DNA of 64,000 nucleotides from Coriobacteriia bacterium (lineage in GTDB: Bacteria > Actinomycetota > Coriobacteriia > Anaerosomatales > Anaerosomataceae). The translations under genes were made by a program, and so were the position numbers. The notes beneath the pieces were generated by a model, which searched no databases, had not been told where the DNA came from, and saw only the letters and a list, made by a program, of their open reading frames with translations. Location of the stretch: contig JAUSBY010000005.1 in assembly GCA_030651765.1 (NCBI GenBank), positions 310,001 to 374,000 of the forward strand, written 5' to 3'. Positions 1-64,000 of the stretch are shown one piece after another; positions within the stretch are counted from its first letter, which is position 1; each line of letters opens with the position of its first letter.

Positions 1-1194
1 GGTCCCTCCCTGCTCCAGGACCACGGCCACGTCGGCCTTCGATGTGCGTGCCGCCCGCACCACGCGCACGATCTCGTACGACGTCCACGCTGGTGGAAGG
101 CTCGACATCGCCTTGTCGACATCGCGAGCAGGCACGGCGACCCAGTAGGAGTCCACCGCCTCGCCCGCACCGTACGCCTCCATCATCCCCAGCACGGTCA
201 TCTGCTGGGTGGGATAGCCGACGCCGTACAGGTACGCGCCCACGAGGATCCCGGCGATGACCACGACCACGGATCCCCACGTCACGAGCGTCAGCCACAG
301 CGGACGCGCCTGCCGCTCATCGAGTCGCTCGCGCCGCCGCGCATCCCGATCGGCCGCGCGCATCTCGGCATCGGTGATCGTGAAGAATCGCGACACGTCC
401 TCGGACTCATCGGCGTCGGGAACGGACGCGTTGCGCTCAGCTGGTTCGGAGAACGCCGGCGACATCTCCCCGGTAGACCACCCCTCGACACGATCTGAGC
501 CGCGATCCACCTTGAGACTCGACCGGTACGCGGCCTCCATCGCGGTCGTCAGGCTGTACCCGAACTCATCCCGCGCGCGCTCGAACGACGCGATCGCCAG
601 ATCGTGCATCCCGAGCGCTGCGTACGCCATGCCGAGGTTGGCCGCGGCGCGTCCACGACCCTTGTACCCGGGCATGTCGAGCGCCGCCCGGTACGCGCCG
701 ACGGCGTCTTCAGGACGCTCGAGGGCGATGAAGCACAGGCCGAGGTTGTTGAGGGCCTTGCCCGGATCGGGGTTCCGGTCGTCGAGCGCCGCCTTCCGGT
801 ACGCATCGGCCGCTTCCTCGAGCCGGCCCATCTGGTAGAACGCGCCCGCAAGCCCCTGCAGGGCCTTGTACCTGCCTGCGTAATCCCCATCGGTCAGCGC
901 GCGCTCGAACGCCGGAGCCGCCTCGGAAAACGAGCCGAGTGTCGCCCGTGCGGTCCCGAGGTTACACGCGACAGCGGACTCATCGCTGTACGTACCATCC
1001 TCCAGCGCGCGCTCGTACACAGCGCACGCGTCGTCAAAGCGCCTGAGCTTCATGAGCGCGTTGCCGGCCCGGTGGAACCCGTAGCCGCTGCCCTCGCTCC
1101 GGCCGGCTGTCGCGGCCAGGTACTCCCGTGCAGCCGTCGTCCAGTCTCCCGCCGCGTATGCGGCGTCGGCAGCGGCGATGCGCGTATCGTCCAC
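1..1194 (-). CDS. TPR-repeat membrane protein (3' end cut by window edge)
   Basis: The frame is open from a GTG at 1194 to the window edge (about 397 residues). A GAAGGGG ribosome site lies 7 nt upstream of the GTG. Residues 1-230 form tandem tetratricopeptide helices with the usual alternation of small and aromatic residues (for example around residues 46-65, 112-135, 146-170 and 184-206), followed by an acidic linker and one membrane segment at about 298-324. The C-terminal part after the membrane segment is soluble and unrecognised. It starts 12 nt after the peptidyl-prolyl isomerase stop and is probably cotranscribed with it. The TPR part should sit on the cytoplasmic side as a protein-protein scaffold; the partner cannot be read from sequence. 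The TPR call is firm, the function unknown. Confidence 0.8.
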   Translation of the reverse strand, partial: MDDTRIAAADAAYAAGDWTTAAREYLAATAGRSEGSGYGFHRAGNALMKLRRFDDACAVYERALEDGTYSDESAVACNLGTARATLGSFSEAAPAFERALTDGDYAGRYKALQGLAGAFYQMGRLEEAADAYRKAALDDRNPDPGKALNNLGLCFIALERPEDAVGAYRAALDMPGYKGRGRAAANLGMAYAALGMHDLAIASFERARDEFGYSLTTAMEAAYRSSLKVDRGSDRVEGWSTGEMSPAFSEPAERNASVPDADESEDVSRFFTITDAEMRAADRDARRRERLDERQARPLWLTLVTWGSVVVVIAGILVGAYLYGVGYPTQQMTVLGMMEAYGAGEAVDSYWVAVPARDVDKAMSSLPPAWTSYEIVRVVRAARTSKADVAVVLEQGGT

Positions 1195-1206
1195 GGTCAG
1201 CCCCTT

Positions 1207-1887
1207 CTATCGCTGGATGGTGATGGACTCGATCACGTCGCCGACCTGGATCGTGTCCACGACTTCCATCCCTGAGACGACCTGTCCGAACACCGTGTAC
1301 TGTCCGTCGAGGTGTGGCTGCGCCTCGAAGCAGATGTAGAACTGGGAACCTGCCGAGTCAACGGCCTGTGACCTGGCCATGGCGAGCGTTCCGCGCTCGT
1401 GAGTCCGGTCGTTGAACTCCGCCTTCTGCTTCCAGCCCGGTCCGCCCGTCCCCACTCCGGGGGCTCCGGCCATGACGTCGGCGGAAGTCAGATCACGTGT
1501 GAGCGGGTCGCCGCCCTGCGCCATGAAGCCGGGGATGACCCGGTGGAACTTGAGGCCGTCGTAGAACCCGTCGTCGGCCAGTTCTATGAAGCTCGCAACA
1601 GTGTTTGGGGCCACATCGGCGAAGAACTCGAGGGTGACCACACCCTTCGATGTCGTCATGACGGCAACTTCGGAACCGGTGACCTGGACGTCAGAGACGT
1701 GCATGGAATCCTCCTCGGGTGTGGGCTGGGGCTCGCTCACGGCGGCCGAGCCAAGCGGCGCATCGCCGTGCATCTGATCCGGCTCGCCTGCGTCTCGCGA
1801 TCCGGTCGAACAGCCGGCGATCGCCATCATGCCGACCAGAGCGAGCATGCCAAGAACGATCGGGCGGCGCATGGCAGACGACTTCAT
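1207..1887 (-). CDS. Cyclophilin-type peptidyl-prolyl cis-trans isomerase lipoprotein
   Basis: This 226-residue protein begins at ATG 1887, chosen because GAGAGGAAG lies just upstream and the N-terminus is then a lipoprotein signal: basic start, hydrophobic stretch and an IAGC lipobox at about residues 20-23. The frame is open further upstream but without signal-like sequence. Residues 60-226 are a compact cyclophilin domain with FHRVIPGFMAQGGDP, FNDRTHERGTLAMAR and GSQFYICFEAQPHLDGQYTVFG, which carry the catalytic Arg, Phe and Gln positions. It would catalyse proline isomerisation on exported proteins at the outer face of the membrane. It is divergent from the EF-G-like gene, so 1888-2160 should hold promoters for both. 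Confidence 0.92.
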   Translation of the reverse strand: MKSSAMRRPIVLGMLALVGMMAIAGCSTGSRDAGEPDQMHGDAPLGSAAVSEPQPTPEEDSMHVSDVQVTGSEVAVMTTSKGVVTLEFFADVAPNTVASFIELADDGFYDGLKFHRVIPGFMAQGGDPLTRDLTSADVMAGAPGVGTGGPGWKQKAEFNDRTHERGTLAMARSQAVDSAGSQFYICFEAQPHLDGQYTVFGQVVSGMEVVDTIQVGDVIESITIQR

Positions 1888-2160
1888 GGCTTCCTCTCGA
1901 GACCTGCACGAGCAAGCGGATGTCCGCGTGTCGGACCGCCCCATTCTAACAGTGGGGTCGGACCGCGTCAGCGTTCGTCGCACGGAGCCGGAAGAGCGTG
2001 TGCCTTGTGCTATCGTGTGCATCACGTCGCCGTCCTCCTTTGGCGGTCGGCAGACCGCGTGAACAGGGTCCAGACGCCGGACCGCTCCCGCGCCGCTCGT
2101 GACGCACGCACACCGGCATCCGGACCTGTGTACAGTCATCGGTTGGTTCGCGAGGAGGCG

Positions 2161-4230
2161 ATGCTCGTGGGAGCAGTCAGCACCGACAAGGTACGCAACG
2201 TCGTCCTGCTTGGCCATGGAGATGCCGGAAAGACATCACTGGCCGAGGCGATGCTCTTCATGGCAGGACAGACCAGCCGCCTCGGCAGCGTGGCCGACGG
2301 ACACTCCAACCTCGATTACGAGTCCGAGGAGGTCCGCCGCAAGATCACCTTGAACCTCACGCTCGCACCGGTCGAGCACAACGGGGTGAAGATCAACGTC
2401 ATCGACACCCCGGGTTACGCCGACTTCATGGGCGACGCGGTCGCCGGCATCGAGGCGGCCGAGATGGCGCTGTTCGTCATCGACGCGGTCGCCGGCGTGC
2501 AGGTCCAGACCCGCAAGCTGTGGAAGATCGCGACCGAGATGGGCATCGCGAAGTCCATCTTCATCAATCGCATGGACAAAGAGCACGCCGACTTCAACGC
2601 CGCGATGACCACGCTCGCCAGCGCGTTCGGACATCGAGTGGGCGCAGTGCAGCTCCCCATCGGACGCGAGGCGGACTTCAAGGGTGTCATCGACATCATC
2701 CGCATGAAGGCGTACCTGCACCAAGGTGAGACCGAGGAGATCGTCGACATACCGTCCGACATGGTCGACGCGGCAGAGGCCGCCCGCGACAAGCTCTGTG
2801 AGCTCGTCGCCGAGGCCGACGACGCCTTGATGGAGAAGTACCTCGAGGGCGACCGCCTGACCCAGGAGGAGCTCGAGACCCTGCTGGACAAGGCCATCGC
2901 GCAGGGGATATTCATCCCCGTCTTCGTCGGCTCGGCCACCACCCTCCAGGGGATCGAAGACCTGATGGATGACATCGTGACCTTCTTCCCGGAGCCCACT
3001 GCTCACGGCCCGCTCATGACGACCGATGGCCGAGAAGTACCGTTCTCGACCGGCGGCAACGTCGCGGTCCACGTCTTCAAGACGCTCGCCGATCCGTACG
3101 TCGGTCGCATCAACTTCGTGAAGGTCGTCTCCGGCACGCTCACACCGAGCTCCGAGCTCGTGAACTCCCGCACCGGGAAGAAGGAGCGCATCGCTCACGT
3201 CTTCAAGATGACCGGCAAGGAGACGACCGGCATCGACGGCGCACCCGCCGGCGACATCGCGATCGTCACCAAGCTCGCCGACACCCTCACCAACGACACC
3301 CTCTCGGCTGCCGGGGACGTCGCATTCGCGCCGCTGCCGGTGCCCGAGCCACTCTACCCCGTCGCCATCGTCGCCAAGACCAAGGCCGACGAGGACAAGC
3401 TCGGCACCGCGCTCAAGGCCGTCGTCGAGGAGGATTCCTCGCTCTCGCTGCGCCGTGACGAGGAGACCCATCAGACGATCGTCACTGCCCTCGGCGAGGC
3501 CGCGATCGACGTGCTGCTCGCCCGGCTCCGCGAGCGCTTCCACGTCGAAGCCGAGCTCGAGGACCTGCGAGTTCCCTACCGGGAGACGATCCGCAAATCC
3601 GCTCAGGCGCAGGGCCGACACAAGAAGCAGACCGGCGGCAGCGGCCAGTTCGCCGACTGCTGGCTGCGCGTCGAACCCAATCCGGGCGGCGGATACGAGT
3701 TCGTCGACGAGATCGTCGGCGGCAGGATCTCGAAGCCCTACATCGTCGCTATAGACAAGGGTGTCCAGGACACCATGACTTCGGGCGCGATCGCAGGCTA
3801 CCCGGTCCAGGACGTTCGGGTAGCCGTCTACGATGGCTCGATGCACTCGGTCGACAGCAACGAGATGGCCTTCAAGACCGCCGCCCGTATCGGCTTCCGC
3901 GCTGCCGCCGAGAAGGCGGACCCGGTCATCTTGGAGCCGATCGCCACCTTGACGATCGAGGTGCCCGACGAGCACGCCGGCTCGGTCATGGGCGATATCT
4001 CCTCGATCCGCGGCCGCATCCTCGGCATGGAAGCACCCGACGCGGGCATGCAGGTCATCCGCGCGCAAGCGCCGTATGCCGAGGTCGTGCACTACTCACC
4101 GCATCTGCGCTCGATCACGAGCGGCACCGGGACCTACACGATCACGATCGACAGCTACGAGCAGGTCCCCGGAGACATCCAGAAGCGGCTCGTCGACGAG
4201 TATCAGAAGGAACGTGCCGAGGGCCACTAG
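2161..4230 (+). CDS. fusA: Elongation factor G-like translational GTPase (EF-G2 type)
   Basis: The 689-residue protein begins at ATG 2161 behind CGAGGAGG. The GTPase domain has GHGDAGKTS (G1), DTPGYADF (G3), NRMDKE (G4) and a GSA motif (G5), followed by EF-G domains II-V. Two features set it apart from housekeeping EF-G: the P-loop begins GHGDAGKT rather than AHIDAGKTT, and the RGIT switch-I motif is replaced by RRKITLN. This pattern matches the EF-G-like/FusA2 paralogues of Actinobacteria and Thermus, whose role in translocation or stress is less well defined. No ribosomal-protein or tuf genes flank it, which also fits a paralogue rather than the str-operon copy. A strong hairpin follows the stop codon. 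Confidence 0.9.
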   Translation: MLVGAVSTDKVRNVVLLGHGDAGKTSLAEAMLFMAGQTSRLGSVADGHSNLDYESEEVRRKITLNLTLAPVEHNGVKINVIDTPGYADFMGDAVAGIEAAEMALFVIDAVAGVQVQTRKLWKIATEMGIAKSIFINRMDKEHADFNAAMTTLASAFGHRVGAVQLPIGREADFKGVIDIIRMKAYLHQGETEEIVDIPSDMVDAAEAARDKLCELVAEADDALMEKYLEGDRLTQEELETLLDKAIAQGIFIPVFVGSATTLQGIEDLMDDIVTFFPEPTAHGPLMTTDGREVPFSTGGNVAVHVFKTLADPYVGRINFVKVVSGTLTPSSELVNSRTGKKERIAHVFKMTGKETTGIDGAPAGDIAIVTKLADTLTNDTLSAAGDVAFAPLPVPEPLYPVAIVAKTKADEDKLGTALKAVVEEDSSLSLRRDEETHQTIVTALGEAAIDVLLARLRERFHVEAELEDLRVPYRETIRKSAQAQGRHKKQTGGSGQFADCWLRVEPNPGGGYEFVDEIVGGRISKPYIVAIDKGVQDTMTSGAIAGYPVQDVRVAVYDGSMHSVDSNEMAFKTAARIGFRAAAEKADPVILEPIATLTIEVPDEHAGSVMGDISSIRGRILGMEAPDAGMQVIRAQAPYAEVVHYSPHLRSITSGTGTYTITIDSYEQVPGDIQKRLVDEYQKERAEGH

Positions 4231-4254
4231 CCGCCCTGGCGCCGCACGCATGAC

Positions 4255-4289
4255 GAGAGGCCGACCCTCGATCGACGGGTCGGCCTCTC
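4255..4289. terminator. Hairpin terminator between EF-G-like gene and tRNA-Arg
   Basis: GAGAGGCCGACCC at 4255-4267 pairs perfectly with GGGTCGGCCTCTC at 4277-4289 around a 9-nt loop. It sits 24 nt after the fusA-like stop and downstream of the convergent tRNA-Arg, so it could serve both strands. The following T tract is weak. Confidence 0.7.
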
Positions 4290-4301
4290 GGCTTGTTGCG
4301 A

Positions 4302-4377
4302 TGGTGCCCTCTGTAGGATTCGAACCTACGACCTTCTGCTCCGGAGGCAGACGCTCTATCCCCTGAGCTAAGAGGGC
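4302..4377 (-). tRNA. tRNA-Arg (anticodon CCG)
   Basis: A full cloverleaf can be folded on the minus strand: acceptor GCCCTCT/AGAGGGC, D arm GCTC...GAGC, anticodon stem TCTGC/GCAGA with loop CTCCGGA (anticodon CCG), and T arm GTAGG-TTCGAAT-CCTAC. Discriminator A and an encoded CCA end the gene. It reads CGG codons. Confidence 0.97.
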
Positions 4378-4483
4378 AACGGGGGTGTCACGCCCGAGAA
4401 CAGTAGCACAGGCGTCCGGGTGTTTCCACCGGCGGTCCCGCCCGCTATCCTTGCCCCAACGCCCCCGTCGACAGGCGAAGCAT

Positions 4484-5383
4484 ATGACCCCCGGCAGAAT
4501 GCTTCTCATCGTCAATCCCACGGCTAACCATGGCGAGACCGAGACGGTCTTCCCCGCCATCGCCAAACTGCTGCAAAGCGTGGCGCACGACACCGTGTAC
4601 ACCACGCACACGGGCCACGCCGCCGAGATCGCCGCATCGGCCGCGGGATACGACACGCTGGTTGCCGTCGGCGGAGACGGGACAGTCCACGAGGTCCTCA
4701 ACGGCATCATGCAGCGCCCGGCCGACGACCGCCCGACGCTCGGCCTCATCCCTACCGGCAGCGGCAACGACACCCGGCGCACACTCGGCATCCCGACCGA
4801 TCTCACCGACGCGACGCTCACCCTGGCTTCAGGCGTGCGGCGCTCCTTCGACATCGGCGTGTGCAACGGCGTGTACTTCAACAACTCGTTCGCGGCAGGC
4901 CTCGATGCCCGCGTGACCGCCAAGGCGGTCGAGTACAAGGTCACCACGAAGCGCTCGGGCCTGTGGCTTTACCTCACCGCGCTGCTTCACGTCCTGTTCC
5001 ACGAGCTCTACCCCCACCACGTGCGCATCTCGTTCGACGGTGAGCCCGCGAGTGAGGTCGACCTTCTGATCGTGGCGGCGACGATCGGCCCGACGTACGG
5101 GGGCGGCTTCTACATCACCCCCGATGCGGTGCCCGACGACGGGCTGCTTGAGGTGTGCGTCATCGACCCGCTCTCGCTCCCGCAGGCGCTGATGCGGCTT
5201 CCATTCGTCATCTTCGGGAAGCACACGAGGATGCGGCCGGTCCACATGTCACGCCACGTCTCGATCACCGTGGAAAGCGACGATGCCATGCCGGCCCAGA
5301 TCGACGGCGAGGTCATGGTGGACCGACGCTACGAGATCGAGCTCCTGCCGGGAGCGATCGAGTGCATCGTGCCGGGGACGTGA
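4484..5383 (+). CDS. Diacylglycerol/sphingosine kinase-family lipid kinase
   Basis: The 299-residue protein carries the DAGK catalytic domain: nucleotide-binding GGDGTVHEVLNG and substrate-loop PTGSGNDTRRTLG, then the beta-rich C-terminal domain ending in a QIDGEVM-type motif. The family phosphorylates diacylglycerol or related lipids with ATP at the membrane (DagK/YegS/BmrU group). ATG 4484 is preferred; ATG 4499, just before LLIVNPTAN, is also possible because the ribosome site is weak. It is followed 5 nt later by plsY, so both genes may act in phospholipid supply. A second, diverged family member lies at 39729. The exact lipid substrate cannot be assigned. Confidence 0.88.
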   Translation: MTPGRMLLIVNPTANHGETETVFPAIAKLLQSVAHDTVYTTHTGHAAEIAASAAGYDTLVAVGGDGTVHEVLNGIMQRPADDRPTLGLIPTGSGNDTRRTLGIPTDLTDATLTLASGVRRSFDIGVCNGVYFNNSFAAGLDARVTAKAVEYKVTTKRSGLWLYLTALLHVLFHELYPHHVRISFDGEPASEVDLLIVAATIGPTYGGGFYITPDAVPDDGLLEVCVIDPLSLPQALMRLPFVIFGKHTRMRPVHMSRHVSITVESDDAMPAQIDGEVMVDRRYEIELLPGAIECIVPGT

Positions 5384-5388
5384 GGGCC

Positions 5389-6081
5389 GTGAACGCCGGA
5401 ACCCTCCTGTTCACAGCACTCGCCTCCTATGCTGTCGGGTCGATCCCGTGGGCGTACACGATCGTGCGCGCGGTGACCGGTGAGGACGTGACCGCGCACG
5501 GGACCGGCAACGTCGGCGCGATGAACGTGCGCCGCACGACCGGGTCCTGGGGCTGGTTCGCGGTCGCCATGGTGGCCGATGCACTCAAGGGAATCATCCC
5601 TGTGGCGATAGCGAAGAGCCTGGCGTTCGGTTCGCTCGTGACACCGGTCGGCGTGCTTATGCAAGGCTCGTCACCGGACGCGGCCACGCTCGGCCTCCTG
5701 CCGATGGCGGCTGTCGCAGGTTCCGTCCTCGGTCACAACTACTCGATGTGGCTCGCGATCAAGAAGCGGCGCTTCGTGCGGACCGGCAAGGGCCTGGCGA
5801 CCGGAGGCGGCGCACTGCTGTCCTACGACTGGCGCTACTGCCTTGCAGCCGTAGTCGTCGGGCTTGCGACCATCGCCGTGACGCGGTACATGATGGCCGG
5901 CCAGGTCGCCGCCGCAGCAACCCTTCCCGCGGCCGCCCTCATCGCGCGATCCCCAGACTGGCCGTTCGCGCTGGCCATGGGGCTCGTGGTCTATGCCGCG
6001 CACCATCGTCGCTTCGTCGGGCTGCTTCGCGGCCAGGAGCCGCAACTCTACATCCATGACCGCAGCGGGCCGAGGGGCTGA
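5389..6081 (+). CDS. plsY: Glycerol-3-phosphate acyltransferase PlsY
   Basis: The 230-residue, highly hydrophobic protein has the three PlsY motifs: GSIPW near the start, GTGNVGAMNVRRTTG around residue 40, and GHNYSMWLAIKKRRF followed by GKGLATGGG. PlsY transfers acyl groups from acyl-phosphate to glycerol-3-phosphate at the inner membrane, the first acylation in phospholipid synthesis. GTG 5389 is chosen because GGGGA lies about 10 nt upstream; an in-frame GTG at 5380 overlaps the previous stop but has no proper spacing. The glycine-rich motif 3 differs slightly from the common FKGGKG form. It is the second gene of the lipid-kinase/plsY pair. Confidence 0.9.
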   Translation: MNAGTLLFTALASYAVGSIPWAYTIVRAVTGEDVTAHGTGNVGAMNVRRTTGSWGWFAVAMVADALKGIIPVAIAKSLAFGSLVTPVGVLMQGSSPDAATLGLLPMAAVAGSVLGHNYSMWLAIKKRRFVRTGKGLATGGGALLSYDWRYCLAAVVVGLATIAVTRYMMAGQVAAAATLPAAALIARSPDWPFALAMGLVVYAAHHRRFVGLLRGQEPQLYIHDRSGPRG

Positions 6082-6112
6082 CGTCGCGGCTCGCGGACGA
6101 TCCGGACGTTCA

Positions 6113-6142
6113 GAAGGCCGGGCCGCTGTCGGCCCGGCCTTC
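6113..6142. terminator. Bidirectional hairpin terminator between plsY and ferredoxin
   Basis: GAAGGCCGGGCCG (6113-6125) pairs perfectly with CGGCCCGGCCTTC (6130-6142) around loop CTGT. It lies between two convergent genes and could stop transcription from either side. Confidence 0.75.
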
Positions 6143-6171
6143 CCACACGCAAGAACCGATCAGAACCGATC

Positions 6172-6348
6172 CTACTTGAGTTCGATGGCCTCGTTCGGAC
6201 ACACGTCCGCGCACGTACCGCACTCAGTGCAGTCATCCGGACGGGCGAGAACCGCGATGTCCTCGAGGTCCAGAGCGCTGGTCGGGCACTCGTCAACGCA
6301 GATGCCGCACGCGGTACACAGATCGGGATCGACGACCGGCTTACCCAT
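6172..6348 (-). CDS. 2[4Fe-4S] ferredoxin
   Basis: This 58-residue protein is a clostridial-type ferredoxin with two complete cluster motifs, CTACGICVDECP and CTECGTCADVCP, arranged with the usual internal pseudo-symmetry. ATG 6348 follows AAAGGA and gives a normal ferredoxin length; longer in-frame extension adds unrelated basic sequence. It would carry low-potential electrons in the cytoplasm. It sits 85 nt downstream of the BshC-like gene on the same strand and may be the last gene of that series; its redox partners are not evident. Confidence 0.95.
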   Translation of the reverse strand: MGKPVVDPDLCTACGICVDECPTSALDLEDIAVLARPDDCTECGTCADVCPNEAIELK

Positions 6349-6433
6349 GTTCTCAGGTCCTTTCGACGTCACAACGGTACCGCACCACTCGCGGTGCGGT
6401 GGCGTACATGATACCCACCGGACGACTCGTGTG

Positions 6434-7987
6434 CTACCGAACCTTGTCGGCGACCTCACGCGGGTCCCACAGACAGTAGGGATACGTTCGGTCGGTCAGG
6501 ACCGCCGACGCATCGCGTGCGGACCGCACGCGGCCGAGGGCCGAGCGTACGTCCTCGGTCAGCGGAGATAGCAGCGCGGCCAGCTCCGCGTTCACGTCCC
6601 GGATCGTCAGCCCGATCTCCTTGCGGTTCGCGCCGGGAGACGAGATCGCTGCAACTAGAGCGGCCTTGCGCGCGGCAAGATCCTCGGCGACGACACGCTC
6701 CCCGACTGTGTCGAACTCCACCTCACCGAGCACCTGGTCGGGGTTGTGCTCGATCCGGTGCAGTCTGTGTTCGAGTGCGGCCACCTCGGCATCGGTGGTG
6801 ATCGGACACCCGAGAGGAAGGAGCAGCGTCATCGACGTGACCACGAAGGCGGGCGGCTCGACGCCGTAGTACGCACGTACGATCGCATCCGTCACACGGT
6901 CATAGCGACCGCCGCCGGTGCCGTGGACGAACAAGTCGGATACGAACAGCCGCTCGAAGAGCGTGAGGGCCAGAGCCTTCGGTACGACGAGCAGGCCTTC
7001 AGCATCCAGTGCCTTCGCGGCGCTTTCGGCGCTCCGCCCAAGCGAGGCGACCACACCCGTGTCCCCGGCCCAGAGGCGCCGATCCTCGTCGACGAGAAGC
7101 CCGACGCGCGCTCCTGCGCGCAGGAGCCAGAAGGGTACTTCCGTCCGACCGTCAGCGAACTCCAGGTCGGGAAAGGGCTGAGCGACGGAGCGGGTTCCGG
7201 TCCGCTGCCGGTACTCGGCGAGTGCCGCGTTGGCGATGCCCCGGAACCGCTCGGCATCGGTCAGGATGGCGGCCGAGAACCGGCGCATAGCCGGAGTCAG
7301 CGCCTGGATCGAGACCGGCAGCTCGAGGTAGTCGGTCCCCGCGGGACGCTCGTACGTTCGCCGGGCGGCGGTCAGGAGCGAGCCAAGGTCGTCAACCCTG
7401 CCGCTCGCGTCCTCGAGAGCCTCGGCGAACACCGCGAAGTGCCGACCCAGGGCTGGTGCGGGCAGCGTTGCGAGCGCCGCAGCCGCCGCCTCTCGGAACG
7501 CCGCTCTGTGCGAGGCGTCCGGTACGGGCACCTGCGCGTACGCAGCATCCCCCGGCGCCTCGACGAGCGGGATCCGGCACACGCCGACCGTCGGCGTAAG
7601 GCACGGTGTGGTCAACTCGACGCGGCCGGCGGCATCGGTATCGACGACGATATCGATGCCGAGCGCCGGAAGCTCCTCGGACAGGCGCTGGACCACGAAG
7701 TCCTTCACCCACACGCCGGGGTGGAAGAGCTCCGGCTGATGGCCGGTCATCACGATCAAGTCGCCCGCCTCGCGCCGGGGGAGCACGACACCGATGCGAC
7801 TCGAATAGTCGCGCGCGGCCGCCACCGCATCGGCTCGCGCCTCCTCTCTGAGCGCGCGCATACCTGCCGGCCAGGAGCGAGCCGCAGTCGCGTTCTCGCG
7901 GGCGAGTGCCGCCCACGTCTCCAGCCGCGGCTCATAGAGGACTTCCCCATGCCCCCCGGGAGGGGTCTGTCGGTCATGAACGGGCAT
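6434..7987 (-). CDS. bshC: BshC-like putative cysteine-adding enzyme
   Basis: This 517-residue protein has the general length and layout of BshC (roughly 540 residues), the enzyme proposed to add cysteine to glucosaminyl-malate in bacillithiol synthesis. Visible hallmarks are TGHQPELFHPGVWVK near residue 80, the position of the BshC TGQQPGLF block, followed by a Rossmann-like core and a C-terminal coiled-coil region (about residues 420-490). It starts with ATG 7987. The BshB1-like deacetylase gene ends 9 nt upstream, so the two are almost certainly cotranscribed. Actinobacteria typically make mycothiol, so a BshC/BshB1 pair is unexpected here, and no BshA-type glycosyltransferase is present. 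Family membership is likely; the actual product is unproven. Confidence 0.68.
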   Translation of the reverse strand: MPVHDRQTPPGGHGEVLYEPRLETWAALARENATAARSWPAGMRALREEARADAVAAARDYSSRIGVVLPRREAGDLIVMTGHQPELFHPGVWVKDFVVQRLSEELPALGIDIVVDTDAAGRVELTTPCLTPTVGVCRIPLVEAPGDAAYAQVPVPDASHRAAFREAAAAALATLPAPALGRHFAVFAEALEDASGRVDDLGSLLTAARRTYERPAGTDYLELPVSIQALTPAMRRFSAAILTDAERFRGIANAALAEYRQRTGTRSVAQPFPDLEFADGRTEVPFWLLRAGARVGLLVDEDRRLWAGDTGVVASLGRSAESAAKALDAEGLLVVPKALALTLFERLFVSDLFVHGTGGGRYDRVTDAIVRAYYGVEPPAFVVTSMTLLLPLGCPITTDAEVAALEHRLHRIEHNPDQVLGEVEFDTVGERVVAEDLAARKAALVAAISSPGANRKEIGLTIRDVNAELAALLSPLTEDVRSALGRVRSARDASAVLTDRTYPYCLWDPREVADKVR

Positions 7988-7996
7988 CGGGTTCCC

Positions 7997-8677
7997 TCAT
8001 CGGAGTTCGAACACCGATGAAACGACGGGCGCCTCGAGTGCGAAGAACGGCTCCGCGGCGTCCACCCTGCCCAGAGCGCCCCACATCCTGGCGGTCTGCT
8101 CCATCACGTCGACGATCCCGGCGTTGGCGACGTTGTCCGCAAACTGCGAGCGATAGGCTGCGAGCGCGGTGAGCTTCACCTCGAGCGTGGAGGAGATGTC
8201 CACGAGGAAGGACGGCTCACGGACGAGCCTGAGGTGCACGGCCATGTAGCGGTAGACACGCGCCGGGTAGTGGGGCTTGCCGTGCATGTCGGTCTTGGTC
8301 AGTTTCGCGTAGAAGCGGGCCGCCTCCGCTATCCGCGAGGCCGCCAGATGGTCAGGATGCGCGTCCTCGGGATACGGCACGAACAGCGTCGAAGGACGCT
8401 CCTCCCGCAGCACCTGTGCAAGCACGAGACGAGCCTCCACGCTGTCGAAGAGGTAGCGGTTGGGCAGGTCGAGTGTCAGACGACGACAGCCGAGTACTGC
8501 GGCCGCCTCAGCCGCTTCGGCCATCCGGCGTTCGTGGGTGCCGTACGGCGTCGGCTCGCCGTCCGTCAGGTCGACGATCAGAACGTCGGCGCCACCCGCG
8601 ACCATCGTCGCCACCGTGCCACCCATCCCGATCTCGACATCGTCGGGGTGCGCCCCGACGCATACCGCGTCAGCCAT
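7997..8677 (-). CDS. bshB1: BshB1-like PIG-L/LmbE N-acetylglucosaminide deacetylase
   Basis: The 226-residue protein is a PIG-L-family zinc deacetylase. The metal site is visible as AHPDDVEIGMGGT near residue 10 (His and two Asp) and as EDAHPDHLAA near residue 115. The wording of the first motif and the LTDGEPTPYGTHERR block match BshB1, which removes acetyl from N-acetylglucosaminyl-malate. Mca and MshB of mycothiol metabolism are related alternatives. ATG 8677 is preceded by GAGGGCGGGA and overlaps the end of the glycosyltransferase gene by 8 nt. Together with the adjacent BshC-like gene this suggests synthesis or handling of a sugar-linked thiol. Confidence 0.75.
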   Translation of the reverse strand: MADAVCVGAHPDDVEIGMGGTVATMVAGGADVLIVDLTDGEPTPYGTHERRMAEAAEAAAVLGCRRLTLDLPNRYLFDSVEARLVLAQVLREERPSTLFVPYPEDAHPDHLAASRIAEAARFYAKLTKTDMHGKPHYPARVYRYMAVHLRLVREPSFLVDISSTLEVKLTALAAYRSQFADNVANAGIVDVMEQTARMWGALGRVDAAEPFFALEAPVVSSVFELR

Positions 8678-9386
8678 CGTCCCGCCCTCTTCGAAGCGCT
8701 CGCTCCCATACGCGCAGATAGTACCCATGACGACGCTCGGGATCGTCGAGGTCGGCGCCGAACGAACGGTCGCCGTCGAAGTAGATCCGGGCAACGGGAC
8801 GCTCCATGACGCACAACCCCGCCCGGTGCGCCTCGGCCCACACCTCGAGAGGGAGCGCATACCCGGGCTCAGTAAGCGTCATCGCGCGAATCGCACTCGC
8901 ACGATACGCCTTGAAGCCGCAGAACGCGTCGGTGATGGCCCAGCCGGTCACGGCATTGATCGAGGCTGTCACACGACGGTTCACGTCCTGGCGCTCGGGC
9001 GGCGCCGTGCCGATCGCGGGACTCTCCGGCAGGTATCGGCTGCCCGAGGCGATGTCGCACGATTCCAGCGCCGCAAGGAACTCAGGTATGTGCTCGGGCT
9101 CGTGCTGGCCGTCGCAGTCCATGGTGACGATCGCCTCGGCGCCGGATTCCAGGGCGCGCGAGAAACCGTCGATCAGTGAACGTCCGTATCCGAGGTTCTC
9201 GCGGTGGCTGACGACCGTGACATCGTCGCGACGAGCCAGCAGCTGAGGTGTTCCATCGGTCGATCCGTCATCTACGACGATCACGCCGCCCGTATGCACC
9301 TTTCGCACGGCGTCGAGCACCCCGGCAAGCGAGGCGGCCTCATTGTAGACGGGAAGAACGACCACACTCCCGGTGAGCAGGGTCAC
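8670..9386 (-). CDS. Family 2 glycosyltransferase, polyprenyl-phosphate-sugar synthase-like
   Basis: The 238-residue protein has a GT-A fold signature: VVLPVYNEA at the start, VIVVDDGSTDGT, and the metal-binding DCDGQHEP at about residue 96. It resembles dolichol-phosphate-mannose synthase-like enzymes that transfer sugar from a nucleotide donor to a polyprenyl phosphate. There is no C-terminal membrane domain, so it would be cytoplasmic or peripheral. GTG 9386 directly abuts the OsmC stop codon, and the 3' end overlaps the deacetylase start. It is not BshA-like (BshA is a GT4 enzyme), so it cannot simply be read as the missing first bacillithiol step. Confidence 0.85.
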   Translation of the reverse strand: MTLLTGSVVVLPVYNEAASLAGVLDAVRKVHTGGVIVVDDGSTDGTPQLLARRDDVTVVSHRENLGYGRSLIDGFSRALESGAEAIVTMDCDGQHEPEHIPEFLAALESCDIASGSRYLPESPAIGTAPPERQDVNRRVTASINAVTGWAITDAFCGFKAYRASAIRAMTLTEPGYALPLEVWAEAHRAGLCVMERPVARIYFDGDRSFGADLDDPERRHGYYLRVWERALRRGRDDG

Positions 9387-9815
9387 CTAGCACTCCGCCT
9401 CAAGGACGCGATAACTCGTGACGACCTCGACATCGGAGCCGAACATGCCCTTGACCGAGCAGTACTTGTCCTCGGAAAGCTCGATCGCACGCGCCACGGC
9501 TTCCGGCTTGACGTCGATGCCGGTGATGACGTACTCGACCTCGATGCGTGTGTAGATCTTGGGATACTCGTCGGTTCGTTGCGTGCCCGTGACGACCAGG
9601 TCGAAGTCGGTGACCTTCTGCCGCTTCTTCTCCAGGATCGAGATGACATCCATTCCCGTGCACCCGGCCAGCCCGTAGAGCACGAGTTCCACCGGCCGTG
9701 CGCCGCTCCCGTCACCCTTGTACCCGGCGCTGGCGTCCATGACGATCCCGTGACCCGCCTCATCCCAGGCGACGAACCGCCGTTTGCCGTTCCACTTCAC
9801 GTGTACGATGTCCAT
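9387..9815 (-). CDS. OsmC-family peroxiredoxin-like protein
   Basis: This 142-residue protein is an OsmC/YhfA-type protein with both redox cysteines: AGCTGMDVISIL at about residue 52 and DKYCSVKGMF at about residue 116. The family reduces organic hydroperoxides using a thiol partner, although YhfA-type members are poorly characterised. ATG 9815 follows a clear GAGGAGG. It is the gene immediately before the glycosyltransferase and the BshB1/BshC-like pair, a neighbourhood consistent with thiol chemistry. A short hairpin (9833-9847) lies between it and the upstream PilT-like gene. Confidence 0.9.
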   Translation of the reverse strand: MDIVHVKWNGKRRFVAWDEAGHGIVMDASAGYKGDGSGARPVELVLYGLAGCTGMDVISILEKKRQKVTDFDLVVTGTQRTDEYPKIYTRIEVEYVITGIDVKPEAVARAIELSEDKYCSVKGMFGSDVEVVTSYRVLEAEC

Positions 9816-9883
9816 TCGTGCCTCCTCACGGCTCGGGCGAGGCCCGAAAGCCCCGCCCGTCAGGTCCGAACGCCCGCGCCGGC

Positions 9884-11611
9884 TCAGATCTTGCGGCCGA
9901 GCATCTGCGCGAGTTCACGCGGCTCCTTGGCCTTCTGCATGGCCTCCTCGTACGTGACCTTGCCAGCCTGGAGCAGTGATTTCAGGTGCTGGTCGAGTGT
10001 CTGCATGCCCATCGATGCACCGCCCTGGATGATCGTGGCCATCTGATGAGTCTTTCCCTCCCGAATGAGGTTGCCGATGGCCGGGATGCCGAGCATGATC
10101 TCCATCGCCATGACACGGCTGCGTCCGTCGGTCGATCGGAGTAGCGTCTGCGACAGGACGCCTTCCAGCGTCGTGGAGAGCTGCATACGGACCTGCTGCT
10201 GCTGGTGGGGCGGGAACACATCGATGATGCGGTCTACGGTCTCAGGGCCGCCTGTCGTGTGGAGCGTCGCAAGAACCAGGTGACCCGTCTCGGCCGCTGT
10301 CAGCGCCGCGGAGATGGTCTCCAGGTCGCGCATCTCACCGACGAGGATGACGTCCGGGTCTTGCCTCAAGACACGCTTCAGAGCCGCAGTGAACGAGTGT
10401 GTATCCTCGCCGACTTCCCGCTGGTTGACGTACGCGCGCTTGTTCTTATGCATGAACTCGATCGGATCCTCCATCGTGATGATGTGGACCGGCCGCGTCG
10501 AGTTGATGTGGTCGATCATGGCGGCAAGCGTGGTCGACTTACCGGACCCTGTCGGGCCCGTGACGAGGACCATCCCTCGCGGACGCTCCGCGAGGAACTT
10601 GCAGACCCGCGGAAGGCCGAGCTCCTCGAGCGTGGGGATCTTGAGCGGGATGACGCGGAAGACCGCTCCCATCGAGTTGCGCTGCTGGAAGACGTTCGTG
10701 CGGAACCGCGAGAGACCCGGGATGCTGTAGGCGAAGTCGAGCTCGAGCTCGGTCTCAAAGCGGCGCCGCTGCTCTTCAGAGAGCAGCGATAGCAGCATCT
10801 CCTGCGTGTCGCGCGGCGTCAGCACCTTCACGCTCTCTACCGCCGCGATCTCGCCACGAAGCCGGATGCCGGGAGGGCTGCCGACGGTGATGTGCAGGTC
10901 CGACCCACCCAGGTCGATCATCATGCGCAGAAGATCGTCGATGTGGGGGATATCGCTGCCCGGAGCAGGCGCACCGATGTTTGCGGCCGGCGTGCTGGCC
11001 GAGGACGTCGTGACGACCTGCGCGGCACCGTAACCCTCGGGCGCCGCCTGCGGGGCACCATAGCCGGCCGCCATCGGCTGCGACGACGTGTCACCCGCCG
11101 GCGAGGGCTGGGGGGCGCCGTAGTCTTCGGACACAGGAGGGGCCGCCTCCGGCGCTGGCACGGGCGGCACGGGCGGCACGGACGACGCAGAGCTACCGGG
11201 ATCGGCCGCTGCCGGTGTCCCGGGACCGTCCACTGTCGCCGACATCGCTCCGGCGATCTTCTGCGCCAGCGCCTCCACATCGATTGATGCCGACAGATGT
11301 GCCGCAGCGCCCGCCTGCCGCGCCTTGAGGGCGCTAGCCTCCGTCGGATCGGCGACGACGATAAGGACGGGGATGTCGGCGAGATCCTCGTCCGCCTTCA
11401 TCTCGGTAGTGAACGAATACCCGTCCATGCCTACCAGATCGCCGTCCACGAGGACCGCTCCCGGCCGGGTCTGCTTCGCGATGCCAAGCGCGCGCGGGCC
11501 CGACACGGCGCCCAGCGTCTCCACCCCGGGGATCACTGCGGCAAGAGCCACGCGCACCCGCTCGACGAAGGCCGCATCGTCGTGAACGATCAGAACCCGT
11601 GTTTCAGCCAC
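9884..11611 (-). CDS. pilT: Receiver-domain/PilT fusion ATPase (twitching motility type)
   Basis: The 575-residue protein begins at GTG 11611 behind GGGGAGG. Residues 1-125 resemble a response-regulator receiver, residues 126-225 form a Pro/Ala/Ser/Gln-rich linker, and residues 226-575 are a full PilT retraction ATPase with GPTGSGKSTTLA (Walker A), TMEDPIEF (Asp box), ILVGEMRDLETI (Walker B) and an LATLHTTGG His-box segment. PilT hexamers drive type IV pilus retraction. The receiver keeps an acidic HDD cluster and the phospho-acceptor Asp in LVDGDLVGMDG but lacks the conserved Thr/Ser and the Lys before the last helix (AHLSASID replaces a YLxKP-type motif). Normal PilT has no receiver domain, so control of retraction by phosphorylation or by a pseudo-receiver partner is inferred. 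No pilin or PilB gene is in the window. Confidence 0.9.
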   Translation of the reverse strand: MAETRVLIVHDDAAFVERVRVALAAVIPGVETLGAVSGPRALGIAKQTRPGAVLVDGDLVGMDGYSFTTEMKADEDLADIPVLIVVADPTEASALKARQAGAAAHLSASIDVEALAQKIAGAMSATVDGPGTPAAADPGSSASSVPPVPPVPAPEAAPPVSEDYGAPQPSPAGDTSSQPMAAGYGAPQAAPEGYGAAQVVTTSSASTPAANIGAPAPGSDIPHIDDLLRMMIDLGGSDLHITVGSPPGIRLRGEIAAVESVKVLTPRDTQEMLLSLLSEEQRRRFETELELDFAYSIPGLSRFRTNVFQQRNSMGAVFRVIPLKIPTLEELGLPRVCKFLAERPRGMVLVTGPTGSGKSTTLAAMIDHINSTRPVHIITMEDPIEFMHKNKRAYVNQREVGEDTHSFTAALKRVLRQDPDVILVGEMRDLETISAALTAAETGHLVLATLHTTGGPETVDRIIDVFPPHQQQQVRMQLSTTLEGVLSQTLLRSTDGRSRVMAMEIMLGIPAIGNLIREGKTHQMATIIQGGASMGMQTLDQHLKSLLQAGKVTYEEAMQKAKEPRELAQMLGRKI

Positions 11612-11767
11612 CCTACACGACCTCCCCGCCCGGCCACGTCGGCCACTCAAGACTCAACGACGACCCGGCGCCACAAGAAGCGCCGGCCCCGGTACCTGTA
11701 CCCCCTCAGTAAAGCACCTGGCAGCCGCGGCCGCTATGATGGCTGCGAACCGTAGAGAGGACCGATC

Positions 11768-13072
11768 GTGGAGCATGCACGCGTGACCATACAGAACCTA
11801 GCACACGGCGGTGACGGCGTGGCCCGGCTCGAGGACGGCCGGGCGGTGTTCGTCCGCCTGACATGCCCGGGCGATGACGCGACCATCGAGGTCACCGAGT
11901 CGCACGACCGGTGGGCGCGAGGCGAACTCCTCACGCTCCACGAGCCCTCACCGGATCGCGTGGAGCCCCCGTGCCCGTACTTCGGCACCTGCGGCGGGTG
12001 CCAGTGGCAGCATGTCTCCTACGAGCGGCAGCTGGATGCCAAGCATTCAAGCGTGGTGGAGAACCTCCGGCGGATCGGTGGCATCGCCGAGCCTGATGTC
12101 GAGCCGGTCATCCCTTCACCAGACGTCTACGGCTACCGCAACAAGATCGAGCTATCGGTCGGCGCGGGTGCGCGCGGACCGGTCTTCGGGTTCATGCGTG
12201 CGGGGAGCACCGACGTCCTGCCGATCGATGAGTGCCGACTCCTTCCTCCCCGCTCGCGGCGCCTGCCAAAGGCGCTCTCCGGCGCTCTGCGCTTCGTCGC
12301 GTCGCGGGGGGCGCTCGATATCCAGCGCGTCGCCCTGCGTGTCTCCTCCACCGGTGAGGTCTCCGTGGACCTCTGGACCGGGCCCGGTCCGTTCCCGCGA
12401 GCGGCCGTTGCCCGCGTGGTGGCCGAGTCGACCGGCGCAGCGACGGTCACGCGGGTCGTCTTCCGTGGTGCGCTTGAACGCCGCGATGTCTCACAGGTCG
12501 AGGTCCTGGCCGGCCGGGGTGCATGGTCCGAGAAGATCGACGGCGACCGCTATCTCGTGTCGGCGCCCTCATTCTTCCAGGTCAACACTGCTGCAGCGAG
12601 TCGGCTACGTGCCCGGGCACTCGAGATGCTAGCCGCCGACGGAACGATGCGGGTCGGCGACCTGTACTCAGGTGCGGGGACGTTCACGCTACCGATCGCC
12701 CGAGCCGCCGGAGAGGTCGTCGCCGTCGAAGGCTCGCGTTACGCCCTGGCGGACCTGCGCAGGAATCTCGAACGGGCGGACCTGTGGGCAGACATCGTGC
12801 CCGGCGACGCTGCACACGCGCTTGCCGACCTCGGCCACCTCGACGCGGCACTGATCGACCCTCCGCGCGCGGGGCTCGCAGACAGCGCGATGCGGGCGCT
12901 CGAGAGCGCCCGCATCGATCGAATCGTGTACGTATCCTGTGACCCTGCGACCCTCGCACGCGACGTGAAACGGCTCTCCGCCGCGGGATACGTCGGCGCG
13001 CGTTTCGCGCCGGTCGACCTGTTCCCGCAGACCTACCACATCGAGACGGTCGCACTCCTGGAACTCGGCTAG
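11768..13072 (+). CDS. rlmD: 23S rRNA (uracil-5-)-methyltransferase, RlmD/RumA family
   Basis: This 434-residue protein starts at GTG 11768 behind AGAGAGGA. It has an N-terminal TRAM domain (about 1-58), an Fe-S cysteine motif CPYFGTCGGCQWQH with a further Cys in DECRLL, the SAM site DLYSGAGTFTLPIA, and the catalytic nucleophile in YVSCDPATLARD with the general-base Glu in HIETVALLEL. It methylates a uridine at C5, using SAM, in rRNA or tRNA; RlmD, RlmC and the tRNA U54 enzyme cannot be separated by eye. Its stop overlaps the stop of the convergent cytochrome b5-like gene in a shared CTAG. Confidence 0.92.
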   Translation: MEHARVTIQNLAHGGDGVARLEDGRAVFVRLTCPGDDATIEVTESHDRWARGELLTLHEPSPDRVEPPCPYFGTCGGCQWQHVSYERQLDAKHSSVVENLRRIGGIAEPDVEPVIPSPDVYGYRNKIELSVGAGARGPVFGFMRAGSTDVLPIDECRLLPPRSRRLPKALSGALRFVASRGALDIQRVALRVSSTGEVSVDLWTGPGPFPRAAVARVVAESTGAATVTRVVFRGALERRDVSQVEVLAGRGAWSEKIDGDRYLVSAPSFFQVNTAAASRLRARALEMLAADGTMRVGDLYSGAGTFTLPIARAAGEVVAVEGSRYALADLRRNLERADLWADIVPGDAAHALADLGHLDAALIDPPRAGLADSAMRALESARIDRIVYVSCDPATLARDVKRLSAAGYVGARFAPVDLFPQTYHIETVALLELG

Positions 13073-13296
13073 ACAAGCACTCCGACCTTGGGGAAATCAA
13101 CGATGTGGACATCGTGTGGCGCATCGTCGTGCGCCGCGGTCAGGTCTGCACCGGCCTGATGCATGCCTTCGTGGTCGCCATCGGACCACATGTCGCTCCC
13201 GGACACATCGTAGACCGCGCCTTCGTACGCCACGTATGCCGCACGACCCTCCTGCCCGTCGAACTGCTTGAGATCGTCGAGTGTGAACTCCTTCAT
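13069..13296 (-). CDS. Small cytochrome b5-like haem/steroid-binding domain protein
   Basis: This 75-residue single-domain protein begins at ATG 13296. It reads FTLDDLKQFDGQEGRAAYVA, then AVYDVSGSDMW, DHEGMHQAGADLT and APHDVHIVDFP, which is the pattern of the small anaerobe b5-like proteins. His residues in HEGMHQAG and DDAPHD are candidate haem ligands. It has no membrane segment or signal, so it is probably cytoplasmic. Its role is unknown. It may be cotranscribed from the Crp-like gene side, although 70 nt separate them. The stop codon shares the palindrome CTAG with the stop of the rlmD-like gene. Confidence 0.85.
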   Translation of the reverse strand: MKEFTLDDLKQFDGQEGRAAYVAYEGAVYDVSGSDMWSDGDHEGMHQAGADLTAAHDDAPHDVHIVDFPKVGVLV

Positions 13297-13366
13297 GGAC
13301 GCCTCCTGCCCGAATCGGTGTGTTGCGCATATAGATACCCACACCGAACGTGCTGCCACCCGATCG

Positions 13367-14062
13367 CTACGTCTGTTCGACCAGATCTCGCAAAGCGAAC
13401 AGGTCGACCACGATCTTGCGGCCACGAGTCGCCACGACGCCATCCTTGCCGAGATTGGAGATGACGCGGCTCGCCGTCTCTCGCGAGGTACCCGCGAGCG
13501 TGGCGATCTCGTAGTGCGTCAGTCCCTCGATGACCGGAACGCCACGGGCCTCGTACGACGCGGTCGCGACGTTGAGCAAGACGCGCATCACCCGGTGCGT
13601 CGCATCATGAAACGCCATGTCCTCGAGACGCCCTATGAGGTCGCGCACACGACGGGACAACGCGGTTATCAGCGTGATGGCGAGCTGCGGCTGTGAGGCG
13701 ATCGCCGTGGCAAGGTCCTTAGACTCAAGCCCGAGTACCTCGACGTCGGTGGTGGCGATGACGTCGGCCGAGCGCAGTCCGGCGTCAGTGGCGCTCATCT
13801 CCCCGAAGTGCGCGGGGGCCTCGAGGTAGCTGAGCGCGAGCTCCTTACCCTCGGGTGACGCTAACGAGACCTTGACCCTGCCCGAGATGAGCATGTACAT
13901 GATCGACCCACGGTCGTTCTGGGTCAGGATGAAGGTACCGCGGGGGAACTCGCGGTAGGTGACCATCTCCGCGAGCGTCGCGAGGTCCTCACTCGGCACC
14001 TCGGCAAACATCGGAAACGCGCGAAGTTGCTCTATGATGCGGTCCTGCGAAAGAGTCGACAT
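13367..14062 (-). CDS. Crp/Fnr-family transcriptional regulator
   Basis: The 231-residue protein has an N-terminal cyclic-nucleotide-binding-type beta roll (about 15-130), a long dimerisation helix, and a C-terminal winged helix with recognition segment THYEIATLAGTSRETASRV. It contains no cysteine at all, so it is not an Fe-S FNR sensor; the effector could be a nucleotide or another small molecule. The sequence FGEMSATDAGLRSADV occupies the place of the Crp cAMP-binding FGE...RSA block, so nucleotide binding is plausible. The ribosome site is weak, and ATG 14062 is chosen by domain fit. It lies downstream of the large FAD/Fe-S oxidoreductase on the same strand. Confidence 0.9.
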   Translation of the reverse strand: MSTLSQDRIIEQLRAFPMFAEVPSEDLATLAEMVTYREFPRGTFILTQNDRGSIMYMLISGRVKVSLASPEGKELALSYLEAPAHFGEMSATDAGLRSADVIATTDVEVLGLESKDLATAIASQPQLAITLITALSRRVRDLIGRLEDMAFHDATHRVMRVLLNVATASYEARGVPVIEGLTHYEIATLAGTSRETASRVISNLGKDGVVATRGRKIVVDLFALRDLVEQT

Positions 14063-14168
14063 GATTCGCTTATCGGTCGGCGGCGGTGACGAGTCAAGTG
14101 AAACATGAAGGACCGTGGCAGTCCATGCCGCAGCCCTTCGGGGAAGTCGCACTGTCAGCGGCCCTCTG

Positions 14169-17100
14169 TCAGGTGGCCGATCCGCCGCCGCTCTCCCGGC
14201 AACGCGCCAGTGCGGCCTCGTCATCCTCCTTGCCGAGACACGTCCGGATGTACTGGAGCATCTGCGGCACGAAGTCGTCCATGATGAGCGGCAGCATGTT
14301 GGGTAGTAGCGCATCCATCGTCTGAGGCAAGAGGTCCGGCATGAGCTCTTCCATGTCCTCGGGAAGCGGACCCACGCGCCTGGAAACCTCGGCGAGCATG
14401 GCCGGCATCACCTTCGGCATCATGGCCGGCATCATCTTCGGCATCATGGCCGGCATCATCCTGCCCATCATCGCCAACCCGCCCGGAATCCGGCGCGCGG
14501 CCTTCATCATCGGCACCATGCCGGCCGGCATCGCCTTCATCATGTCCGGCAGGAGCGCCACCATGATGCTCGTGATCGACTCGGGCTTCATGAGCCAGAT
14601 GAACTTCTCGAAGTAGCCCCACATCTCGATCGCGTACGGCGTCGGGTCCTCGTGCGCGATGCCGAGGCCGTCCATCGCCAGATGCGCGAGGTCGATGACC
14701 TCCATCGGGATGTCCTTCTTGTCGATCGAATCGCGGAACTGCACCTGGCAGCAGGGGCAGAGCGCCACCATCGCGTCAGCGCCCACGTCGACAGCCTCAT
14801 CGAGGCGCATCTTGCCGAGTTCAGGCGCCACCGGCGTCTCGCCGATCAAAGTGAGCACCGAGCCGCAGCACATCGAGTCTTCGTGGTGGTGTTCCATCTC
14901 TACGAACTCAACACCCGGGATGGCCTTGATGAGATCCCGCGGCGGCCCGTAGTTGCCCTGCGCGCGGCCCATGTGACACGAGTCGTGGAACGTGAGGCGT
15001 TTGTGTACCGGATGATCGAATTCCAGCAGGCCCTCGGCGAGGGATTCGGCGACGACCTCCGAGTAGTGCTTGACCTCGAACTCGTACTCATCACCACGTT
15101 CGGCCGCCAGCTGCGCGTAGAGCTCCTTCCACACGAGACCGCACGCGGGACACGAGGTGACGATGGTCTTGGCTCCACGCCTGCGCGCCTCGGACGTGTT
15201 GTGCTCGTAGATCTCCTCGAAGACGTCCCAGCGGCCCGCGACCTTCATCGGGATACCACAGCATGCCTCGTCAGTGCCCATGTAGTTGAACTTCACGCCC
15301 GCGCGATCCAGAAGCTCGACGGTGGACTGCGCCACGTCGGTGTTCACGAGGCTCGCCGTGCAACCGGCGAAGTACAGGATGTCCGACGTGGGGTCGATCT
15401 TCGGTTTGATGTGCTCCGGAACCCAGTCGGCCCGGTGCTCCTTCTTGCTCGCCCAGATGTTGCGCTCGCCCCGGAGGGATGCCGCCATCATCTCGAACGG
15501 CGGGAAGGTCATACGGCCTTCCTCCTGGATGAGCTTGCCGCGCATGGTCATCCACGAGTGCTCGACCGGCAGCTGCAACTGGCAGCGCGTGTTGCAGACC
15601 TCACAGGTGGTGCAGACCAGGAAGGTATCCACCATGTGCTGGTCTATCTTCTCCCGGCCCTCCATGACCTCCTTGAGGTATGCGTACTTCCCTCGTGGCG
15701 AGTGACTCATCCACCCGCGCACGCTGTACTCCTCACACGTCGGCACGCAGTAGCCGCACTGGGCGCACGCGTAGCTGTAGTAGGCGACATCGCCGGGCAC
15801 TCCCCGGCGCTCCTTGAGCTGTTGCGGTCCCGACGGAGCCTTGGCAGCATTCGCGATCGGCCGCACGATGGGCTCCATCGCGCCTGCCAGACCCATGAGC
15901 GCGTTGATCGCGCCGGTGCCGAGGATCTTCTTGGGATTCATGATGTTGCGCGGATCCTGCTCGCGCTTGAACGCCTCGAGTGCGGCGTACTTCTCGGCCC
16001 CGAGCACGTTGCGGGCCTCCTGACGGAAGTACAGACCCGTCGAGTACGCGCCGCCGCGATGCTTCTTGGCGATCGCGATGACGACGAGCGAGAGGGCGAA
16101 CGCGAGGTTGAACGCGAGAGTCCGCTCGTCGTGCGGGATGAAGCCGAGCAGCACGACCTTGTCGCCGCGGCCGAGCATACCCTCGAGTACGAACGGCTGC
16201 TTGAGCTTGGCGTCGATCTCAGCCAGCACCGCCTCGAGTTCCCCGAGCGGAATAACCACCTCGGTCGGCACGATCGACGGACCCACACGCTTGAGGCGCA
16301 TGGGCGCGAAACGCTGCTCCCACTCGTGCTCGGCGGTGGCCGAGTCGAGTTCGGTCCCACCGTTGGCATCGCGGATGGCAGCGAGCGCTGCGTCGACCGC
16401 CGGTCGACGGGACTCGGGGTACGCGATCACGGCGAGGTACGCCTCGGGTAGTTCCGGCTCGAAGTGCGCGTGCTCCATCTCGTACGGGTGACCGTGCCGA
16501 TGCGGGAGGGTCCTCTTCAGCCGTACCGACTCGGGATTGAGGAAGGTGATAGACCAGATGGGCAGACGCTGCACGGAGACCGCGGCGAGCGCGGAGCTCA
16601 GGGCCGCCGCCGTCGGGAACGCGATCACGCGGTGCACCTCGGCCTCGAGCGGGCGGAGCCCGATCGTCACCTCGGTGATGATGCCGGTGATGCCCTCGGC
16701 GTCGGCGATCAGACGCTCGAGCCCCTCACCGTCGAACTCACGGACCTCGCCCGTCGGCAGCACGACGCGCGCGCCAGCGACGTTCTCCTTGAACAGTCCG
16801 TGCTCGTAGCTGCCGAAGCCGGCTCCGCCCTGGGCGAGCCAGCCGGCGACAGTGGAGGAGGGCAGCGACGAGGGGTACAGCCGCAGATCCAGCTTCCGGG
16901 CATTCAGCTTCTTCTGGAGTGGCTCCCACAGCGTTCCGCCCTCTACGCGGGCGGTCAGCGCCGACTCGTCGATATTGATCACGCGCCCCATGGCCGACAT
17001 GTCGATCACCACGGCTCCGGGTACCGGCAGGACGCCGCCGTAGCCCGATGTGGACATACCTCGCGCAACGATCTTGAGGCCCTCTTCCGCGGCGAACTTC

Positions 17101-17300
17101 ACCAGCGCAAAGACGTCGGCCTCGTGGCGGGGGCGGACGACCGCGCCGGCGATCCCGGTCGGCATGAGCGGCTTGACCAGCTTTGGGAGCGCTCCGATGT
17201 CAGAGGAGTACAACGTGCGCTCAACCCGATCGGTCCGCACTCGATCGTCACCGACGATCGACTTCAGGGCCGACTCCACACGTCCGCTGACCGCTGACAT
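14169..17300 (-). CDS. FAD-binding and Fe-S (GlcD-GlcF/D-lactate dehydrogenase-like) oxidoreductase with Met-rich tail
   Basis: The 1043-residue fusion begins at ATG 17300 behind GAAGGAGCGGG. Residues about 40-200 are an FAD_binding_4 domain (VVRPRHEADV, GGVLPVPGAVVID), about 200-470 the FAD-oxidase C domain, and about 510-580 two ferredoxin-type clusters (CAQCGYCVPTCEEY and CTTCEVCNTRCQ). About 640-850 are two CCG domains (DEACCGIP, TSCPACG, HDSCHMGRA, SMCCGS, LCPCCQ). This architecture oxidises 2-hydroxy acids such as D-lactate or glycolate and passes electrons to quinone. Residues about 900-1043 are an unusual Met/Pro-rich extension with repeats of MMPAMMPK, absent from textbook members. 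Two CsoR/CstR-like palindromes lie just upstream of the start. The substrate is inferred only. Confidence 0.9.
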   Translation of the reverse strand: MSAVSGRVESALKSIVGDDRVRTDRVERTLYSSDIGALPKLVKPLMPTGIAGAVVRPRHEADVFALVKFAAEEGLKIVARGMSTSGYGGVLPVPGAVVIDMSAMGRVINIDESALTARVEGGTLWEPLQKKLNARKLDLRLYPSSLPSSTVAGWLAQGGAGFGSYEHGLFKENVAGARVVLPTGEVREFDGEGLERLIADAEGITGIITEVTIGLRPLEAEVHRVIAFPTAAALSSALAAVSVQRLPIWSITFLNPESVRLKRTLPHRHGHPYEMEHAHFEPELPEAYLAVIAYPESRRPAVDAALAAIRDANGGTELDSATAEHEWEQRFAPMRLKRVGPSIVPTEVVIPLGELEAVLAEIDAKLKQPFVLEGMLGRGDKVVLLGFIPHDERTLAFNLAFALSLVVIAIAKKHRGGAYSTGLYFRQEARNVLGAEKYAALEAFKREQDPRNIMNPKKILGTGAINALMGLAGAMEPIVRPIANAAKAPSGPQQLKERRGVPGDVAYYSYACAQCGYCVPTCEEYSVRGWMSHSPRGKYAYLKEVMEGREKIDQHMVDTFLVCTTCEVCNTRCQLQLPVEHSWMTMRGKLIQEEGRMTFPPFEMMAASLRGERNIWASKKEHRADWVPEHIKPKIDPTSDILYFAGCTASLVNTDVAQSTVELLDRAGVKFNYMGTDEACCGIPMKVAGRWDVFEEIYEHNTSEARRRGAKTIVTSCPACGLVWKELYAQLAAERGDEYEFEVKHYSEVVAESLAEGLLEFDHPVHKRLTFHDSCHMGRAQGNYGPPRDLIKAIPGVEFVEMEHHHEDSMCCGSVLTLIGETPVAPELGKMRLDEAVDVGADAMVALCPCCQVQFRDSIDKKDIPMEVIDLAHLAMDGLGIAHEDPTPYAIEMWGYFEKFIWLMKPESITSIMVALLPDMMKAMPAGMVPMMKAARRIPGGLAMMGRMMPAMMPKMMPAMMPKVMPAMLAEVSRRVGPLPEDMEELMPDLLPQTMDALLPNMLPLIMDDFVPQMLQYIRTCLGKEDDEAALARCRESGGGSAT
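14404..14475 (-). repeat. Three tandem 24-bp units encoding Met-rich MMPAMMPK repeats
   Basis: Three consecutive 24-bp units at 14404-14427, 14428-14451 and 14452-14475 differ at few positions; the third is the most diverged. In the minus-strand gene they encode an eight-residue unit with four methionines and two prolines, at about residues 942-966 of the oxidoreductase. Near-identical DNA suggests recent slippage expansion. Confidence 0.85.
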
Positions 17301-17329
17301 ATATCCCGCTCCTTCATGCTCGCCATAGG

Positions 17330-17345
17330 GTACCCCAGGGGGTAT
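17330..17345. promoter_or_regulatory. CsoR/CstR-like operator box 1
   Basis: GTACCCCAGGGGGTAT is a near-perfect inverted repeat (TACCCC/GGGGTA) 30 nt upstream of the Met-tailed oxidoreductase start. It matches 14 of 16 positions of the box at 60823. The pattern is that of CsoR (copper) and CstR (persulfide) operators; no such regulator gene is in the window. Confidence 0.5.
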
Positions 17346-17363
17346 CGCACACACCGGCCAAGG

Positions 17364-17379
17364 ATACCCCTGCCGGTAT
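17364..17379. promoter_or_regulatory. CsoR/CstR-like operator box 2 (weaker)
   Basis: ATACCCCTGCCGGTAT shares the outer half-sites of box 1 and of the box at 60823 (12 of 16 positions). It lies 18 bp further upstream in the divergent region shared with the HAD phosphatase gene. Confidence 0.4.
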
Positions 17380-17470
17380 CGGCGGGTCAACAACATGTCG
17401 TGGGCAATCGGTGAACGGCAGACGCGTGCTATCATTCGGCAGTCCCGGCCCGAGAGGTGGGAGGCCGCCC

Positions 17471-18166
17471 GTGCGCGCGATCCTGTTCGACCTAGACGGC
17501 ACGCTGCTCGATCTCGATCTCAGCGCTTTTCTCGAGCGGTACTTCACGGCGCTCGAAGCGGCTGCAGCGCCTCTGGCCCGACACGCAAACGGCTCGGACA
17601 GCGTGATGTCCGCTCTCCACGCCGCGACGCGCAGCATGATGGAGCACCGTTCGGGCGCCACTAACCGTGAGGTCTTCTTCGCCGCATTCACCCGGCACAC
17701 GGGTATCGATCTCGCCGAGCACTGGGGTGTCTTCGAGGACTTCTACCGCGACGTGTTCCCGACACTCGCCGACACCGCCTGTCCCGCTCAGGGCGCTCAC
17801 ACCGCGGTCACGACCGCACGTGATCTCGGACTGCACGTGGCTATCGCCACCAACCCGATCTTCCCGCGCGCGGCAGTCGACCACCGCATCGCCTGGGCGG
17901 GGCTCACAGACGTGGAGTTCGACCTCGTCACAACGTACGAGCAGATGACCGCCTGCAAGCCGCATCCCGAGTACTACCGTCAGATCGCCGAGATCCTGGA
18001 TGTAGCGCCGACGGAGTGTCTCATGGTCGGCGACGACCACGTCCTGGACATGGCGGCTGCGGACATAGGGATGCGAACGTACTACGTGGGCACCCATCCG
18101 GGGGTGGCTGCCGATGTGATCGGCGACCTCGAGGGACTGGCGGAGCTCCTGCCACGCCTGGTCTAG
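17471..18166 (+). CDS. HAD-superfamily hydrolase
   Basis: The 231-residue protein begins at GTG 17471 behind GGGAGG. HAD motif I is FDLDGTLLDLDLS, motif II ATNPIF, motif III is supplied by the Lys in ACKPHPEYY, and motif IV is MVGDDHVLDMAAA, so a catalytic phosphatase is expected. A helical cap lies between motifs I and II (C1 type, phosphoglycolate-phosphatase-like). The substrate is unknown. It is transcribed divergently from the FAD/Fe-S oxidoreductase, and a phosphoglycolate link is possible but unproven. Its TAG stop overlaps the stop of the convergent DUF2249 gene in CTAG. Confidence 0.88.
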   Translation: MRAILFDLDGTLLDLDLSAFLERYFTALEAAAAPLARHANGSDSVMSALHAATRSMMEHRSGATNREVFFAAFTRHTGIDLAEHWGVFEDFYRDVFPTLADTACPAQGAHTAVTTARDLGLHVAIATNPIFPRAAVDHRIAWAGLTDVEFDLVTTYEQMTACKPHPEYYRQIAEILDVAPTECLMVGDDHVLDMAAADIGMRTYYVGTHPGVAADVIGDLEGLAELLPRLV

Positions 18167-18423
18167 AAGATCCGGCGCCTGATGAGCGCGACCCACGTGC
18201 CGTCGATGCGCTGGTCGCAGTCGAACTCGAAGTGGCCGCGCGTCTCCCGACGCAGGTCGAGCTGATAGCCGAGGCCTGAGGGATCGTGCTCGCAGATGAC
18301 GACGATGCTGTCCGTGCAGTCGATCTGGAGCATGCGATCCACCACAGCGAACACGAGCGGACGCCGCATCGCAGGGGTCACTCCGCGAACATCTATGACC
18401 AGTCCTTGCGCGGCATGCGACAC
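18163..18423 (-). CDS. DUF2249 (SirA/TusA-like fold) protein
   Basis: This 86-residue protein begins at GTG 18423, with GGGAG 6 nt upstream. It reads LVIDVRGVTPAMRRPLVFAV, then DSIVVICEHDPSGLGYQLD and a C-terminal GTWVALIRRR, which is the DUF2249 pattern. The family has a TusA-like alpha/beta fold but lacks the sulfur-carrying Cys-Pro motif, as here. Members often occur beside nitrite, NO or haem-related redox genes; no function is assigned. It is oriented away from the hydrogenase operon, with a 615-bp intergenic region between their start codons. Confidence 0.8.
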   Translation of the reverse strand: MSHAAQGLVIDVRGVTPAMRRPLVFAVVDRMLQIDCTDSIVVICEHDPSGLGYQLDLRRETRGHFEFDCDQRIDGTWVALIRRRIF

Positions 18424-19038
18424 GTAAGACTCCCGTCGGGGAAGAAACAACCATTAAGGAGAGAGTTAGCCGCACCGGACGCGATTCCTGCACGCAGCCG
18501 ACACCTATGTCGGCACCGTAAGACCGCTCCCGACGGTGCGTCTGGCGCGTGGACGTATGCGATCCGTTCCAGTATGCTATTCACCAGGTCTGAGCACGCT
18601 ATTTGGCGACACGAGCAGTACGTCTGCCGAGGGGACGACGGGGACATCGTGCCATCCAGCACAGAGGTGCACCGGGTAACGAGCGGCCGCGCGACCGACA
18701 TCACCGGGAACGCGCATGCTGCCGTCCCCCCCGCGACTCCCGCGAGCCTCATCCCGGCCCTCCGGCGCCAGGCAGCTCCACCAGGCCACTGAGCAGCATC
18801 ATCGGGCAGGTCTGCCCCACGAAGACCCACAGAATCGGCCACGTGCTCATCCATCTCGCTCCCCCTCTATGGCCCCGCGGCCACGCGACGCCCTTCCAGC
18901 GCGCGTACCGCGTGTCTGGCTACCGGTGTCCAGGCGCGCTACCGAAGGGAGGAGACACACGCGCGGCCGGTCCGGCAACCGGCGTATCAGTTTGGCCTGT
19001 AGCACACCTTTCGTTCAGACACCAAGGAGGTGTATGGC
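18424..19038. other. Long divergent intergenic region upstream of the hydrogenase operon
   Basis: These 615 bp separate the DUF2249 start from the hydrogenase small-subunit start. Apart from one possible 33-codon membrane peptide (18749-18850, minus), no open frame has convincing protein character. I found no good CRP/FNR, sigma-54 (TGGC-N8-TGC) or sigma-70 consensus, so any hydrogenase regulatory site here is not recognisable by eye. Confidence 0.5.
18749..18850 (-). CDS. Possible small membrane peptide
   Basis: A 33-codon frame starts at ATG 18850, with a GGGGAG element 8-9 nt upstream. It encodes one hydrophobic helix beginning MSTWPILWVFVGQTCPMMLL and a short Gly/Pro tail. Size and topology resemble accessory micropeptides of membrane complexes, but no family is recognised and the frame could be chance. 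An overlapping ATG in another frame uses the same ribosome site. Confidence 0.25.
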   Translation of the reverse strand: MSTWPILWVFVGQTCPMMLLSGLVELPGAGGPG

Positions 19039-20256
19039 ATGGCGCAAGAGGCGCACGGTGCGATCTACGATCTGCTTGCGGTCCGCGGTGTGAGCCGACG
19101 GGACTTCCTCAAGTACTGCAGCTACGTCGCTGCGATGCTTGGACTGTCCGAGGCTGCCGCCCCCGCGATCGCCGCCGCAGTCGAGAAGGGCTCGAAACTC
19201 AAGCCCGCACTCTGGCTCAACGGCGGTTCGTGCACCGGCTGCACCGAGTCGATGGCTCAGGTCGACTCGCCCGACGTAGCGACGATCGTCCTCGAACTGC
19301 TCTCACTCAACTACTTCGAGACGGTCATGGCAGCGGCTGGCGAGCACGCCGAGAAGAACATCCAGGACACGATCGCAGCCGGCGGGTACCTGCTCATCTA
19401 CGAGGGTTCGGTCATGACCGGCGAGGACGGCAACACCCTGCTGGTCAACGGACACAAGGGCACGGACATCCTCAAGGAGGCCGCTGAGAGTGCCGACGCG
19501 ATCATCGCGGTCGGTGCGTGTGCGGTCGACGGCGGATGGGTCGCGGCTCACCCGAATCCGGCCGGCGCAACAGGCGTGCAGGCGTTCCTCGACGTCGAGG
19601 GCGTCAAGACGCCCGTCGTGAACATCCCCTGCTGCCCGATGAACCCCGAGTGGGTCGTCGCGATGGTGGTCCAGTGGCTGCTCGTGGCCGAGGACGACCC
19701 GGCAACCTTCCTGGCCAAGACTGAGCTGCTCGGCAAGAGCTATGATGACCGGCTCACCGGCAGGAACGTCACACTGCTGTACCCGAAGTACGTCGTGGGC
19801 TCTACGATCCACGACAACTGTCCGCGCCGCGGGCACTTCGAGAACGGCGACTTCGTCACCGAGTTCGGTAGCGCGGAAGAAGCGATGGGTTACTGCCTCT
19901 ACAAAGTCGGCTGCAAGGGTCCCCAGACCTTCACGCAGTGTCCGATCACCCGTTGGAACCGCTCCGTGAGCTGGTGCGTGCAGTCCGGCGCGCCGTGCAT
20001 CGGCTGCGGCGCCATCAGCTGGGTGGACAACAACACACCGTTCTTCAAGCGTCTGTCCAGCATGCAGATGGGCGACGGCCTCGGATACGTCCAGCCCGGC
20101 AGCGTTGCAGCTGTCGTCGGCGGCGTGGCCGCGGCAGCGCTCGTCGCACACGGACTCGGCATGAAGGCCGCCGGCCGCATCGGCCCGGACGGTCCTCCCA
20201 CCGAGACCGTCAAGAAGCATGACCGCAAACGACAGGCGAAGGGAGGCGATAAGTAG
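19039..20256 (+). CDS. hysB: [NiFe]-family (probably [NiFeSe]) uptake hydrogenase small subunit
   Basis: The 405-residue precursor starts at ATG 19039, 8 nt after AAGGAGG. A Tat signal (VSRRDFLKYCSYVAAMLGL, residues 18-36) implies export. The proximal [4Fe-4S] cluster is bound by C65, C68, C161 and C199 (SCTGCTES; IPCCPMNPEW). The distal cluster uses H258, C261, C286 and C292. The medial site has C301, C320 and C323 plus C313 in SWCVQSGAPCIGC, where standard [NiFe] enzymes have Pro; a [4Fe-4S] medial cluster is therefore expected, as in [NiFeSe] hydrogenases. A C-terminal membrane helix (about 354-372) anchors it. The TAG stop overlaps the large-subunit GTG by 1 nt. Confidence 0.95.
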   Translation: MAQEAHGAIYDLLAVRGVSRRDFLKYCSYVAAMLGLSEAAAPAIAAAVEKGSKLKPALWLNGGSCTGCTESMAQVDSPDVATIVLELLSLNYFETVMAAAGEHAEKNIQDTIAAGGYLLIYEGSVMTGEDGNTLLVNGHKGTDILKEAAESADAIIAVGACAVDGGWVAAHPNPAGATGVQAFLDVEGVKTPVVNIPCCPMNPEWVVAMVVQWLLVAEDDPATFLAKTELLGKSYDDRLTGRNVTLLYPKYVVGSTIHDNCPRRGHFENGDFVTEFGSAEEAMGYCLYKVGCKGPQTFTQCPITRWNRSVSWCVQSGAPCIGCGAISWVDNNTPFFKRLSSMQMGDGLGYVQPGSVAAVVGGVAAAALVAHGLGMKAAGRIGPDGPPTETVKKHDRKRQAKGGDK

Positions 20257-21941
20257 TGGCTCGTGTAGTTGTTGACCCACTCACCAGGATCGAAGGTCAC
20301 ATGCGTGTGGAGTGCGAGGTCCAGGACAACAAGGTCGTTGACGCCTGGGTATCCGGCACGTTGTACCGCGGCATGGAGACCGTCCTGCTGGACCGCAGCC
20401 CTGAGGATGCGTTCTACGTTTCGCAGCGCATCTGCGGCGTGTGCCCCATCTCGCACAGCCATGCGTCTTCACAGGCAACAGAAGACGCGCTCGGGATCAA
20501 GATCCCCGAGGGCGGGCGTCTCGTGCGTAACCTGCTCGAGGCCGCGCAGTTCCTGCACAGCCACATCCTGTGGTTCTACAACCTGACCGCGCTGGACTAC
20601 GTCAGTCCCGTGAACGCGTTGTCGGCCAACATCGCCGACACCTATGCGCTGGCCCAGGCCGCCGGTACGAAGGCCGCCGACTTCGGCGCCGTCGCTACCC
20701 GCCTCAAGGCATTCGTGGACAACGGTCAGCTCTCCATCTTCTCCGGTCACTACTGGGACCACCCCGGCTACGCTCTTCCGCCGGAGCTCGACCTGATCGC
20801 CACGACCCACTACCTCGAGGCTCTCGAGATGCAGGCGGTCGCCAACGAGATCGTCGCCATCATCGCGGGCAAGTTCTCGCACCCGATGACCTCGGTCCCC
20901 GGCGGCACGGCGTTCGTTCCGACCGTGGAGAGGCTCGATGACATCCTGTTCCGCTTCATCCGGGTCAAGGAGTTCATCGATACAGCACTCATCCCCGACA
21001 CGCTCGCCATCGCGCCGTTCATCCTGGACGCCGCGGGCTACGGTGCGGGAACCGGCAACTTCCTGAGCTGGGGTGTCTTCGAGAAGAGCTCGCTCGTTCC
21101 CGAAGAGCGCTATCTCCCCCGCGGTTTCGCTCAGGGTCTGGCGGCCGAGGGCGTCACGCCCGAGGACGTCACCGAGGACGTCACGCGTGCATGGTACTCG
21201 TCGGCAACCGGCCTCAACCCCGCACAGGGCGAGACGGTCGCCAAGTTCACGGAGTACGACATGTCGAACTTCCCCGGCGAGACCGACCAGTACTCATGGG
21301 GCAAGGCGGTTCGCTGCAAGGGCAAGTCGACCGAGTCAGGTCCGCTGGCCCGCATGATCGTCGCCTACCTCGCCGAGAAGGGCGGGGCCGACCTTACCGG
21401 TGGCGCAGCCGGTGTTCGCACGCCTGCAGCGCTCATCGACTCGACCCTCGAGGCGCTCGGCGTCGGCGGCAAGCCAGAGGTGCTCGTGTCACTGCTCGGC
21501 CGCGTCGCAGCCCGGAACCTTGAGGCTGCCTACGTCGCCGATCTGGCGCTCGTATGGGTCAACGAGACCATCGAGGCCATCAAGGGTGGCGACGCCAAGT
21601 TCTGGCAGGCCGCCGAGACCGACGCCGGTGACGGCGTGGGCGCCTGGGAAGCTCCCCGTGGTTCGGTCGCACACTGGATCGGCATCAAGGGCGGCAAGAT
21701 CGATCACTACCAGGTCGTTGCTCCCACCACGTGGAACACCTGCCCGCGCGATGACAGCGGCGTACGTGGACCTCTCGAAGAGGCCCTCGTAGGCGCACCG
21801 ATCGCCGATCCCGAGCGCCCGCTCGAGATTCTGCGAATCGGCCACAGCTTCGATCCTTGAATCGGTTGCCAGGTTCACGTGTTTGAACCTAAGACCGGCA
21901 AGGAAGCCACCCTCCCGATCACCCGCATGGGGGTGATGTAG
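20256..21941 (+). CDS. hysA: [NiFeSe] hydrogenase large subunit, selenocysteine at TGA 21858-21860
   Basis: The gene starts at GTG 20256. The N-terminal half-site is RICGVCPISH (C60, C63, H67), preceded by DPLTRIEGHM. The frame meets TGA at codon 535 exactly after RIGHSFDP, where all such subunits continue with Cys-x-x-Cys. Reading through gives U535-I-G-C538-Q-V-H541, a perfect C-terminal Ni-Fe ligand motif, then 20 residues to TAG 21939-21941, 561 residues in all. A hairpin fitting a bacterial SECIS follows the TGA. The 20 residues after H541 fit the peptide removed by the maturation protease encoded two genes on. The cytochrome b ATG abuts the TAG, so the extended end also fits the operon spacing. 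Stopping at the TGA would leave a protein without two active-site ligands. Role: periplasmic H2 oxidation. Confidence 0.93.
21858..21897 (+). promoter_or_regulatory. Sec UGA codon with bacterial SECIS-like hairpin
   Basis: After TGA (21858-21860), AGGTTCA (21871-21877) pairs perfectly with TGAACCT (21884-21890) around the six-base loop CGTGTT. An outer CGGT/ACCG pairing (21863-21866 with 21894-21897) extends the stem. The apical loop begins 18 nt after the UGA and contains GU, matching the spacing and loop character required for SelB-dependent insertion. It lies in the coding frame, as bacterial SECIS elements do. Confidence 0.8.
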
Positions 21942-22571
21942 ATGGCAGGGCACGCACACTACCGTGAGGCCCATCCGCTGGTGTTCGTGATCACGCACTG
22001 GATCAACCTGATCTGCATGATCATGCTCGCCTTCTCGGGCTTCTACATCCACTACCCGTTCTTTGGCGGGTTCATGGGTGTCGCCCGCGGCATGCACTTC
22101 GTCGCGATGTATGTGATCATCATCAACCTGACGTTCAGGATCATCGCCGCCTTCTTCGTGAAGACCGCGACCGATCTTGGCAGCCATCAGGTGGACACGG
22201 ACATCAAGAACTGGCTGCCGCAGGAGAAGAACAAGCACCAGTTCTTCGAGACGGTCAAGTACTACATCTTCCTGCGCAAGGAGGCCGTGATCTCGGCCAA
22301 GTACGGGTCGCTCCAGAAGATCGCGTACCTGGCGACGATCCCGCTCACCTACCTCATGGCGTACACCGGCTTTGCGATCTACGGGCCCACGATGACCTGG
22401 GGCCTGTTCTCCGGCGGCGTCGAGATGGTCGGCGGTCCGATGAACATGCGGATCATCCACTACTTCATGATGTGGGTGTTCATCGTGTTCACGATGATCC
22501 ACGCCTACCTGGCCAACATCTACAACTTCAAGCCAAGCAAGATCATCTTTGCCTGGAAGGAGTCGGAGTAG
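21942..22571 (+). CDS. hyaC: Hydrogenase cytochrome b subunit (b561 type)
   Basis: The 209-residue protein starts at ATG 21942 directly after the extended large-subunit stop. It has four to five hydrophobic helices (about 14-36, 48-74, 120-146 and 160-190), with candidate haem ligands in ITHWINL, GMHFVAM, RIIHYFMMW and IHAYLA. The family anchors the exported hydrogenase dimer in the membrane and passes electrons through two b haems to the quinone pool. The loop between helices two and three is charged and rather long. Its place in the operon identifies it as the partner of the small subunit's C-terminal helix. Confidence 0.93.
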   Translation: MAGHAHYREAHPLVFVITHWINLICMIMLAFSGFYIHYPFFGGFMGVARGMHFVAMYVIIINLTFRIIAAFFVKTATDLGSHQVDTDIKNWLPQEKNKHQFFETVKYYIFLRKEAVISAKYGSLQKIAYLATIPLTYLMAYTGFAIYGPTMTWGLFSGGVEMVGGPMNMRIIHYFMMWVFIVFTMIHAYLANIYNFKPSKIIFAWKESE

Positions 22572-22614
22572 CCTCTACTCCCCCGTGACGGTCATACTGT
22601 CACGAGAGCTGCCC

Positions 22615-22642
22615 GGGCCCCGGAGCGCACGCTCCGGGGCCC
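22615..22642 (+). terminator. Strong GC hairpin between cytochrome b and maturation protease genes
   Basis: GGGCCCCGGAGCG (22615-22627) and CGCTCCGGGGCCC (22630-22642) form a nearly perfect stem. A smaller repeat, GTGAC/GTCAC, precedes it at 22585-22603. No T tract follows. It may be a partial terminator or an mRNA-stabilising end lowering expression of the protease relative to the structural subunits. Confidence 0.5.
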
Positions 22643-22687
22643 GACGCTTGGGCGCCATTGCGCACGCCCCTACCGGAGAGGTATCCC

Positions 22688-23269
22688 GTGATCGAAGAGA
22701 ATCCCCGCGTGCTCGTGCTCGGCATCGGCAACATCCTGATGCTGGACGAGGGCGTCGGCAACAAGGTCGCCACCGAGCTCCAGTGCAACTTCATCTTCCC
22801 CGATGATGTCGTCGTCATGGACGGTGGCACCATGGGACTCGGGATGATCCACCTTTTCCGCGGCGTCGAGTTCCTGCTGCTCGTCGACGCGGTCGACAGC
22901 ACCGGTCACCCCGCCGGGACGGTCGTACGCGTCAGTCCGCACGACTTCGCGCCCAACCAGGTTCTCCACTCGCTGCACGACGTTCGGTTCGTCGACGTGC
23001 TCAACGCGGCAGAGATGATCGGCATCATGCCCGAGGCGGACTGCATCGGAATCCAGGTCGAGAACATGAGTCCTGCCGAGATCGAGATCGGACTGAGCGC
23101 CCCGGTCGCAGACGCGGTGCCGCGAGCGATGGCCGCGGTCCTGTATGTCCTCGAGGAGCACGGTGTCATCGCCGAGCCCGCAACCGGTCCCGACAGCGAC
23201 CCGGCATTGCAGGCACGCATCGCACAGGAGAAGGCCGACGTAGCGAGCCGTCAGGCCGAGGGCGCCTGA
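22688..23269 (+). CDS. hyaD: Hydrogenase maturation protease (HyaD/HybD family)
   Basis: This 193-residue protein begins at GTG 22688 behind GGAGAGG. The nickel-sensing residues are present: Glu in GIGNILMLDEGVG, Asp in VDAVDSTGHPAG and His in HSLHDVRF. The endopeptidase binds the Ni already inserted in the large subunit and cleaves after the conserved His, removing the C-terminal peptide. That requires an intact large-subunit C-terminus, an independent argument that the subunit extends past its TGA. The protein has an extra C-terminal tail of about 25 residues. Its 3' end overlaps that of the convergent histidine kinase gene by 19 nt. Confidence 0.93.
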   Translation: MIEENPRVLVLGIGNILMLDEGVGNKVATELQCNFIFPDDVVVMDGGTMGLGMIHLFRGVEFLLLVDAVDSTGHPAGTVVRVSPHDFAPNQVLHSLHDVRFVDVLNAAEMIGIMPEADCIGIQVENMSPAEIEIGLSAPVADAVPRAMAAVLYVLEEHGVIAEPATGPDSDPALQARIAQEKADVASRQAEGA

Positions 23270-24372
23270 TCCACGTCCGCCGTCAGCGAGAAGCCTATCT
23301 GCGAACCGGCGCCCGGCCGACTCGTGGCGAACACCTCGCCGCCATGGTCTAGCACGATGCGACGGGATATCGCCAGACCGACCCCGGTACCGCCGGTGCC
23401 TGCGGACCGTGCGCTGTCTGCCCGGTAGAACCGCTCCCAGATGAACGGCAGGTCCTCGGCGGTGATCCCTTCACCCGAATCGCTGACCGTGACACGCACG
23501 GATCCTGCCGCACGGTCGACCTGCACCTCGATCTCCCCTGTAAGCGTGTGCCGAACGGCATTGGAGAGCAGGTTGCGCACGACCTGGCCGATCCTGAACT
23601 CGTCGCCGACGACCGTGACCGCACGTCCGGGACACCGCACGGCTAGCGCAACGCCGGGGGCCACGAGCGCACGCACGCGCTCGCACTCGGCCGCGACCGT
23701 CTCGCACAAGTCGAACGGCGCACGCTCGTAGCGCATCCTTCCGGCCTCGGCCACCGACAGCTCTTGCAGATCGTCCACCAGCCGCGAGAGCATGCCCACG
23801 TCCTCGACGAGCGAGTCTAAGCGTGTCGGATCGGCGGGAATCACGCCATCGGCGATACCCTCGATCTGGGCGCGAAGTGCGCCGATCGGGTTGCGAAGCT
23901 CGTGTGCCACGTCGGCCACGAGACGCCTGCGTAGCTCCTCGGCTTCCTCCAGCGAGCCGGCCATCCCGTTGAACGCGCCGGCAAGCTCGGCAACCTCGTC
24001 CGGTCCGTACTCCTCCACGCGCTGCGACAGGTCTCCCGTTGCCAGGGCATGCGACGCGACGGTGAGCCGCCGCACCGGTCCGAGCAGGTACCGGGCCAGC
24101 AGCCACGCGGCCAGAGCGGCGAGAACGACCGCGACCACGGCAGAGACCATGATCCCTCGATCCACACCGACAAGGAACGTCTCTTCCGCGGCCCCGATGA
24201 CCCGGCGGCCCATCCCCGCACCCGGACCCATGTGCACGCCGGACGAGATGAGATACGACTCGAACGCCGACTCCAGCGCCCGGCGGGCGATGAGTCCGGT
24301 CGCAAGGACGGCTGCAAGCGCTACGGCGAGGATCGAGATGAACGCGCGACCAAGCAGGCTCGATCGTCGCAT
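23251..24372 (-). CDS. Membrane sensor histidine kinase (BaeS-like)
   Basis: The 373-residue protein has two membrane segments (about 10-32 and 73-97) flanking a short 40-residue extracytoplasmic loop, HAMP (about 97-150), HisKA with VAHELRNPIGALR, and HATPase with NLLSNAVRH, VSDSGEGI and GTGVGLAISRRI. The small loop suggests sensing within or near the membrane. ATG 24372 overlaps the regulator's TGA in TGATG; GTG 24375 is an in-frame alternative. It is the partner of the adjacent OmpR-type regulator. The signal is unknown, and the closeness to the hydrogenase operon, which it converges on, is not evidence of control. Confidence 0.92.
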   Translation of the reverse strand: MRRSSLLGRAFISILAVALAAVLATGLIARRALESAFESYLISSGVHMGPGAGMGRRVIGAAEETFLVGVDRGIMVSAVVAVVLAALAAWLLARYLLGPVRRLTVASHALATGDLSQRVEEYGPDEVAELAGAFNGMAGSLEEAEELRRRLVADVAHELRNPIGALRAQIEGIADGVIPADPTRLDSLVEDVGMLSRLVDDLQELSVAEAGRMRYERAPFDLCETVAAECERVRALVAPGVALAVRCPGRAVTVVGDEFRIGQVVRNLLSNAVRHTLTGEIEVQVDRAAGSVRVTVSDSGEGITAEDLPFIWERFYRADSARSAGTGGTGVGLAISRRIVLDHGGEVFATSRPGAGSQIGFSLTADVDQAPSA

Positions 24373-25055
24373 CACGGCTCGACCACCTTGTAGCCGATGC
24401 CGAACACCGTCTGGATGTAGCGCGGGGCCCGCGGATCCTCGCCAAGCTTGCGCCGGATGTTCTTCACATGCGCGTCGATCGTACGCTCGTACCCGTCAAA
24501 CGCGTCCCCCGTACCGGCCTCGAGCAACTGAAGTCGGCTGTAGACGCGCCCTGGGTGAGCGGCCATGGCGGCGAGTATGTCGAACTCGGTGCGCGTCAGA
24601 TCCTTCGGCTCACCGTCGACCGTGACGGCACGGCGCTCGGGGTCGATCTCGAGCGGGCCTACCCGCATGATCCCGACCCTGTCGCGCGCCCCCTCGGTGC
24701 GGCGCAGAACAGCTTTCACGCGGGCCACAACCTCCCGCGGACTGAACGGCTTGGAGATGTAGTCGTCGGCACCGATCTCGAGCCCGATCAGACGGTCGAC
24801 TTCGTCGGAGCGCGCGGTCACGAGTATCACCGGCAGGCCATGCTCACGCTGGAACTTCCGGGTGAGCTCCATGCCATCCACCCCGGGCAGCATGATGTCC
24901 AGAAGCGCGATGTCCGGCACGAGCCGCGCCACCTCGGCGATCGCAGACGGGCCGTCTGCGGCAACGCGCACCACAAAGCCTTCCTGCTCCAGGTACGCGG
25001 TCAGGACCTCACGGATCTTGGCGTTGTCATCGACGACGAGCACCTGTCGGGCCAC
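24372..25055 (-). CDS. OmpR-family response regulator
   Basis: The 227-residue protein starts at GTG 25055 behind GGAGG. The receiver (1-120) has VVDDN, phospho-acceptor Asp in LLDIMLPGVDG, Thr in LVTARSD and Lys in YISKPFS, so it is a complete phosphorylatable domain. Residues 130-227 form the winged-helix DNA-binding domain (LTRTEFDILAAMAAHPGRVYS, VKNIRRKLGEDP, VFGIGYKV). It is cotranscribed with the histidine kinase, and possibly with the upstream transketolase, which ends 67 nt before it. Confidence 0.95.
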   Translation of the reverse strand: MARQVLVVDDNAKIREVLTAYLEQEGFVVRVAADGPSAIAEVARLVPDIALLDIMLPGVDGMELTRKFQREHGLPVILVTARSDEVDRLIGLEIGADDYISKPFSPREVVARVKAVLRRTEGARDRVGIMRVGPLEIDPERRAVTVDGEPKDLTRTEFDILAAMAAHPGRVYSRLQLLEAGTGDAFDGYERTIDAHVKNIRRKLGEDPRAPRYIQTVFGIGYKVVEP

Positions 25056-25122
25056 GGGCCGCTCACCTCCGCCACGAGCGTACCCTGCGCCCGTGAAGAG
25101 CGTGTGAAGACGCGCGCATCGA

Positions 25123-27045
25123 CTAGGCCGACCCGGTCGCGAGCGTTCGCGCGCGCGCGGCGATGCTGACTGCGTCGAGCCCGACGCGGGTCAACAGGTC
25201 GCGAGCCTCGCCGGAACTCTGGTAACCGTCCACACCGAGCGGCACCGCCTTCACCGCGACGCCCTCGAGCGCCGCCCACTCGGCGACCGACGCCCACAGC
25301 CCCGTGCGCCAGCCATGGTCCTCCGGCACAAGGATCCACGGTGCCGTTGCGGCGCGCTCCATCGCCTCGCCATCGAGCGCCAGCGGCGCCGACACGATGC
25401 ACACCCCGACGGAGATGCCATGCTCGGCCAAGAGGTCGGATGCGTCGACTGCGGCGCCCGCGACGGTACCCATCGTCATGATGACGCCGTCAGCGCCCTC
25501 CCGCGCCCACGTGGCTCGCCCGTACTCGAACGTGTATCCGTCCCCGAACAACGGCGAGCCATCAGGTGCGAGGATGACCGGGAGCTTCGAGCGTCCCATT
25601 GCGATGGCGACACAACCGGCGACGCCCGCCACAGCCCGGACAGCCCGATCGGTCTGGTTGGGATCGGCGGGGACTATGACCTTCCAGCCGAACATGGTGC
25701 GCAGGGCACCAACGTAGTCGAGGCACTGGTGCGTCTTGCCGTCCTCCCCCACATCGAGCCCACAGTGGGTCACGGCCAGTTTGACCGATGCCTCGTTGAT
25801 GTCGTTCAGGCGCTGCTGGTTGTACACCTCGTCGATGCCGAAGACACCGAATCCCGAGAAGAACGTCAGCACGTCGGCCACCGATAGCGCACCGGCGACA
25901 GCCGCGGCGTTGTGCTCCCCCACACCGCACTGGATGAAGCCGCCGGGTCGCGCGGAGGCGAACTCCTCGGTCTTGACCGATACGGCCAGGTCGCAGTCGA
26001 GCACCGCCATCGGCGTATCGGGATTGGCCTCGGCCAGATCGACGAGAGCCGAACCCCAGGCCGATCGGTTGTCGGTGTCCTTCTCTCGCGTATACGTGCG
26101 TGGAGTGCCTGTGTCGAGAGCCCAGTCGCGCGGTCGGCGGTGGAGCGCGGGGGTGAGCGTCACGCCGCCCCGCCGCTCGCTCGCACTCTCGAGTGTCGAG
26201 GAGACCCCGAGCTCGGCCACCGCACGCTCGTACTCGGCGGCAGTGAGTCCACGCCCGTGGAACTGGGCCTCGTCCTCCATGAACGAGACTCCCTTACCGA
26301 TGATCGTACGGGCGATAACGGCGACCGGACGTGTCGTGTCCGACAGTGCCTCGGCAACTGCGGCGTACACCGCCCGGACATCGTGCCCGTCCACCTCCAG
26401 CACGCCCCAGCCATCCGCAGCGAAGGCGGCGGCGACATCCACCGGCATGATGTCCTTCGTGTGGCCTGAGATCTGGATCCCGTTGTAGTCCACGAGCACG
26501 GTCAGGTCCGACAGGCGCTCCTTGACCGCAAGCCTGCGCGCCTCGGCGACCTGGCCCTTGTGCTGCTCGCCGTCGCTCATCACGACGAACGTGCGGTAGC
26601 TACGTCCCGTCAGACGCGCAGCCAGTGCGAAACCGACGCCCGCCGAGAGACCCTGCCCGAGGTTGCCGGTTCCCCACTCCACGCCGGGCACGGAACGCTC
26701 GACGTGGCCCTCGAAGACACTTCCGGCCTGGCGGAAGTGCGCGACGGCATCCTCGAGCGAGAAGAAGCCGGCATCGGCGAGTGCGCAGTAGACTCCGGGC
26801 GAGGTGTGGCCGTGACTGACCACGATGCGGTCGCGCCCTTCCCATCGCGGGCGGGCAGGATCGAGGTTGGCACAGTGGTAGAGGGTGAGGTAGAGCTCGA
26901 GTGAAGACATCGAGCCGCCGGGGTGCCCCGATGCCGCCAGGGTGGTCATCGTGAGGATGGCCCCCCGGATCAGCCGGGCACGCTCCTCGAGCTCAGCCGC
27001 ACTCGCATCGTCGAGTGCCGGATCCACGAACCCACGCTCGAGCAT
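25123..27045 (-). CDS. tkt: Transketolase
   Basis: This 640-residue protein starts at ATG 27045 behind AAGGAGGAG. The N-terminal TPP domain has ASGHPGGSMSSLELY, GTGNLGQGLSAGVGFALA and the GDG-type cofactor loop MSDGEQHKGQ followed by DYNGIQISG. The pyrimidine-binding domain starts near 330 (FIQCGVGEHNAAAVAGAL), and the C-terminal domain follows. It interconverts pentose phosphates using thiamine diphosphate in the cytoplasm. The length and several motifs look closer to the shorter archaeal/actinobacterial type than to the 660-residue E. coli enzyme; a DXS-like side activity cannot be excluded. It is divergent from the inositol-phosphatase-like gene. Confidence 0.88.
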   Translation of the reverse strand: MLERGFVDPALDDASAAELEERARLIRGAILTMTTLAASGHPGGSMSSLELYLTLYHCANLDPARPRWEGRDRIVVSHGHTSPGVYCALADAGFFSLEDAVAHFRQAGSVFEGHVERSVPGVEWGTGNLGQGLSAGVGFALAARLTGRSYRTFVVMSDGEQHKGQVAEARRLAVKERLSDLTVLVDYNGIQISGHTKDIMPVDVAAAFAADGWGVLEVDGHDVRAVYAAVAEALSDTTRPVAVIARTIIGKGVSFMEDEAQFHGRGLTAAEYERAVAELGVSSTLESASERRGGVTLTPALHRRPRDWALDTGTPRTYTREKDTDNRSAWGSALVDLAEANPDTPMAVLDCDLAVSVKTEEFASARPGGFIQCGVGEHNAAAVAGALSVADVLTFFSGFGVFGIDEVYNQQRLNDINEASVKLAVTHCGLDVGEDGKTHQCLDYVGALRTMFGWKVIVPADPNQTDRAVRAVAGVAGCVAIAMGRSKLPVILAPDGSPLFGDGYTFEYGRATWAREGADGVIMTMGTVAGAAVDASDLLAEHGISVGVCIVSAPLALDGEAMERAATAPWILVPEDHGWRTGLWASVAEWAALEGVAVKAVPLGVDGYQSSGEARDLLTRVGLDAVSIAARARTLATGSA

Positions 27046-27137
27046 CGCTCCTCCTTGGGATCAGTCGCAGCGTCCGGCACACGTGACCGAACGGTTACAC
27101 TTGAGGATACCCGAACACCGAGCCCGAGGAGCGCACC

Positions 27138-27947
27138 ATGCTCGACCTGAGAAGTGTGGCCGAGACCGCAGCACGCGCGGGAGCGACCGTGCTGCTTGAG
27201 CATGTTGGCCACGTGACAGGCGTACGCACCAAGTCCGGCTCGACCGACCTGGTAAGCACCGCGGACGTCGCGGCGGGCGTTGCGGTCGTCCGCGCGATAG
27301 CCGAACGGCTCGATGACGCGCGCTTCGTGGTAGAAGAGCCCGATGTCTGCGAACGCGCCGGGGTCGCAGCCGGCACACTCGGTGACGCTGAGGTCTGGGT
27401 GATCGACCCCCTCGATGGGACCACCTCGTTCGTGCACGGGTATCCGTGCTGGTCGGTGAGCGTCGCGTGCCTGCGCGATGGGATGGCGGTCGCCGGGGCA
27501 GTCTACAACGTCCCGGCAGACGAGATGTGCTCGGCAGGACTCGGCGCCGGTGCGACCTGCAACGGGTCGCCGCTTGCCTGCCAGGGCGCCACCACGATCG
27601 AGAGCGCGCTTCTCGCCACCGGGTTCCCCTACGACCGCGGCGCCGGGCTCGACCGTCAACTGCGGATCTTCGAGCGCTTGCTACGCCCGTCGCACGATGT
27701 CCGCCGCGATGGCTCGGCCGCCGTGGACCTGTGCCACGTAGCCGCACAGCGAGTCGACGGCTTCTGGGAGACGTCCCTCCAGCCCTGGGACATGGCCGCG
27801 GGCGTGCTCATCGTCGCCGAGTCAGGCGGCGTGGCGAGCGACTTCGACGGTCGGCCATGGTCGGTTACGACCCGCGACATCATAGCGGCGAATCCCGCGC
27901 TCCATGCCGTCATGCTCGACACGATCCGGCAGGCCGACGCCCGCTGA
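27138..27947 (+). CDS. Inositol monophosphatase-family phosphatase
   Basis: The 269-residue protein starts at ATG 27138 behind GAGGAGCG. Metal-site motifs are EEPD around residue 68 (a slightly altered GEE motif), WVIDPLDGTTSFVHGYP at about 92-108 and WDMAAGVLIVAESGG near 216. The family hydrolyses myo-inositol-1-phosphate, 3'-phosphoadenosine phosphate or fructose-1,6-bisphosphate; the substrate cannot be chosen here. It stands alone between the divergent transketolase and the convergent haem genes. Confidence 0.9.
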   Translation: MLDLRSVAETAARAGATVLLEHVGHVTGVRTKSGSTDLVSTADVAAGVAVVRAIAERLDDARFVVEEPDVCERAGVAAGTLGDAEVWVIDPLDGTTSFVHGYPCWSVSVACLRDGMAVAGAVYNVPADEMCSAGLGAGATCNGSPLACQGATTIESALLATGFPYDRGAGLDRQLRIFERLLRPSHDVRRDGSAAVDLCHVAAQRVDGFWETSLQPWDMAAGVLIVAESGGVASDFDGRPWSVTTRDIIAANPALHAVMLDTIRQADAR

Positions 27948-27956
27948 CGGCTGCGC

Positions 27957-29465
27957 CTACTGACCCGGTCGCCTCGGCGCCGTGTCCTCCTCGTACGAGA
28001 CACCGAGGTCGCCGAGCACCTTGGTGACCGCCCGCTCACCGCTCTCGATGCAGTTGGGGATGCCCACCCCGCGATAGGCGCCGCCCGCAAGCGCGAACGC
28101 CCGCACACCCGCGCTCAGCCGCTCGATCTCGTCCACGCGATCCAGATGCCCCAACGTGTACTGCGGCATACCGCCGGTCCATCGATAAACGCTCGCAAAG
28201 ACGGGCTGGACGTCAGGTCCCATGCCGAGAAGATCGACGATCTGCGCACGGACCGTCTCGATGATCTCCTCATCGCTCGCCTCGAGCAGGTGCTGGTTGC
28301 GCGGACCGCCGATGAAGCCCCGCAGCAGCACGCGACCATCAGGCGCGCGATCGGGCCACTTGGAAGACGAGAGCGTGACCGCCAACAGCGGGCGGTTCTC
28401 CACGATCGGCGAGAGGATGCCGAACCACTTCGTGTCGGCCGGGAAGTCCGCGCTGCGAAACGCCATCGGCACCGTCGCAGACGACGAACACGGTATCGCG
28501 GCGAGCAGATCGGCGATGGAGCCGTCCACCTGGCGCGCGAGCGGCTCGGCCGCCCACGCCTCGGTGGCCACGATCACCGCGTCGCCGGCGAGCACGCGCC
28601 CGTCATCGAGTGTCACGCGCCAGCTGTCTCCGTCGCGGCCCACCGCGGTGACGGCCGCACCGGTGATGATGCGCTCGCGCCCGACCGCATCGGCCATGCC
28701 GTCGGTGAGCTGCTGCATGCCGCGGTAGAAGGTGTTGAAGAACGCCCACGGCTTGGCGCCGGGCTTGGGCGGATGCTTCCTGCGCATCGCTTCGCGCTTC
28801 TTGCGCTCGGCCAGGAAGCCGCGGATGATCGAGCCGAACTCCTGCTCCATCTCGAGGAAGTTCGGGAAGGTCGCCGCGAGCGACATCTCGCGAGGATCCG
28901 AGGCGTGAACGCCGCCGACGAGCGGCTCGGCCAGCCGGTCGAGCGACTCGCGACCCATGCGCCGCACCACGAAGTGCTCGAGCGTCTCGTCGTGGTCCTG
29001 CGCGGTCTCGCCCTCGGCCCAGCGGACCATGCGCGGCAGCACCAGATCGAGCGCCATGCGGAACTTGGCCGGCCATGAATACAGGCGCGTCGTGGCGAGC
29101 GGGACGAGTTTGGTGGGCGCGAACATCATGATGCCGTCGGGAAGCTCGACCAGGCGGCCGCCCCTCACGATGAGCGTCTTCTTGTTCTCCTCGCGGGCGG
29201 GCACCATCGCGTCGCCCATACCGAGCATGCGCGCGATGCGCGCCACAGCCGGCTTGGTGGAGACGAACGCGTCGCTTCCGCCGTCGATGACGTACTCGCC
29301 GCCATCGGGATCGGTGACGATATCGGTTGCGAGCTTACCGCCAAGGCGGTTGTTGCGCTCGACGAGCACGCAGTCCACGTCGTGACCGGCCGCCGCCGCG
29401 CGCCTGACCTTGTATGCGGCGCCGAGCCCGGCAGCGCCGCCGCCGATGATGATGACCTTCTTCAC
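27957..29465 (-). CDS. hemY: HemY-type protoporphyrinogen/coproporphyrinogen oxidase, copy 2
   Basis: The 502-residue flavoprotein has the dinucleotide motif VIIIGGGAAGLGAAYKV, the VERNNRLGGKLATD block and the C-terminal FAD motif FALAGGAYRGVGIPNCIESG. The family oxidises the porphyrinogen ring with FAD. It starts at ATG 29465, just 2 nt after the stop of a close paralogue, and long blocks are shared by the two (for example AEGETAQDHDETLE). A tandem duplication with possible specialisation is likely. It is the last gene of the hem series and is convergent with the inositol-phosphatase-like gene. Confidence 0.9.
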   Translation of the reverse strand: MKKVIIIGGGAAGLGAAYKVRRAAAAGHDVDCVLVERNNRLGGKLATDIVTDPDGGEYVIDGGSDAFVSTKPAVARIARMLGMGDAMVPAREENKKTLIVRGGRLVELPDGIMMFAPTKLVPLATTRLYSWPAKFRMALDLVLPRMVRWAEGETAQDHDETLEHFVVRRMGRESLDRLAEPLVGGVHASDPREMSLAATFPNFLEMEQEFGSIIRGFLAERKKREAMRRKHPPKPGAKPWAFFNTFYRGMQQLTDGMADAVGRERIITGAAVTAVGRDGDSWRVTLDDGRVLAGDAVIVATEAWAAEPLARQVDGSIADLLAAIPCSSSATVPMAFRSADFPADTKWFGILSPIVENRPLLAVTLSSSKWPDRAPDGRVLLRGFIGGPRNQHLLEASDEEIIETVRAQIVDLLGMGPDVQPVFASVYRWTGGMPQYTLGHLDRVDEIERLSAGVRAFALAGGAYRGVGIPNCIESGERAVTKVLGDLGVSYEEDTAPRRPGQ

Positions 29466-29467
29466 GG

Positions 29468-30973
29468 CTAGTAGACCCGCCTCTCCTCGGTCGCGTCTTC
29501 GGACAGCATGATGCCTGCCTCGGCAAGCACCTTGACCACCGCGCGCTCCCCGCTTTCGAGCGCATTGGGAACACCTACGCCCCTGTACGCGTTCCCCGCA
29601 AGCGCCATGCCTCGCACGCCAGCCACGAGACGCTCGATCTCGTCCACGCGATCGAGATGGCCGAGGGTGTACTGTGGCATGCCCTTCTCCCAGCGGAAGA
29701 GCCTCGCGTAACGCGGCCTGGCATCAGGCGCGATGCCGAGGAGCTCCACCATCTGCGTCCGCGCGAGTTCGAGGAGCGTCTCGTCACTTTGCTCGAGCAC
29801 TGCCTGATCGCGCGGTCCGCCGAGGAACCCGCGGAGGAGAACCCGGCCTTCTGGCGCACGATCCGGCCACTTGGAGCTCATGAGCGAGACGCCCGTGAGC
29901 GGGCGGCGTTCCACGGCCGGCGTCAAGATGCCGTGCCAGCGCTTGTCGAACGGACAGTCGGACTCGTCGAACGCCAGGAGCGCGGTCGCGCACGACGACG
30001 ATGGGATGGTAGCGAGCAGATCGGCGATAGCGCCGTCGGCCACTCTGACAAGCTGCTCAGCCGCCCAGACCTCGGTCGCCACGATCACCGCATCGCCGTC
30101 GAGCACCTCACCGGTCGAAAGCGTCACACGCCATCCCTTCCCTGAACGCTCGATCGCGGTCGCGCCCACACCCGTTTGGATGTGCTCACGTCCCGCGGCG
30201 TCGGCCATGCGGTCGCAGATGAACTGCAGGCCCTCGTTGAACGACGAGAAGAACGTCTTACGCTTCGCCCCCGGCTTCGGGGGATACTTCTTCTTCATCT
30301 CCTCGACTCGCGTGCGCTGCGCCAGGAAGCCGCGGACCAGAGAACCGTGTTCCTGTTCCATCTCGAGGAGCATCGGATAGCGCCCGGCGACCGACATCTC
30401 GGAGGCCTCGTCCCCGTTCACGCCCGCCGAGAGCGGCTCGGCGAGCCGGTCGAGTGCCTCGCGCCCGAGACGCCGCACGACGAGGCTCTCGAGCGTCTCG
30501 TCGTGGTCCTGCGCGGTCTCCCCCTCGGCCCAGCGCACCTTCCGCGGCAGCACGAGATCGAGCGCCATCCGGAACTTGGCGGGCCACGAGTAGAGCTTGG
30601 ACGTGGCAAGCGGCAGCAGCTTCGTGGGAGCGAACATCATCATGCCGTCAGGCATCTCGACAAGACGCCCGCCCTTGACGATGAACGTCTTCTTGTTCTC
30701 CTCGAGCGTGCCGCACTCCTCGTCAAACACGCCGAGGAGCTTCGCCACCCGGTGCACCGCCGTCTTGTCGGTGAGGAACGAATCGCTACCGCCATCGGCG
30801 ATGTAGCGCCCACCGTCCGGATCGGGCGAGATGTCGGTCCAGATCTTGCCGCCGAGCCTGTCGTCACGCTCGACGAGGGAGAAGCTCACGTCATGGCCGG
30901 CATCGGCCGCGCGCCTCACTTTGTACGCCGCACCGAGTCCCGCTATCCCGCCACCGATGATGATGACCCGCAT
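29468..30973 (-). CDS. hemY: HemY-type protoporphyrinogen/coproporphyrinogen oxidase, copy 1
   Basis: This 501-residue paralogue begins VIIIGGGIAGLGAAYKV, has VERDDRLGGKIWTD and ends with LAGNAYRGVGVPNALESG. It follows the ferrochelatase gene after 76 nt. In Gram-positive bacteria the HemY-type enzyme (CgoX) oxidises coproporphyrinogen III to coproporphyrin III before iron insertion, whereas in others it makes protoporphyrin IX. Which applies here depends on a ChdC/HemQ gene, not seen in the window. Both copies keep FAD motifs, so neither looks like a pseudogene. Confidence 0.9.
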   Translation of the reverse strand: MRVIIIGGGIAGLGAAYKVRRAADAGHDVSFSLVERDDRLGGKIWTDISPDPDGGRYIADGGSDSFLTDKTAVHRVAKLLGVFDEECGTLEENKKTFIVKGGRLVEMPDGMMMFAPTKLLPLATSKLYSWPAKFRMALDLVLPRKVRWAEGETAQDHDETLESLVVRRLGREALDRLAEPLSAGVNGDEASEMSVAGRYPMLLEMEQEHGSLVRGFLAQRTRVEEMKKKYPPKPGAKRKTFFSSFNEGLQFICDRMADAAGREHIQTGVGATAIERSGKGWRVTLSTGEVLDGDAVIVATEVWAAEQLVRVADGAIADLLATIPSSSCATALLAFDESDCPFDKRWHGILTPAVERRPLTGVSLMSSKWPDRAPEGRVLLRGFLGGPRDQAVLEQSDETLLELARTQMVELLGIAPDARPRYARLFRWEKGMPQYTLGHLDRVDEIERLVAGVRGMALAGNAYRGVGVPNALESGERAVVKVLAEAGIMLSEDATEERRVY

Positions 30974-31049
30974 CCTGACAGCACTCCTTCAAGCTCGCGT
31001 TTCTGCATCCACGAGCGGTCGCCTGCCGGAGCTCCCGCGTCATCGTCCC

Positions 31050-32027
31050 CTACCGCGTCGTGCCGAGCACCTCTCTGACCGCCGCAGCGATGGCGGCCGC
31101 GAACCGTGGGTCCGCGTTGGGTACCGCCGAGCGCGCAAACGCCACTGCGGCCGCATCCGCCCTGTCACGTGCCACGATATCGAGGTCGTAGAGGGTCTCC
31201 ATGTGGTCGGTCGCGAATCCCAGCGGCACGACGAGCACGCCGCCGCAGCCCGCAGCCCCGATAGCGTCGATCACGTCGTCGACGTCGGGGCCGAGCCACT
31301 CGCCGCCACGAGCCCCCTTGGACTGATACGCAACGAGCCACGGGCGTGGTCCGGCCGCAGAGCCGTACGCGGTGGCGCCGGGGAACACCGCCGTGTCCGG
31401 GGCTCCCGCGTGAAGTCCGAGCGCTGCGGCCACGCGCTCCGCGCACTCCTCGAGTCCACGTACGTAGGCGTCATCATCGGCCACGTCGGCCTCGGGCAGA
31501 CTGTGTGCCGAGAAGATCACAGGCGCATCGGGCGCGTTCAGCACGGCGAGCGCGTCGGCCGCAGCCTCGGCGTGGAGCTCGGTGAACACCGGCAGCGCCG
31601 AGAGCAGCGGCGCTTCGACGGCGCTCACGCCCGGACGTGCGGCGAGCGCCGCGTCGACAGCAGCGCGATACTCCCCGTGCGTGACCTTCGTCTCGTATGC
31701 CGAGAGCGCCACGGTCACGATGCGCTCGACGCCCGATGCCGTCAGCCGCGCGATCCCGTCCTCGACATACGGTTCCCAGTAGCGCATCCCGACCTCGACG
31801 GGCATCGGCTCGCCTGCCTCGGCAAGCGCCGCCGACACGCCGTCGGCCAGCTCGCCGGCGATGCGGACGAGCGGAGACGAGCCACCGATCGCTTCGTACC
31901 GCGCACACACGCGTGCGACGAGTTCGGGAGCGGGCTCCCGGCCCATGAGGTTGCACATGAACGGCGCGACCGCGTCGAGCGAGTCCGGCCCGCCGAATCC
32001 TGTGATGAGGACTCCGGTGCGCGGCAT
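31050..32027 (-). CDS. hemH: Ferrochelatase (protoporphyrin or coproporphyrin type)
   Basis: The 325-residue protein starts at ATG 32027, directly adjacent to the hemE stop (TAGATG). It has LITGFGGPDSLD at the N-terminus, YEAIGGSSPL, the metal-binding His in IFSAHSLPEADV and Glu in GFATDHMETLYDLDI. It inserts ferrous iron into the porphyrin in the last or penultimate step of haem synthesis. There is no C-terminal membrane anchor. Its association with hemE and HemY-type oxidases fits the coproporphyrin-dependent route of Gram-positives, but the substrate is not certain. Confidence 0.93.
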   Translation of the reverse strand: MPRTGVLITGFGGPDSLDAVAPFMCNLMGREPAPELVARVCARYEAIGGSSPLVRIAGELADGVSAALAEAGEPMPVEVGMRYWEPYVEDGIARLTASGVERIVTVALSAYETKVTHGEYRAAVDAALAARPGVSAVEAPLLSALPVFTELHAEAAADALAVLNAPDAPVIFSAHSLPEADVADDDAYVRGLEECAERVAAALGLHAGAPDTAVFPGATAYGSAAGPRPWLVAYQSKGARGGEWLGPDVDDVIDAIGAAGCGGVLVVPLGFATDHMETLYDLDIVARDRADAAAVAFARSAVPNADPRFAAAIAAAVREVLGTTR

Positions 32028-33098
32028 CTACGAGACCGAGCGGATACGCTCGCTGTGCTCGTGCACGTAGCGGATCATGGTCCGCGCCTTCTCCGGGTCG
32101 CTCGTCTTGTGGATGCCGTGGCCGAGATTGAAGATGTGGCCCGGTCGGGTACCCACCGCCTCGAGGATCTCGACGACCATACGCTCGAGCTCATCGTCCG
32201 GCGCGAAGAGTGCGACCGGGTCGATGTTGCCCTGGATGGCGAAGCGCTCGTCGACCTGCTCGACCACGTGCTTCATGTCGAGGCGCCAGTCCACGCCGAG
32301 CACGTCGCCGCCCGCCTGCTGCGCGAGGTCGAGCATCGAAGTCGCACCGTTGGGGAAGTGGATGATCGGCACGCCTTCCGGCACGACCTTCTTGCCGTGT
32401 GCGGTGAGCGCCTCGATCACGCGCTTCGTGTGCGGCAGCACCGAGCGCTCGTAGTCGCGTGGCGCCACGTAGCCGACCCAGCTGTCGAAGACCTGGATCG
32501 TCTGGGCACCCGCGTCGATCTGCGCCGAGAGGTACGCGATCACCGTGTCGGTGATCTTGGTCATGAGCTCGTCCCAGATCTTCGGCTCGCCCCACATGAG
32601 CGCCTTGGTGTACTCGTAGTCGCGTGTGCCATGGCCCTCGATCATGTAACTTGCGAGCGTGAACGGCGCGCCGCCGAAGCCGATGAGCGGCACCTTGTTC
32701 TCGAGCTCGCCGCGCAGGATCTTGATGGTGTCCATGACGTAGCCGGTATCGCCGAGCGGGTCCGAGAGCCGGAGCTTACGCACGTCGGCGGCGGTACGAA
32801 CCGGATTGTGGATGACCGGGCCCTCGCCTTTGGCGAACTCGAGGTCAAGACCCATGCCGGGAAAGACCACGAGGATGTCGCTGAACAGGATCGCAGCGTC
32901 CACGCCGACAAGATCGACCGGCTGCATGGTGACCTCGACAGCGAGCTCGGGCGTCCGGCACATCTCCAGGAAGCCGTGCTTCGCGCGGATCGCGCGGTAC
33001 TCGGGCATGTATCGGCCGGCCTGCCGCATCATCCACACCGGAGTGCTCTCGGTCGCTTCGCGGCGCGCGGCGCGCAGGAACAGATCGTTGTACGCCAT
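32028..33098 (-). CDS. hemE: Uroporphyrinogen decarboxylase
   Basis: The 356-residue protein contains the family signature WMMRQAGRYMPEYRAIR at about 22-38, the active-site Asp in FSDILVVFPGMG, and the C-terminal NLGHGIHK motif. It decarboxylates the four acetates of uroporphyrinogen III to give coproporphyrinogen III in the cytoplasm. ATG 33098 is preceded by GGAGG at rather wide spacing. It is the first gene of the hemE-hemH-hemY-hemY run. A terminator isolates it from the acetyl-CoA synthetase gene upstream. Confidence 0.97.
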   Translation of the reverse strand: MAYNDLFLRAARREATESTPVWMMRQAGRYMPEYRAIRAKHGFLEMCRTPELAVEVTMQPVDLVGVDAAILFSDILVVFPGMGLDLEFAKGEGPVIHNPVRTAADVRKLRLSDPLGDTGYVMDTIKILRGELENKVPLIGFGGAPFTLASYMIEGHGTRDYEYTKALMWGEPKIWDELMTKITDTVIAYLSAQIDAGAQTIQVFDSWVGYVAPRDYERSVLPHTKRVIEALTAHGKKVVPEGVPIIHFPNGATSMLDLAQQAGGDVLGVDWRLDMKHVVEQVDERFAIQGNIDPVALFAPDDELERMVVEILEAVGTRPGHIFNLGHGIHKTSDPEKARTMIRYVHEHSERIRSVS

Positions 33099-33169
33099 GG
33101 GGGCCTAGTCCTCCGCTTCGGGGTGCTGGAATCGTGAACGAAGTGCATACTACCACGCCGGGTACGACC

Positions 33170-33199
33170 GCGGGCCCCGCGCATGCGCACGGGGCCCGC
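33170..33199 (-). terminator. Hairpin terminator after acetyl-CoA synthetase
   Basis: GCGGGCCCCG (33170-33179) pairs with CGGGGCCCGC (33190-33199) around a 10-nt loop that can pair further. It lies 23 nt after the acs stop and before hemE on the same strand. Confidence 0.65.
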
Positions 33200-33221
33200 T
33201 GCTCGATGCTCTGTGATGGCG

Positions 33222-35213
33222 CTACGTCGTGTGCGGCGCGGAGTCCACGATGATCCGAACGATCGACGGATCGGCGAGTGTCGAGATATCGCCGAGGGTC
33301 TCCATCTCGCGCTCACCCGCGGCGATCTTGCGCAGGATCCGCCGCATGATCTTGCCCGAGCGGGTCTTGGGCAGTTCGGGGACGATGTGCACGTAGTCCG
33401 GGCTCGCGATCGGGCCGATCTCCTCGCGGACATGACCGCGCAGGATGCTCTCCATGCTGTCGGGGATGTCGAGGCCGGTCTTCAAGATGACGTAGGCGTA
33501 GATGCCCTCGCCCTTGATCTCGTGCGGATAGCCGACGACGGCGGCCTCGGCGACGAGAGGATGGCTCACGAGCGCACTCTCCACCTCCGCGGTGCCCATG
33601 CGGTGACCGGAGACGTTGATGACGTCATCGACGCGGCCGAGCAGCCAGTAGAAGCCGTCGTCGTCCTGGCGGGCGCCGTCACCGGTGAAGTACCGGCCGG
33701 GGAACGCGGTGAAGTAGACGTTCTTCATGAGTTCGTTGGCCGGGTCACCCCAGGTGCCGCGCATCATCCCCGGCCACGGCTTGTTGATGCACAGCCGCCC
33801 ACCACTGCCCTGCGGCGTGGGAGTACCGTCCTCGTTGAGGATCTCAGGCACGATCCCGAAGAAGGGCTTGGTCGCCGACCCCGGCTTCATCGGCGTGACT
33901 CCCGGGAGGTTCGTGATCATGTGGCCGCCGGTCTCGGTCTGCCAGTACGTATCGACGATCGGCACGTTCTCATGACCGATGTGCTTGTAGTACCACATCC
34001 ATGCCTCTGGATTGATCGGCTCGCCGACGGTGCCGAGTACTCGCAGGGTGGAGAGATCGTACTTCGCCGGCCACGCCTCGCCCGACTTCATGAGTGCGCG
34101 GATGGCGGTGGGTGCGGTGTAGAACTGGTTCACGCCGTGCTTTTCGACGATCTCCCAGAAGCGCCCGGCGTCGGGATACGTCGGGATACCCTCGAACATG
34201 AGCGACGTGGCGCCGACTGCCAACGGGCCGTAGACGATGTAGGTGTGACCGGTGACCCAGCCGATGTCGGCAGTACACCAGAACACGTCCTCGTCGTGGT
34301 AGTCGAACACGTACCGGAACGTCGTGGCCGCATACAGCAGATAGCCGGCGGTCGTGTGCAACACGCCTTTAGGCTTGCCGGTCGAACCCGACGTATAGAG
34401 GATGAACAGCGGATCCTCGGCATCCATCCACTCGATGTCGCAGTGCTGCTTGATATCGTCAGCACGGACCTCCTCGTGGTACCAGAAGTCGCGGCCCGGC
34501 TCCATGTCGACGCGAGTGCGGGCACGAGAGACGACAATGACCGTGTTGATCGTCGGACACTCGTACAGCGCCGCGTCCGCCTCGGCCTTCAGCGGCACGA
34601 CACGTCCGCCGCGGATGCCCTCATCGGCAGTGATGAGCGCCGTGGCGCCACAGTCCTGGATGCGGTCGCGCAGCGCCGCCGACGAGAACCCGCCGAAGAC
34701 GACCGAGTGGATCGCGCCGATACGGGCGCATGCCAGCATCGCGATGGCGAGCTCAGGGATCATCGGCATGTAGAGGGCGACCCGATCGCCCTTCTTCACC
34801 CCGTGCTTCTTGAGGACGTTGGCGAACTTGCACACCTTGTAGTAGAGCGACTGGTACGTGTACATCTTCGTGCGACCCTCGTCGGACTCCCAGATGAGCG
34901 CCGCCTTGTTACGACGCCAGCCCTTGAGATGCCGATCGATGCAGTTGTAGGTCACGTTGAGCTGGCCGCCCTCGAACCACTTGATGGACGGCTTCTCGAA
35001 GTCGTACTCGAGCACCGTGTGCCACTTCTTCTGCCAGTGAAGCATCTCCTCGGCCATGTCGGCCCAGAACCCCTCCGGGTCCTCCACCGAGCGACGGTAC
35101 AGCTCGTCGTACTCCTCCATCGTCTGGATGTGCGCGCGCTCCCTGACCCACTCGGGCGGCTGCACGATGCGATACTCCTGTGACAACGACTCGATCGCCT
35201 TGGATTCGCTCAT
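33222..35213 (-). CDS. acs: Acetyl-CoA synthetase (AMP-forming)
   Basis: The 663-residue adenylate-forming enzyme starts at ATG 35213 behind AAAGGAG. Motifs are [18 protein letters not shown] (P-loop), the [10 protein letters not shown] and [20 protein letters not shown] blocks, and [10 protein letters not shown], whose Lys is the acetylation-controlled catalytic residue. It makes acetyl-CoA from acetate, CoA and ATP through acetyl-AMP. The length is typical (about 650). The gene is monocistronic, flanked by a terminator and a 449-bp upstream non-coding region. Confidence 0.95.
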
Positions 35214-35662
35214 CCGGTCGCTCCTTTCAACGTGTGAGTGGACTATGGCTCGTCGGTCTTGCAGCTGCGAGCCACGTGCGAGTGTACGTTGGTGCCTACG
35301 GATGGCACCTGCCTATCCTAGCGGCTCACACGGGCCGGTAGCCGTCGGTTCCAGGTCAACGGTGTCGCCTCGTCGGTCAACGGCTCCCCGGCACCGCAGC
35401 CGTAGCCGAACAGTTGCATTCGCACGGCGAAGGGGTTAGGTTTTACACTACCTTGACAGTTTCCCTTCCCTAACATGCGGTGACGCGGGGAATCCGCCCC
35501 ACCGCGGTTGCGGCTATCATCGGCGACCGGCATCCCGATGCGTGGCGGTCACGCCACGAACAAACGCCGCCTGAGACTCAGGGGTAACAAGGGAAGGAAT
35601 CCGGAAGGCCCCGACCTGAAGGTCGGGGCCTTCCCATGTTTCGGACTCGTCGCGCAGATGGC
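35214..35662. other. Non-coding region between acs and degV with AT-rich patch
   Basis: No credible gene is seen. The first 120 bp should hold the acs promoter and leader, including a GGTGCC/GGCACC hairpin. At 35431-35476 is an AT-richer patch bounded by GTTAGG and CCTAAC with an internal TTTTACACTACCTTGACAG, resembling from memory the ends of IS256-family elements. A CGTGGCG/CGCCACG hairpin lies at 35541-35558, and the degV terminator follows at 35603-35634. Confidence 0.5.
35603..35634 (-). terminator. Hairpin terminator after degV
   Basis: GGAAGGCCCCGACC (35603-35616) and GGTCGGGGCCTTCC (35621-35634) form a 14-bp perfect stem with a TGAA loop, 28 nt beyond the degV stop. The T tract is weak, as with other terminators in this window. 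Confidence 0.75.
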
Positions 35663-36508
35663 TCAGTCGACCTGCACCGCCGTGACGCCCCAACCTGTGC
35701 CCGTGTGTGTCGAGATCACGCTTCCCGCTTCGATCACGCGCATCTCCGCGACGTTGAAACGATCGCGGATGGCCGCCTCGAGCCATGCGGCCTTATCCGG
35801 CGACTCGGCGTGTTGGACCGCGAACGCAGCCGCCCGAGTCGCGTCGACCTGCTCCGCGACCCAGTCGACCGTCGCCTGGAGCGCCGCCTTGGCGCCTCTG
35901 GCCCGATGGACGGGTTCGAACGCGCCGTCGGGGCCAACGGTGAGCAGCACCTTGAGATTGAGTATGCCGCCGACCAGTGCCGAGACCCGACCGATCCTGC
36001 CTCCGCGCGCAAGGTTCTCGAGCGTGTCGAGCCCTACGACCATGTGGACCCGGTCGCGAAGCTCCTCGAGCATGTCCTTGACCTCGTCGATAGTGCCGCC
36101 CGCCGCCGCAGCGCGCGCCGCTGCTACCGCCTGATAGCCCTCTCCCCACGACAGGTTGAGAGTATCGAAGACGTGCACGCGCTCGCCGACGACACGTGCC
36201 GCCTCGGTCGCCGACTCGAGCGTACCCGAGAGCCGGTTGGAGATGGTGACGCATACGACCTCGGCGCAGTGCTCGAGTGCCTGCTCGAACGCCGTGACAA
36301 AGGCACCTACCGAGGGCTGCGAGGTCTTCGGCAGCTCCTTAGCGGCGTTCATCCGACGGAAGAACTCCGAAAGCGACATGTCGCCATCGGAGAACGTCTC
36401 GCCATCGATGCTCACGTTCAGCGGCACGACTGAGATGCCGAGTTCGGCGGCGACATCGCGCGGGATGTCCGATGTCGAGTCCGTGACCACGCATACCGTT
36501 CGTTCCAT
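35663..36508 (-). CDS. DegV-family fatty-acid-binding protein
   Basis: The 281-residue protein has the DegV opening VVTDSTSDIPRDVAAELGI, the TSQPSVGAF loop and TISNRLSGTLESA, which place fatty-acid-binding and backbone residues. DegV/FakB proteins bind an acyl chain and can present it to a FakA kinase for phosphorylation; no FakA gene is present here, so a FakB role is only possible. ATG 36508 follows GAGGAG, and an upstream in-frame ATG adds four residues. The HIT gene precedes it by 11 nt, so they are likely cotranscribed. Confidence 0.9.
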   Translation of the reverse strand: MERTVCVVTDSTSDIPRDVAAELGISVVPLNVSIDGETFSDGDMSLSEFFRRMNAAKELPKTSQPSVGAFVTAFEQALEHCAEVVCVTISNRLSGTLESATEAARVVGERVHVFDTLNLSWGEGYQAVAAARAAAAGGTIDEVKDMLEELRDRVHMVVGLDTLENLARGGRIGRVSALVGGILNLKVLLTVGPDGAFEPVHRARGAKAALQATVDWVAEQVDATRAAAFAVQHAESPDKAAWLEAAIRDRFNVAEMRVIEAGSVISTHTGTGWGVTAVQVD

Positions 36509-36519
36509 CGCCCGGCTCC

Positions 36520-36876
36520 TCACCTATCGTCGCTGAAGTGGACCATGCCGTGCGCCATCGCACGGCCGCCGATCACGTGCACGTGCAGATGGTGCACCGT
36601 CTGCATCGCATCGCGACCGTTATTGACGATCACGCGATACCCGCTTTCGGCAACGCCTTTGGCCTCGGCCACCCGCGGCGCGGCAGCCATCAGTGCGCAG
36701 AGCACCTCCCGGGGAACGTCGTCACCGAGGTTCTCGTAGTGCTCCCTCGGCACGATCAGGGTGTGCACCGGTCCTTGCGGCGCGATGTCATCGAAAGCGA
36801 CGATCAGGTCGTCTTCAAAGATGATTCGTGCAGGAATCTCACCCCGGGCGACCATGCAGAAGATACACTCACTCAC
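36520..36876 (-). CDS. HIT-family nucleotide hydrolase (HinT-like)
   Basis: The 118-residue protein starts at GTG 36876 behind GGAGGGGG. It has CIFCMVARGEIPA at the N-terminus, a zinc-type Cys pair in many HinT proteins, and the histidine triad HHLHVHVIGGRAM near the end. HinT enzymes hydrolyse adenosine phosphoramidates. The start overlaps the 3' end of xseB by 8 nt, so it belongs to the rnd-xseA-xseB-HIT-degV run. Confidence 0.95.
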   Translation of the reverse strand: MSECIFCMVARGEIPARIIFEDDLIVAFDDIAPQGPVHTLIVPREHYENLGDDVPREVLCALMAAAPRVAEAKGVAESGYRVIVNNGRDAMQTVHHLHVHVIGGRAMAHGMVHFSDDR

Positions 36877-37138
36877 CGCACACCCCCTCCTCCGACACCT
36901 GCGCCGCTCCGGCACCCGCATCGTCCGACTCGAGCTCGCCGACAAGCATAATGACTCGTTGCTCGGCGGTGGCGAGCTTGGCCTGGCACGCCCTTAGCAG
37001 CGCCACGCCCCGCTCGTATCGCTCGAGGCTCTCCTCGAGCTCGAGCTGTCCGGACTCGAGTGCCTTCACGATCTGCTCGAGTTCGCCAAGCGCCGCACCG
37101 AACGTCATCTCTCCGGGCGCTCCTGCCTCCGACGTCAT
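36869..37138 (-). CDS. xseB: Exodeoxyribonuclease VII small subunit
   Basis: The 89-residue acidic helical protein contains the XseB core FGAALGELEQIVKALESGQL followed by LEESLERYERGVALLRACQAK. It binds the large subunit in excess copies and is required for the single-strand-specific exonuclease that degrades DNA to oligonucleotides. The start codon directly follows the xseA stop. The C-terminal 20 residues are a Gly/Ala/Glu-rich tail of no clear role. Confidence 0.93.
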   Translation of the reverse strand: MTSEAGAPGEMTFGAALGELEQIVKALESGQLELEESLERYERGVALLRACQAKLATAEQRVIMLVGELESDDAGAGAAQVSEEGVCGE

Positions 37139-38476
37139 CTACTCCTCCGATCCGCTGTCTTCGACGACGCAACCGAGTCGCCCCCGTGCCAGGCGCACGC
37201 GCACCCGGGCCCCCGCAGCGACCTGTGTGTGATCACGCACGACGGCACCGTCCTGTGAATAACATACCGCGAAGCCCCGCCCCAGTATCCCGAGCGGCGA
37301 GAGATCCTCGAGCCGCGCCGCGGCGGCGCCGAGCACGCCACCCGTCTGCGCGAGCAGTACGCGCCCCGCCCCCGCAGCGCGCTCGCGACCCCGCGCCAGG
37401 GCCACACGCTCGCGCTCGCCGAGCCGCGGACCGACACGCACGAGCGACTGCGCGAAGCGCTGCATCGACTCCCGCTGACGCTCGAGCCGCGCCGGCAACG
37501 CACGCTCGAGAGCGCCCGCGAGCACGTCGAGCGTCTGCTTCTGCGTCTCGAGGACGACGATCGGGTCGGCCAGTACCGGCCGGTGAGACAGGAGGTTCAG
37601 CCGATGGGCTGCAGCAGTGACGCGACCCGACAGCGCCGAGCCCAGCATCCTGCCTGCGGCATCAACCCTGCGCGCCACCTCCACCCGGTCAGGCGCGACG
37701 GACTCGGCCGCCGCCGTCGGCGTCGAAGCGCGCACGTCGGCGACCATGTCTGCGATGCTCGTGTCGGGTTCGTGACCGATCCCGGTCACCACGGGCACCG
37801 GACACGCGACGACGGCCCGGGCCACCGCCTCGGCATTGAACGGCATCAGGTCCTCGTAACTCCCGCCGCCCCGCGCGAGGATCACGACTTCCACACCCGG
37901 AGACGAGCCGACCGCTGCCAGTCCCCGGACGATCTCGCCGACGGCCGAGTCTCCCTCGACGGCGACACCCGCGATGACGAGTTCAGCCGACGGGTAACGG
38001 CGTCCGAGGGTCCGAATGACGTCATGGACGGCCTTGCCGCGAGGCGACGTCACCAGCCCTATGCGGCCCGGGAAGCGGGGCAGCGGACGCTTGCGCGCCA
38101 CATCCATCAGACCCTCGGCCTCGAGTCTGCGAGCGAGCTCGGCGACCTGGATCCTGAGCGCGCCCTCGCCGGCTGCGACCACGGAGCGCGCCTGGAACTG
38201 CATCCGTCCCTTGGGCGCATACGCGGTGAAGAAGCCGGTGATCTCGACGAGCTGCCCGTCCGTGAGCGCGACACCGCAACCGTCGTAGACGTCACGCCAC
38301 ATGAGACAGGGCATGAGCGCCGATTCGTCCTTGAGTGAGAAGTACACCGCTTTGTAGCCCGGCTTGACGGTCGCCCCGGAGACCTCGCCGACGACGCGGA
38401 TCCGCACCTGCTCGAGGGCGCCCTTGGCAAGCGACATCGCATCGGCGACGCTCAGCGCGCGCTCAGTCGGCGGCAT
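37139..38476 (-). CDS. xseA: Exodeoxyribonuclease VII large subunit
   Basis: The 445-residue protein begins at ATG 38476 behind GAGGAG, giving a normal N-terminal OB fold (VRIRVVGEVSG, GYKAVYFSLKDESALMPCLMW). The catalytic domain has GLVTSPRGKAVHDVIRTLGRRYP, VVILARGGGSYEDLMPFN and VVTGIGHEPDTSIADMVAD, then a long coiled coil and a C-terminal extension. It cleaves single-stranded DNA from either end with XseB. The start lies 14 nt inside the end of the rnd gene, indicating translational coupling. Confidence 0.95.
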   Translation of the reverse strand: MPPTERALSVADAMSLAKGALEQVRIRVVGEVSGATVKPGYKAVYFSLKDESALMPCLMWRDVYDGCGVALTDGQLVEITGFFTAYAPKGRMQFQARSVVAAGEGALRIQVAELARRLEAEGLMDVARKRPLPRFPGRIGLVTSPRGKAVHDVIRTLGRRYPSAELVIAGVAVEGDSAVGEIVRGLAAVGSSPGVEVVILARGGGSYEDLMPFNAEAVARAVVACPVPVVTGIGHEPDTSIADMVADVRASTPTAAAESVAPDRVEVARRVDAAGRMLGSALSGRVTAAAHRLNLLSHRPVLADPIVVLETQKQTLDVLAGALERALPARLERQRESMQRFAQSLVRVGPRLGERERVALARGRERAAGAGRVLLAQTGGVLGAAAARLEDLSPLGILGRGFAVCYSQDGAVVRDHTQVAAGARVRVRLARGRLGCVVEDSGSEE

Positions 38477-39635
38477 CCGCACGCTCCTCGGACACCTCGG
38501 ACAGCACGATCCGGCCATCGTGGATGGAGAGCGAGGACCGGCCATCGAGAAGCGCCTCGAGCTCCGCACCGACCAGCGTGCGCCGCCATCCCTCGGCCAG
38601 CGGATGGCCCTCGCGTTCGCCGGCGGCGAAGCGCTCGAGTTCATCACGGGTCGCAAGCAGCGTCAGGGCGACCCCGTGCTCACGCGCCCGGATCCGACAT
38701 ACCGCCGAGAGGACATCGGCGACCGGCTGGGCATCGGTGGGGACACGGCTGCGTTTGGGCAGCCGCGGGAGGTCCTCCTCGGGCACGGCCATGCCGTCGG
38801 CTATCGCCCGGAGTATCCCGGTGGCCATCTTGCCGGCTGCGCGATCACCGACACCGCGGATTCCCGCGAGCGCAGCCGCGTCAGCGGGACGGCGCCTGGC
38901 CACCTCTATGAGGCTTTCATCCGAGACGAGCCAGCGCCGGGGCACATCGCGGCGCTGCACCTCGGTCTCCCGCCACGCTGCCACCTCCCGCAACACGGCA
39001 AGCGACCGCCGATCGAGTGATGATGCACGCTTGACCCGACGGTACTGCTCGGCAGGGTCCGCGAAGTACGTCGCCGGATCGGCGAGTCGTGCGAAGTCAG
39101 CCTCGAGCCACTCGAGCCGGCCTTCGCGCTCGAGGCGCTCGCGCAAGATCTCGTACACCTTCGGCAAGTGCTCGACATCGGCGGCCGCGTACGCGAGTTG
39201 TGTGTCGCTCAGGGGCCGAACCGACCAGTCGGTGAACGTATCGGCCTTGTCGATCTCGGCGCCGACAAGATCGTGCACGAGCTGTGCGTAGCCGACCTGC
39301 GTGGGGAAGCCCGCGAGCGTGGCTGCGATCTGCGTGTCGAACAGCGGCCGCGGCGTCACACCCGTCGCTTTGAGCAGCACCTCCACGTCCTGCGAGCCTG
39401 CGTGGAAGACCTTGACGGTCTCCGGCGACTCAAGCAGCGGCGCGAGGCGCCCCAGCTCACCCTCGAGTGCGATCGCGTCGATCACGAAGGCATCGCGGTC
39501 GGTGCCGATCTGGATCAGGCACAGCCGAGCGAAGTACGTGCGCTCCCGCATGAACTCCGTGTCGATGGCAACCACGCGCTCCCCGGCAAGGGTCGCGCAT
39601 GTGGCCTCAAGAGCAGCGACATCACCGATGTACAA
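38463..39635 (-). CDS. rnd: Ribonuclease D
   Basis: The 390-residue protein has a DEDDy 3'-5' exonuclease domain: AIDTEFMRERTY (motif I), FHAGSQDVEVL (motif II) and YAAADVEHLPKVYE (motif III). Two HRDC-like helical domains follow from about residue 205. RNase D trims the 3' ends of tRNAs and other small RNAs. The start is ATG 39635; it is divergent from the second lipid-kinase-like gene, so 39636-39728 should contain both promoters. It heads the run rnd-xseA-xseB-HIT-degV. Confidence 0.94.
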   Translation of the reverse strand: MYIGDVAALEATCATLAGERVVAIDTEFMRERTYFARLCLIQIGTDRDAFVIDAIALEGELGRLAPLLESPETVKVFHAGSQDVEVLLKATGVTPRPLFDTQIAATLAGFPTQVGYAQLVHDLVGAEIDKADTFTDWSVRPLSDTQLAYAAADVEHLPKVYEILRERLEREGRLEWLEADFARLADPATYFADPAEQYRRVKRASSLDRRSLAVLREVAAWRETEVQRRDVPRRWLVSDESLIEVARRRPADAAALAGIRGVGDRAAGKMATGILRAIADGMAVPEEDLPRLPKRSRVPTDAQPVADVLSAVCRIRAREHGVALTLLATRDELERFAAGEREGHPLAEGWRRTLVGAELEALLDGRSSLSIHDGRIVLSEVSEERADAAD

Positions 39636-39728
39636 TGGACCTCCAGCCAGACGTCAGGGGCACGCGCACCGCATCGCCGTGCCGAATCGAGTGTAGCCGA
39701 ACGGTTACGGGCGCACGAGGAGCAACCC

Positions 39729-40673
39729 GTGAACATACTCATCGTGAGCAACCTCAGATCCGGGCTCGGCGACCCGACCCTGTACGAGTTCATCCGCGAG
39801 CTCGGCTCGCATCGTGCGGAGGTCACCATGCGCTTCCTGTCCGAGGGCGCGGACCTCGGACACCTCCTGCGCGACGCACACGAGTACGCTCGCATCGTCG
39901 CGGCCGGTGGCGACGGGACGGTCTCGGCCATCGCGTACCAGCTGAGGGACAGCGGCATCCCGCTTCTCGCCTACCCGGCCGGGACAGCCAACCTGCTCGC
40001 GCGGAACCTGCGGCTTCCCGTAGACCCGGTGGACCTGGCGGTGGCCACGATGGCCGGGCGCACGGTATCGATCGACCTCGGGGAACTCGTCGTGCCGGCT
40101 GCCGGAGCACGCGCCGCCCACCACATCGGATTCGCCATAGCCGCCGGTGTCGGCTACGACGCCTCTGTCATGGAGACCGCGCAGGGTCTGAAGCAGACGC
40201 TCGGCGAAGGCGCTTACATCGTCGGCGCGCTCCAGAACCTCGCGCCGACGGTGGCCCGCTTCACCATCGAGTTGGACGACAACACGATCGAGACCGAGGG
40301 CATCGCAGTGCTGCTCGTCAACCTCGCCCGGATCCAGTTCGACCTCCAGGTGGCGCACGGCAGCGACGCGCAAGACGGGCTGCTCGAGGTCGTCGTTCTC
40401 AAGACACGGACTGCGGCAGGATTGCTACCGGCCGTCTGGGCGGCACTCGTCGACCGGCTGGGCGACCATCCCCAGCGTCCGGGACTCGAGATCCACACCG
40501 CATCGCACGTGAAGATCTCCTCCGAGCCGCCACTGCCGCTTCAGTACGACGGCGAGGTGCTACCCTCCGCGACACCCGTGATCGCCCGCGTACTACCCGG
40601 GGCGGCCACGTTCATCGTCTCCGAGGAGAACCCGTTGCCACGCGACTACGAGGCAGCTCCGGCCCGGCCGTAG
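39729..40673 (+). CDS. Diacylglycerol kinase-family protein, diverged
   Basis: The 314-residue protein starts at GTG 39729 behind CGAGGAG. The kinase loop is VAAGGDGTVSAIAYQL and the substrate loop is YPAGTANLLARNL, where GTAN replaces the more usual GSGND. The C-terminal domain ends with QYDGEVLPSATP. It belongs to the lipid kinase family but is distant from the copy at 4484. The substrate is unknown. Its stop is 1 nt from that of the convergent L,D-transpeptidase gene. Confidence 0.85.
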   Translation: MNILIVSNLRSGLGDPTLYEFIRELGSHRAEVTMRFLSEGADLGHLLRDAHEYARIVAAGGDGTVSAIAYQLRDSGIPLLAYPAGTANLLARNLRLPVDPVDLAVATMAGRTVSIDLGELVVPAAGARAAHHIGFAIAAGVGYDASVMETAQGLKQTLGEGAYIVGALQNLAPTVARFTIELDDNTIETEGIAVLLVNLARIQFDLQVAHGSDAQDGLLEVVVLKTRTAAGLLPAVWAALVDRLGDHPQRPGLEIHTASHVKISSEPPLPLQYDGEVLPSATPVIARVLPGAATFIVSEENPLPRDYEAAPARP

Positions 40674-40674
40674 G

Positions 40675-42378
40675 TCACAACCGCGTCTGTACGATCGTGC
40701 CGAGCGGAACCTGCGGGAACAGCTCGAGCACGTCGCGGTTGTACATGCGGATGCAGCCGGCCGAAGCCTGGGTGCCGATGACCCACGGCTGGTTCGTGCC
40801 ATGGATCGCATAGCCAGTACGAACGTACGACGAGCCGATCTTGCGATACATCCGCATCTTGCGCGGGCCGTACACGCCAGCCGGATCGGTGTAGTACTTC
40901 GAGTCGATGCGCCAGATCGCCACCGGCGTCGGTGTGCGCGGCTTACCGTGTGCGATCGGGTAGCTCTTCACGAACACATCGTTTCTGAAGAAGTAGAGCC
41001 GGAAGTCGGACTTGTCCACGACGATCGACGTGGGTGCCGGGTACGAGTGTCTGCGATAGCCCGCGCTGGCGGATGACTCGCCACCGTCCGGGTTGCGGGA
41101 CACGATGCGGTACGTAGAACCATCTGCCGGCGTAGGGATCACGCCCAGGTCGACCGTCGCATACGAGGGGCACACCTTGGACGCAACGAGGGTGGTCCCC
41201 GTATAGACCTTCACCTCGGTCGTGTTCACGCCGGTCGCGACCACAACCCGGGCCTTCTTGCCCACCCAGCTCGTAGGTGTCGGCGCAACGACGCGCGGGG
41301 CAGTTGGCGCACCCTTGATCTCGGCCACGAGTCCCTCGGTCAGTACCGCGGTACCGCCAAAGAGCCGTGCCGAGTTCACGAGCCCACCGTTGCGATGCAC
41401 GTATCCCGCGGTCGCCGGGCCTACGGTATGCGGATAGACGTACAGCAGCGGTCCACCTGATCGGCCGATGTTGGTGGCTCCCGCAAGCGCGTCCGGCACG
41501 GCGGACGCCATGCCCACCGTCGAGCCGGTGAGCCAGCTGCGATTGCGTGCACCCGTCGCGATGACGGCTGCGGTTCCATAGCGATCGGCCCCCCACCACC
41601 GGGTCGTGCCGCCTGCAGCCGTGTACGCGGCGCCCGAGACGACGGCCGTGCCGCCCACGACGACGACGGAGCCCGGCGGCGACGCGTCGATGACGCCCTT
41701 CGTGGCGGCGGGAACGCGGTCCTTCTCGACGAGCAGGACGGGGATACCGGTGGCTGCCGAGACCGCGGACGCCGCAAGCGCGTCGACGAACCCGGCGGCG
41801 TCGGTCCCGTTGGCAACGAACGCGCGCGCGGGAATCGTGCGTGCGGTGTCCGAGGCCACCTCCGATGTCAGCTGCGCGATGCCTGCGGCTGTCGTATAGC
41901 GATCACCGGTGATCCAGGGCTGCGTGACGTTCCCGGCTCCGACGATGGCCTCTAGTTCGGCGACCGCAGCAGGCGACACCGCGACCGGCCCACCGACCAC
42001 CGTGACCGTGACTGTATCGTTTATCGACCTGATCTCTTCCAGCGCGACCTTCACGGGTGCCGGGACTCCCGAGCCGGTCACGAGCAGCAGCGGGGCGTCG
42101 TACGCCCAGCACAGACTACCGGCTGCGAGCGGGTCCGCAAGGGCGCGCTTCTCGCCCGAAGCCACCACCACATGCGCGACGTCCGTCCAGCCCGGGTACG
42201 TCTGCTTGGCGATCGCGACCGCGGTCCCGTAGCGGTCGGAACCCGCGACACGCTGCACGCTCAGGTTCACCTTCAGGCCCCCGTCAGGCCACGCACTGGC
42301 GGCGGTGGCCGGAAGCACCGGAACGGCCGAGAGCAATGCTACTCCGAGCAAGACCGCGATCGACCGCGTCACCTTCAC
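40675..42378 (-). CDS. Secreted L,D-transpeptidase with cell-wall-binding type 2 repeats
   Basis: The 567-residue protein starts at GTG 42378 behind AAGGGAG and has a Sec signal peptide (about 1-28, with ATAAS before the cut). Residues about 40-340 contain three cell-wall-binding type 2 repeats, each beginning with the GSDRYGTA / TGDRYTTA / GADRYGTA pattern. After an Ig-like linker, residues about 445-567 are a YkuD domain with HGTNQPW and the catalytic S-x-G-C-I-R-M motif (ASAGCIRMYNRDVLELF). It should form 3-3 peptide cross-links in peptidoglycan or attach proteins to it, outside the cell. The gene is downstream of the alpha/beta hydrolase gene by 41 nt. Confidence 0.93.
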   Translation of the reverse strand: MKVTRSIAVLLGVALLSAVPVLPATAASAWPDGGLKVNLSVQRVAGSDRYGTAVAIAKQTYPGWTDVAHVVVASGEKRALADPLAAGSLCWAYDAPLLLVTGSGVPAPVKVALEEIRSINDTVTVTVVGGPVAVSPAAVAELEAIVGAGNVTQPWITGDRYTTAAGIAQLTSEVASDTARTIPARAFVANGTDAAGFVDALAASAVSAATGIPVLLVEKDRVPAATKGVIDASPPGSVVVVGGTAVVSGAAYTAAGGTTRWWGADRYGTAAVIATGARNRSWLTGSTVGMASAVPDALAGATNIGRSGGPLLYVYPHTVGPATAGYVHRNGGLVNSARLFGGTAVLTEGLVAEIKGAPTAPRVVAPTPTSWVGKKARVVVATGVNTTEVKVYTGTTLVASKVCPSYATVDLGVIPTPADGSTYRIVSRNPDGGESSASAGYRRHSYPAPTSIVVDKSDFRLYFFRNDVFVKSYPIAHGKPRTPTPVAIWRIDSKYYTDPAGVYGPRKMRMYRKIGSSYVRTGYAIHGTNQPWVIGTQASAGCIRMYNRDVLELFPQVPLGTIVQTRL

Positions 42379-42419
42379 CGGGACTCCCTTCGTTGGCTGT
42401 CTGCAGTATACCTGTGTGA

Positions 42420-43439
42420 TCAGGGGGCGGACAGGCATCCCGCCTGTCTGATCGGGAGAGTATCCAGGAACCGGTACACGCTATTGGTGAACGCGTGCGG
42501 CTGCTCCTCGTGCGGGACGTGCCCGCAGTCTTCGATGGCCACGAACTCCGCTCCGGGGATCGCTCGTGCGAGCCGCTCGGCTTCCTCGGGAGGTATCACC
42601 CGGTCGTCATCTCCCGTCATCACCAGCGTCGGACAGGCGACCTCCCCGGCCCGGTCGCCCCGTGGCTGCGTGGAGCTTGCGACGGTCAGCTCCCACAGCG
42701 CGCGGTCCCAGTCGTCTACCGCCAGCGGTGCGCGGTAACCGGCCCGGATCTCAGGTGTGATGCCCGAGGGGTCGTGCCATGCCAGTTCTAAGAAGCGGTC
42801 TCCGGCGGCCCCGCCGATCCGCCGCGCCACCAGCGGGCCGAGCCGACGCGCTTGCGGGGTATTCAGAAGCGGGTACAGCCACGTCGGCGGACCCCTTTGC
42901 GTGTAGACCGCCGCATCCACGAGCACGAGCGCCTCCACCCTGTCGGGATAGGTGACCGCGGTCAGCATGGCGATCGAACCGCCTGCCGAGTGCCCGACGA
43001 GGACCGCTCGCTCGATGCCCAGGCGGTCGAGCAACGCGACCACCATGTCCGCCTGCGCCTCAGGGGAGTACGGACTGCCCCCGGGATAGTCGTCGACCTC
43101 CCACGATCCCGGGAGGGGGCGCTCGGTCAGGCCGAACGCCGGTCGGTCGAAGGCGATCACGCGACCGCGCTCGGCCAGAGGTCCTGCAACCTCGCGCCAT
43201 GTGAACGTGCTCGCTCCGAACCCGTGCAGCAAGACGAGCGCAAGATCACCCGAGCCCTGATCGCGGAAGTGGACGTCGATCCCGTTCAGCTCGGTGAAGC
43301 GCGAGCCGTCGTCGGCCAGCTCACGTGCCGGCACCGTGTCCCGAAGCGCCGGGACCGGAACAACCAGCGGCCCTACGAGCAGGAGCGCCAGCAGGACCGT
43401 GACTCCGTACGCCAGGCGCCTGCGCGTGCGCCGAAGCAT
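42420..43439 (-). CDS. Membrane-anchored alpha/beta hydrolase
   Basis: The 339-residue protein starts at ATG 43439 behind GGAGGG and has one N-terminal membrane helix (about 9-29). The fold motifs are LLHGFGASTFTWR (oxyanion), nucleophile Ser in LVGHSAGGSIAML, Asp in TGDDDRVIP and His in CGHVPHEEQP, a complete catalytic triad. A lipase, esterase or hydroxynitrile-type activity is possible; the substrate is not evident. The catalytic domain should face outside. It is likely cotranscribed with the L,D-transpeptidase. Confidence 0.88.
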   Translation of the reverse strand: MLRRTRRRLAYGVTVLLALLLVGPLVVPVPALRDTVPARELADDGSRFTELNGIDVHFRDQGSGDLALVLLHGFGASTFTWREVAGPLAERGRVIAFDRPAFGLTERPLPGSWEVDDYPGGSPYSPEAQADMVVALLDRLGIERAVLVGHSAGGSIAMLTAVTYPDRVEALVLVDAAVYTQRGPPTWLYPLLNTPQARRLGPLVARRIGGAAGDRFLELAWHDPSGITPEIRAGYRAPLAVDDWDRALWELTVASSTQPRGDRAGEVACPTLVMTGDDDRVIPPEEAERLARAIPGAEFVAIEDCGHVPHEEQPHAFTNSVYRFLDTLPIRQAGCLSAP

Positions 43440-43494
43440 CGGCCCTCCTCTCGGCAGCGGTTATCCCGTGAACGTACCCAATGCGGGTATGAGA

Positions 43495-43535
43495 AAGGCC
43501 CCCGCGGTCTCCGTCGAGGAGTCTGCAAGGGCCTT
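43495..43535 (-). terminator. Likely terminator downstream of tRNA-Val
   Basis: On the minus strand AAGGCCC (43535-43529) pairs with GGGCCTT (43501-43495) across a large loop containing an internal CTCC/GGAG pairing. The stem runs into a short T/C stretch. It begins 11 nt after the tRNA 3' end. Confidence 0.5.
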
Positions 43536-43545
43536 CGAACGATCA

Positions 43546-43620
43546 TGGTGGGCGCTAGAGGATTTGAACCTCTGACCCCTTCCGCGTCAAGGAAGTGCTC
43601 TCCCCCTGAGCTAAGCGCCC
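43546..43620 (-). tRNA. tRNA-Val (anticodon GAC)
   Basis: Cloverleaf on the minus strand: acceptor GGGCGCT/AGCGCCC, D stem GCTC/GAGC, anticodon stem CTTCC/GGAAG with loop TTGACGC (GAC), and T arm AGAGG-TTCAAAT-CCTCT. Discriminator A is followed by encoded CCA. Confidence 0.97.
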
Positions 43621-43747
43621 ATAGCCGCCTCGCGAGCAGCGACGACTATTGTAACAGGCTCTCTCCGATGCGCCAGACCCCAGTTCTCGAGGTGCGCCAA
43701 CGGCTGTTGCACGCCCGCTGAGGGCCGTGGTAGTCTACCCCTTGCGC

Positions 43748-43823
43748 GCGGACGTGGCTCAGTTGGTAGAGCACAACCTTGCCAAGGTTGGGGTCGCCGG
43801 TTCGAATCCGGTCGTCCGCTCCA
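43748..43823 (+). tRNA. tRNA-Gly (anticodon GCC)
   Basis: Acceptor GCGGACG/CGTCCGC, D stem GCTC/GAGC, anticodon stem CAACC/GGTTG with loop TTGCCAA (GCC), T arm GCCGG-TTCGAAT-CCGGT, discriminator T and encoded CCA. It is the first of two plus-strand tRNAs before the Mrp operon. Confidence 0.97.
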
Positions 43824-43913
43824 TCGACACCTCGGAGGTCGGCCCGAAGGGCAAGCACTGCGGCCCACTCGGCCGGCCTTCTTTGACAGCGGAGCACGAG
43901 CTCCCGTACAGAT

Positions 43914-43987
43914 GGCGACGTCGCCAAGTGGTAAGGCAGAGGCCTGCAAAGCCTCTATCCCCGGTTCGAATCCGGGCGTCGCCTCCA
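43914..43987 (+). tRNA. tRNA-Cys (anticodon GCA)
   Basis: Acceptor GGCGACG/CGTCGCC, short D arm GCC...GGC, anticodon stem GAGGC/GCCTC with loop CTGCAAA (GCA), T stem CCCGG/CCGGG, discriminator T and encoded CCA. It lies 90 nt after tRNA-Gly and 152 nt before the mrpE start, so the two tRNAs may share a promoter. Confidence 0.97.
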
Positions 43988-44139
43988 GGCTTCGATGCGG
44001 GTCCGTCCGGAGCACCGGGCGGACCCGCCGCGCTTAACCGCGCATGGCGCGTACCGACCGCTCCTGCGCGACGCCGCCTGGACTGATTGTGGTATCGTGC
44101 TGCTCCCCACGCCGTACCCTCATCGACGAGCAGGGATCC

Positions 44140-44673
44140 ATGTCCGAGACGCCGACAACGATCACACCGCGCGAGCGACTGCGCCGCCTTCCAGGCCGTG
44201 CCGTCGGGATGCTGCTCGTGTGGTTCGTCGTGACCGAGGCGGACATCCCGTCTCTCGTGATCGGCGTCCCGATCGCACTTGCCGCTGCCACGCTCTCGGT
44301 GGCCCTGCAACCCCGAAGTCTGTCGGGCGTCTATCTCCCGGGGGCGATCCGTTTCGCGCGGTTCTTCGCGGTCAACTCGGTGCTCGGCGGGATCGATGTC
44401 GCGTTTCGCGCGCTCGGCCCGCGCATGCGCCTTGCGCCCGCCATCGTGCACTACCCCCTGCGGATCAGCGGGTCGTTCCCGCGGGTCTTCTTCGCCAACA
44501 CCATCAGCATGCTTCCCGGAACCCTTAGCTCCCGCCTTACCGACGACACCGTCGAGGTGCACGTGCTCGACTGCACGCGGCCGGTGATCGAGGACCTCGC
44601 GAAGGTAGAGGAGCGCGTGGCCGACCTCTTCGGCGCACAGCTGTCCCCGCACGAGGGTGGTGGAGTCCTGTGA
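44140..44673 (+). CDS. mrpE: Na+/H+ antiporter subunit MrpE (MnhE/MbhA type)
   Basis: The 177-residue protein starts at ATG 44140. It has two or three hydrophobic helices (about 20-60), then ARFFAVNSVLGGIDVAFRAL and the family block HYPLRISGSFPRVFFANTISMLPGTLS with TVEVHVLD. MrpE is a small membrane subunit needed for assembly of the multi-subunit cation/proton antiporter. Its stop overlaps the GTG of mrpF (GTGA). It is the first gene of a nine-gene operon in which every junction overlaps. Confidence 0.92.
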   Translation: MSETPTTITPRERLRRLPGRAVGMLLVWFVVTEADIPSLVIGVPIALAAATLSVALQPRSLSGVYLPGAIRFARFFAVNSVLGGIDVAFRALGPRMRLAPAIVHYPLRISGSFPRVFFANTISMLPGTLSSRLTDDTVEVHVLDCTRPVIEDLAKVEERVADLFGAQLSPHEGGGVL

Positions 44674-44930
44674 CGCTCGCCCTCGAGATTCTTGCCACCG
44701 TCATCATGCTCACCGTCGCGCTCGGCATCTACCGTATCGAGCGTGGACCCACCGGAACGGATCGTATGCTCTCCGCGATGCTGTTCGGCACCTCGGGTGT
44801 GGCACTCACGCTCGTGCTTGGCGAGCTGACCGGCCTGCACGGCCTGCGCGACATGGCACTCGTCTTCGCTCTGCTCGGCGCGCTCACCGCTGTCGCGTTC
44901 GTCAAGCGCGCGTGGGGGGCCGACGACTGA
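44670..44930 (+). CDS. mrpF: Na+/H+ antiporter subunit MrpF
   Basis: The 86-residue protein has three membrane helices and the MrpF core IYRIERGPTGTDRMLSAMLF followed by LRDMALVFALLGALTAVAFVK. It starts with GTG overlapping mrpE and ends in TGATG shared with mrpG. It corresponds to MbhB of the archaeal membrane-bound hydrogenase antiporter module. Confidence 0.92.
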   Translation: MTLALEILATVIMLTVALGIYRIERGPTGTDRMLSAMLFGTSGVALTLVLGELTGLHGLRDMALVFALLGALTAVAFVKRAWGADD

Positions 44931-45247
44931 TGCCGTGGCAGACCGTCATCGATGTCATCACCTACGCGCTGTTCGCCGCGAGCGGTTTCTTCTTCTTAGC
45001 AGGCTCCGTCGGCCTCGTGCGGTTCCCCGACGTCTACACCCGACTGCACGCGCTCACCAAGTCCGACAACCTGGGGCTCGGGCTGGCGTCGACAGGCCTC
45101 GCGCTCCAGTCGGGCTCGTGGATCGTTGCCGCCAAACTGCTTCTCATCTGGATGATCGTCATAGTCGCCGGAGCCACCGCATGCTATCTGGTCGCCAACT
45201 CCGCGCGAAACAGCGGCATCGAGCCGTGGACCGGTGGTGACCGATGA
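44930..45247 (+). CDS. mrpG: Na+/H+ antiporter subunit MrpG
   Basis: The 105-residue protein has three helices with the MrpG signature GSVGLVRFPDVYTRLHALTK followed by DNLGLGLASTGLALQSG. ATG 44930 overlaps the mrpF stop (TGATG) and its stop overlaps the next start (ATGA). It corresponds to MbhC. Confidence 0.94.
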   Translation: MPWQTVIDVITYALFAASGFFFLAGSVGLVRFPDVYTRLHALTKSDNLGLGLASTGLALQSGSWIVAAKLLLIWMIVIVAGATACYLVANSARNSGIEPWTGGDR

Positions 45248-45528
45248 TGGGCATCTTCGACATCCTGCTTGTAGGCACGCTTCTGTGGATCGCGTTCGGT
45301 TCGCTCAACGAGAACAAGCTGTTCAAGTCCGTCGTCATGTTCATCATCTTCGGCCTGTTCATGGCGATCGCCTGGATCCGCCTCGGCTCGCCGGACGTCG
45401 CGCTTGCCGAAGCGGCTATCGGGGCGGGCGCGACCGGAGCGCTCATGCTCGACGCCGTCGGACACCTGCGCTCCCGCGCGACGCCATACCCCACCGGTCA
45501 CGAGAGCCGGGAGTCCGACGATGGGTGA
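45244..45528 (+). CDS. MbhD-like antiporter subunit (DUF4040)
   Basis: The 94-residue protein has three hydrophobic helices and the DUF4040/MbhD block WIRLGSPDVALAEAAIGAG followed by ATGALML. In Bacillus-type Mrp this segment is part of the C-terminus of the giant MrpA; here it is a separate gene, as in archaeal Mbh. The 15 C-terminal residues are soluble. It overlaps both neighbours. Confidence 0.85.
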   Translation: MMGIFDILLVGTLLWIAFGSLNENKLFKSVVMFIIFGLFMAIAWIRLGSPDVALAEAAIGAGATGALMLDAVGHLRSRATPYPTGHESRESDDG

Positions 45529-46213
45529 CCGGCGCCGCTTCCCCGCTCTCCTGCCGCTGCTCGCGAGCGGTGGCGTGCTCGCGTTTGTCGGCAGAGCCGT
45601 GCTGGCGCTGCCTCCCACCGCAAGCGGGCTGGCCGTGGAGATGCGCGACGGCGCGAAGGCCAGCGGCATCAAGAACGTCGTGACCGCCGTACTGCTCGAC
45701 TTCCGAGGTTACGACACGCTACTCGAGATTGCCGTGCTCATGCTCGCCACCGTGGCGGTTCTCTCCTTGCGCGAGGACCCTGCCGCGCTCTCACGGCGCA
45801 TCGCGGGCCGGGCCGGCCCGGTGCTCGGCGCGCTCACGCGCACGCTCGCTCCGCTCATGATCCTCGTAGCGGGACATCTCGTGTGGGTGGGCTCATCCGA
45901 ACCCGGGGGGGCCTTCCAGGGCGGTGCCGTCCTGGGTGCTGCGGGAATCCTCATGGTCCTTTCGGGCTATGCGCAGCCCGCGTGGGCCGGTCGGCGGATG
46001 GTGCGGTGGGTGCTGACCGTCGGCCTGCTCGCCTTCATCGGTGTCGCGCTCTACCCGATGCTCGGAGGCGGCTCCTTGCTGCAGTACCCCGACGAGAGCC
46101 GTAAGAACCTCATCCTGTTCATCGAGATCCTGCTCACGCTGTCGATCGGTGCAAGCATCCTGAGCCTGTTCCTGGCCTCGGCCTCGGCGACCGCAGGCGG
46201 TGAGCGTCCGTGA
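45521..46213 (+). CDS. mrpB: MrpB subunit with N-terminal MbhE-like domain
   Basis: The 230-residue protein starts at ATG 45521, overlapping the previous gene by 8 nt. Residues 1-85 (SGIKNVVTAVLLDFRGYDTL) match MbhE or the end of MrpA, and residues about 100-225 match MrpB/MbhF (LAPLMILVAGHLVWVGSSEP followed by GGAFQGGAVLGAAGILM). Fusion of these two units is expected from the Mbh order D-E-F. All segments are membrane helices. It is required for ion translocation in characterised Mrp complexes. Confidence 0.88.
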   Translation: MGDRRRFPALLPLLASGGVLAFVGRAVLALPPTASGLAVEMRDGAKASGIKNVVTAVLLDFRGYDTLLEIAVLMLATVAVLSLREDPAALSRRIAGRAGPVLGALTRTLAPLMILVAGHLVWVGSSEPGGAFQGGAVLGAAGILMVLSGYAQPAWAGRRMVRWVLTVGLLAFIGVALYPMLGGGSLLQYPDESRKNLILFIEILLTLSIGASILSLFLASASATAGGERP

Positions 46214-46530
46214 GCACATACCTCGTCTACACGGCAGGCGGTGTGCTGCTCTATGCACTCGGCACGTACGGTTTGCTCGCGAGGCCCCACCTCATCCATA
46301 AGGTGATCTCCGCCAACTTCATGGGAAGCGGCGTGTTCCTGATCCTTATAGGGTTGGGCAACCGTTCCCCGGAGAGCGGGCCGGACCCGGTTCCGCAGGC
46401 CATGGTGCTCACCGGCATCGTGGTGACCGTCGCGCTGACCGCGCTCGGCCTGGCCATCGTGAAGCGCTACTACACCGCCACGGGCCTCGACAATCTCGAC
46501 GACAAACCGTCGGCAGGTGGTGACCGGTGA
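46210..46530 (+). CDS. mrpC: Na+/H+ antiporter subunit MrpC (NuoK-like)
   Basis: The 106-residue protein has three helices, with KVISANFMGSGVFLILIGLG and DPVPQAMVLTGIVVTVALTA, which are MrpC/NuoK hallmarks including the quinone-side helix signature. GTG 46210 overlaps the mrpB stop and its stop overlaps mrpD. Confidence 0.93.
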   Translation: MSTYLVYTAGGVLLYALGTYGLLARPHLIHKVISANFMGSGVFLILIGLGNRSPESGPDPVPQAMVLTGIVVTVALTALGLAIVKRYYTATGLDNLDDKPSAGGDR

Positions 46531-48008
46531 ACGTGCTTGCCCAGTCGCCCGGACTGCTCGTCGCCGTCCCGCTCGCAGGCGCCGCCATCTCATTCGTCGC
46601 GGGCAGGCGCCGCGCACCCCACGTGGCGATCACGACCGCCCTCGTCGTGCTGACACTTGCCGTCGCGCTCGCGGTGCACGTCCTTGACGGCGGACCGTTC
46701 CGCTACCAGGTCGGCGGTTGGGGCGCGCCGCTCGGCATAGACCTCGTTGCCGACGGCGCCGCGGCGCTGTTCCTCGTGCTGACCGCCATCGTAGGACTGG
46801 TCGTCACGCTCTACGCCACAGCGTACTTCCGCACCGACGACGAGACCGCGTACGGTCACGGCTTGTTCTGGACCTTGTGGCTGTTCATGTGGACGTCGCT
46901 CAATGCCCTCTTCCTCACCGGCGACGTCTTCAACGTGTACGTATGCCTGGAACTCGTCGGAATCTCGGCGGTCACGCTCGTGACTATCGGCGGCGGCGCC
47001 GAGGCGCTCCGTGCCGGTGCACGCTACCTGTTCGCGAGCATGCTTGGCGCGATGACGTACCTGCTCGGCGTGGCGCTTCTGTACGCGGCCACCGGCCAAC
47101 TCGACATGGACGTACTGCGCACCACGCTCGTGGCCGACACGACGGCCGCCACCGGTCTCGCACTGATGATAGCGGCGCTCGTGCTGAAGACCGCGCTCGT
47201 TCCCGCGCACTTCTGGCTTCCCGCCGCTCATGGCTCCGCACCGTCTCCGGTGAGTGCGGTACTGTCGTCGCTCGTGGTCAAGGGTTCCTACTTCGTCATC
47301 CTGCGCCTCATGCTCGACGTCATGCCCGCCGGCTACCTGCCCGGAGTCGATATCGTCCTCGGTGTTCTCGGCTCGGCCGCCATCGTATGGGGCTCGGTGC
47401 AGGCCCTCCTGCAGACACGCATCAAACAGCTGGTCGCGTACTCCACCGTCGCGCAGATCGGGTACCTGTTCCTTGTCTTCCCGCTCGCCCGTCACGGCGC
47501 CGACGTCCTGACGCTCGCACTCACCGGCGTGCTCGTCCACGCGCTGTCGCACGGACTCGCGAAAGGCAGCCTGTTCCTCGGGGCCGGCAGTCTCATGACA
47601 CGCTTCGGTCACGACCGCATCGCCGATATGGCGGGAGCGGCCCGATCGGCGCCCGCGCTCACGTTCGGCGTCGCACTGGCCGGCGTCACCATGATGGGTC
47701 TGCCGCCGAGCGGAGGCTTTGGCGCCAAGTGGCTACTCGTGTCCGCCGCGCTCGCCAGCGGCGAGTGGTGGTGGGCGGTGGTCCTCGTCATCGGAGGCCT
47801 GCTGGCTGCCGCCTACATGTTCCGCCTTCTGAGCGTACTGCTCGTCGATGCCCCAACGGAACTCCACGCCTCGAAGGGTGATATCCGGACCGAGTGGCTT
47901 CCCCTCGCACTCGCACTCGGCGCGGTGCTGCTCGTCCTCGCGATACCGCTCGTGAGCGACCTCGCGGCAGCGAGTAACGTGCTCATTCACGCGGGGGTGA
48001 CGCCGTGA
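46527..48008 (+). CDS. mrpD: Na+/H+ antiporter subunit MrpD-like, first copy
   Basis: The 493-residue protein has about 14 membrane helices and the Nqo12/13/14-type antiporter domain. Key ionisable residues are visible: Glu in YVCLELVGISAVTLV, Lys in LVLKTALVPAHFWLPAAHG and Lys in RIKQLVAYSTVAQIGYL, with a His-rich LVHALSHGLAKGSLF. This copy aligns in position with MbhH/MrpD. It starts with GTG 46527. Confidence 0.93.
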   Translation: MNVLAQSPGLLVAVPLAGAAISFVAGRRRAPHVAITTALVVLTLAVALAVHVLDGGPFRYQVGGWGAPLGIDLVADGAAALFLVLTAIVGLVVTLYATAYFRTDDETAYGHGLFWTLWLFMWTSLNALFLTGDVFNVYVCLELVGISAVTLVTIGGGAEALRAGARYLFASMLGAMTYLLGVALLYAATGQLDMDVLRTTLVADTTAATGLALMIAALVLKTALVPAHFWLPAAHGSAPSPVSAVLSSLVVKGSYFVILRLMLDVMPAGYLPGVDIVLGVLGSAAIVWGSVQALLQTRIKQLVAYSTVAQIGYLFLVFPLARHGADVLTLALTGVLVHALSHGLAKGSLFLGAGSLMTRFGHDRIADMAGAARSAPALTFGVALAGVTMMGLPPSGGFGAKWLLVSAALASGEWWWAVVLVIGGLLAAAYMFRLLSVLLVDAPTELHASKGDIRTEWLPLALALGAVLLVLAIPLVSDLAAASNVLIHAGVTP

Positions 48009-49474
48009 CGGCCTGGCTCCCCATGCTCGTCCCGGCCATCGCCGGTATCGCGACCTTCGCGCTCGGCAAGTCGCGTGGTCGCGCGCGCAACGTCGTCAAC
48101 CTCGCCGCGGCCGCGATCTCGATCGCGCTTGTGGCGCGGCTCGTCGTGCACGCCTACAACGGTACTGTCATCTCCTCGACCATCCCGATGCTCCCCGGGC
48201 TCGGCCTCGGCATGAGCGCCGATCTTCTCGGCCTGCTGTTCGCCACCGTCGCGACCGTCCTGTGGGGCGTGACGCTCGTCTATGCGATCGGCTACATGGA
48301 TCACGCCACTGACCGCGCGCGCTTCTTCGGGTTCTTCGCGCTGTGCATCGCGGCGGCCAACGGCGTGGCTCTGGCCGACGACCCGCTCAGCCTCTTCATC
48401 TTCTACGAGATCCTGTCCCTGACGACGTACCCCCTCGTGGTACACACCGGCACGCCCGAGGCGCTGGCAGCAGGACGCAAGTACCTCTTCTACGCGCTCG
48501 GCGGCGGCGCTGCGCTGCTCGTCGGTGTCGCGTGGCTCGCCGTCATCGCGGGACAGACGCCCTTCACGCCTGGCGGCGCGCTCGCAGCTGTCTCCGACCG
48601 CACCGCCGAATTGCGCGTGATCTTCGCGCTCTTGGTGGCCGGCTTCGGCGTGAAGGCGGCGCTCATGCCGCTGCATGGCTGGCTGCCGGGCGCGATGGTC
48701 GCACCCGCGCCGGTGAGCTCGCTCCTGCACGCGGTCGCCGTCGTGAAGGCCGGCGTCTTCGGCATCATCCGGCTGGTGAACGAGCTCTACGGCCCCGAGC
48801 TTGCCACCTCGCTCGGCGTGGCGACACCGCTCGCGATCCTCGCTGCGGTCTCGATCATCATCGCCTCGGTCATCGCGCTGCGTCAGGACGACTTCAAGCG
48901 CCGGCTCGCGTACTCCACGATCGCCCAGCTCTCGTACATCACACTGGGCACGGCCCTGTGCTCCCCGCTCGCGGCCGCCGGCGCGCTCGCCCACCTCGCA
49001 CACCACGCAGTCATGAAGATCACGATGTTCTTCACCGCCGGGAGTGTCTACGAGACCTTGCACGTGAAGAAGGTGAGCCAGATGCCCGGCCTTGCGCGCC
49101 GCATGCCGCTGACCATGGCCTCGTTCGCGGTAGCCGCCTTCGCACTCGCCGGCATCCCGCCGCTCGTCGGCTTCGCGAGCAAGTGGATGCTCGGCGTCGG
49201 CTCCGCCCAGAGCGGATCGGTGTGGGCACTCATCGTCTACGTGTCGAGCGGCGCGCTGGCGCTCGGCTACATGGTTCCCATCCTGACGTCGGCGCTGCGC
49301 GAAGGGGACCACACCCCGGCCCGGGGTGCCGAGAGCGACCCGCGGATGCTGTGGCCGATCGTCACGGTCGGCGTGCTTACGGTCGTACTGGGCCTTACCG
49401 CCGGACTGCCCGGCTCACCGGTGCACTGGGCCATGACCGCGATCGCGCCCTCGTTCGGGGGGTGGACACCGTGA
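48005..49474 (+). CDS. MrpD-like antiporter subunit, second copy
   Basis: The 489-residue protein begins with GTG overlapping the first copy. It has FYEILSLTTYPLVVHTGTPE (conserved Glu), GVKAALMPLHGWLPGAM (Lys), DFKRRLAYSTIAQLSYI (Lys) and LAHHAVMKITMFF, so all residues of a proton path are kept. It could represent the antiporter domain of MrpA split off as its own protein, or an additional pumping unit. Two consecutive MrpD-like genes are not usual in bacterial Mrp operons. Confidence 0.9.
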   Translation: MTAWLPMLVPAIAGIATFALGKSRGRARNVVNLAAAAISIALVARLVVHAYNGTVISSTIPMLPGLGLGMSADLLGLLFATVATVLWGVTLVYAIGYMDHATDRARFFGFFALCIAAANGVALADDPLSLFIFYEILSLTTYPLVVHTGTPEALAAGRKYLFYALGGGAALLVGVAWLAVIAGQTPFTPGGALAAVSDRTAELRVIFALLVAGFGVKAALMPLHGWLPGAMVAPAPVSSLLHAVAVVKAGVFGIIRLVNELYGPELATSLGVATPLAILAAVSIIIASVIALRQDDFKRRLAYSTIAQLSYITLGTALCSPLAAAGALAHLAHHAVMKITMFFTAGSVYETLHVKKVSQMPGLARRMPLTMASFAVAAFALAGIPPLVGFASKWMLGVGSAQSGSVWALIVYVSSGALALGYMVPILTSALREGDHTPARGAESDPRMLWPIVTVGVLTVVLGLTAGLPGSPVHWAMTAIAPSFGGWTP

Positions 49475-51024
49475 CCCCGGTCCTCCCCGCCGGCATCGGC
49501 TCGCTGACGTTCTCGCTTGACGAGACCGGCACGCCGTTTCTCATCCTCTTCGCGTTCCTGTGGACGATCTCCGGGCTGTACGCATTCGCCACCACGCCGG
49601 CAGGAGAACGCGCCCGGCTCTTCGCCTACTTCGTGCCGTCCGCACTCGGCGGCGTGACCGTCGCGCTCGCCGGCGACGCCATCTCCTTCTACCTCTGCTT
49701 CGCGCTCATGGCGATCCCGGCGTGGGGCCTGATCACCCACGTCGGCACGCCCGAGGCACGCCGCGCGGGAGCGATCTATCTGACCCTCACCGCCATCGGT
49801 GAGGCGGCCCTGCTGGCGGCCCTCGTCATCATGGCCGTCGAGGCCGACTCCCTCGCCCTTCCCGTGCTTGCCGAGGCGATCGGCACCTCACCTCTGCGTG
49901 ACATCGCCGTCGCGCTCCTGCTCGCCTCGATCGGCCTCAAGATCGGCACGCTCCCCGCCAGCGGCTTCCTTCCGCTGAGTTACACCTACACCCCGGCGGG
50001 CGCCGCTTCGGCACTCGCTGGAGCCTCGGCCAAGGTCGGCGCTCTCGCGATGCTCCGGCTCCTGCCGGCAGGCGTGATGCCCGAGGAGTGGGCGTACGTG
50101 GTGATGGCTCTCGGCATGGCGACGGCGTTTCTCGCCGCGATCCTCGGCACGCTCACCACCACCCCGCGCGCCGTGCTCGGCTACTCGAGCGCAAGCCAGA
50201 TGGGCCTCATCCTCGTCGCAGCCGGCGTCAGTCTCACCAGTGTGGAGGCGGCGCCACTCGCCTACGGCGCGATCGTAGCGTTCTCGCTGCATCACGGCCT
50301 CGCCAAGAGCGCGCTCGTCCTTGGCGACGATGTCGTCTCACGCCTCACCGGTTCTGCGCGCACGGCGGCGCTCGCCGCCCTCGCCCTCCCCGTCCTCGCG
50401 CTCGTCGGTGCGCCGCTCACCAGCGGGTTCGTTGCCAAGTACGCGCTCAAGGACGCCGTCCACGCGCTGCACGGCACGGTTCCGGAGGCGGTCTACGCGC
50501 TTCTCCCGTGGACGGCGATCGGGACCGCCGCGCTCATGCTGCGCTTCTTCGCACTCACCCGTGAGCGTACCGCCGAGACACGTGTGTCGTCGCCCCGGAT
50601 ACCGATCGCGCTGTGGAGCCTGGTGCTCGCCGCGGTCGCACTGGTCGTGTGGATATGGCCCGCCCAATGGAACGTGCACGCCATCGAAAGCGCGCTCTCG
50701 CCCTCGTCGATGTGGACCGCGCTCTGGCCCGGACTGATAGCGATCGCGGGCTGGATGGCGCTTCGCTACGCGCCGAGGAGCGCACAACGACTGACCGGCA
50801 TCGTGCCTCCCGGAGATGTGCTGCTCGGACTCGCTGCGGCCGTGACCGCCGCAGACCGCTGGCTCGCAGGACGGTCGCGGTCCCGAGGGGTGACCGCACG
50901 AGACGAGCGTGCTGACATCGGACATTCGCTCCGCGCGGCGGAACGCTCTGCCGTAGCGTGGACGGCGGCCAGCACGCTGTTCGTGCTGCTCGTGCTGCTC
51001 CTCGTGGCGCTCGGTACGCGCTAG
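49471..51024 (+). CDS. MrpD/MrpA-like antiporter subunit, third and divergent copy
   Basis: The 517-residue protein starts at GTG 49471 (GTGA overlap); an in-frame GTG 9 nt earlier is possible. Conserved segments include LASIGLKIGTLPASGFLPLS (Lys), TTPRAVLGYSSASQMGLILV and FSLHHGLAKSALVLGDD. The Glu of helix 5 is not evident, where FALMAIPAWGLITHVGTPE is found. The C-terminal part (about 445-517) is a charged segment ending in a last helix. It is a third large antiporter-like subunit, probably replacing one half of MrpA. Confidence 0.85.
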   Translation: MTPVLPAGIGSLTFSLDETGTPFLILFAFLWTISGLYAFATTPAGERARLFAYFVPSALGGVTVALAGDAISFYLCFALMAIPAWGLITHVGTPEARRAGAIYLTLTAIGEAALLAALVIMAVEADSLALPVLAEAIGTSPLRDIAVALLLASIGLKIGTLPASGFLPLSYTYTPAGAASALAGASAKVGALAMLRLLPAGVMPEEWAYVVMALGMATAFLAAILGTLTTTPRAVLGYSSASQMGLILVAAGVSLTSVEAAPLAYGAIVAFSLHHGLAKSALVLGDDVVSRLTGSARTAALAALALPVLALVGAPLTSGFVAKYALKDAVHALHGTVPEAVYALLPWTAIGTAALMLRFFALTRERTAETRVSSPRIPIALWSLVLAAVALVVWIWPAQWNVHAIESALSPSSMWTALWPGLIAIAGWMALRYAPRSAQRLTGIVPPGDVLLGLAAAVTAADRWLAGRSRSRGVTARDERADIGHSLRAAERSAVAWTAASTLFVLLVLLLVALGTR

Positions 51025-51062
51025 GTGCGGCCGTACCCTCCCCGGGCGCGACTCATGCAGAC

Positions 51063-51215
51063 CTAGACGCCGTACTTGAGCTGGATGCGCCGCGCCTGAT
51101 CGAGGCGGAATAGACCGCGCTCGAGATCCTTTGGATCGGCGATGTTCTCGACTGCCCATGCGAGGATATCGCGAGGCACGAGGGGGTAGCGCTTGCGCGC
51201 TTCGGCGACGGTCAT
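51063..51215 (-). CDS. Small uncharacterised protein
   Basis: A 50-codon frame begins at ATG 51215, with GAAGGAG 8 nt upstream. It encodes a soluble, helical protein: ARKRYPLVPRDILAWAVENI in the middle and LERGLFRLDQARRIQLKY near the end. I recognise no family. It lies 170 nt downstream of ubiX on the same strand and convergent with the Mrp operon. Good ribosome site and protein-like composition support a real gene. Confidence 0.5.
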   Translation of the reverse strand: MTVAEARKRYPLVPRDILAWAVENIADPKDLERGLFRLDQARRIQLKYGV

Positions 51216-51385
51216 GGCTGCGGCTCCTTCTACGACGACTGCTACGACTGCTGCGATGACTAGAGCTGACACGTCTACAGCGGATTGTGCGCGAACGCAG
51301 CCAAACCGTCAAGTGTCACTCGAGACTCAGTGCCGTTCAAACGCGCCATTTCCGTCAGCGTGCCGGACCCAGCGCACGGGAGCGC

Positions 51386-51979
51386 TTACGATCCCCACCG
51401 CTCGAACAGGCGGTGTTCGACGCCGAGAACGTCGAGTACCTTGCCGACGACGAAGTTCACCATGTCGTCGACGGTCGCCGGACGCTGGTAGAATGCCGGC
51501 ATCGCGGGGACGATGACCGCTCCGGCTTCAGCGAGCGCGGTCAGATTGCGCAGGTGGATCAGATTGAGCGGCGTCTCGCGCGGAACCATCACAAGTGTCC
51601 GCCGCTCCTTGAGGGTAACGTCGGCGGCTCGCTCCGCAAGGTCGGAGGCAAGCCCAGCCGCGACCGACCCGACGAAACCCATCGAAGCCGGCATGACGAT
51701 CGTCGCGTCTATGGCAGACGATCCCGAGGCGACCGCGTCGAACAGATCGTCGTGCGACACGACCCGCAACGGCGAGTCGGACCGCAGCTCCAGGAACCCC
51801 AGCACCGCCTCACGGGCGCCGGTCTCCGGCAGTTCGAAGCCGAGTTCGTAGGCGGTCACCTCGGCACCGGCCTTGGTGAAGATGAGCGTCACTTCGCCGA
51901 CCAGGAGCAACTGCTCGACGAGCCGCATCCCGTAAGCCGAGCCGGACGCCCCCGTGATGACCACGGTGTAGCGCTTCAT
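51386..51979 (-). CDS. ubiX: Flavin prenyltransferase UbiX (MqnM-like)
   Basis: The 197-residue protein starts at ATG 51979, behind GGAAGGGG; a GTG two codons upstream is weaker. It has VVITGASGSAYGMRLVEQL, the VMPASMGFVGSVAAGLASDL active loop, and MVPRETPLNLIHLRNL with MPAFYQRPATVDDMVNFVVG. UbiX attaches a dimethylallyl group to FMN to make the prenyl-FMN cofactor used by UbiD. The ubiA and ubiD genes lie immediately upstream, so the three act together. Confidence 0.94.
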   Translation of the reverse strand: MKRYTVVITGASGSAYGMRLVEQLLLVGEVTLIFTKAGAEVTAYELGFELPETGAREAVLGFLELRSDSPLRVVSHDDLFDAVASGSSAIDATIVMPASMGFVGSVAAGLASDLAERAADVTLKERRTLVMVPRETPLNLIHLRNLTALAEAGAVIVPAMPAFYQRPATVDDMVNFVVGKVLDVLGVEHRLFERWGS

Positions 51980-51992
51980 ACGCACCCCTTCC

Positions 51993-52988
51993 CTACGAGA
52001 GAAGCCGATCGGCGAGCGCCCCGGCGAACACGACGATCGCGATCACGCCGTTGACCGTGAAGAAGGCGGCGTTCACGCGCGACAGGTCCGCAGCCGACAC
52101 GATGCTGTTCTCATACCACAGCAAGGCGGCGGCCACACTCACTCCGGCGTACCAGGGCCAGCTCGCTCCGGCGAGGACCCCACCGAGCACGAGGAACGCA
52201 ACCGTCAGTACGTGTGCGACGCGCGTCTGCACGAGCGCTCTCGCGATGCCCCGGTCTGCCGGCATCGAGTGCACGCCGTCTCGGCGGTCGTACTCGACGT
52301 CCTGCGTCGCATAGATGATGTCGAATCCCGCGGTCCACAGCGCAACCGCAAGCCCGAGGACCCACGGCGCCGGATGCCCGAGCGGCGCGCCGAGCGCTAC
52401 CCAGGCCCCCACGGGCGCAAGTCCCAGACACAGACCGAGCCAGTAGTGGCACAGCGGCGTGAACCGCTTCGTATACGGATAGATGAGAAAGGCCGCGAGC
52501 ACGATCGGCCACAGCGTCCTCGTGACCGGCGCGAGCCTCCACACGGCAAACAAGAACGCGGCGAGCACAACGAGCGCGAACAACCACAGCTCGCCCGCGG
52601 CGATCATCCCGGCGGGTATGGCTCGCCCTGCGGTGCGCGGGTTGCGAGCGTCGATCTCCGCGTCCGCGGCGCGGTTGACGACGAACGCAAAGGAACGTGC
52701 GCCGACCATCGCGATCGTGATCCACACGAGCGCCTGCCACGACGGCCAGCCGCCGTTGAAGCCATCGAGCGGGACGACCCAGCCGCCACCGACGGCGACT
52801 ACGAGCACCCGCTCCGCGGCATCACGAGCGGGGCCGACAAGAGAGCCGTCCACGTACCCATCGGATAGGCGGCCGACGTAAGCGGACGCGTATAGCGCGC
52901 CGATGTAGGCGTACGGGAGCGCGAAGATCGAGTGCTCGAACCTGACGAGATCGAGCAACACCCTCACCTTCTCGGCGATCCTGCTCAC
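51993..52988 (-). CDS. ubiA: UbiA-family prenyltransferase (MqnP/MenA-side menaquinone enzyme)
   Basis: The 331-residue protein starts at GTG 52988 in a GTGA overlap with the ubiD stop. It has eight or nine membrane helices, the first Asp-rich motif in NRAADAEIDARNPRTAGR, and the second in DVEYDRRDGVHSMPADRG. These bind the Mg-prenyl diphosphate. The linkage to ubiX and ubiD suggests prenylation of dihydroxynaphthoate carboxylate in the futalosine menaquinone route (MqnP), though a 4-hydroxybenzoate-type substrate is not excluded. A roughly 20-residue soluble insert between helices 1 and 2 is unusual. Confidence 0.9.
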   Translation of the reverse strand: MSRIAEKVRVLLDLVRFEHSIFALPYAYIGALYASAYVGRLSDGYVDGSLVGPARDAAERVLVVAVGGGWVVPLDGFNGGWPSWQALVWITIAMVGARSFAFVVNRAADAEIDARNPRTAGRAIPAGMIAAGELWLFALVVLAAFLFAVWRLAPVTRTLWPIVLAAFLIYPYTKRFTPLCHYWLGLCLGLAPVGAWVALGAPLGHPAPWVLGLAVALWTAGFDIIYATQDVEYDRRDGVHSMPADRGIARALVQTRVAHVLTVAFLVLGGVLAGASWPWYAGVSVAAALLWYENSIVSAADLSRVNAAFFTVNGVIAIVVFAGALADRLLS

Positions 52989-54475
52989 AGGCCGAGTTCG
53001 CCCCACATAGCGTCCACACGCGCCTTGACCTCAGGCGACATCTCAAGCGCCTCGGGCCACTCACGCTCGTGACCTTCGCCCGGAATGGGGCGAGTCGCAT
53101 CGATACCCATCTTGAAGCCGAAGCTCTCGAAATTGCTCGAGTGATCGAGCCGATCGAGCGGCCCCTTACCGATGAGGATGTCGCGCGACGGATCCACGTT
53201 GTTGAAGCATCGCCACGCCACCTGGGAGTAGTCGTGACAGTCCACGTCTTCGTCAACGACGATGACGAACTTCGTGAACATCATCTGTCCCATGGACCAG
53301 GCGAAGTTCATCACTCTGAAGGCCTGACCGGCGAACTCCTTGCGGATCTGGAAGATCGCGCAGTTGTGGAAGACGCCCTCGAGCGGCAGATCGTAGTCGA
53401 TGACCTCGGGCATCATCGCTTTGATGACCGGCAGGAAGATGCGCTCTGTCGCCTTGGCCATGTAGCAGTCCTCCATCGGCGGGCGACCGACGATGGTCGT
53501 GGGGTAGATCGCGTCCCGGCGCATGGTGATGGCATCGACGTGGAACACCGGGAAGTCATCGGCGAGCGAGTAGTAGCCGGTGTGATCGCCAAACGGCCCC
53601 TCCCACCGCATCTCGCCGATCTCCACATAGCCCTCGAGCACGATCTCGGCATGCGCAGGCACGAGCAGGTCGTTGGTCACGCACTTCACCACCTCGACCG
53701 ACTCCCCGCGCAGGATGCCGCTGAACAGATACTCATCGATGATCGGTGGCACGGGAGCGGTAGCCGAGAAGATCGTGACCGGGTCTGCGCCGAGCGCTAC
53801 GGAGACCGGCATGCGCTCGTGACCGGCCTCGGCCCACTCGCGGAGGTTCTTCGCGCCGTCGTGATGCTCGTGGATGTGCAGCCCCGTCGTGTTCCGATCG
53901 AAGACCTGCAGCCGGTACATGCCGACGTTCGGCTTCCCCTTCAGGCTCCGTGTGACCACGAGCGGGAGCGTGATGAACGGCCCGCCGTCACCCGGCCAGG
54001 TGGTGAGCACCGGCAGACGGCCGAGGTCGACGTCGTCACCGCGGAGCACGACCTCGTGTACGGGCGCCTTCGAGGACTTGATCTCCTTCGCACCAGCGCC
54101 TGCCAGCCCCGCCAGGTTCTTGGCAATGCCGATCTTGTCCATCACGCTCGCCGGCGCATCGAGCGGCAGCAGTTCCATGAGCTCGCGCGCCTTGGCGTCC
54201 AGATCGCGCCACGTGCCAGTCTCGGCATCGACGCCGAGTGCCCACGCCATCCGGTCGTACGATCCCATCAGGTTGATGGCCACCGGCATGTCGTAGCGCC
54301 GCCCCGTTGCGCGATCGACCGGCTTCTCGAACAGGAGAGCGGGACCCACTGCCTTGCTCACCCGGTCGGTGATCTCACCGATCTCGAACGCCGGATCGAC
54401 CTCGGCAGCTACTCGCCTCAGCTGTCCTTTGGATTCGAGAAGCGCCAGGTACTCGCGCAGGTCCTTGATTGCCAT
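52985..54475 (-). CDS. ubiD: UbiD-family decarboxylase (MqnL-like)
   Basis: The 496-residue protein starts at ATG 54475 behind GAGGAGGA. UbiD hallmarks are EIGEMRWEGPFGDHTGYYS, RRDAIYPTTIVGRPPMEDCY and VDEDVDCHDYSQVAWRCFNN with the closing DATRPIPGEG. The catalytic Arg and Glu residues lie within these blocks. It decarboxylates an aromatic acid with prenylated FMN; in context that should be the carboxylated naphthoquinone precursor of menaquinone. It is the first gene of ubiD-ubiA-ubiX. Confidence 0.94.
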   Translation of the reverse strand: MAIKDLREYLALLESKGQLRRVAAEVDPAFEIGEITDRVSKAVGPALLFEKPVDRATGRRYDMPVAINLMGSYDRMAWALGVDAETGTWRDLDAKARELMELLPLDAPASVMDKIGIAKNLAGLAGAGAKEIKSSKAPVHEVVLRGDDVDLGRLPVLTTWPGDGGPFITLPLVVTRSLKGKPNVGMYRLQVFDRNTTGLHIHEHHDGAKNLREWAEAGHERMPVSVALGADPVTIFSATAPVPPIIDEYLFSGILRGESVEVVKCVTNDLLVPAHAEIVLEGYVEIGEMRWEGPFGDHTGYYSLADDFPVFHVDAITMRRDAIYPTTIVGRPPMEDCYMAKATERIFLPVIKAMMPEVIDYDLPLEGVFHNCAIFQIRKEFAGQAFRVMNFAWSMGQMMFTKFVIVVDEDVDCHDYSQVAWRCFNNVDPSRDILIGKGPLDRLDHSSNFESFGFKMGIDATRPIPGEGHEREWPEALEMSPEVKARVDAMWGELGL

Positions 54476-54541
54476 CGGTCCTCCTCGGACGGGTCATGAC
54501 GGCTCAGATGATACCGTCACCCAACACGCACCACCAACGGC

Positions 54542-55246
54542 TCAGGCCCCAAGGGCGTCCTCGAGTGCGTCGAGCGTGTCGATGGGCTGGACGCCATGAT
54601 CGGCCTCCACACCGTGCCGGTCGATCAACACCGCCTTCATGCCGAGCGCGCTCGCCCCGAGGTAGTCCGCGTAGTGATGGTCGCCGACGTGCGCCGCCTC
54701 GGCCGGGTCCACGCCGATGCGCTCGCACGCCAGGCGGAAGATCCGGGGGTCGGGCTTGTGGAAGCCCACATCGGCGGACGACACGACATCGGCAAGGACA
54801 TCGGCAAGGCCGAGACCATCGAGCAGTGATGCGAGGCGCGAATCCCAGTTGGAGATGATCCCGACCGCAACTCCTCGCATGCGCAGCCGCTCGAACGCGG
54901 GACGTACGTCATCGTAGAGCGCCCACCGGTCCGAACGGCCGAACTCGTCGTACACGCGCCGGGCGATATCGACCGCCTCCGCTTCGATGCCGAGTTCCCG
55001 GCACAGCAGCGAGTACATCCCGACCCAGACGGACGAGGTTCTCTGTTCGTCGGTCCAAAACGCATCGTCCTCGGCGTAGCGCTCTTCGTAGTACGCGTCC
55101 ACGAGCGGCATGTACGACTCGATAGCCGCCAGATCACGCTCGTGACCGGCCTCGACGAGGACCTGACGGCAGACCTCGGACACGCTCGGATGCGCGTAGA
55201 GCAGCGTGTTGCCGACATCGAAGAAGACGGCGCGCGGGAAGATCAC
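54542..55246 (-). CDS. HAD-superfamily hydrolase (subfamily IA)
   Basis: The 234-residue protein starts at GTG 55246 in a GTGA overlap with the nitroreductase stop. Motif I is FFDVGNTLLYA (the second Asp of DxD is Asn here), motif II IISNWDSRL, the Lys lies in FHKPDPRIF and motif IV is HVGDHHYADYLGA. The DVGNT form of motif I is known in some HAD phosphatases and may reduce or alter activity. The substrate is unknown. It is cotranscribed with nitroreductase. Confidence 0.87.
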   Translation of the reverse strand: MIFPRAVFFDVGNTLLYAHPSVSEVCRQVLVEAGHERDLAAIESYMPLVDAYYEERYAEDDAFWTDEQRTSSVWVGMYSLLCRELGIEAEAVDIARRVYDEFGRSDRWALYDDVRPAFERLRMRGVAVGIISNWDSRLASLLDGLGLADVLADVVSSADVGFHKPDPRIFRLACERIGVDPAEAAHVGDHHYADYLGASALGMKAVLIDRHGVEADHGVQPIDTLDALEDALGA

Positions 55247-55809
55247 GTCAGGTACGTGACCACGTCGGTGTCGCGCTCTCGCGGCGCCGGCACCTCATCG
55301 GCATGACCGAGGACGATCATGGACGTGATCTGCCACCCGTCGGCGATATCGAACTGCTCGGCGAGCCGGTCGCTGATCCAGTGCGGGACCGAGATGCTAC
55401 AGGTGCCAATCCCCAGCCCGACTGCGGCGAGAAGGAGGTTCTCAAGGGCCGCCCCCACCGAGATCGCGTAGTCACGCGCCTCGTGCTCGTCATCGGTGCA
55501 CGGTGATGCGATACCGATGATCACCGGTGCGCGTCCGAGTTCTGCGTAGAACTGGGCGGCGTGCTCGACGCCCTCGGGCCCGAGCACGTCGAGGTATTCG
55601 TCCAGGTACGAGGTCGTCATCGCCATGACCTCGGCGATGCGAGCCCGGCTCTCCCCCATGGCCACGTGGAAATACCACGGCTGAACGTTCATACGTGACG
55701 GCGCGTACGTGGCGGCTTCCACGAGTTCATCCACGACCTCGCGGGCCACGGGGGTTCCGTCGAATACACGGATCGATCGTCGTGATCGGATCGCGTCCAT
55801 CAACTCCAT
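55243..55809 (-). CDS. Nitroreductase-family flavoprotein
   Basis: The 188-residue protein begins MELMDAIRSRRSIRVFDGTP and has APSRMNVQPWYFHV (FMN phosphate loop) and GLGIGTCSISVP with LGHADEVPAPRERD. It is a short single-domain FMN enzyme that reduces nitro compounds, quinones or related electron acceptors with NAD(P)H. ATG 55809 follows GAGGAGG at wide spacing; ATG 55800 is the alternative. It is the first gene of a pair with the HAD gene. Confidence 0.9.
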   Translation of the reverse strand: MELMDAIRSRRSIRVFDGTPVAREVVDELVEAATYAPSRMNVQPWYFHVAMGESRARIAEVMAMTTSYLDEYLDVLGPEGVEHAAQFYAELGRAPVIIGIASPCTDDEHEARDYAISVGAALENLLLAAVGLGIGTCSISVPHWISDRLAEQFDIADGWQITSMIVLGHADEVPAPRERDTDVVTYLT

Positions 55810-55895
55810 GCTTCAGCCACCTCCTCGCATCGTCGTTCGGTACAGGATACCGCTCCCGGCCGACGGAATCACGCCCCACTGGCATCTGTCGCACC

Positions 55896-56672
55896 TCAGG
55901 CTCCCAGATGCTTGACGAGCGTGACCGCCGTGCCCCCCTCGGAAAGCTGAACGAAGTCCACGCGATCCATGAGCGCCCGCATGAACATGACGCCGCGTCC
56001 GGAGGATGCGTACGGATCCCCGTCCGTTCGTGCTTCGCCATCGAAGCCGCTTCCCCTGTCACGCACTTCTATGGACACGCGATCCGGGTAGGCGGTCACA
56101 TCCACGTGCACCGCATCGCCATCGCCACCGCGGGGCGAGCCGTGCCGGATCGCGTTGGAGAGCGCTTCTCCGACAGCGACCCGCACATCGAACAGCGCGG
56201 CGTCTGAGATCTCCAGCGGCGCGATGACATCGCACACCTCGGAGCGGCCGAGGGAGAGCGAGGCGGGCACCGCGGGAAACTCGAACTCCCGCACCCACAG
56301 CGGGGCGGCACGCACGGGCGACAGCTCGAGTCCCGCCACGGCCTCGGCGGCGCCGGCGGCAGCCGATACGGTATGGCCGGCGCCTATCAGCCCGGAGAGC
56401 TCGAGGACCCTGGCGACGTTTCGGTCAGCACCCGCGAGAATCAGACGGCCACCCTTAGGCTCCAGGAGACGGTCGGTCCAGACGATGAGCCCGAGTGCCG
56501 CGCTATCGGCGTACGAGACCCGCTCGAGATCCAACACGACGTTGATGCAGCCGCGGTTCACCGCGCTCTCGAGCGCCACTTGGACATCCGGGGCCGTCAC
56601 CATGTCGATCTCACCCTGTATCCTAATCACGCACACGCGGGCGTCATGCGCGTGCTCGGTGACGATCTTCAT
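55896..56672 (-). CDS. STAS (anti-anti-sigma) and HATPase (anti-sigma kinase) fusion protein
   Basis: The 258-residue protein starts at ATG 56672 behind GGAGG. Residues 1-105 are a SpoIIAA/RsbV-like STAS domain with phosphorylatable Ser57 in VSYADSAALGLIVW. Residues about 125-258 are an RsbW/SpoIIAB-like GHKL kinase domain with an intact N-box GEALSNAIRHG, VRDRGSGFD and SSGRGVMFMRAL. Normally these are separate proteins that bind each other; here both are one chain. The SpoIIE-type phosphatase gene lies 81 nt upstream on the same strand and would dephosphorylate Ser57. The sigma factor or other target is not in the window. Confidence 0.88.
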   Translation of the reverse strand: MKIVTEHAHDARVCVIRIQGEIDMVTAPDVQVALESAVNRGCINVVLDLERVSYADSAALGLIVWTDRLLEPKGGRLILAGADRNVARVLELSGLIGAGHTVSAAAGAAEAVAGLELSPVRAAPLWVREFEFPAVPASLSLGRSEVCDVIAPLEISDAALFDVRVAVGEALSNAIRHGSPRGGDGDAVHVDVTAYPDRVSIEVRDRGSGFDGEARTDGDPYASSGRGVMFMRALMDRVDFVQLSEGGTAVTLVKHLGA

Positions 56673-56753
56673 GCGCTGCCTCCGGTAGACGGCCCGTCTC
56701 TCGAACGTGGTCATTCCACTAGGTGTGCGCACCGTAACGCCGGTCGACGACGC

Positions 56754-59700
56754 TCAGGGCGTCCGGACGACCGTAAGGATGGCCGCGTCATCCCGCAACT
56801 CGCCCGACGCGAACCTCTGGAGGAGCTCCAGGAGCCGCTGCGAGACGTCGGCAGCACTTCCACCGGCCCGCAGGGCACGCCTGACCCGCCCTTCACCAAA
56901 GAAGCGGGCGCCGCTGCGCGCCTCGGTCACGCCATCCGTGTACAGCAGCAGCGTCGCTCCGGGATCCGTGGCGAACGACGACTCACCCCACTCGGTGTCC
57001 GTGACGGCGCCGAGTAGCGCGCCGGTTGTCGTGAGGCGTGAGATGCGCCCCGTGGTCGAATCGAGGACGAGCGCCGGCGGATGCCCGCCATTCGCGTAGG
57101 CGAGATCACCCGTCGCGGTATCGAGAAAGCCGATCCAGAGGGTCACGATGCCGGCCGAATCCCCCGTCTCGATGAGCATCGCGTTGAGCTCCTTGACGAT
57201 ACGCGCCGGTCCCAGCCCCGCCACAGCCATGCCCCGGATCGCGTACTTGATCATCGAGGTCTGGGTCGCCGCCTCGACGCCCTTGCCGCAGACGTCGCCG
57301 ATGGACACGACAACCCGGCCGTCGGGCGCCATGAACATATCGTAGTAGTCCCCACCGATCTCCGCGTCGCCGACCGCAGGCAGGTACACGCTGCTCGCCT
57401 CGATTCCGGCTATCCGCGGAAGCCGGGTAGGCAGAATGCTCTGCTGCAGCACGGTGGCCACATGATGCTCTCGGCTGAACATGTCGGCAGTGTCGATCGC
57501 CAGGGCCGCCTGTGACGCGAACGTCCGCAGCAAGTCGAGCTCATCGCTCGAAAACGCGGACTCGGCCATGGCGAACGCCACCAGCACGCCGATACTGCGC
57601 CCACGAGCGAGTAACGGCACCGCGAGCAGCGACTGGAGCCCCTGCTCGGACGCGGCGTTGAGCAGCCGGGTGTCCGTATCCGCAAGTCTGTCGAAACGTT
57701 CGGGCTCCCGCGTCTCGAACACCCGGCCCACGACGTCCTCACCGCTACGGAAGGTGGCCTCGAGCATGTCCCGGTGTAGCGCACCCCGCGCCATCGGCAC
57801 AGTCATCACCTTGCGTTGCGCGTCGTAGGTCAGCAGCATGACCGCGTCAGCCGACAGGATCTTCTGTACGACGTCGAGTACGCGGTTCAGCACGATGCGG
57901 CTCTGAAGCGACGATGCGACCGCATGGCTGATCCGAAAGATCGTCTCCAGATTGTCCGCGCGACTCGTGGCCTGCTCGTACAGCGACGCGTTCTTCAGCG
58001 CGAGAGAGACCTGCTTGCCGATCGTGTCGGCGAGTGCAAGCCGGTGCGGGCCAAGGCGCGCATGGTCCCGGTCAGATAGCAGCACCAGCAGCCCGATCTG
58101 TACCTCGTCCATGCGAAGCGGAACGAACAGGACCGCACGCGTGTCACGGCGCTCCAGAAGCTCTGTCACAGGGCCGCCACCGGCTTCGCTGCGCCCCAGA
58201 AGGACCGGGCCCTCGAACGGCTTGTCTTCTGCCACCAACGAACGATACGCCGCCGCCCACTCGGGCGGTTCGTCATCCGCGCGAGCCGCAAGCCCGAAGC
58301 GCGCGCGGTCATCGAGGAAGACGAGTGCACGATCGAGTCCGAGCAACTCGGCAGCCATCCGGCCGAGCTCCGCAAGCGTCTCCTCGAGAGCAAGCGGCGA
58401 AGCGAGTCTCTCGGCGATGGCCTGCAGCGCCTCAGCCTCCCGTCGTGACTGCCGCTCCTCTTCGAACAACCGTGAGTTCTGCAAGGCGATGGAAGCCTGC
58501 GCGGCGAACGATCGTACCGTTTCCGACTCCGTATCCGTGAACGGCACGGGACCCTTGCGAACGACTACCACCGCCCCGATGGTCTCGACCCCGGAACGCA
58601 GCGGAGCGGCAAGGACGGCCGCTGACGGGTGCCCGTGCAGACCGAGCAGCACGTCGTCGACGCCCGGCGTGGCCACCACGGACTCGCCCGACTCAAGCGC
58701 CTCGGCGACCCATGTCACGTCGTCAACGGCGACGCTCACGTCCCGGCTCCCTTCAAGCGCACCCTCGGCCGCGACGAGATCGAGGCGTCCCTCCTCGGAA
58801 AGCAGCAGTACGTCGACGTCGACCTCGCCCAGCATGTGGGTGATCGACGTCGTGACGCCCTGCAGCACGAGCGACATGTCAGACGCCCGCGCGAGGAGTT
58901 CGGCGATATCGCCGAGGCGGTCCATGCGCCTCACGATCGAGTTGAACGCCTCGAGCAGACGTCCGACCTCGTCACGGCTCTCCACCGTTGCCGGCTCCAC
59001 CTGGGCTCCGGCCGCAAGTGCGCGTGCCCGGAGCTCGAGCTGACGGAGCGGCCGCGTGACACGTCCGACTACGATAAGGGCCGCGATGAGGGCCGCCCCC
59101 ATCGCCGCAAGCCAGCCGACGAGTCCCGGCTGCAACGCCGCCAGGATCTCGCTCCAGGCGCCTTCAGCGGGCTCGACGATGCCTACCCGCCACGCGGGCC
59201 CAGGAGGGTCGGGCAGGACTGAGTAGTGACCGACATATGGGCTCGTGCCGTCGACCCGCAGACTACCCGTGCCCGACTCTGCGTCGTCAGTCCCGAACGA
59301 GTAGACGTCATCGCCACCGACCGTGACGTCTTCACCGAATATGCGCTGCCCCGACTCCTCGAAAACGACCGCGTGGGACGGACCCTCTGTCAGCGCGATA
59401 TGCTCGAGGGCCGTCGAGACGAAGTCGGTCCGCAGCCGCACCACCAACACTCGCGGCCGCCCTTCGGGCAGCCTCACGGGTGTCACCGCCCACAGCGCCC
59501 CCGCACCGTCGGACCCGGGAGCAGCCGTCCATCTGAACGTGAGACCCTGAGCGGACACAGCCGGCGAGGCGCCGGGCGCCCCATCGAGAGCAGCCGTACC
59601 CTCCGACCACGATGCGACATGCGCGCCGTCCGACTCGGTCAGAATCATGCCCCGAACCCATGCCGTGTGCTCAGCCCCGAGTGCGGCAAGCGCCCGCGCC

Positions 59701-59966
59701 ACGGTCTTCTCGTCGGCGTCAAGGAGCGCGGGGTCGCTGGCACACGTCCGGACGACACGTCCCGCGGCGCCGAGCTGCCCCCCGATGTCGGCGGTAAGCA
59801 TCTCCCGGTACGCCAGCTGACGGCTCGTCGCCTGCCGCTGCGCCATCTCGTACACGCCCGCCGCCGTTGTCGAGACGAGCAGCAGCGTCGTGATGATGAC
59901 GATCGCCGCCGCGAGCGCGAGCAACCTGTTGGTCAGCGTGAAGCGTGGCGCGTCCCGGTGCCGCAT
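56754..59966 (-). CDS. SpoIIE/RsbU-type PP2C phosphatase with membrane sensor, HAMP and GAF domains
   Basis: The 1070-residue protein begins at ATG 59966 behind AGGGGA. It has a first membrane helix (about 15-38), an extracytoplasmic sensor region, a second helix (about 288-308), HAMP (about 308-360), about three GAF-like domains (from about 365, 525 and 705) and a C-terminal PP2C domain (about 870-1070). The PP2C motifs are EIGGDYYDMFM, SIGDVCGKGVEAA, YANGGHPPALV and LLLYTDGVTEAR, which carry the Mn-binding Asp residues. It should remove phosphate from STAS proteins in response to signals sensed outside and by GAF ligands. Its natural partner is the adjacent STAS/HATPase fusion. Confidence 0.93.
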   Translation of the reverse strand: MRHRDAPRFTLTNRLLALAAAIVIITTLLLVSTTAAGVYEMAQRQATSRQLAYREMLTADIGGQLGAAGRVVRTCASDPALLDADEKTVARALAALGAEHTAWVRGMILTESDGAHVASWSEGTAALDGAPGASPAVSAQGLTFRWTAAPGSDGAGALWAVTPVRLPEGRPRVLVVRLRTDFVSTALEHIALTEGPSHAVVFEESGQRIFGEDVTVGGDDVYSFGTDDAESGTGSLRVDGTSPYVGHYSVLPDPPGPAWRVGIVEPAEGAWSEILAALQPGLVGWLAAMGAALIAALIVVGRVTRPLRQLELRARALAAGAQVEPATVESRDEVGRLLEAFNSIVRRMDRLGDIAELLARASDMSLVLQGVTTSITHMLGEVDVDVLLLSEEGRLDLVAAEGALEGSRDVSVAVDDVTWVAEALESGESVVATPGVDDVLLGLHGHPSAAVLAAPLRSGVETIGAVVVVRKGPVPFTDTESETVRSFAAQASIALQNSRLFEEERQSRREAEALQAIAERLASPLALEETLAELGRMAAELLGLDRALVFLDDRARFGLAARADDEPPEWAAAYRSLVAEDKPFEGPVLLGRSEAGGGPVTELLERRDTRAVLFVPLRMDEVQIGLLVLLSDRDHARLGPHRLALADTIGKQVSLALKNASLYEQATSRADNLETIFRISHAVASSLQSRIVLNRVLDVVQKILSADAVMLLTYDAQRKVMTVPMARGALHRDMLEATFRSGEDVVGRVFETREPERFDRLADTDTRLLNAASEQGLQSLLAVPLLARGRSIGVLVAFAMAESAFSSDELDLLRTFASQAALAIDTADMFSREHHVATVLQQSILPTRLPRIAGIEASSVYLPAVGDAEIGGDYYDMFMAPDGRVVVSIGDVCGKGVEAATQTSMIKYAIRGMAVAGLGPARIVKELNAMLIETGDSAGIVTLWIGFLDTATGDLAYANGGHPPALVLDSTTGRISRLTTTGALLGAVTDTEWGESSFATDPGATLLLYTDGVTEARSGARFFGEGRVRRALRAGGSAADVSQRLLELLQRFASGELRDDAAILTVVRTP

Positions 59967-60047
59967 TGCGTCCCCTGACGGATGAGGTTCCGGCTACTGC
60001 CGAGCACACCCATCCTAGAGCAGGGCAGATGCAGCGGCAACGCGCCG

Positions 60048-60773
60048 TCAGCCGCCTATCTTCGGGACGACGGTGGAGAGGACGCCGACCAGCGCAGCGA
60101 GGCGACCGGTCACGATGAGCACGCCGAGCACGATGAGGACACCGCCGGCGACACGATTGATCACGAGTGCGCGGCGATTGAGCCATGCGAGCAGGGGCTT
60201 GATCCGCCCCAGCAGCAGCGCGACTGCAAGGAATGGCACACCAAGACCGGCGGAGTACACGCCGAGCAGGAGCGCGCCCCTCGCCGGATCCTCACCACCG
60301 GCCGCGAGCATCAAAATGGAACCGAGGATCGGACCCACGCAGGGCGACCAGCCGAACGCGAAAGCAGCGCCCATCACGAGTGCGGCAGCCGGCCCGAAAC
60401 GACGCGCCTTGTGCATGTCGAACCGCGCCTCGCCATACAGTCCCGGGATCTTGATCACACCGAGCATGAACACTCCCAGGGCGATGACCGCAACACCGGC
60501 GATCCGCTCGAACAGGACCCTATTGGCGGTCAGGAAGCCACCGAGTAACGATGCGGACGCGCCGAGCGCCACGAACACCGTAGAGAAGCCGATGACGAAC
60601 AGCAACGCGGGAACGAACACGACACGTGTGGCGGGACGCTCACCCGAGCCACTGGAAGATCCCAGGCCGCCGATGAACGCGATGTACCCGGGAATGAGCG
60701 GCAGCACGCACGGTGATAGGAACGTGAGCATCCCTGCCCCCAACGCAGCCCACATACCCACCGCAGCAGTCAT
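60048..60773 (-). CDS. ccdA: CcdA/DsbD-type thiol-disulfide membrane transporter
   Basis: The 241-residue protein starts at ATG 60773 behind GGGAGAGG. It has six membrane helices and the two redox cysteines in LTFLSPCVLPLIPGYIAF and FAFGWSPCVGPILGSI, with the Pro residues that kink the helices. CcdA carries reducing electrons across the membrane for cytochrome c maturation or other extracytoplasmic thiols. The neighbouring HMA protein gene and the palindrome 50 nt upstream of its start suggest a role linked to copper or sulfur stress. Confidence 0.93.
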   Translation of the reverse strand: MTAAVGMWAALGAGMLTFLSPCVLPLIPGYIAFIGGLGSSSGSGERPATRVVFVPALLFVIGFSTVFVALGASASLLGGFLTANRVLFERIAGVAVIALGVFMLGVIKIPGLYGEARFDMHKARRFGPAAALVMGAAFAFGWSPCVGPILGSILMLAAGGEDPARGALLLGVYSAGLGVPFLAVALLLGRIKPLLAWLNRRALVINRVAGGVLIVLGVLIVTGRLAALVGVLSTVVPKIGG

Positions 60774-60822
60774 GATCACGCCTCTCCCGAGCCCTGTTGG
60801 ACTGATGTCCGCATGCCGCAGT

Positions 60823-60838
60823 ATACCCCATGGGGTAT
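60823..60838. promoter_or_regulatory. CsoR/CstR-like operator upstream of ccdA
   Basis: ATACCCCATGGGGTAT is a perfect 16-bp palindrome 50 nt upstream of the ccdA start, between it and the HMA gene. It has the half-site ATACCCC known from CsoR and CstR operators. Boxes of the same type occur at 17330 and 17364. Confidence 0.6.
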
Positions 60839-60880
60839 TCGCGTGTCCACGGTCCGCAGTCGCCCCCCCGCGCAGTGGTG

Positions 60881-61105
60881 CTAGCCGCTCTCCACCTCGG
60901 CGCCGTACCCGAGTTTCACGATGGCAGCTACGATCTCATCGGATCTCACGAGTTCGGGATCGTGCTCGACTTCCGCGAGACCGGAATGGTGATCGGCGTG
61001 AACCGATACGACGCCCTCCATGTCCTCCACGTCCATCTGTATGAGCATCGAGCACGACGGGCAGTGCAGGCCCGTCGTCTTGAGCCGTGTCGTCACTATC
61101 GCCAT
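60881..61105 (-). CDS. Heavy-metal-associated (HMA) domain protein, CopZ-like
   Basis: The 74-residue protein begins at ATG 61105 behind GGGAGAGG. It has GLHCPSCSMLIQMDVEDM (GxxCxxC metal site at about residues 12-19), MEGVVSVHADHHSGLAEVEH and a final YGAEVES. This is the ferredoxin-like fold of copper chaperones such as CopZ. A redox or CcdA-linked variant is possible, since the ccdA gene follows. It would act in the cytoplasm. Confidence 0.9.
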   Translation of the reverse strand: MAIVTTRLKTTGLHCPSCSMLIQMDVEDMEGVVSVHADHHSGLAEVEHDPELVRSDEIVAAIVKLGYGAEVESG

Positions 61106-61131
61106 ACGCCTCTCCCTTGACTCCGATCCGA

Positions 61132-61479
61132 TCAGCCGTCGGACCGCCGGCCCGAACGAGCCACGGAGCGTGCATGTGTCATCGAACCGCAGTACGGACA
61201 CATGCGCCACTCGCCGAGCAGCTCTCGCCCGCATGCCAAGCACGGCGCCACTTCGCTCGCCGCCGTGTCCGACTTGGAACTCCGCTGACCGAGAAGCACG
61301 AACATGGCGCCGCCGAGTACCGATGCTGCCACCAGCGGCGTGATCCAGCCAAACTGCTCGGTCAACGCGCACCGCACGTGACCCGGATCGATCGCCAGCA
61401 GGATGGCGGTGCCGGAGACCGCCACGATGATGGCAGCCACACCTATGCCTATGAACACCGTCCGACGCCGCTGGCTCAT
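61132..61479 (-). CDS. Small membrane protein with zinc-ribbon C-terminus
   Basis: The 115-residue protein starts at ATG 61479; GTG 61488 is an in-frame alternative. It has two membrane helices (about 6-29 and 44-63) and a C-terminal zinc-ribbon-like segment, CLACGRELLGEWRMCPYCG. It is the first gene of a three-gene series with HMA and ccdA. No named family is recognised. A metal-related role is suggested only by neighbours. Confidence 0.75.
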   Translation of the reverse strand: MSQRRRTVFIGIGVAAIIVAVSGTAILLAIDPGHVRCALTEQFGWITPLVAASVLGGAMFVLLGQRSSKSDTAASEVAPCLACGRELLGEWRMCPYCGSMTHARSVARSGRRSDG

Positions 61480-61561
61480 CTTCTGCACTCTCGCCCGGGG
61501 AGGTTCTGACTACCGGGGTATGTGCAAGCGATATGCCAAGGACCGGGCGATCCCATCGAGC

Positions 61562-62911
61562 CTAGAGTCCGAACCGCTGCATACGGGCCTCGAGCGTCTT
61601 GGTGGTCAGTCCGAGCAGCTTGGCGGCCTTGGGCGCACTCCCGCCGGCGCGCTCGAGCGCCTGCTTGATGAAGTCCATCTCCGTCTCCTCCAGGTCCAGC
61701 CCCGACTCCGGAAGCACGAAGCACCGCGTCCCAGCATCGCACACGTTCACGCCGGCTCGGACCTCGGCCGGCAGGTCGTCGAGCCCGATCTCGTCACTGT
61801 GCGAGAGAATGACCATGCGCTCGATGGTGTTCTCGAGCTCGCGGACGTTGCCGGGCCACTGGTACTCGACGAGCGCCCGCATCGCCTCGGGCGAGATCGT
61901 GCGCCCCTGAGCCCCGTACTTCTCGAGGAAGTGGGCCACCAGCGGCGCGATGTCGTCGAGACGCTTGCGAAGCGGCGGAATGGTGATCGGCACGACATTG
62001 AGACGGTAGTAGAGGTCCTCCCTGAATGCACCGTCCGCGATCAACTGCTGCAGGTCCTGGTTGGTTGCGGAGATGACCCGTACGTCGACCTCGATGCTCC
62101 GGGTTCCGCCGAGTCTCTCGAACGTGCGCTCCTGAAGCACGCGAAGCAGCTTCACCTGAACGGCAGGTCCGATGTCACCGATCTCGTCCAGGAACAGCGT
62201 GCCCCCATTGGCCATCTCGAAGCGGCCGGGCTTCGCCGTCATCGCGCCGGTGAAGGCACCCTTCTCGTAACCGAACAGCTCGCTTTCCAGAAGCGTCTCG
62301 GGAAGCGCTCCCGCGCTCACGGAGATGAAGGGTCGCGCCGCGCGCTCCGACAGCCGATGCAGGGCGCGGGCGACAAGCTCCTTGCCTGTCCCCGACTCAC
62401 CGTAGAGCATGATGGTGGCCGATGTAGGGGCGACACGCTGCACCGTTTGCAGCACGCCGAGCATGTTCTGGTCGGTGGCTACAATCCCCTCGACGTCCCA
62501 GTCCTGCTCGAGTTCCTCGCGCAGTCGGTCGACCTCGGCAGCGAGTTCACTCATCTTGAGCGCCTTCTCGATAGAGAGCTTCAGCTCTTCGAGATCGAAC
62601 GGCTTGGTCAGATACTCGCTCGCTCCCGCCTTCATCGCTTCGACGGCGGTCTGGACGTTGCCATGCGCGGTGAGCATGATGACGGGGAAACGGTGACCTT
62701 TGCCTCGCAGCCGGCGCAGCACCTCCATGCCGTCGGGCGCGGGCATCTTGTGGTCGAGGACCATGAGGTCCGGCTCCTGCTCGCTGATGCCCGAGAGCGC
62801 CTCCTTACCGTCCGCGGCCTCGGCGACATCGTAGCCCTCGGCCTCCAGGGCCTGTCGCAGCACCCATCGCATGTTCTTCTCGTCGTCGGCTATGAGCACG
62901 CGACGCTTCAT
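61562..62911 (-). CDS. NtrC-family sigma-54-dependent response regulator
   Basis: The 449-residue protein starts at ATG 62911. The receiver has IADDEKNMR, phospho-acceptor Asp in [18 protein letters not shown] and YLTKPF. The central AAA+ domain has [15 protein letters not shown], the sigma-54 contact loop [22 protein letters not shown] and [10 protein letters not shown]. The C-terminus is a Fis-type helix-turn-helix. It activates sigma-54 promoters with its cognate kinase, which overlaps it by ATGA. Sigma-54 is rare in Actinobacteria, so the genome should carry rpoN. Confidence 0.96.
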
Positions 62912-64000
62912 GATCTGTTCCCTCCCGAACGACTGGCGGGTACGGCGATCGTGAATCTGGTCCCCGTCCCCGGCGAACTCTCGACGTCGACGCGCCCGCC
63001 GTGCTGATCGATGATCCTGTGTACGATGGTCAGTCCGAGGCCGGTACCATCGTCGCGCGTTGAGTAAAACGGGTCGAAGACCTTTGAAAGTGCCTCGGCA
63101 GGTATGCCCGGGCCGGTGTCGGCCACAGACACGAACACGAGATCGTCATCATCCCACACGTGCACCTTTATGGTACCTCCGGCCTCCTCCATCGCCTGGA
63201 CCGAGTTGGAGATGAGGTTCACGAGTACCTGCTTGAGCTGATCGGCATCGGCCGCTACGAGCGGCACGCCCGCCGCGAACTCGGTCTCGATCTCCACCCG
63301 CCATTGATTGGCGAAGCGGCGGGTGAACAGCACCACATCGGTGACGACACTCTCGACATCGGTCGGCCTCAATGTGGGCGCCGACGGCCTGCCAAAGTCC
63401 AGCAGCGCCTTGATGACCTTGTCGAGCCGGTCGATCTCCTGCTTGATGACGCCGGCAGCCTCACCGATCCGCTCAACATCTCCATCGGCGACCTCGAGCA
63501 GCTGCACCGAGGCTCTGATGATGCCGAGCGGGTTGCGAACCTCGTGGGCGACGCCTGCGGTAAGCTCGCCCATCGCGGCAAGACGGTCGGTACGTATCAG
63601 CTGGTCGGTGAGCGCCCGCACCTCCGACACGTCATCGAACGTCACGACCGCCCCGAGAAGACGGCCGTTGACGTCGCGCATCCGTGACATGCCAACCTGC
63701 ATGTGTACCGTGAGATCGGCGCGTGTGACCACCTGGGTGTCCATGACCAGCCTGGGCACGCGCCCCGAGAGCAGGCGCGAGAGCCCCGCATCGACCCCGC
63801 CGTCACTGGAGAACAACACGCCGAGCCTACGAGGCACCATCTCCGCCTCGGGCATGCCGAGGATCCGCTCGGCAGCCGGATTGGCGGTGGCCACCGAGCC
63901 GTCCGGCCCCACGGTCAGAACGCCCGAGGTGATCGAACGAAGAATCGACTGCGTGTAGTCCTGGATGTTGACCAACTGGATCGCGCGCTCCTCGAGCGTC
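62908..64000 (-). CDS. PAS-domain sensor histidine kinase (5' end beyond window)
   Basis: The frame is open from its stop to the window edge. The part seen has a coiled-coil entry (LEERAIQLVNIQDYTQSIL), a PAS domain (about the next 120 residues), HisKA with AHEVRNPLGIIR and HATPase with NLISNSVQAMEE, ADTGPGIPAEAL and GTGLGLTIV. A TTG at 63975 could be a start, but the coiled-coil sequence continues upstream, so the gene probably begins beyond the window, possibly with a membrane sensor. It is the cognate kinase of the NtrC-type regulator. Confidence 0.92.
   Translation of the reverse strand, partial: TLEERAIQLVNIQDYTQSILRSITSGVLTVGPDGSVATANPAAERILGMPEAEMVPRRLGVLFSSDGGVDAGLSRLLSGRVPRLVMDTQVVTRADLTVHMQVGMSRMRDVNGRLLGAVVTFDDVSEVRALTDQLIRTDRLAAMGELTAGVAHEVRNPLGIIRASVQLLEVADGDVERIGEAAGVIKQEIDRLDKVIKALLDFGRPSAPTLRPTDVESVVTDVVLFTRRFANQWRVEIETEFAAGVPLVAADADQLKQVLVNLISNSVQAMEEAGGTIKVHVWDDDDLVFVSVADTGPGIPAEALSKVFDPFYSTRDDGTGLGLTIVHRIIDQHGGRVDVESSPGTGTRFTIAVPASRSGGNRS

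Follow-up and report, generated by a model that had tools for sequence, protein, structure and literature searches.

Selenocysteine (Sec) in hydrogenases has been linked to shielding of Ni against overoxidation and to high activity in H2 evolution, with examples drawn from few lineages. In the HydDB classification, [NiFeSe] variants are given for groups 1a, 3a, and 3c only, while group 1i is listed as "Coriobacteria-type" with an undetermined role (PMC5037454). In the paper describing the first Anaerosomatales brought into culture, a group 1i [NiFe] hydrogenase is reported alongside a cytochrome b and a protease, and no term starting with "seleno" appears (PMC9686372). A 2026 review confines [NiFeSe] hydrogenases to sulfate reducers and methanogens (PMC13188914), a restriction to which Thermacetogenium may already have been an exception, going by the passage of PMC6895022 that names its enzyme. 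Within the open-licence literature, our searches turned up no Sec hydrogenase described from the class or phylum considered here. The Sec form of the group 1i lineage described below is apparently new, published descriptions mentioning the ordinary Cys enzyme only, and its priority is not certain.

Here we analysed a window of 64,000 nt (the whole stretch of DNA under study) from a Coriobacteriia genome of 2.26 Mb in 15 contigs, estimated to be 97% complete. The window carries a four-gene hydrogenase operon on the + strand, comprising genes for a small subunit, a large subunit, a b-type cytochrome, and a maturation protease. The small-subunit gene (19039..20256; Pfam PF14720 and PF01058; TIGR00391) likely starts at the ATG at 19039, which has AAGGAGG upstream, rather than at the GTG at 19030 where the listed open reading frame opens; its product bears the Tat signal RRDFLKY and a hydrophobic segment at the C-terminus. 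The large-subunit gene (20256..21941; 561 codons including an in-frame TGA) opens with a GTG that shares one base with the small-subunit TAG. It is followed by the gene for the b-type cytochrome (21942..22571; PF01292, with TIGR02125 slightly below cut-off), the predicted membrane anchor and quinone link, and by that for a maturation protease of the HyaD/HupD type (22688..23269; PF01750, TIGR00072, and TIGR00140).

Under the standard code, the large-subunit frame ends at the TGA at 21858..21860, directly after RIGHSFDP, which gives a truncated product of 534 residues. When this codon is read as Sec 535, the protein gains a further 26 residues (IGCQVH and 20 more; U-IGCQVH-VFEPKTGKEATLPITRMGVM) before a TAG at 21939..21941 that adjoins the cytochrome b ATG at 21942, and the readthrough subunit then covers the entire PF00374 profile (500 bits). 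In alignments, the TGA falls on the Cys of SFDPCIACGVH (D. fructosovorans) and of SYDPCIACGVH (D. gigas), as well as on the Sec of HysA, and the tail gained by readthrough can be aligned to [NiFe] and [NiFeSe] large subunits alike. The earlier note had placed the TGA right after SFDP at the family's Cys-x-x-Cys position, and had followed the frame through U-I-G-C-Q-V-H and 20 residues to the TAG; translation and alignments bear out both observations. Sec almost certainly takes the place of the proximal Ni-binding Cys, at the second CxxC, in what is predicted to be a membrane-anchored periplasmic uptake hydrogenase of the respiratory kind, and the reading of the product as a putative Sec hydrogenase is, on sequence grounds, very well supported.

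It is important to consider whether the enzyme could have been taken over from sulfate reducers as an ordinary [NiFeSe] hydrogenase of the HysA type, given that the Sec position is identical. The small subunit adds a second likeness, having Cys at the medial-cluster position where D. gigas and standard [NiFe] enzymes have Pro (SWCVQSGAPCIGC; PDB alignment), and a [4Fe-4S] medial cluster is therefore predicted. A medial Cys instead of Pro is a reported feature of [NiFeSe] enzymes. As a marker of Sec enzymes, however, the medial Cys was rejected, as it is shared by Cys-type relatives in the class, while Pro occupies this position in four Sec hydrogenases from outside the class and Cys does so in Sec enzymes inside it. 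Sequence models likewise argue against a HysA origin: the HysA model NF045518 scores 398.6 bits against a cut-off of 780, and the nearest solved relatives are Cys-type [NiFe] enzymes of Desulfovibrio, at 415 bits compared with 313 for HysA. The frhA model scores 129 bits against a cut-off of 392.

In a maximum-likelihood tree built from an alignment that left out the Sec residue and the tail, all 51 sequences of the class formed one clade (100/100), within which a Sec branch (97/95) and a Cys branch (100/99) were sister groups. Sec enzymes of other families lay near the class clade, and HysA stood apart at full support (100/100). Approximately unbiased (AU) tests rejected a single clade of all Sec forms (p 9e-47). 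An earlier tree with few outgroups had not rejected such a clade (p 0.18), a result that we ascribe to sparse sampling given the strong rejection obtained once 17 loci, drawn from across the class or beyond it, were added. A HysA-type enzyme acquired from sulfate reducers is thus very unlikely, and the sequence relationships place the enzyme in the Actinomycetota lineage that holds the Cys "group 1i" enzymes and not in the HysA lineage of sulfate reducers. The term [NiFeSe] used in the earlier note stands as regards the Sec codon at a Ni-ligand Cys and the accompanying Sec machinery, but does not extend to membership of the HysA [NiFeSe] lineage.

The TGA could also be a real stop, leaving a gene that is truncated, inactive, or decaying; the standard code does end the frame there, and readthrough is predicted here from sequence. 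The distribution of the codon among relatives speaks strongly against this. Of 398 genomes of the class surveyed, 221 had a relative, and one in-frame TGA was found in 69 genomes among the matches listed. The codon fell at the same residue in all 68 retrieved TGA loci of the class, within SFDP-U-x-G-C-x-V-H or nearly so, and Cys homologues had TGC or TGT at this site. A sample of 396 genomes drawn from the phylum yielded a TGA at the same site in 12 genomes or loci of three families outside the class, at 45-50% identity. Recurrence of one codon, always at a Ni ligand, in 69 class genomes and 12 outside loci is improbable for a pseudogene mutation. Moreover, an extension of 25-27 codons follows the Sec codon in 69/69 Sec genes, and the pN/pS of the tail is 0.36 in frame compared with 0.71 and 1.15 in the other two frames, from which we conclude that the tail is translated. 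A real stop would also leave the co-encoded protease without the substrate tail, and would not account for the conserved hairpin behind the codon. Termination at the TGA is highly improbable. The earlier note had attributed a Sec hydrogenase to a Coriobacteriia-like organism, which is supported by the sel genes, the aligned tail, and orthologues with TGA; the trait is not peculiar to this organism but common to the whole order, probably Anaerosomatales (OPB41), and to other Actinomycetota.

Several features of individual class members were also observed. In two Sec hydrogenases, the site where the protease is expected to cut reads GCGVQ, with Gln for the usual His. Three genomes contain both Sec and Cys forms, the Cys-type copies being located in otherwise Sec-type genomes, and such pairs may constitute a selenium-dependent switch. 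A record titled Aeromicrobium sp. (JADIIM010000024.1) encodes an 89% identical hydrogenase, and its name looks wrong.

The region behind the TGA (21861..21898, + strand) forms a SECIS-like element with a predicted folding energy of -15.7 kcal/mol. Its apical stem, described in the earlier note as a perfect 7-bp stem with a GU-containing loop 11 nt after the TGA, was recovered exactly: 21871-21877 pairs with 21884-21890 around the hexaloop CGUGUU (21878-21883), beginning at the 11th nucleotide after the codon, and a weaker lower helix joins 21862-21867 to 21893-21898. While a stem of at least 7 bp arose anywhere in the region in about 19% of synonymous recodings of the window sequence (mostly a different stem), 7 bp at the natural spacing was obtained in 0/20,000. 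The longest Watson-Crick stem had a mean length of 6.8 bp across 61 distinct Sec sequences (7 bp in 51, 6 bp in nine, and 5 bp in one), compared with 3.6 bp after synonymous recoding, and the median fraction of recodings reaching the natural stem was 0.003. For 22 Cys homologues, in contrast, the stem was 3.55 bp compared with 3.32 bp after recoding, with a median fraction of 0.72. A hairpin of 5-7 bp (mostly 7) at fixed spacing was thus present in all Sec sequences examined, and its loop always contained GU or a GT-rich sequence. In the main form the outer two pairs vary as GC, CG, and AT; in a second form, TGTCCAC-GTK-GTGGACA, the stem is kept in a shifted register and the protein changes from VFEP to VVDT. 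The hairpin of the out-of-class Sec loci reads almost letter-for-letter GGTTCACGTGATTGAACC. Such a stem-loop directly downstream of UGA, with G and U in the apical loop and conserved only in Sec genes, has the features of a bacterial SECIS. Rfam scans matched no SECIS or other family; the single weak hit, to an osmY RNA on the opposite strand, fell far short of its gathering score.

The Sec machinery of the host genome bears on how the UGA is decoded. Genes selA, selB, selC, and selD are all present; selA, selB, and selD are found inside a stretch of about 12 kb of contig 8, and tRNA-Sec(UCA) follows approximately 7 kb further on, such that the sel genes fall within 20 kb on a single 66-kb contig. 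The selD gene itself carries an in-frame TGA, as do both molybdopterin oxidoreductases of the genome (contig 1), where the codon lies inside EHQARI-U-HSSTVAGLG, which we take to be the canonical Sec position of formate dehydrogenase; the frame of one of the two reads to over 1400 residues. Two tRNA-Sec genes were found (contig 8, 63627-63719; contig 13, 12178-12270), sharing about 91% identity over 134 bases. The contig 13 gene lies next to a C-terminal piece of selB (89% identical) where a 12.6-kb contig ends, and this second set is either another sel locus or contamination by a contig of a related organism. The genome contained no Cys copy or second full-length hydrogenase of the family, its single other match being below cut-off, and the orthologues carry the same TGA.

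Decoding of the UGA outside the Sec system, whether by reassignment to Trp or Gly or by a near-cognate Cys-tRNA, might be suggested by the failure to detect selA in 12 of the 69 TGA genomes, some of them 93-98% complete metagenome-assembled genomes (MAGs). Here, however, a dedicated tRNA-Sec(UCA), SelA, SelB, and SelD are present, TGA terminates ordinary genes such as that of the protease (23267-23269), the other TGA genes found have the codon at canonical Sec sites, and Ni binding is impossible for Trp or Gly. Such decoding is extremely unlikely. Across the class, SelA was present in 57/69 TGA genomes compared with 47/78 Cys genomes among the matches listed (Fisher p 0.0036), and its presence alone separates the two only moderately because many Cys-type genomes keep SelA for other proteins. 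One of the 12 SelA-less TGA genomes yielded selB, and two others yielded tRNA-Sec. We searched eight genomes for molybdopterin genes: six (G047, G051, G073, G111, G115, and G129) had at least one with an in-frame TGA, the search of G145 gave no match, and in G022 none of ten such genes had a TGA. G022, a 99% complete genome of the same order, has no detected SelA or tRNA-Sec and holds the hydrogenase in the Cys form only, the pattern expected if the hydrogenase TGA requires the Sec system. Absence of selA from TGA-bearing MAGs likely reflects a missing sel contig, because the sel genes are clustered within 20 kb in the window genome and because six of the seven retested SelA-less genomes with a hit have TGA-bearing molybdopterin genes; true loss is a less favoured possibility. 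The idea that SelA-less MAGs use TGA without Sec is weakened by the same six genomes.

Finally, a sequencing or assembly error for TGC, only a single base away and conceivable in that the public relatives named are all MAGs, is refuted by the recurrence of TGA, followed by a codon-specific hairpin, in 69 genomes from different projects, and its probability is negligible.

With UGA read as Sec, we propose that the system would work as follows. SelB carrying Sec-tRNA would bind the hairpin behind the UGA, the codon would be decoded as Sec, and translation would continue for 26 codons to the TAG. The Hyp machinery would then put in the NiFe centre, and the co-encoded protease would cut off the C-terminal tail (21882..21938) after His541, as expected from cleavage in the family. 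The Tat system would export the dimer, and electrons from H2 would presumably reach cytochrome b, and then quinone, by way of three predicted [4Fe-4S] clusters, the cluster types and the direction of flow being inferred. Hairpin-dependent insertion by SelB, removal of the tail by the protease, export by Tat, and transfer of electrons to cytochrome b are established for these families.

The distribution of Sec and Cys on the tree implies at least 3-4 changes, and the tree fixes neither the root nor the direction (gain versus loss). A single clade of Actinomycetota Sec sequences was rejected (p 1e-4). One Cys enzyme (L107) sits inside the Sec branch with moderate support and has lost the hairpin, and is most simply explained as a likely Sec-to-Cys reversal. 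We tentatively raise, as a possibility short of even probability, that Sec is old and perhaps ancestral in a respiratory-hydrogenase lineage spanning multiple classes of Actinomycetota, separate from HysA, and that the group 1i Cys enzymes derive from it by Sec loss; two or more gains of Sec are allowed equally by the tree data.

A second, broad bacterial group 1 lineage in which Sec and Cys enzymes occur naturally as sisters, both of them in some genomes, would offer a direct test of the role of Sec. Annotation of these genomes may present their large-subunit genes as truncated, and use of H2 by these organisms may depend on selenium. If the Sec residue is confirmed, the statement that [NiFeSe] hydrogenases occur in sulfate reducers and methanogens only (PMC13188914) will need revision.

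The Fru and Vhu Sec hydrogenases of methanogens (groups 3a and 3c) share with ours a Sec in the large-subunit UxxC motif, whereas they are cytoplasmic and belong to a distant subfamily. The archaeal SECIS is located elsewhere than the bacterial one. HysAB of Desulfovibrio and Desulfomicrobium (PDB 5jsu, 1cc1, and 4kl8) resembles our enzyme in having Sec at the same Ni ligand, in being a periplasmic group 1 enzyme, and in its related small subunit, but forms a separate lineage; ours is more similar to the [NiFe] enzyme of D. fructosovorans, and its operon combines a Tat signal with a cytochrome b anchor. The periplasmic enzyme of Thermacetogenium phaeum, called [NiFeSe] outside sulfate reducers and methanogens (PMC6895022), differs from ours in belonging to Bacillota. 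Another close system is the group 1i "Coriobacteria-type" [NiFe] hydrogenase of Anaerosoma and Parvivirga (PMC9686372), a label that we apply by way of that study rather than from a HydDB classification of the sequence. It shares the operon of small subunit, large subunit, cytochrome b, and protease, and the nearest Cys relatives of our enzyme in the tree come from other families of the class; the difference lies in the Ni ligands, all four of which are expected to be Cys in a group 1i [NiFe] enzyme, whereas the proximal one is encoded here by TGA at residue 535.
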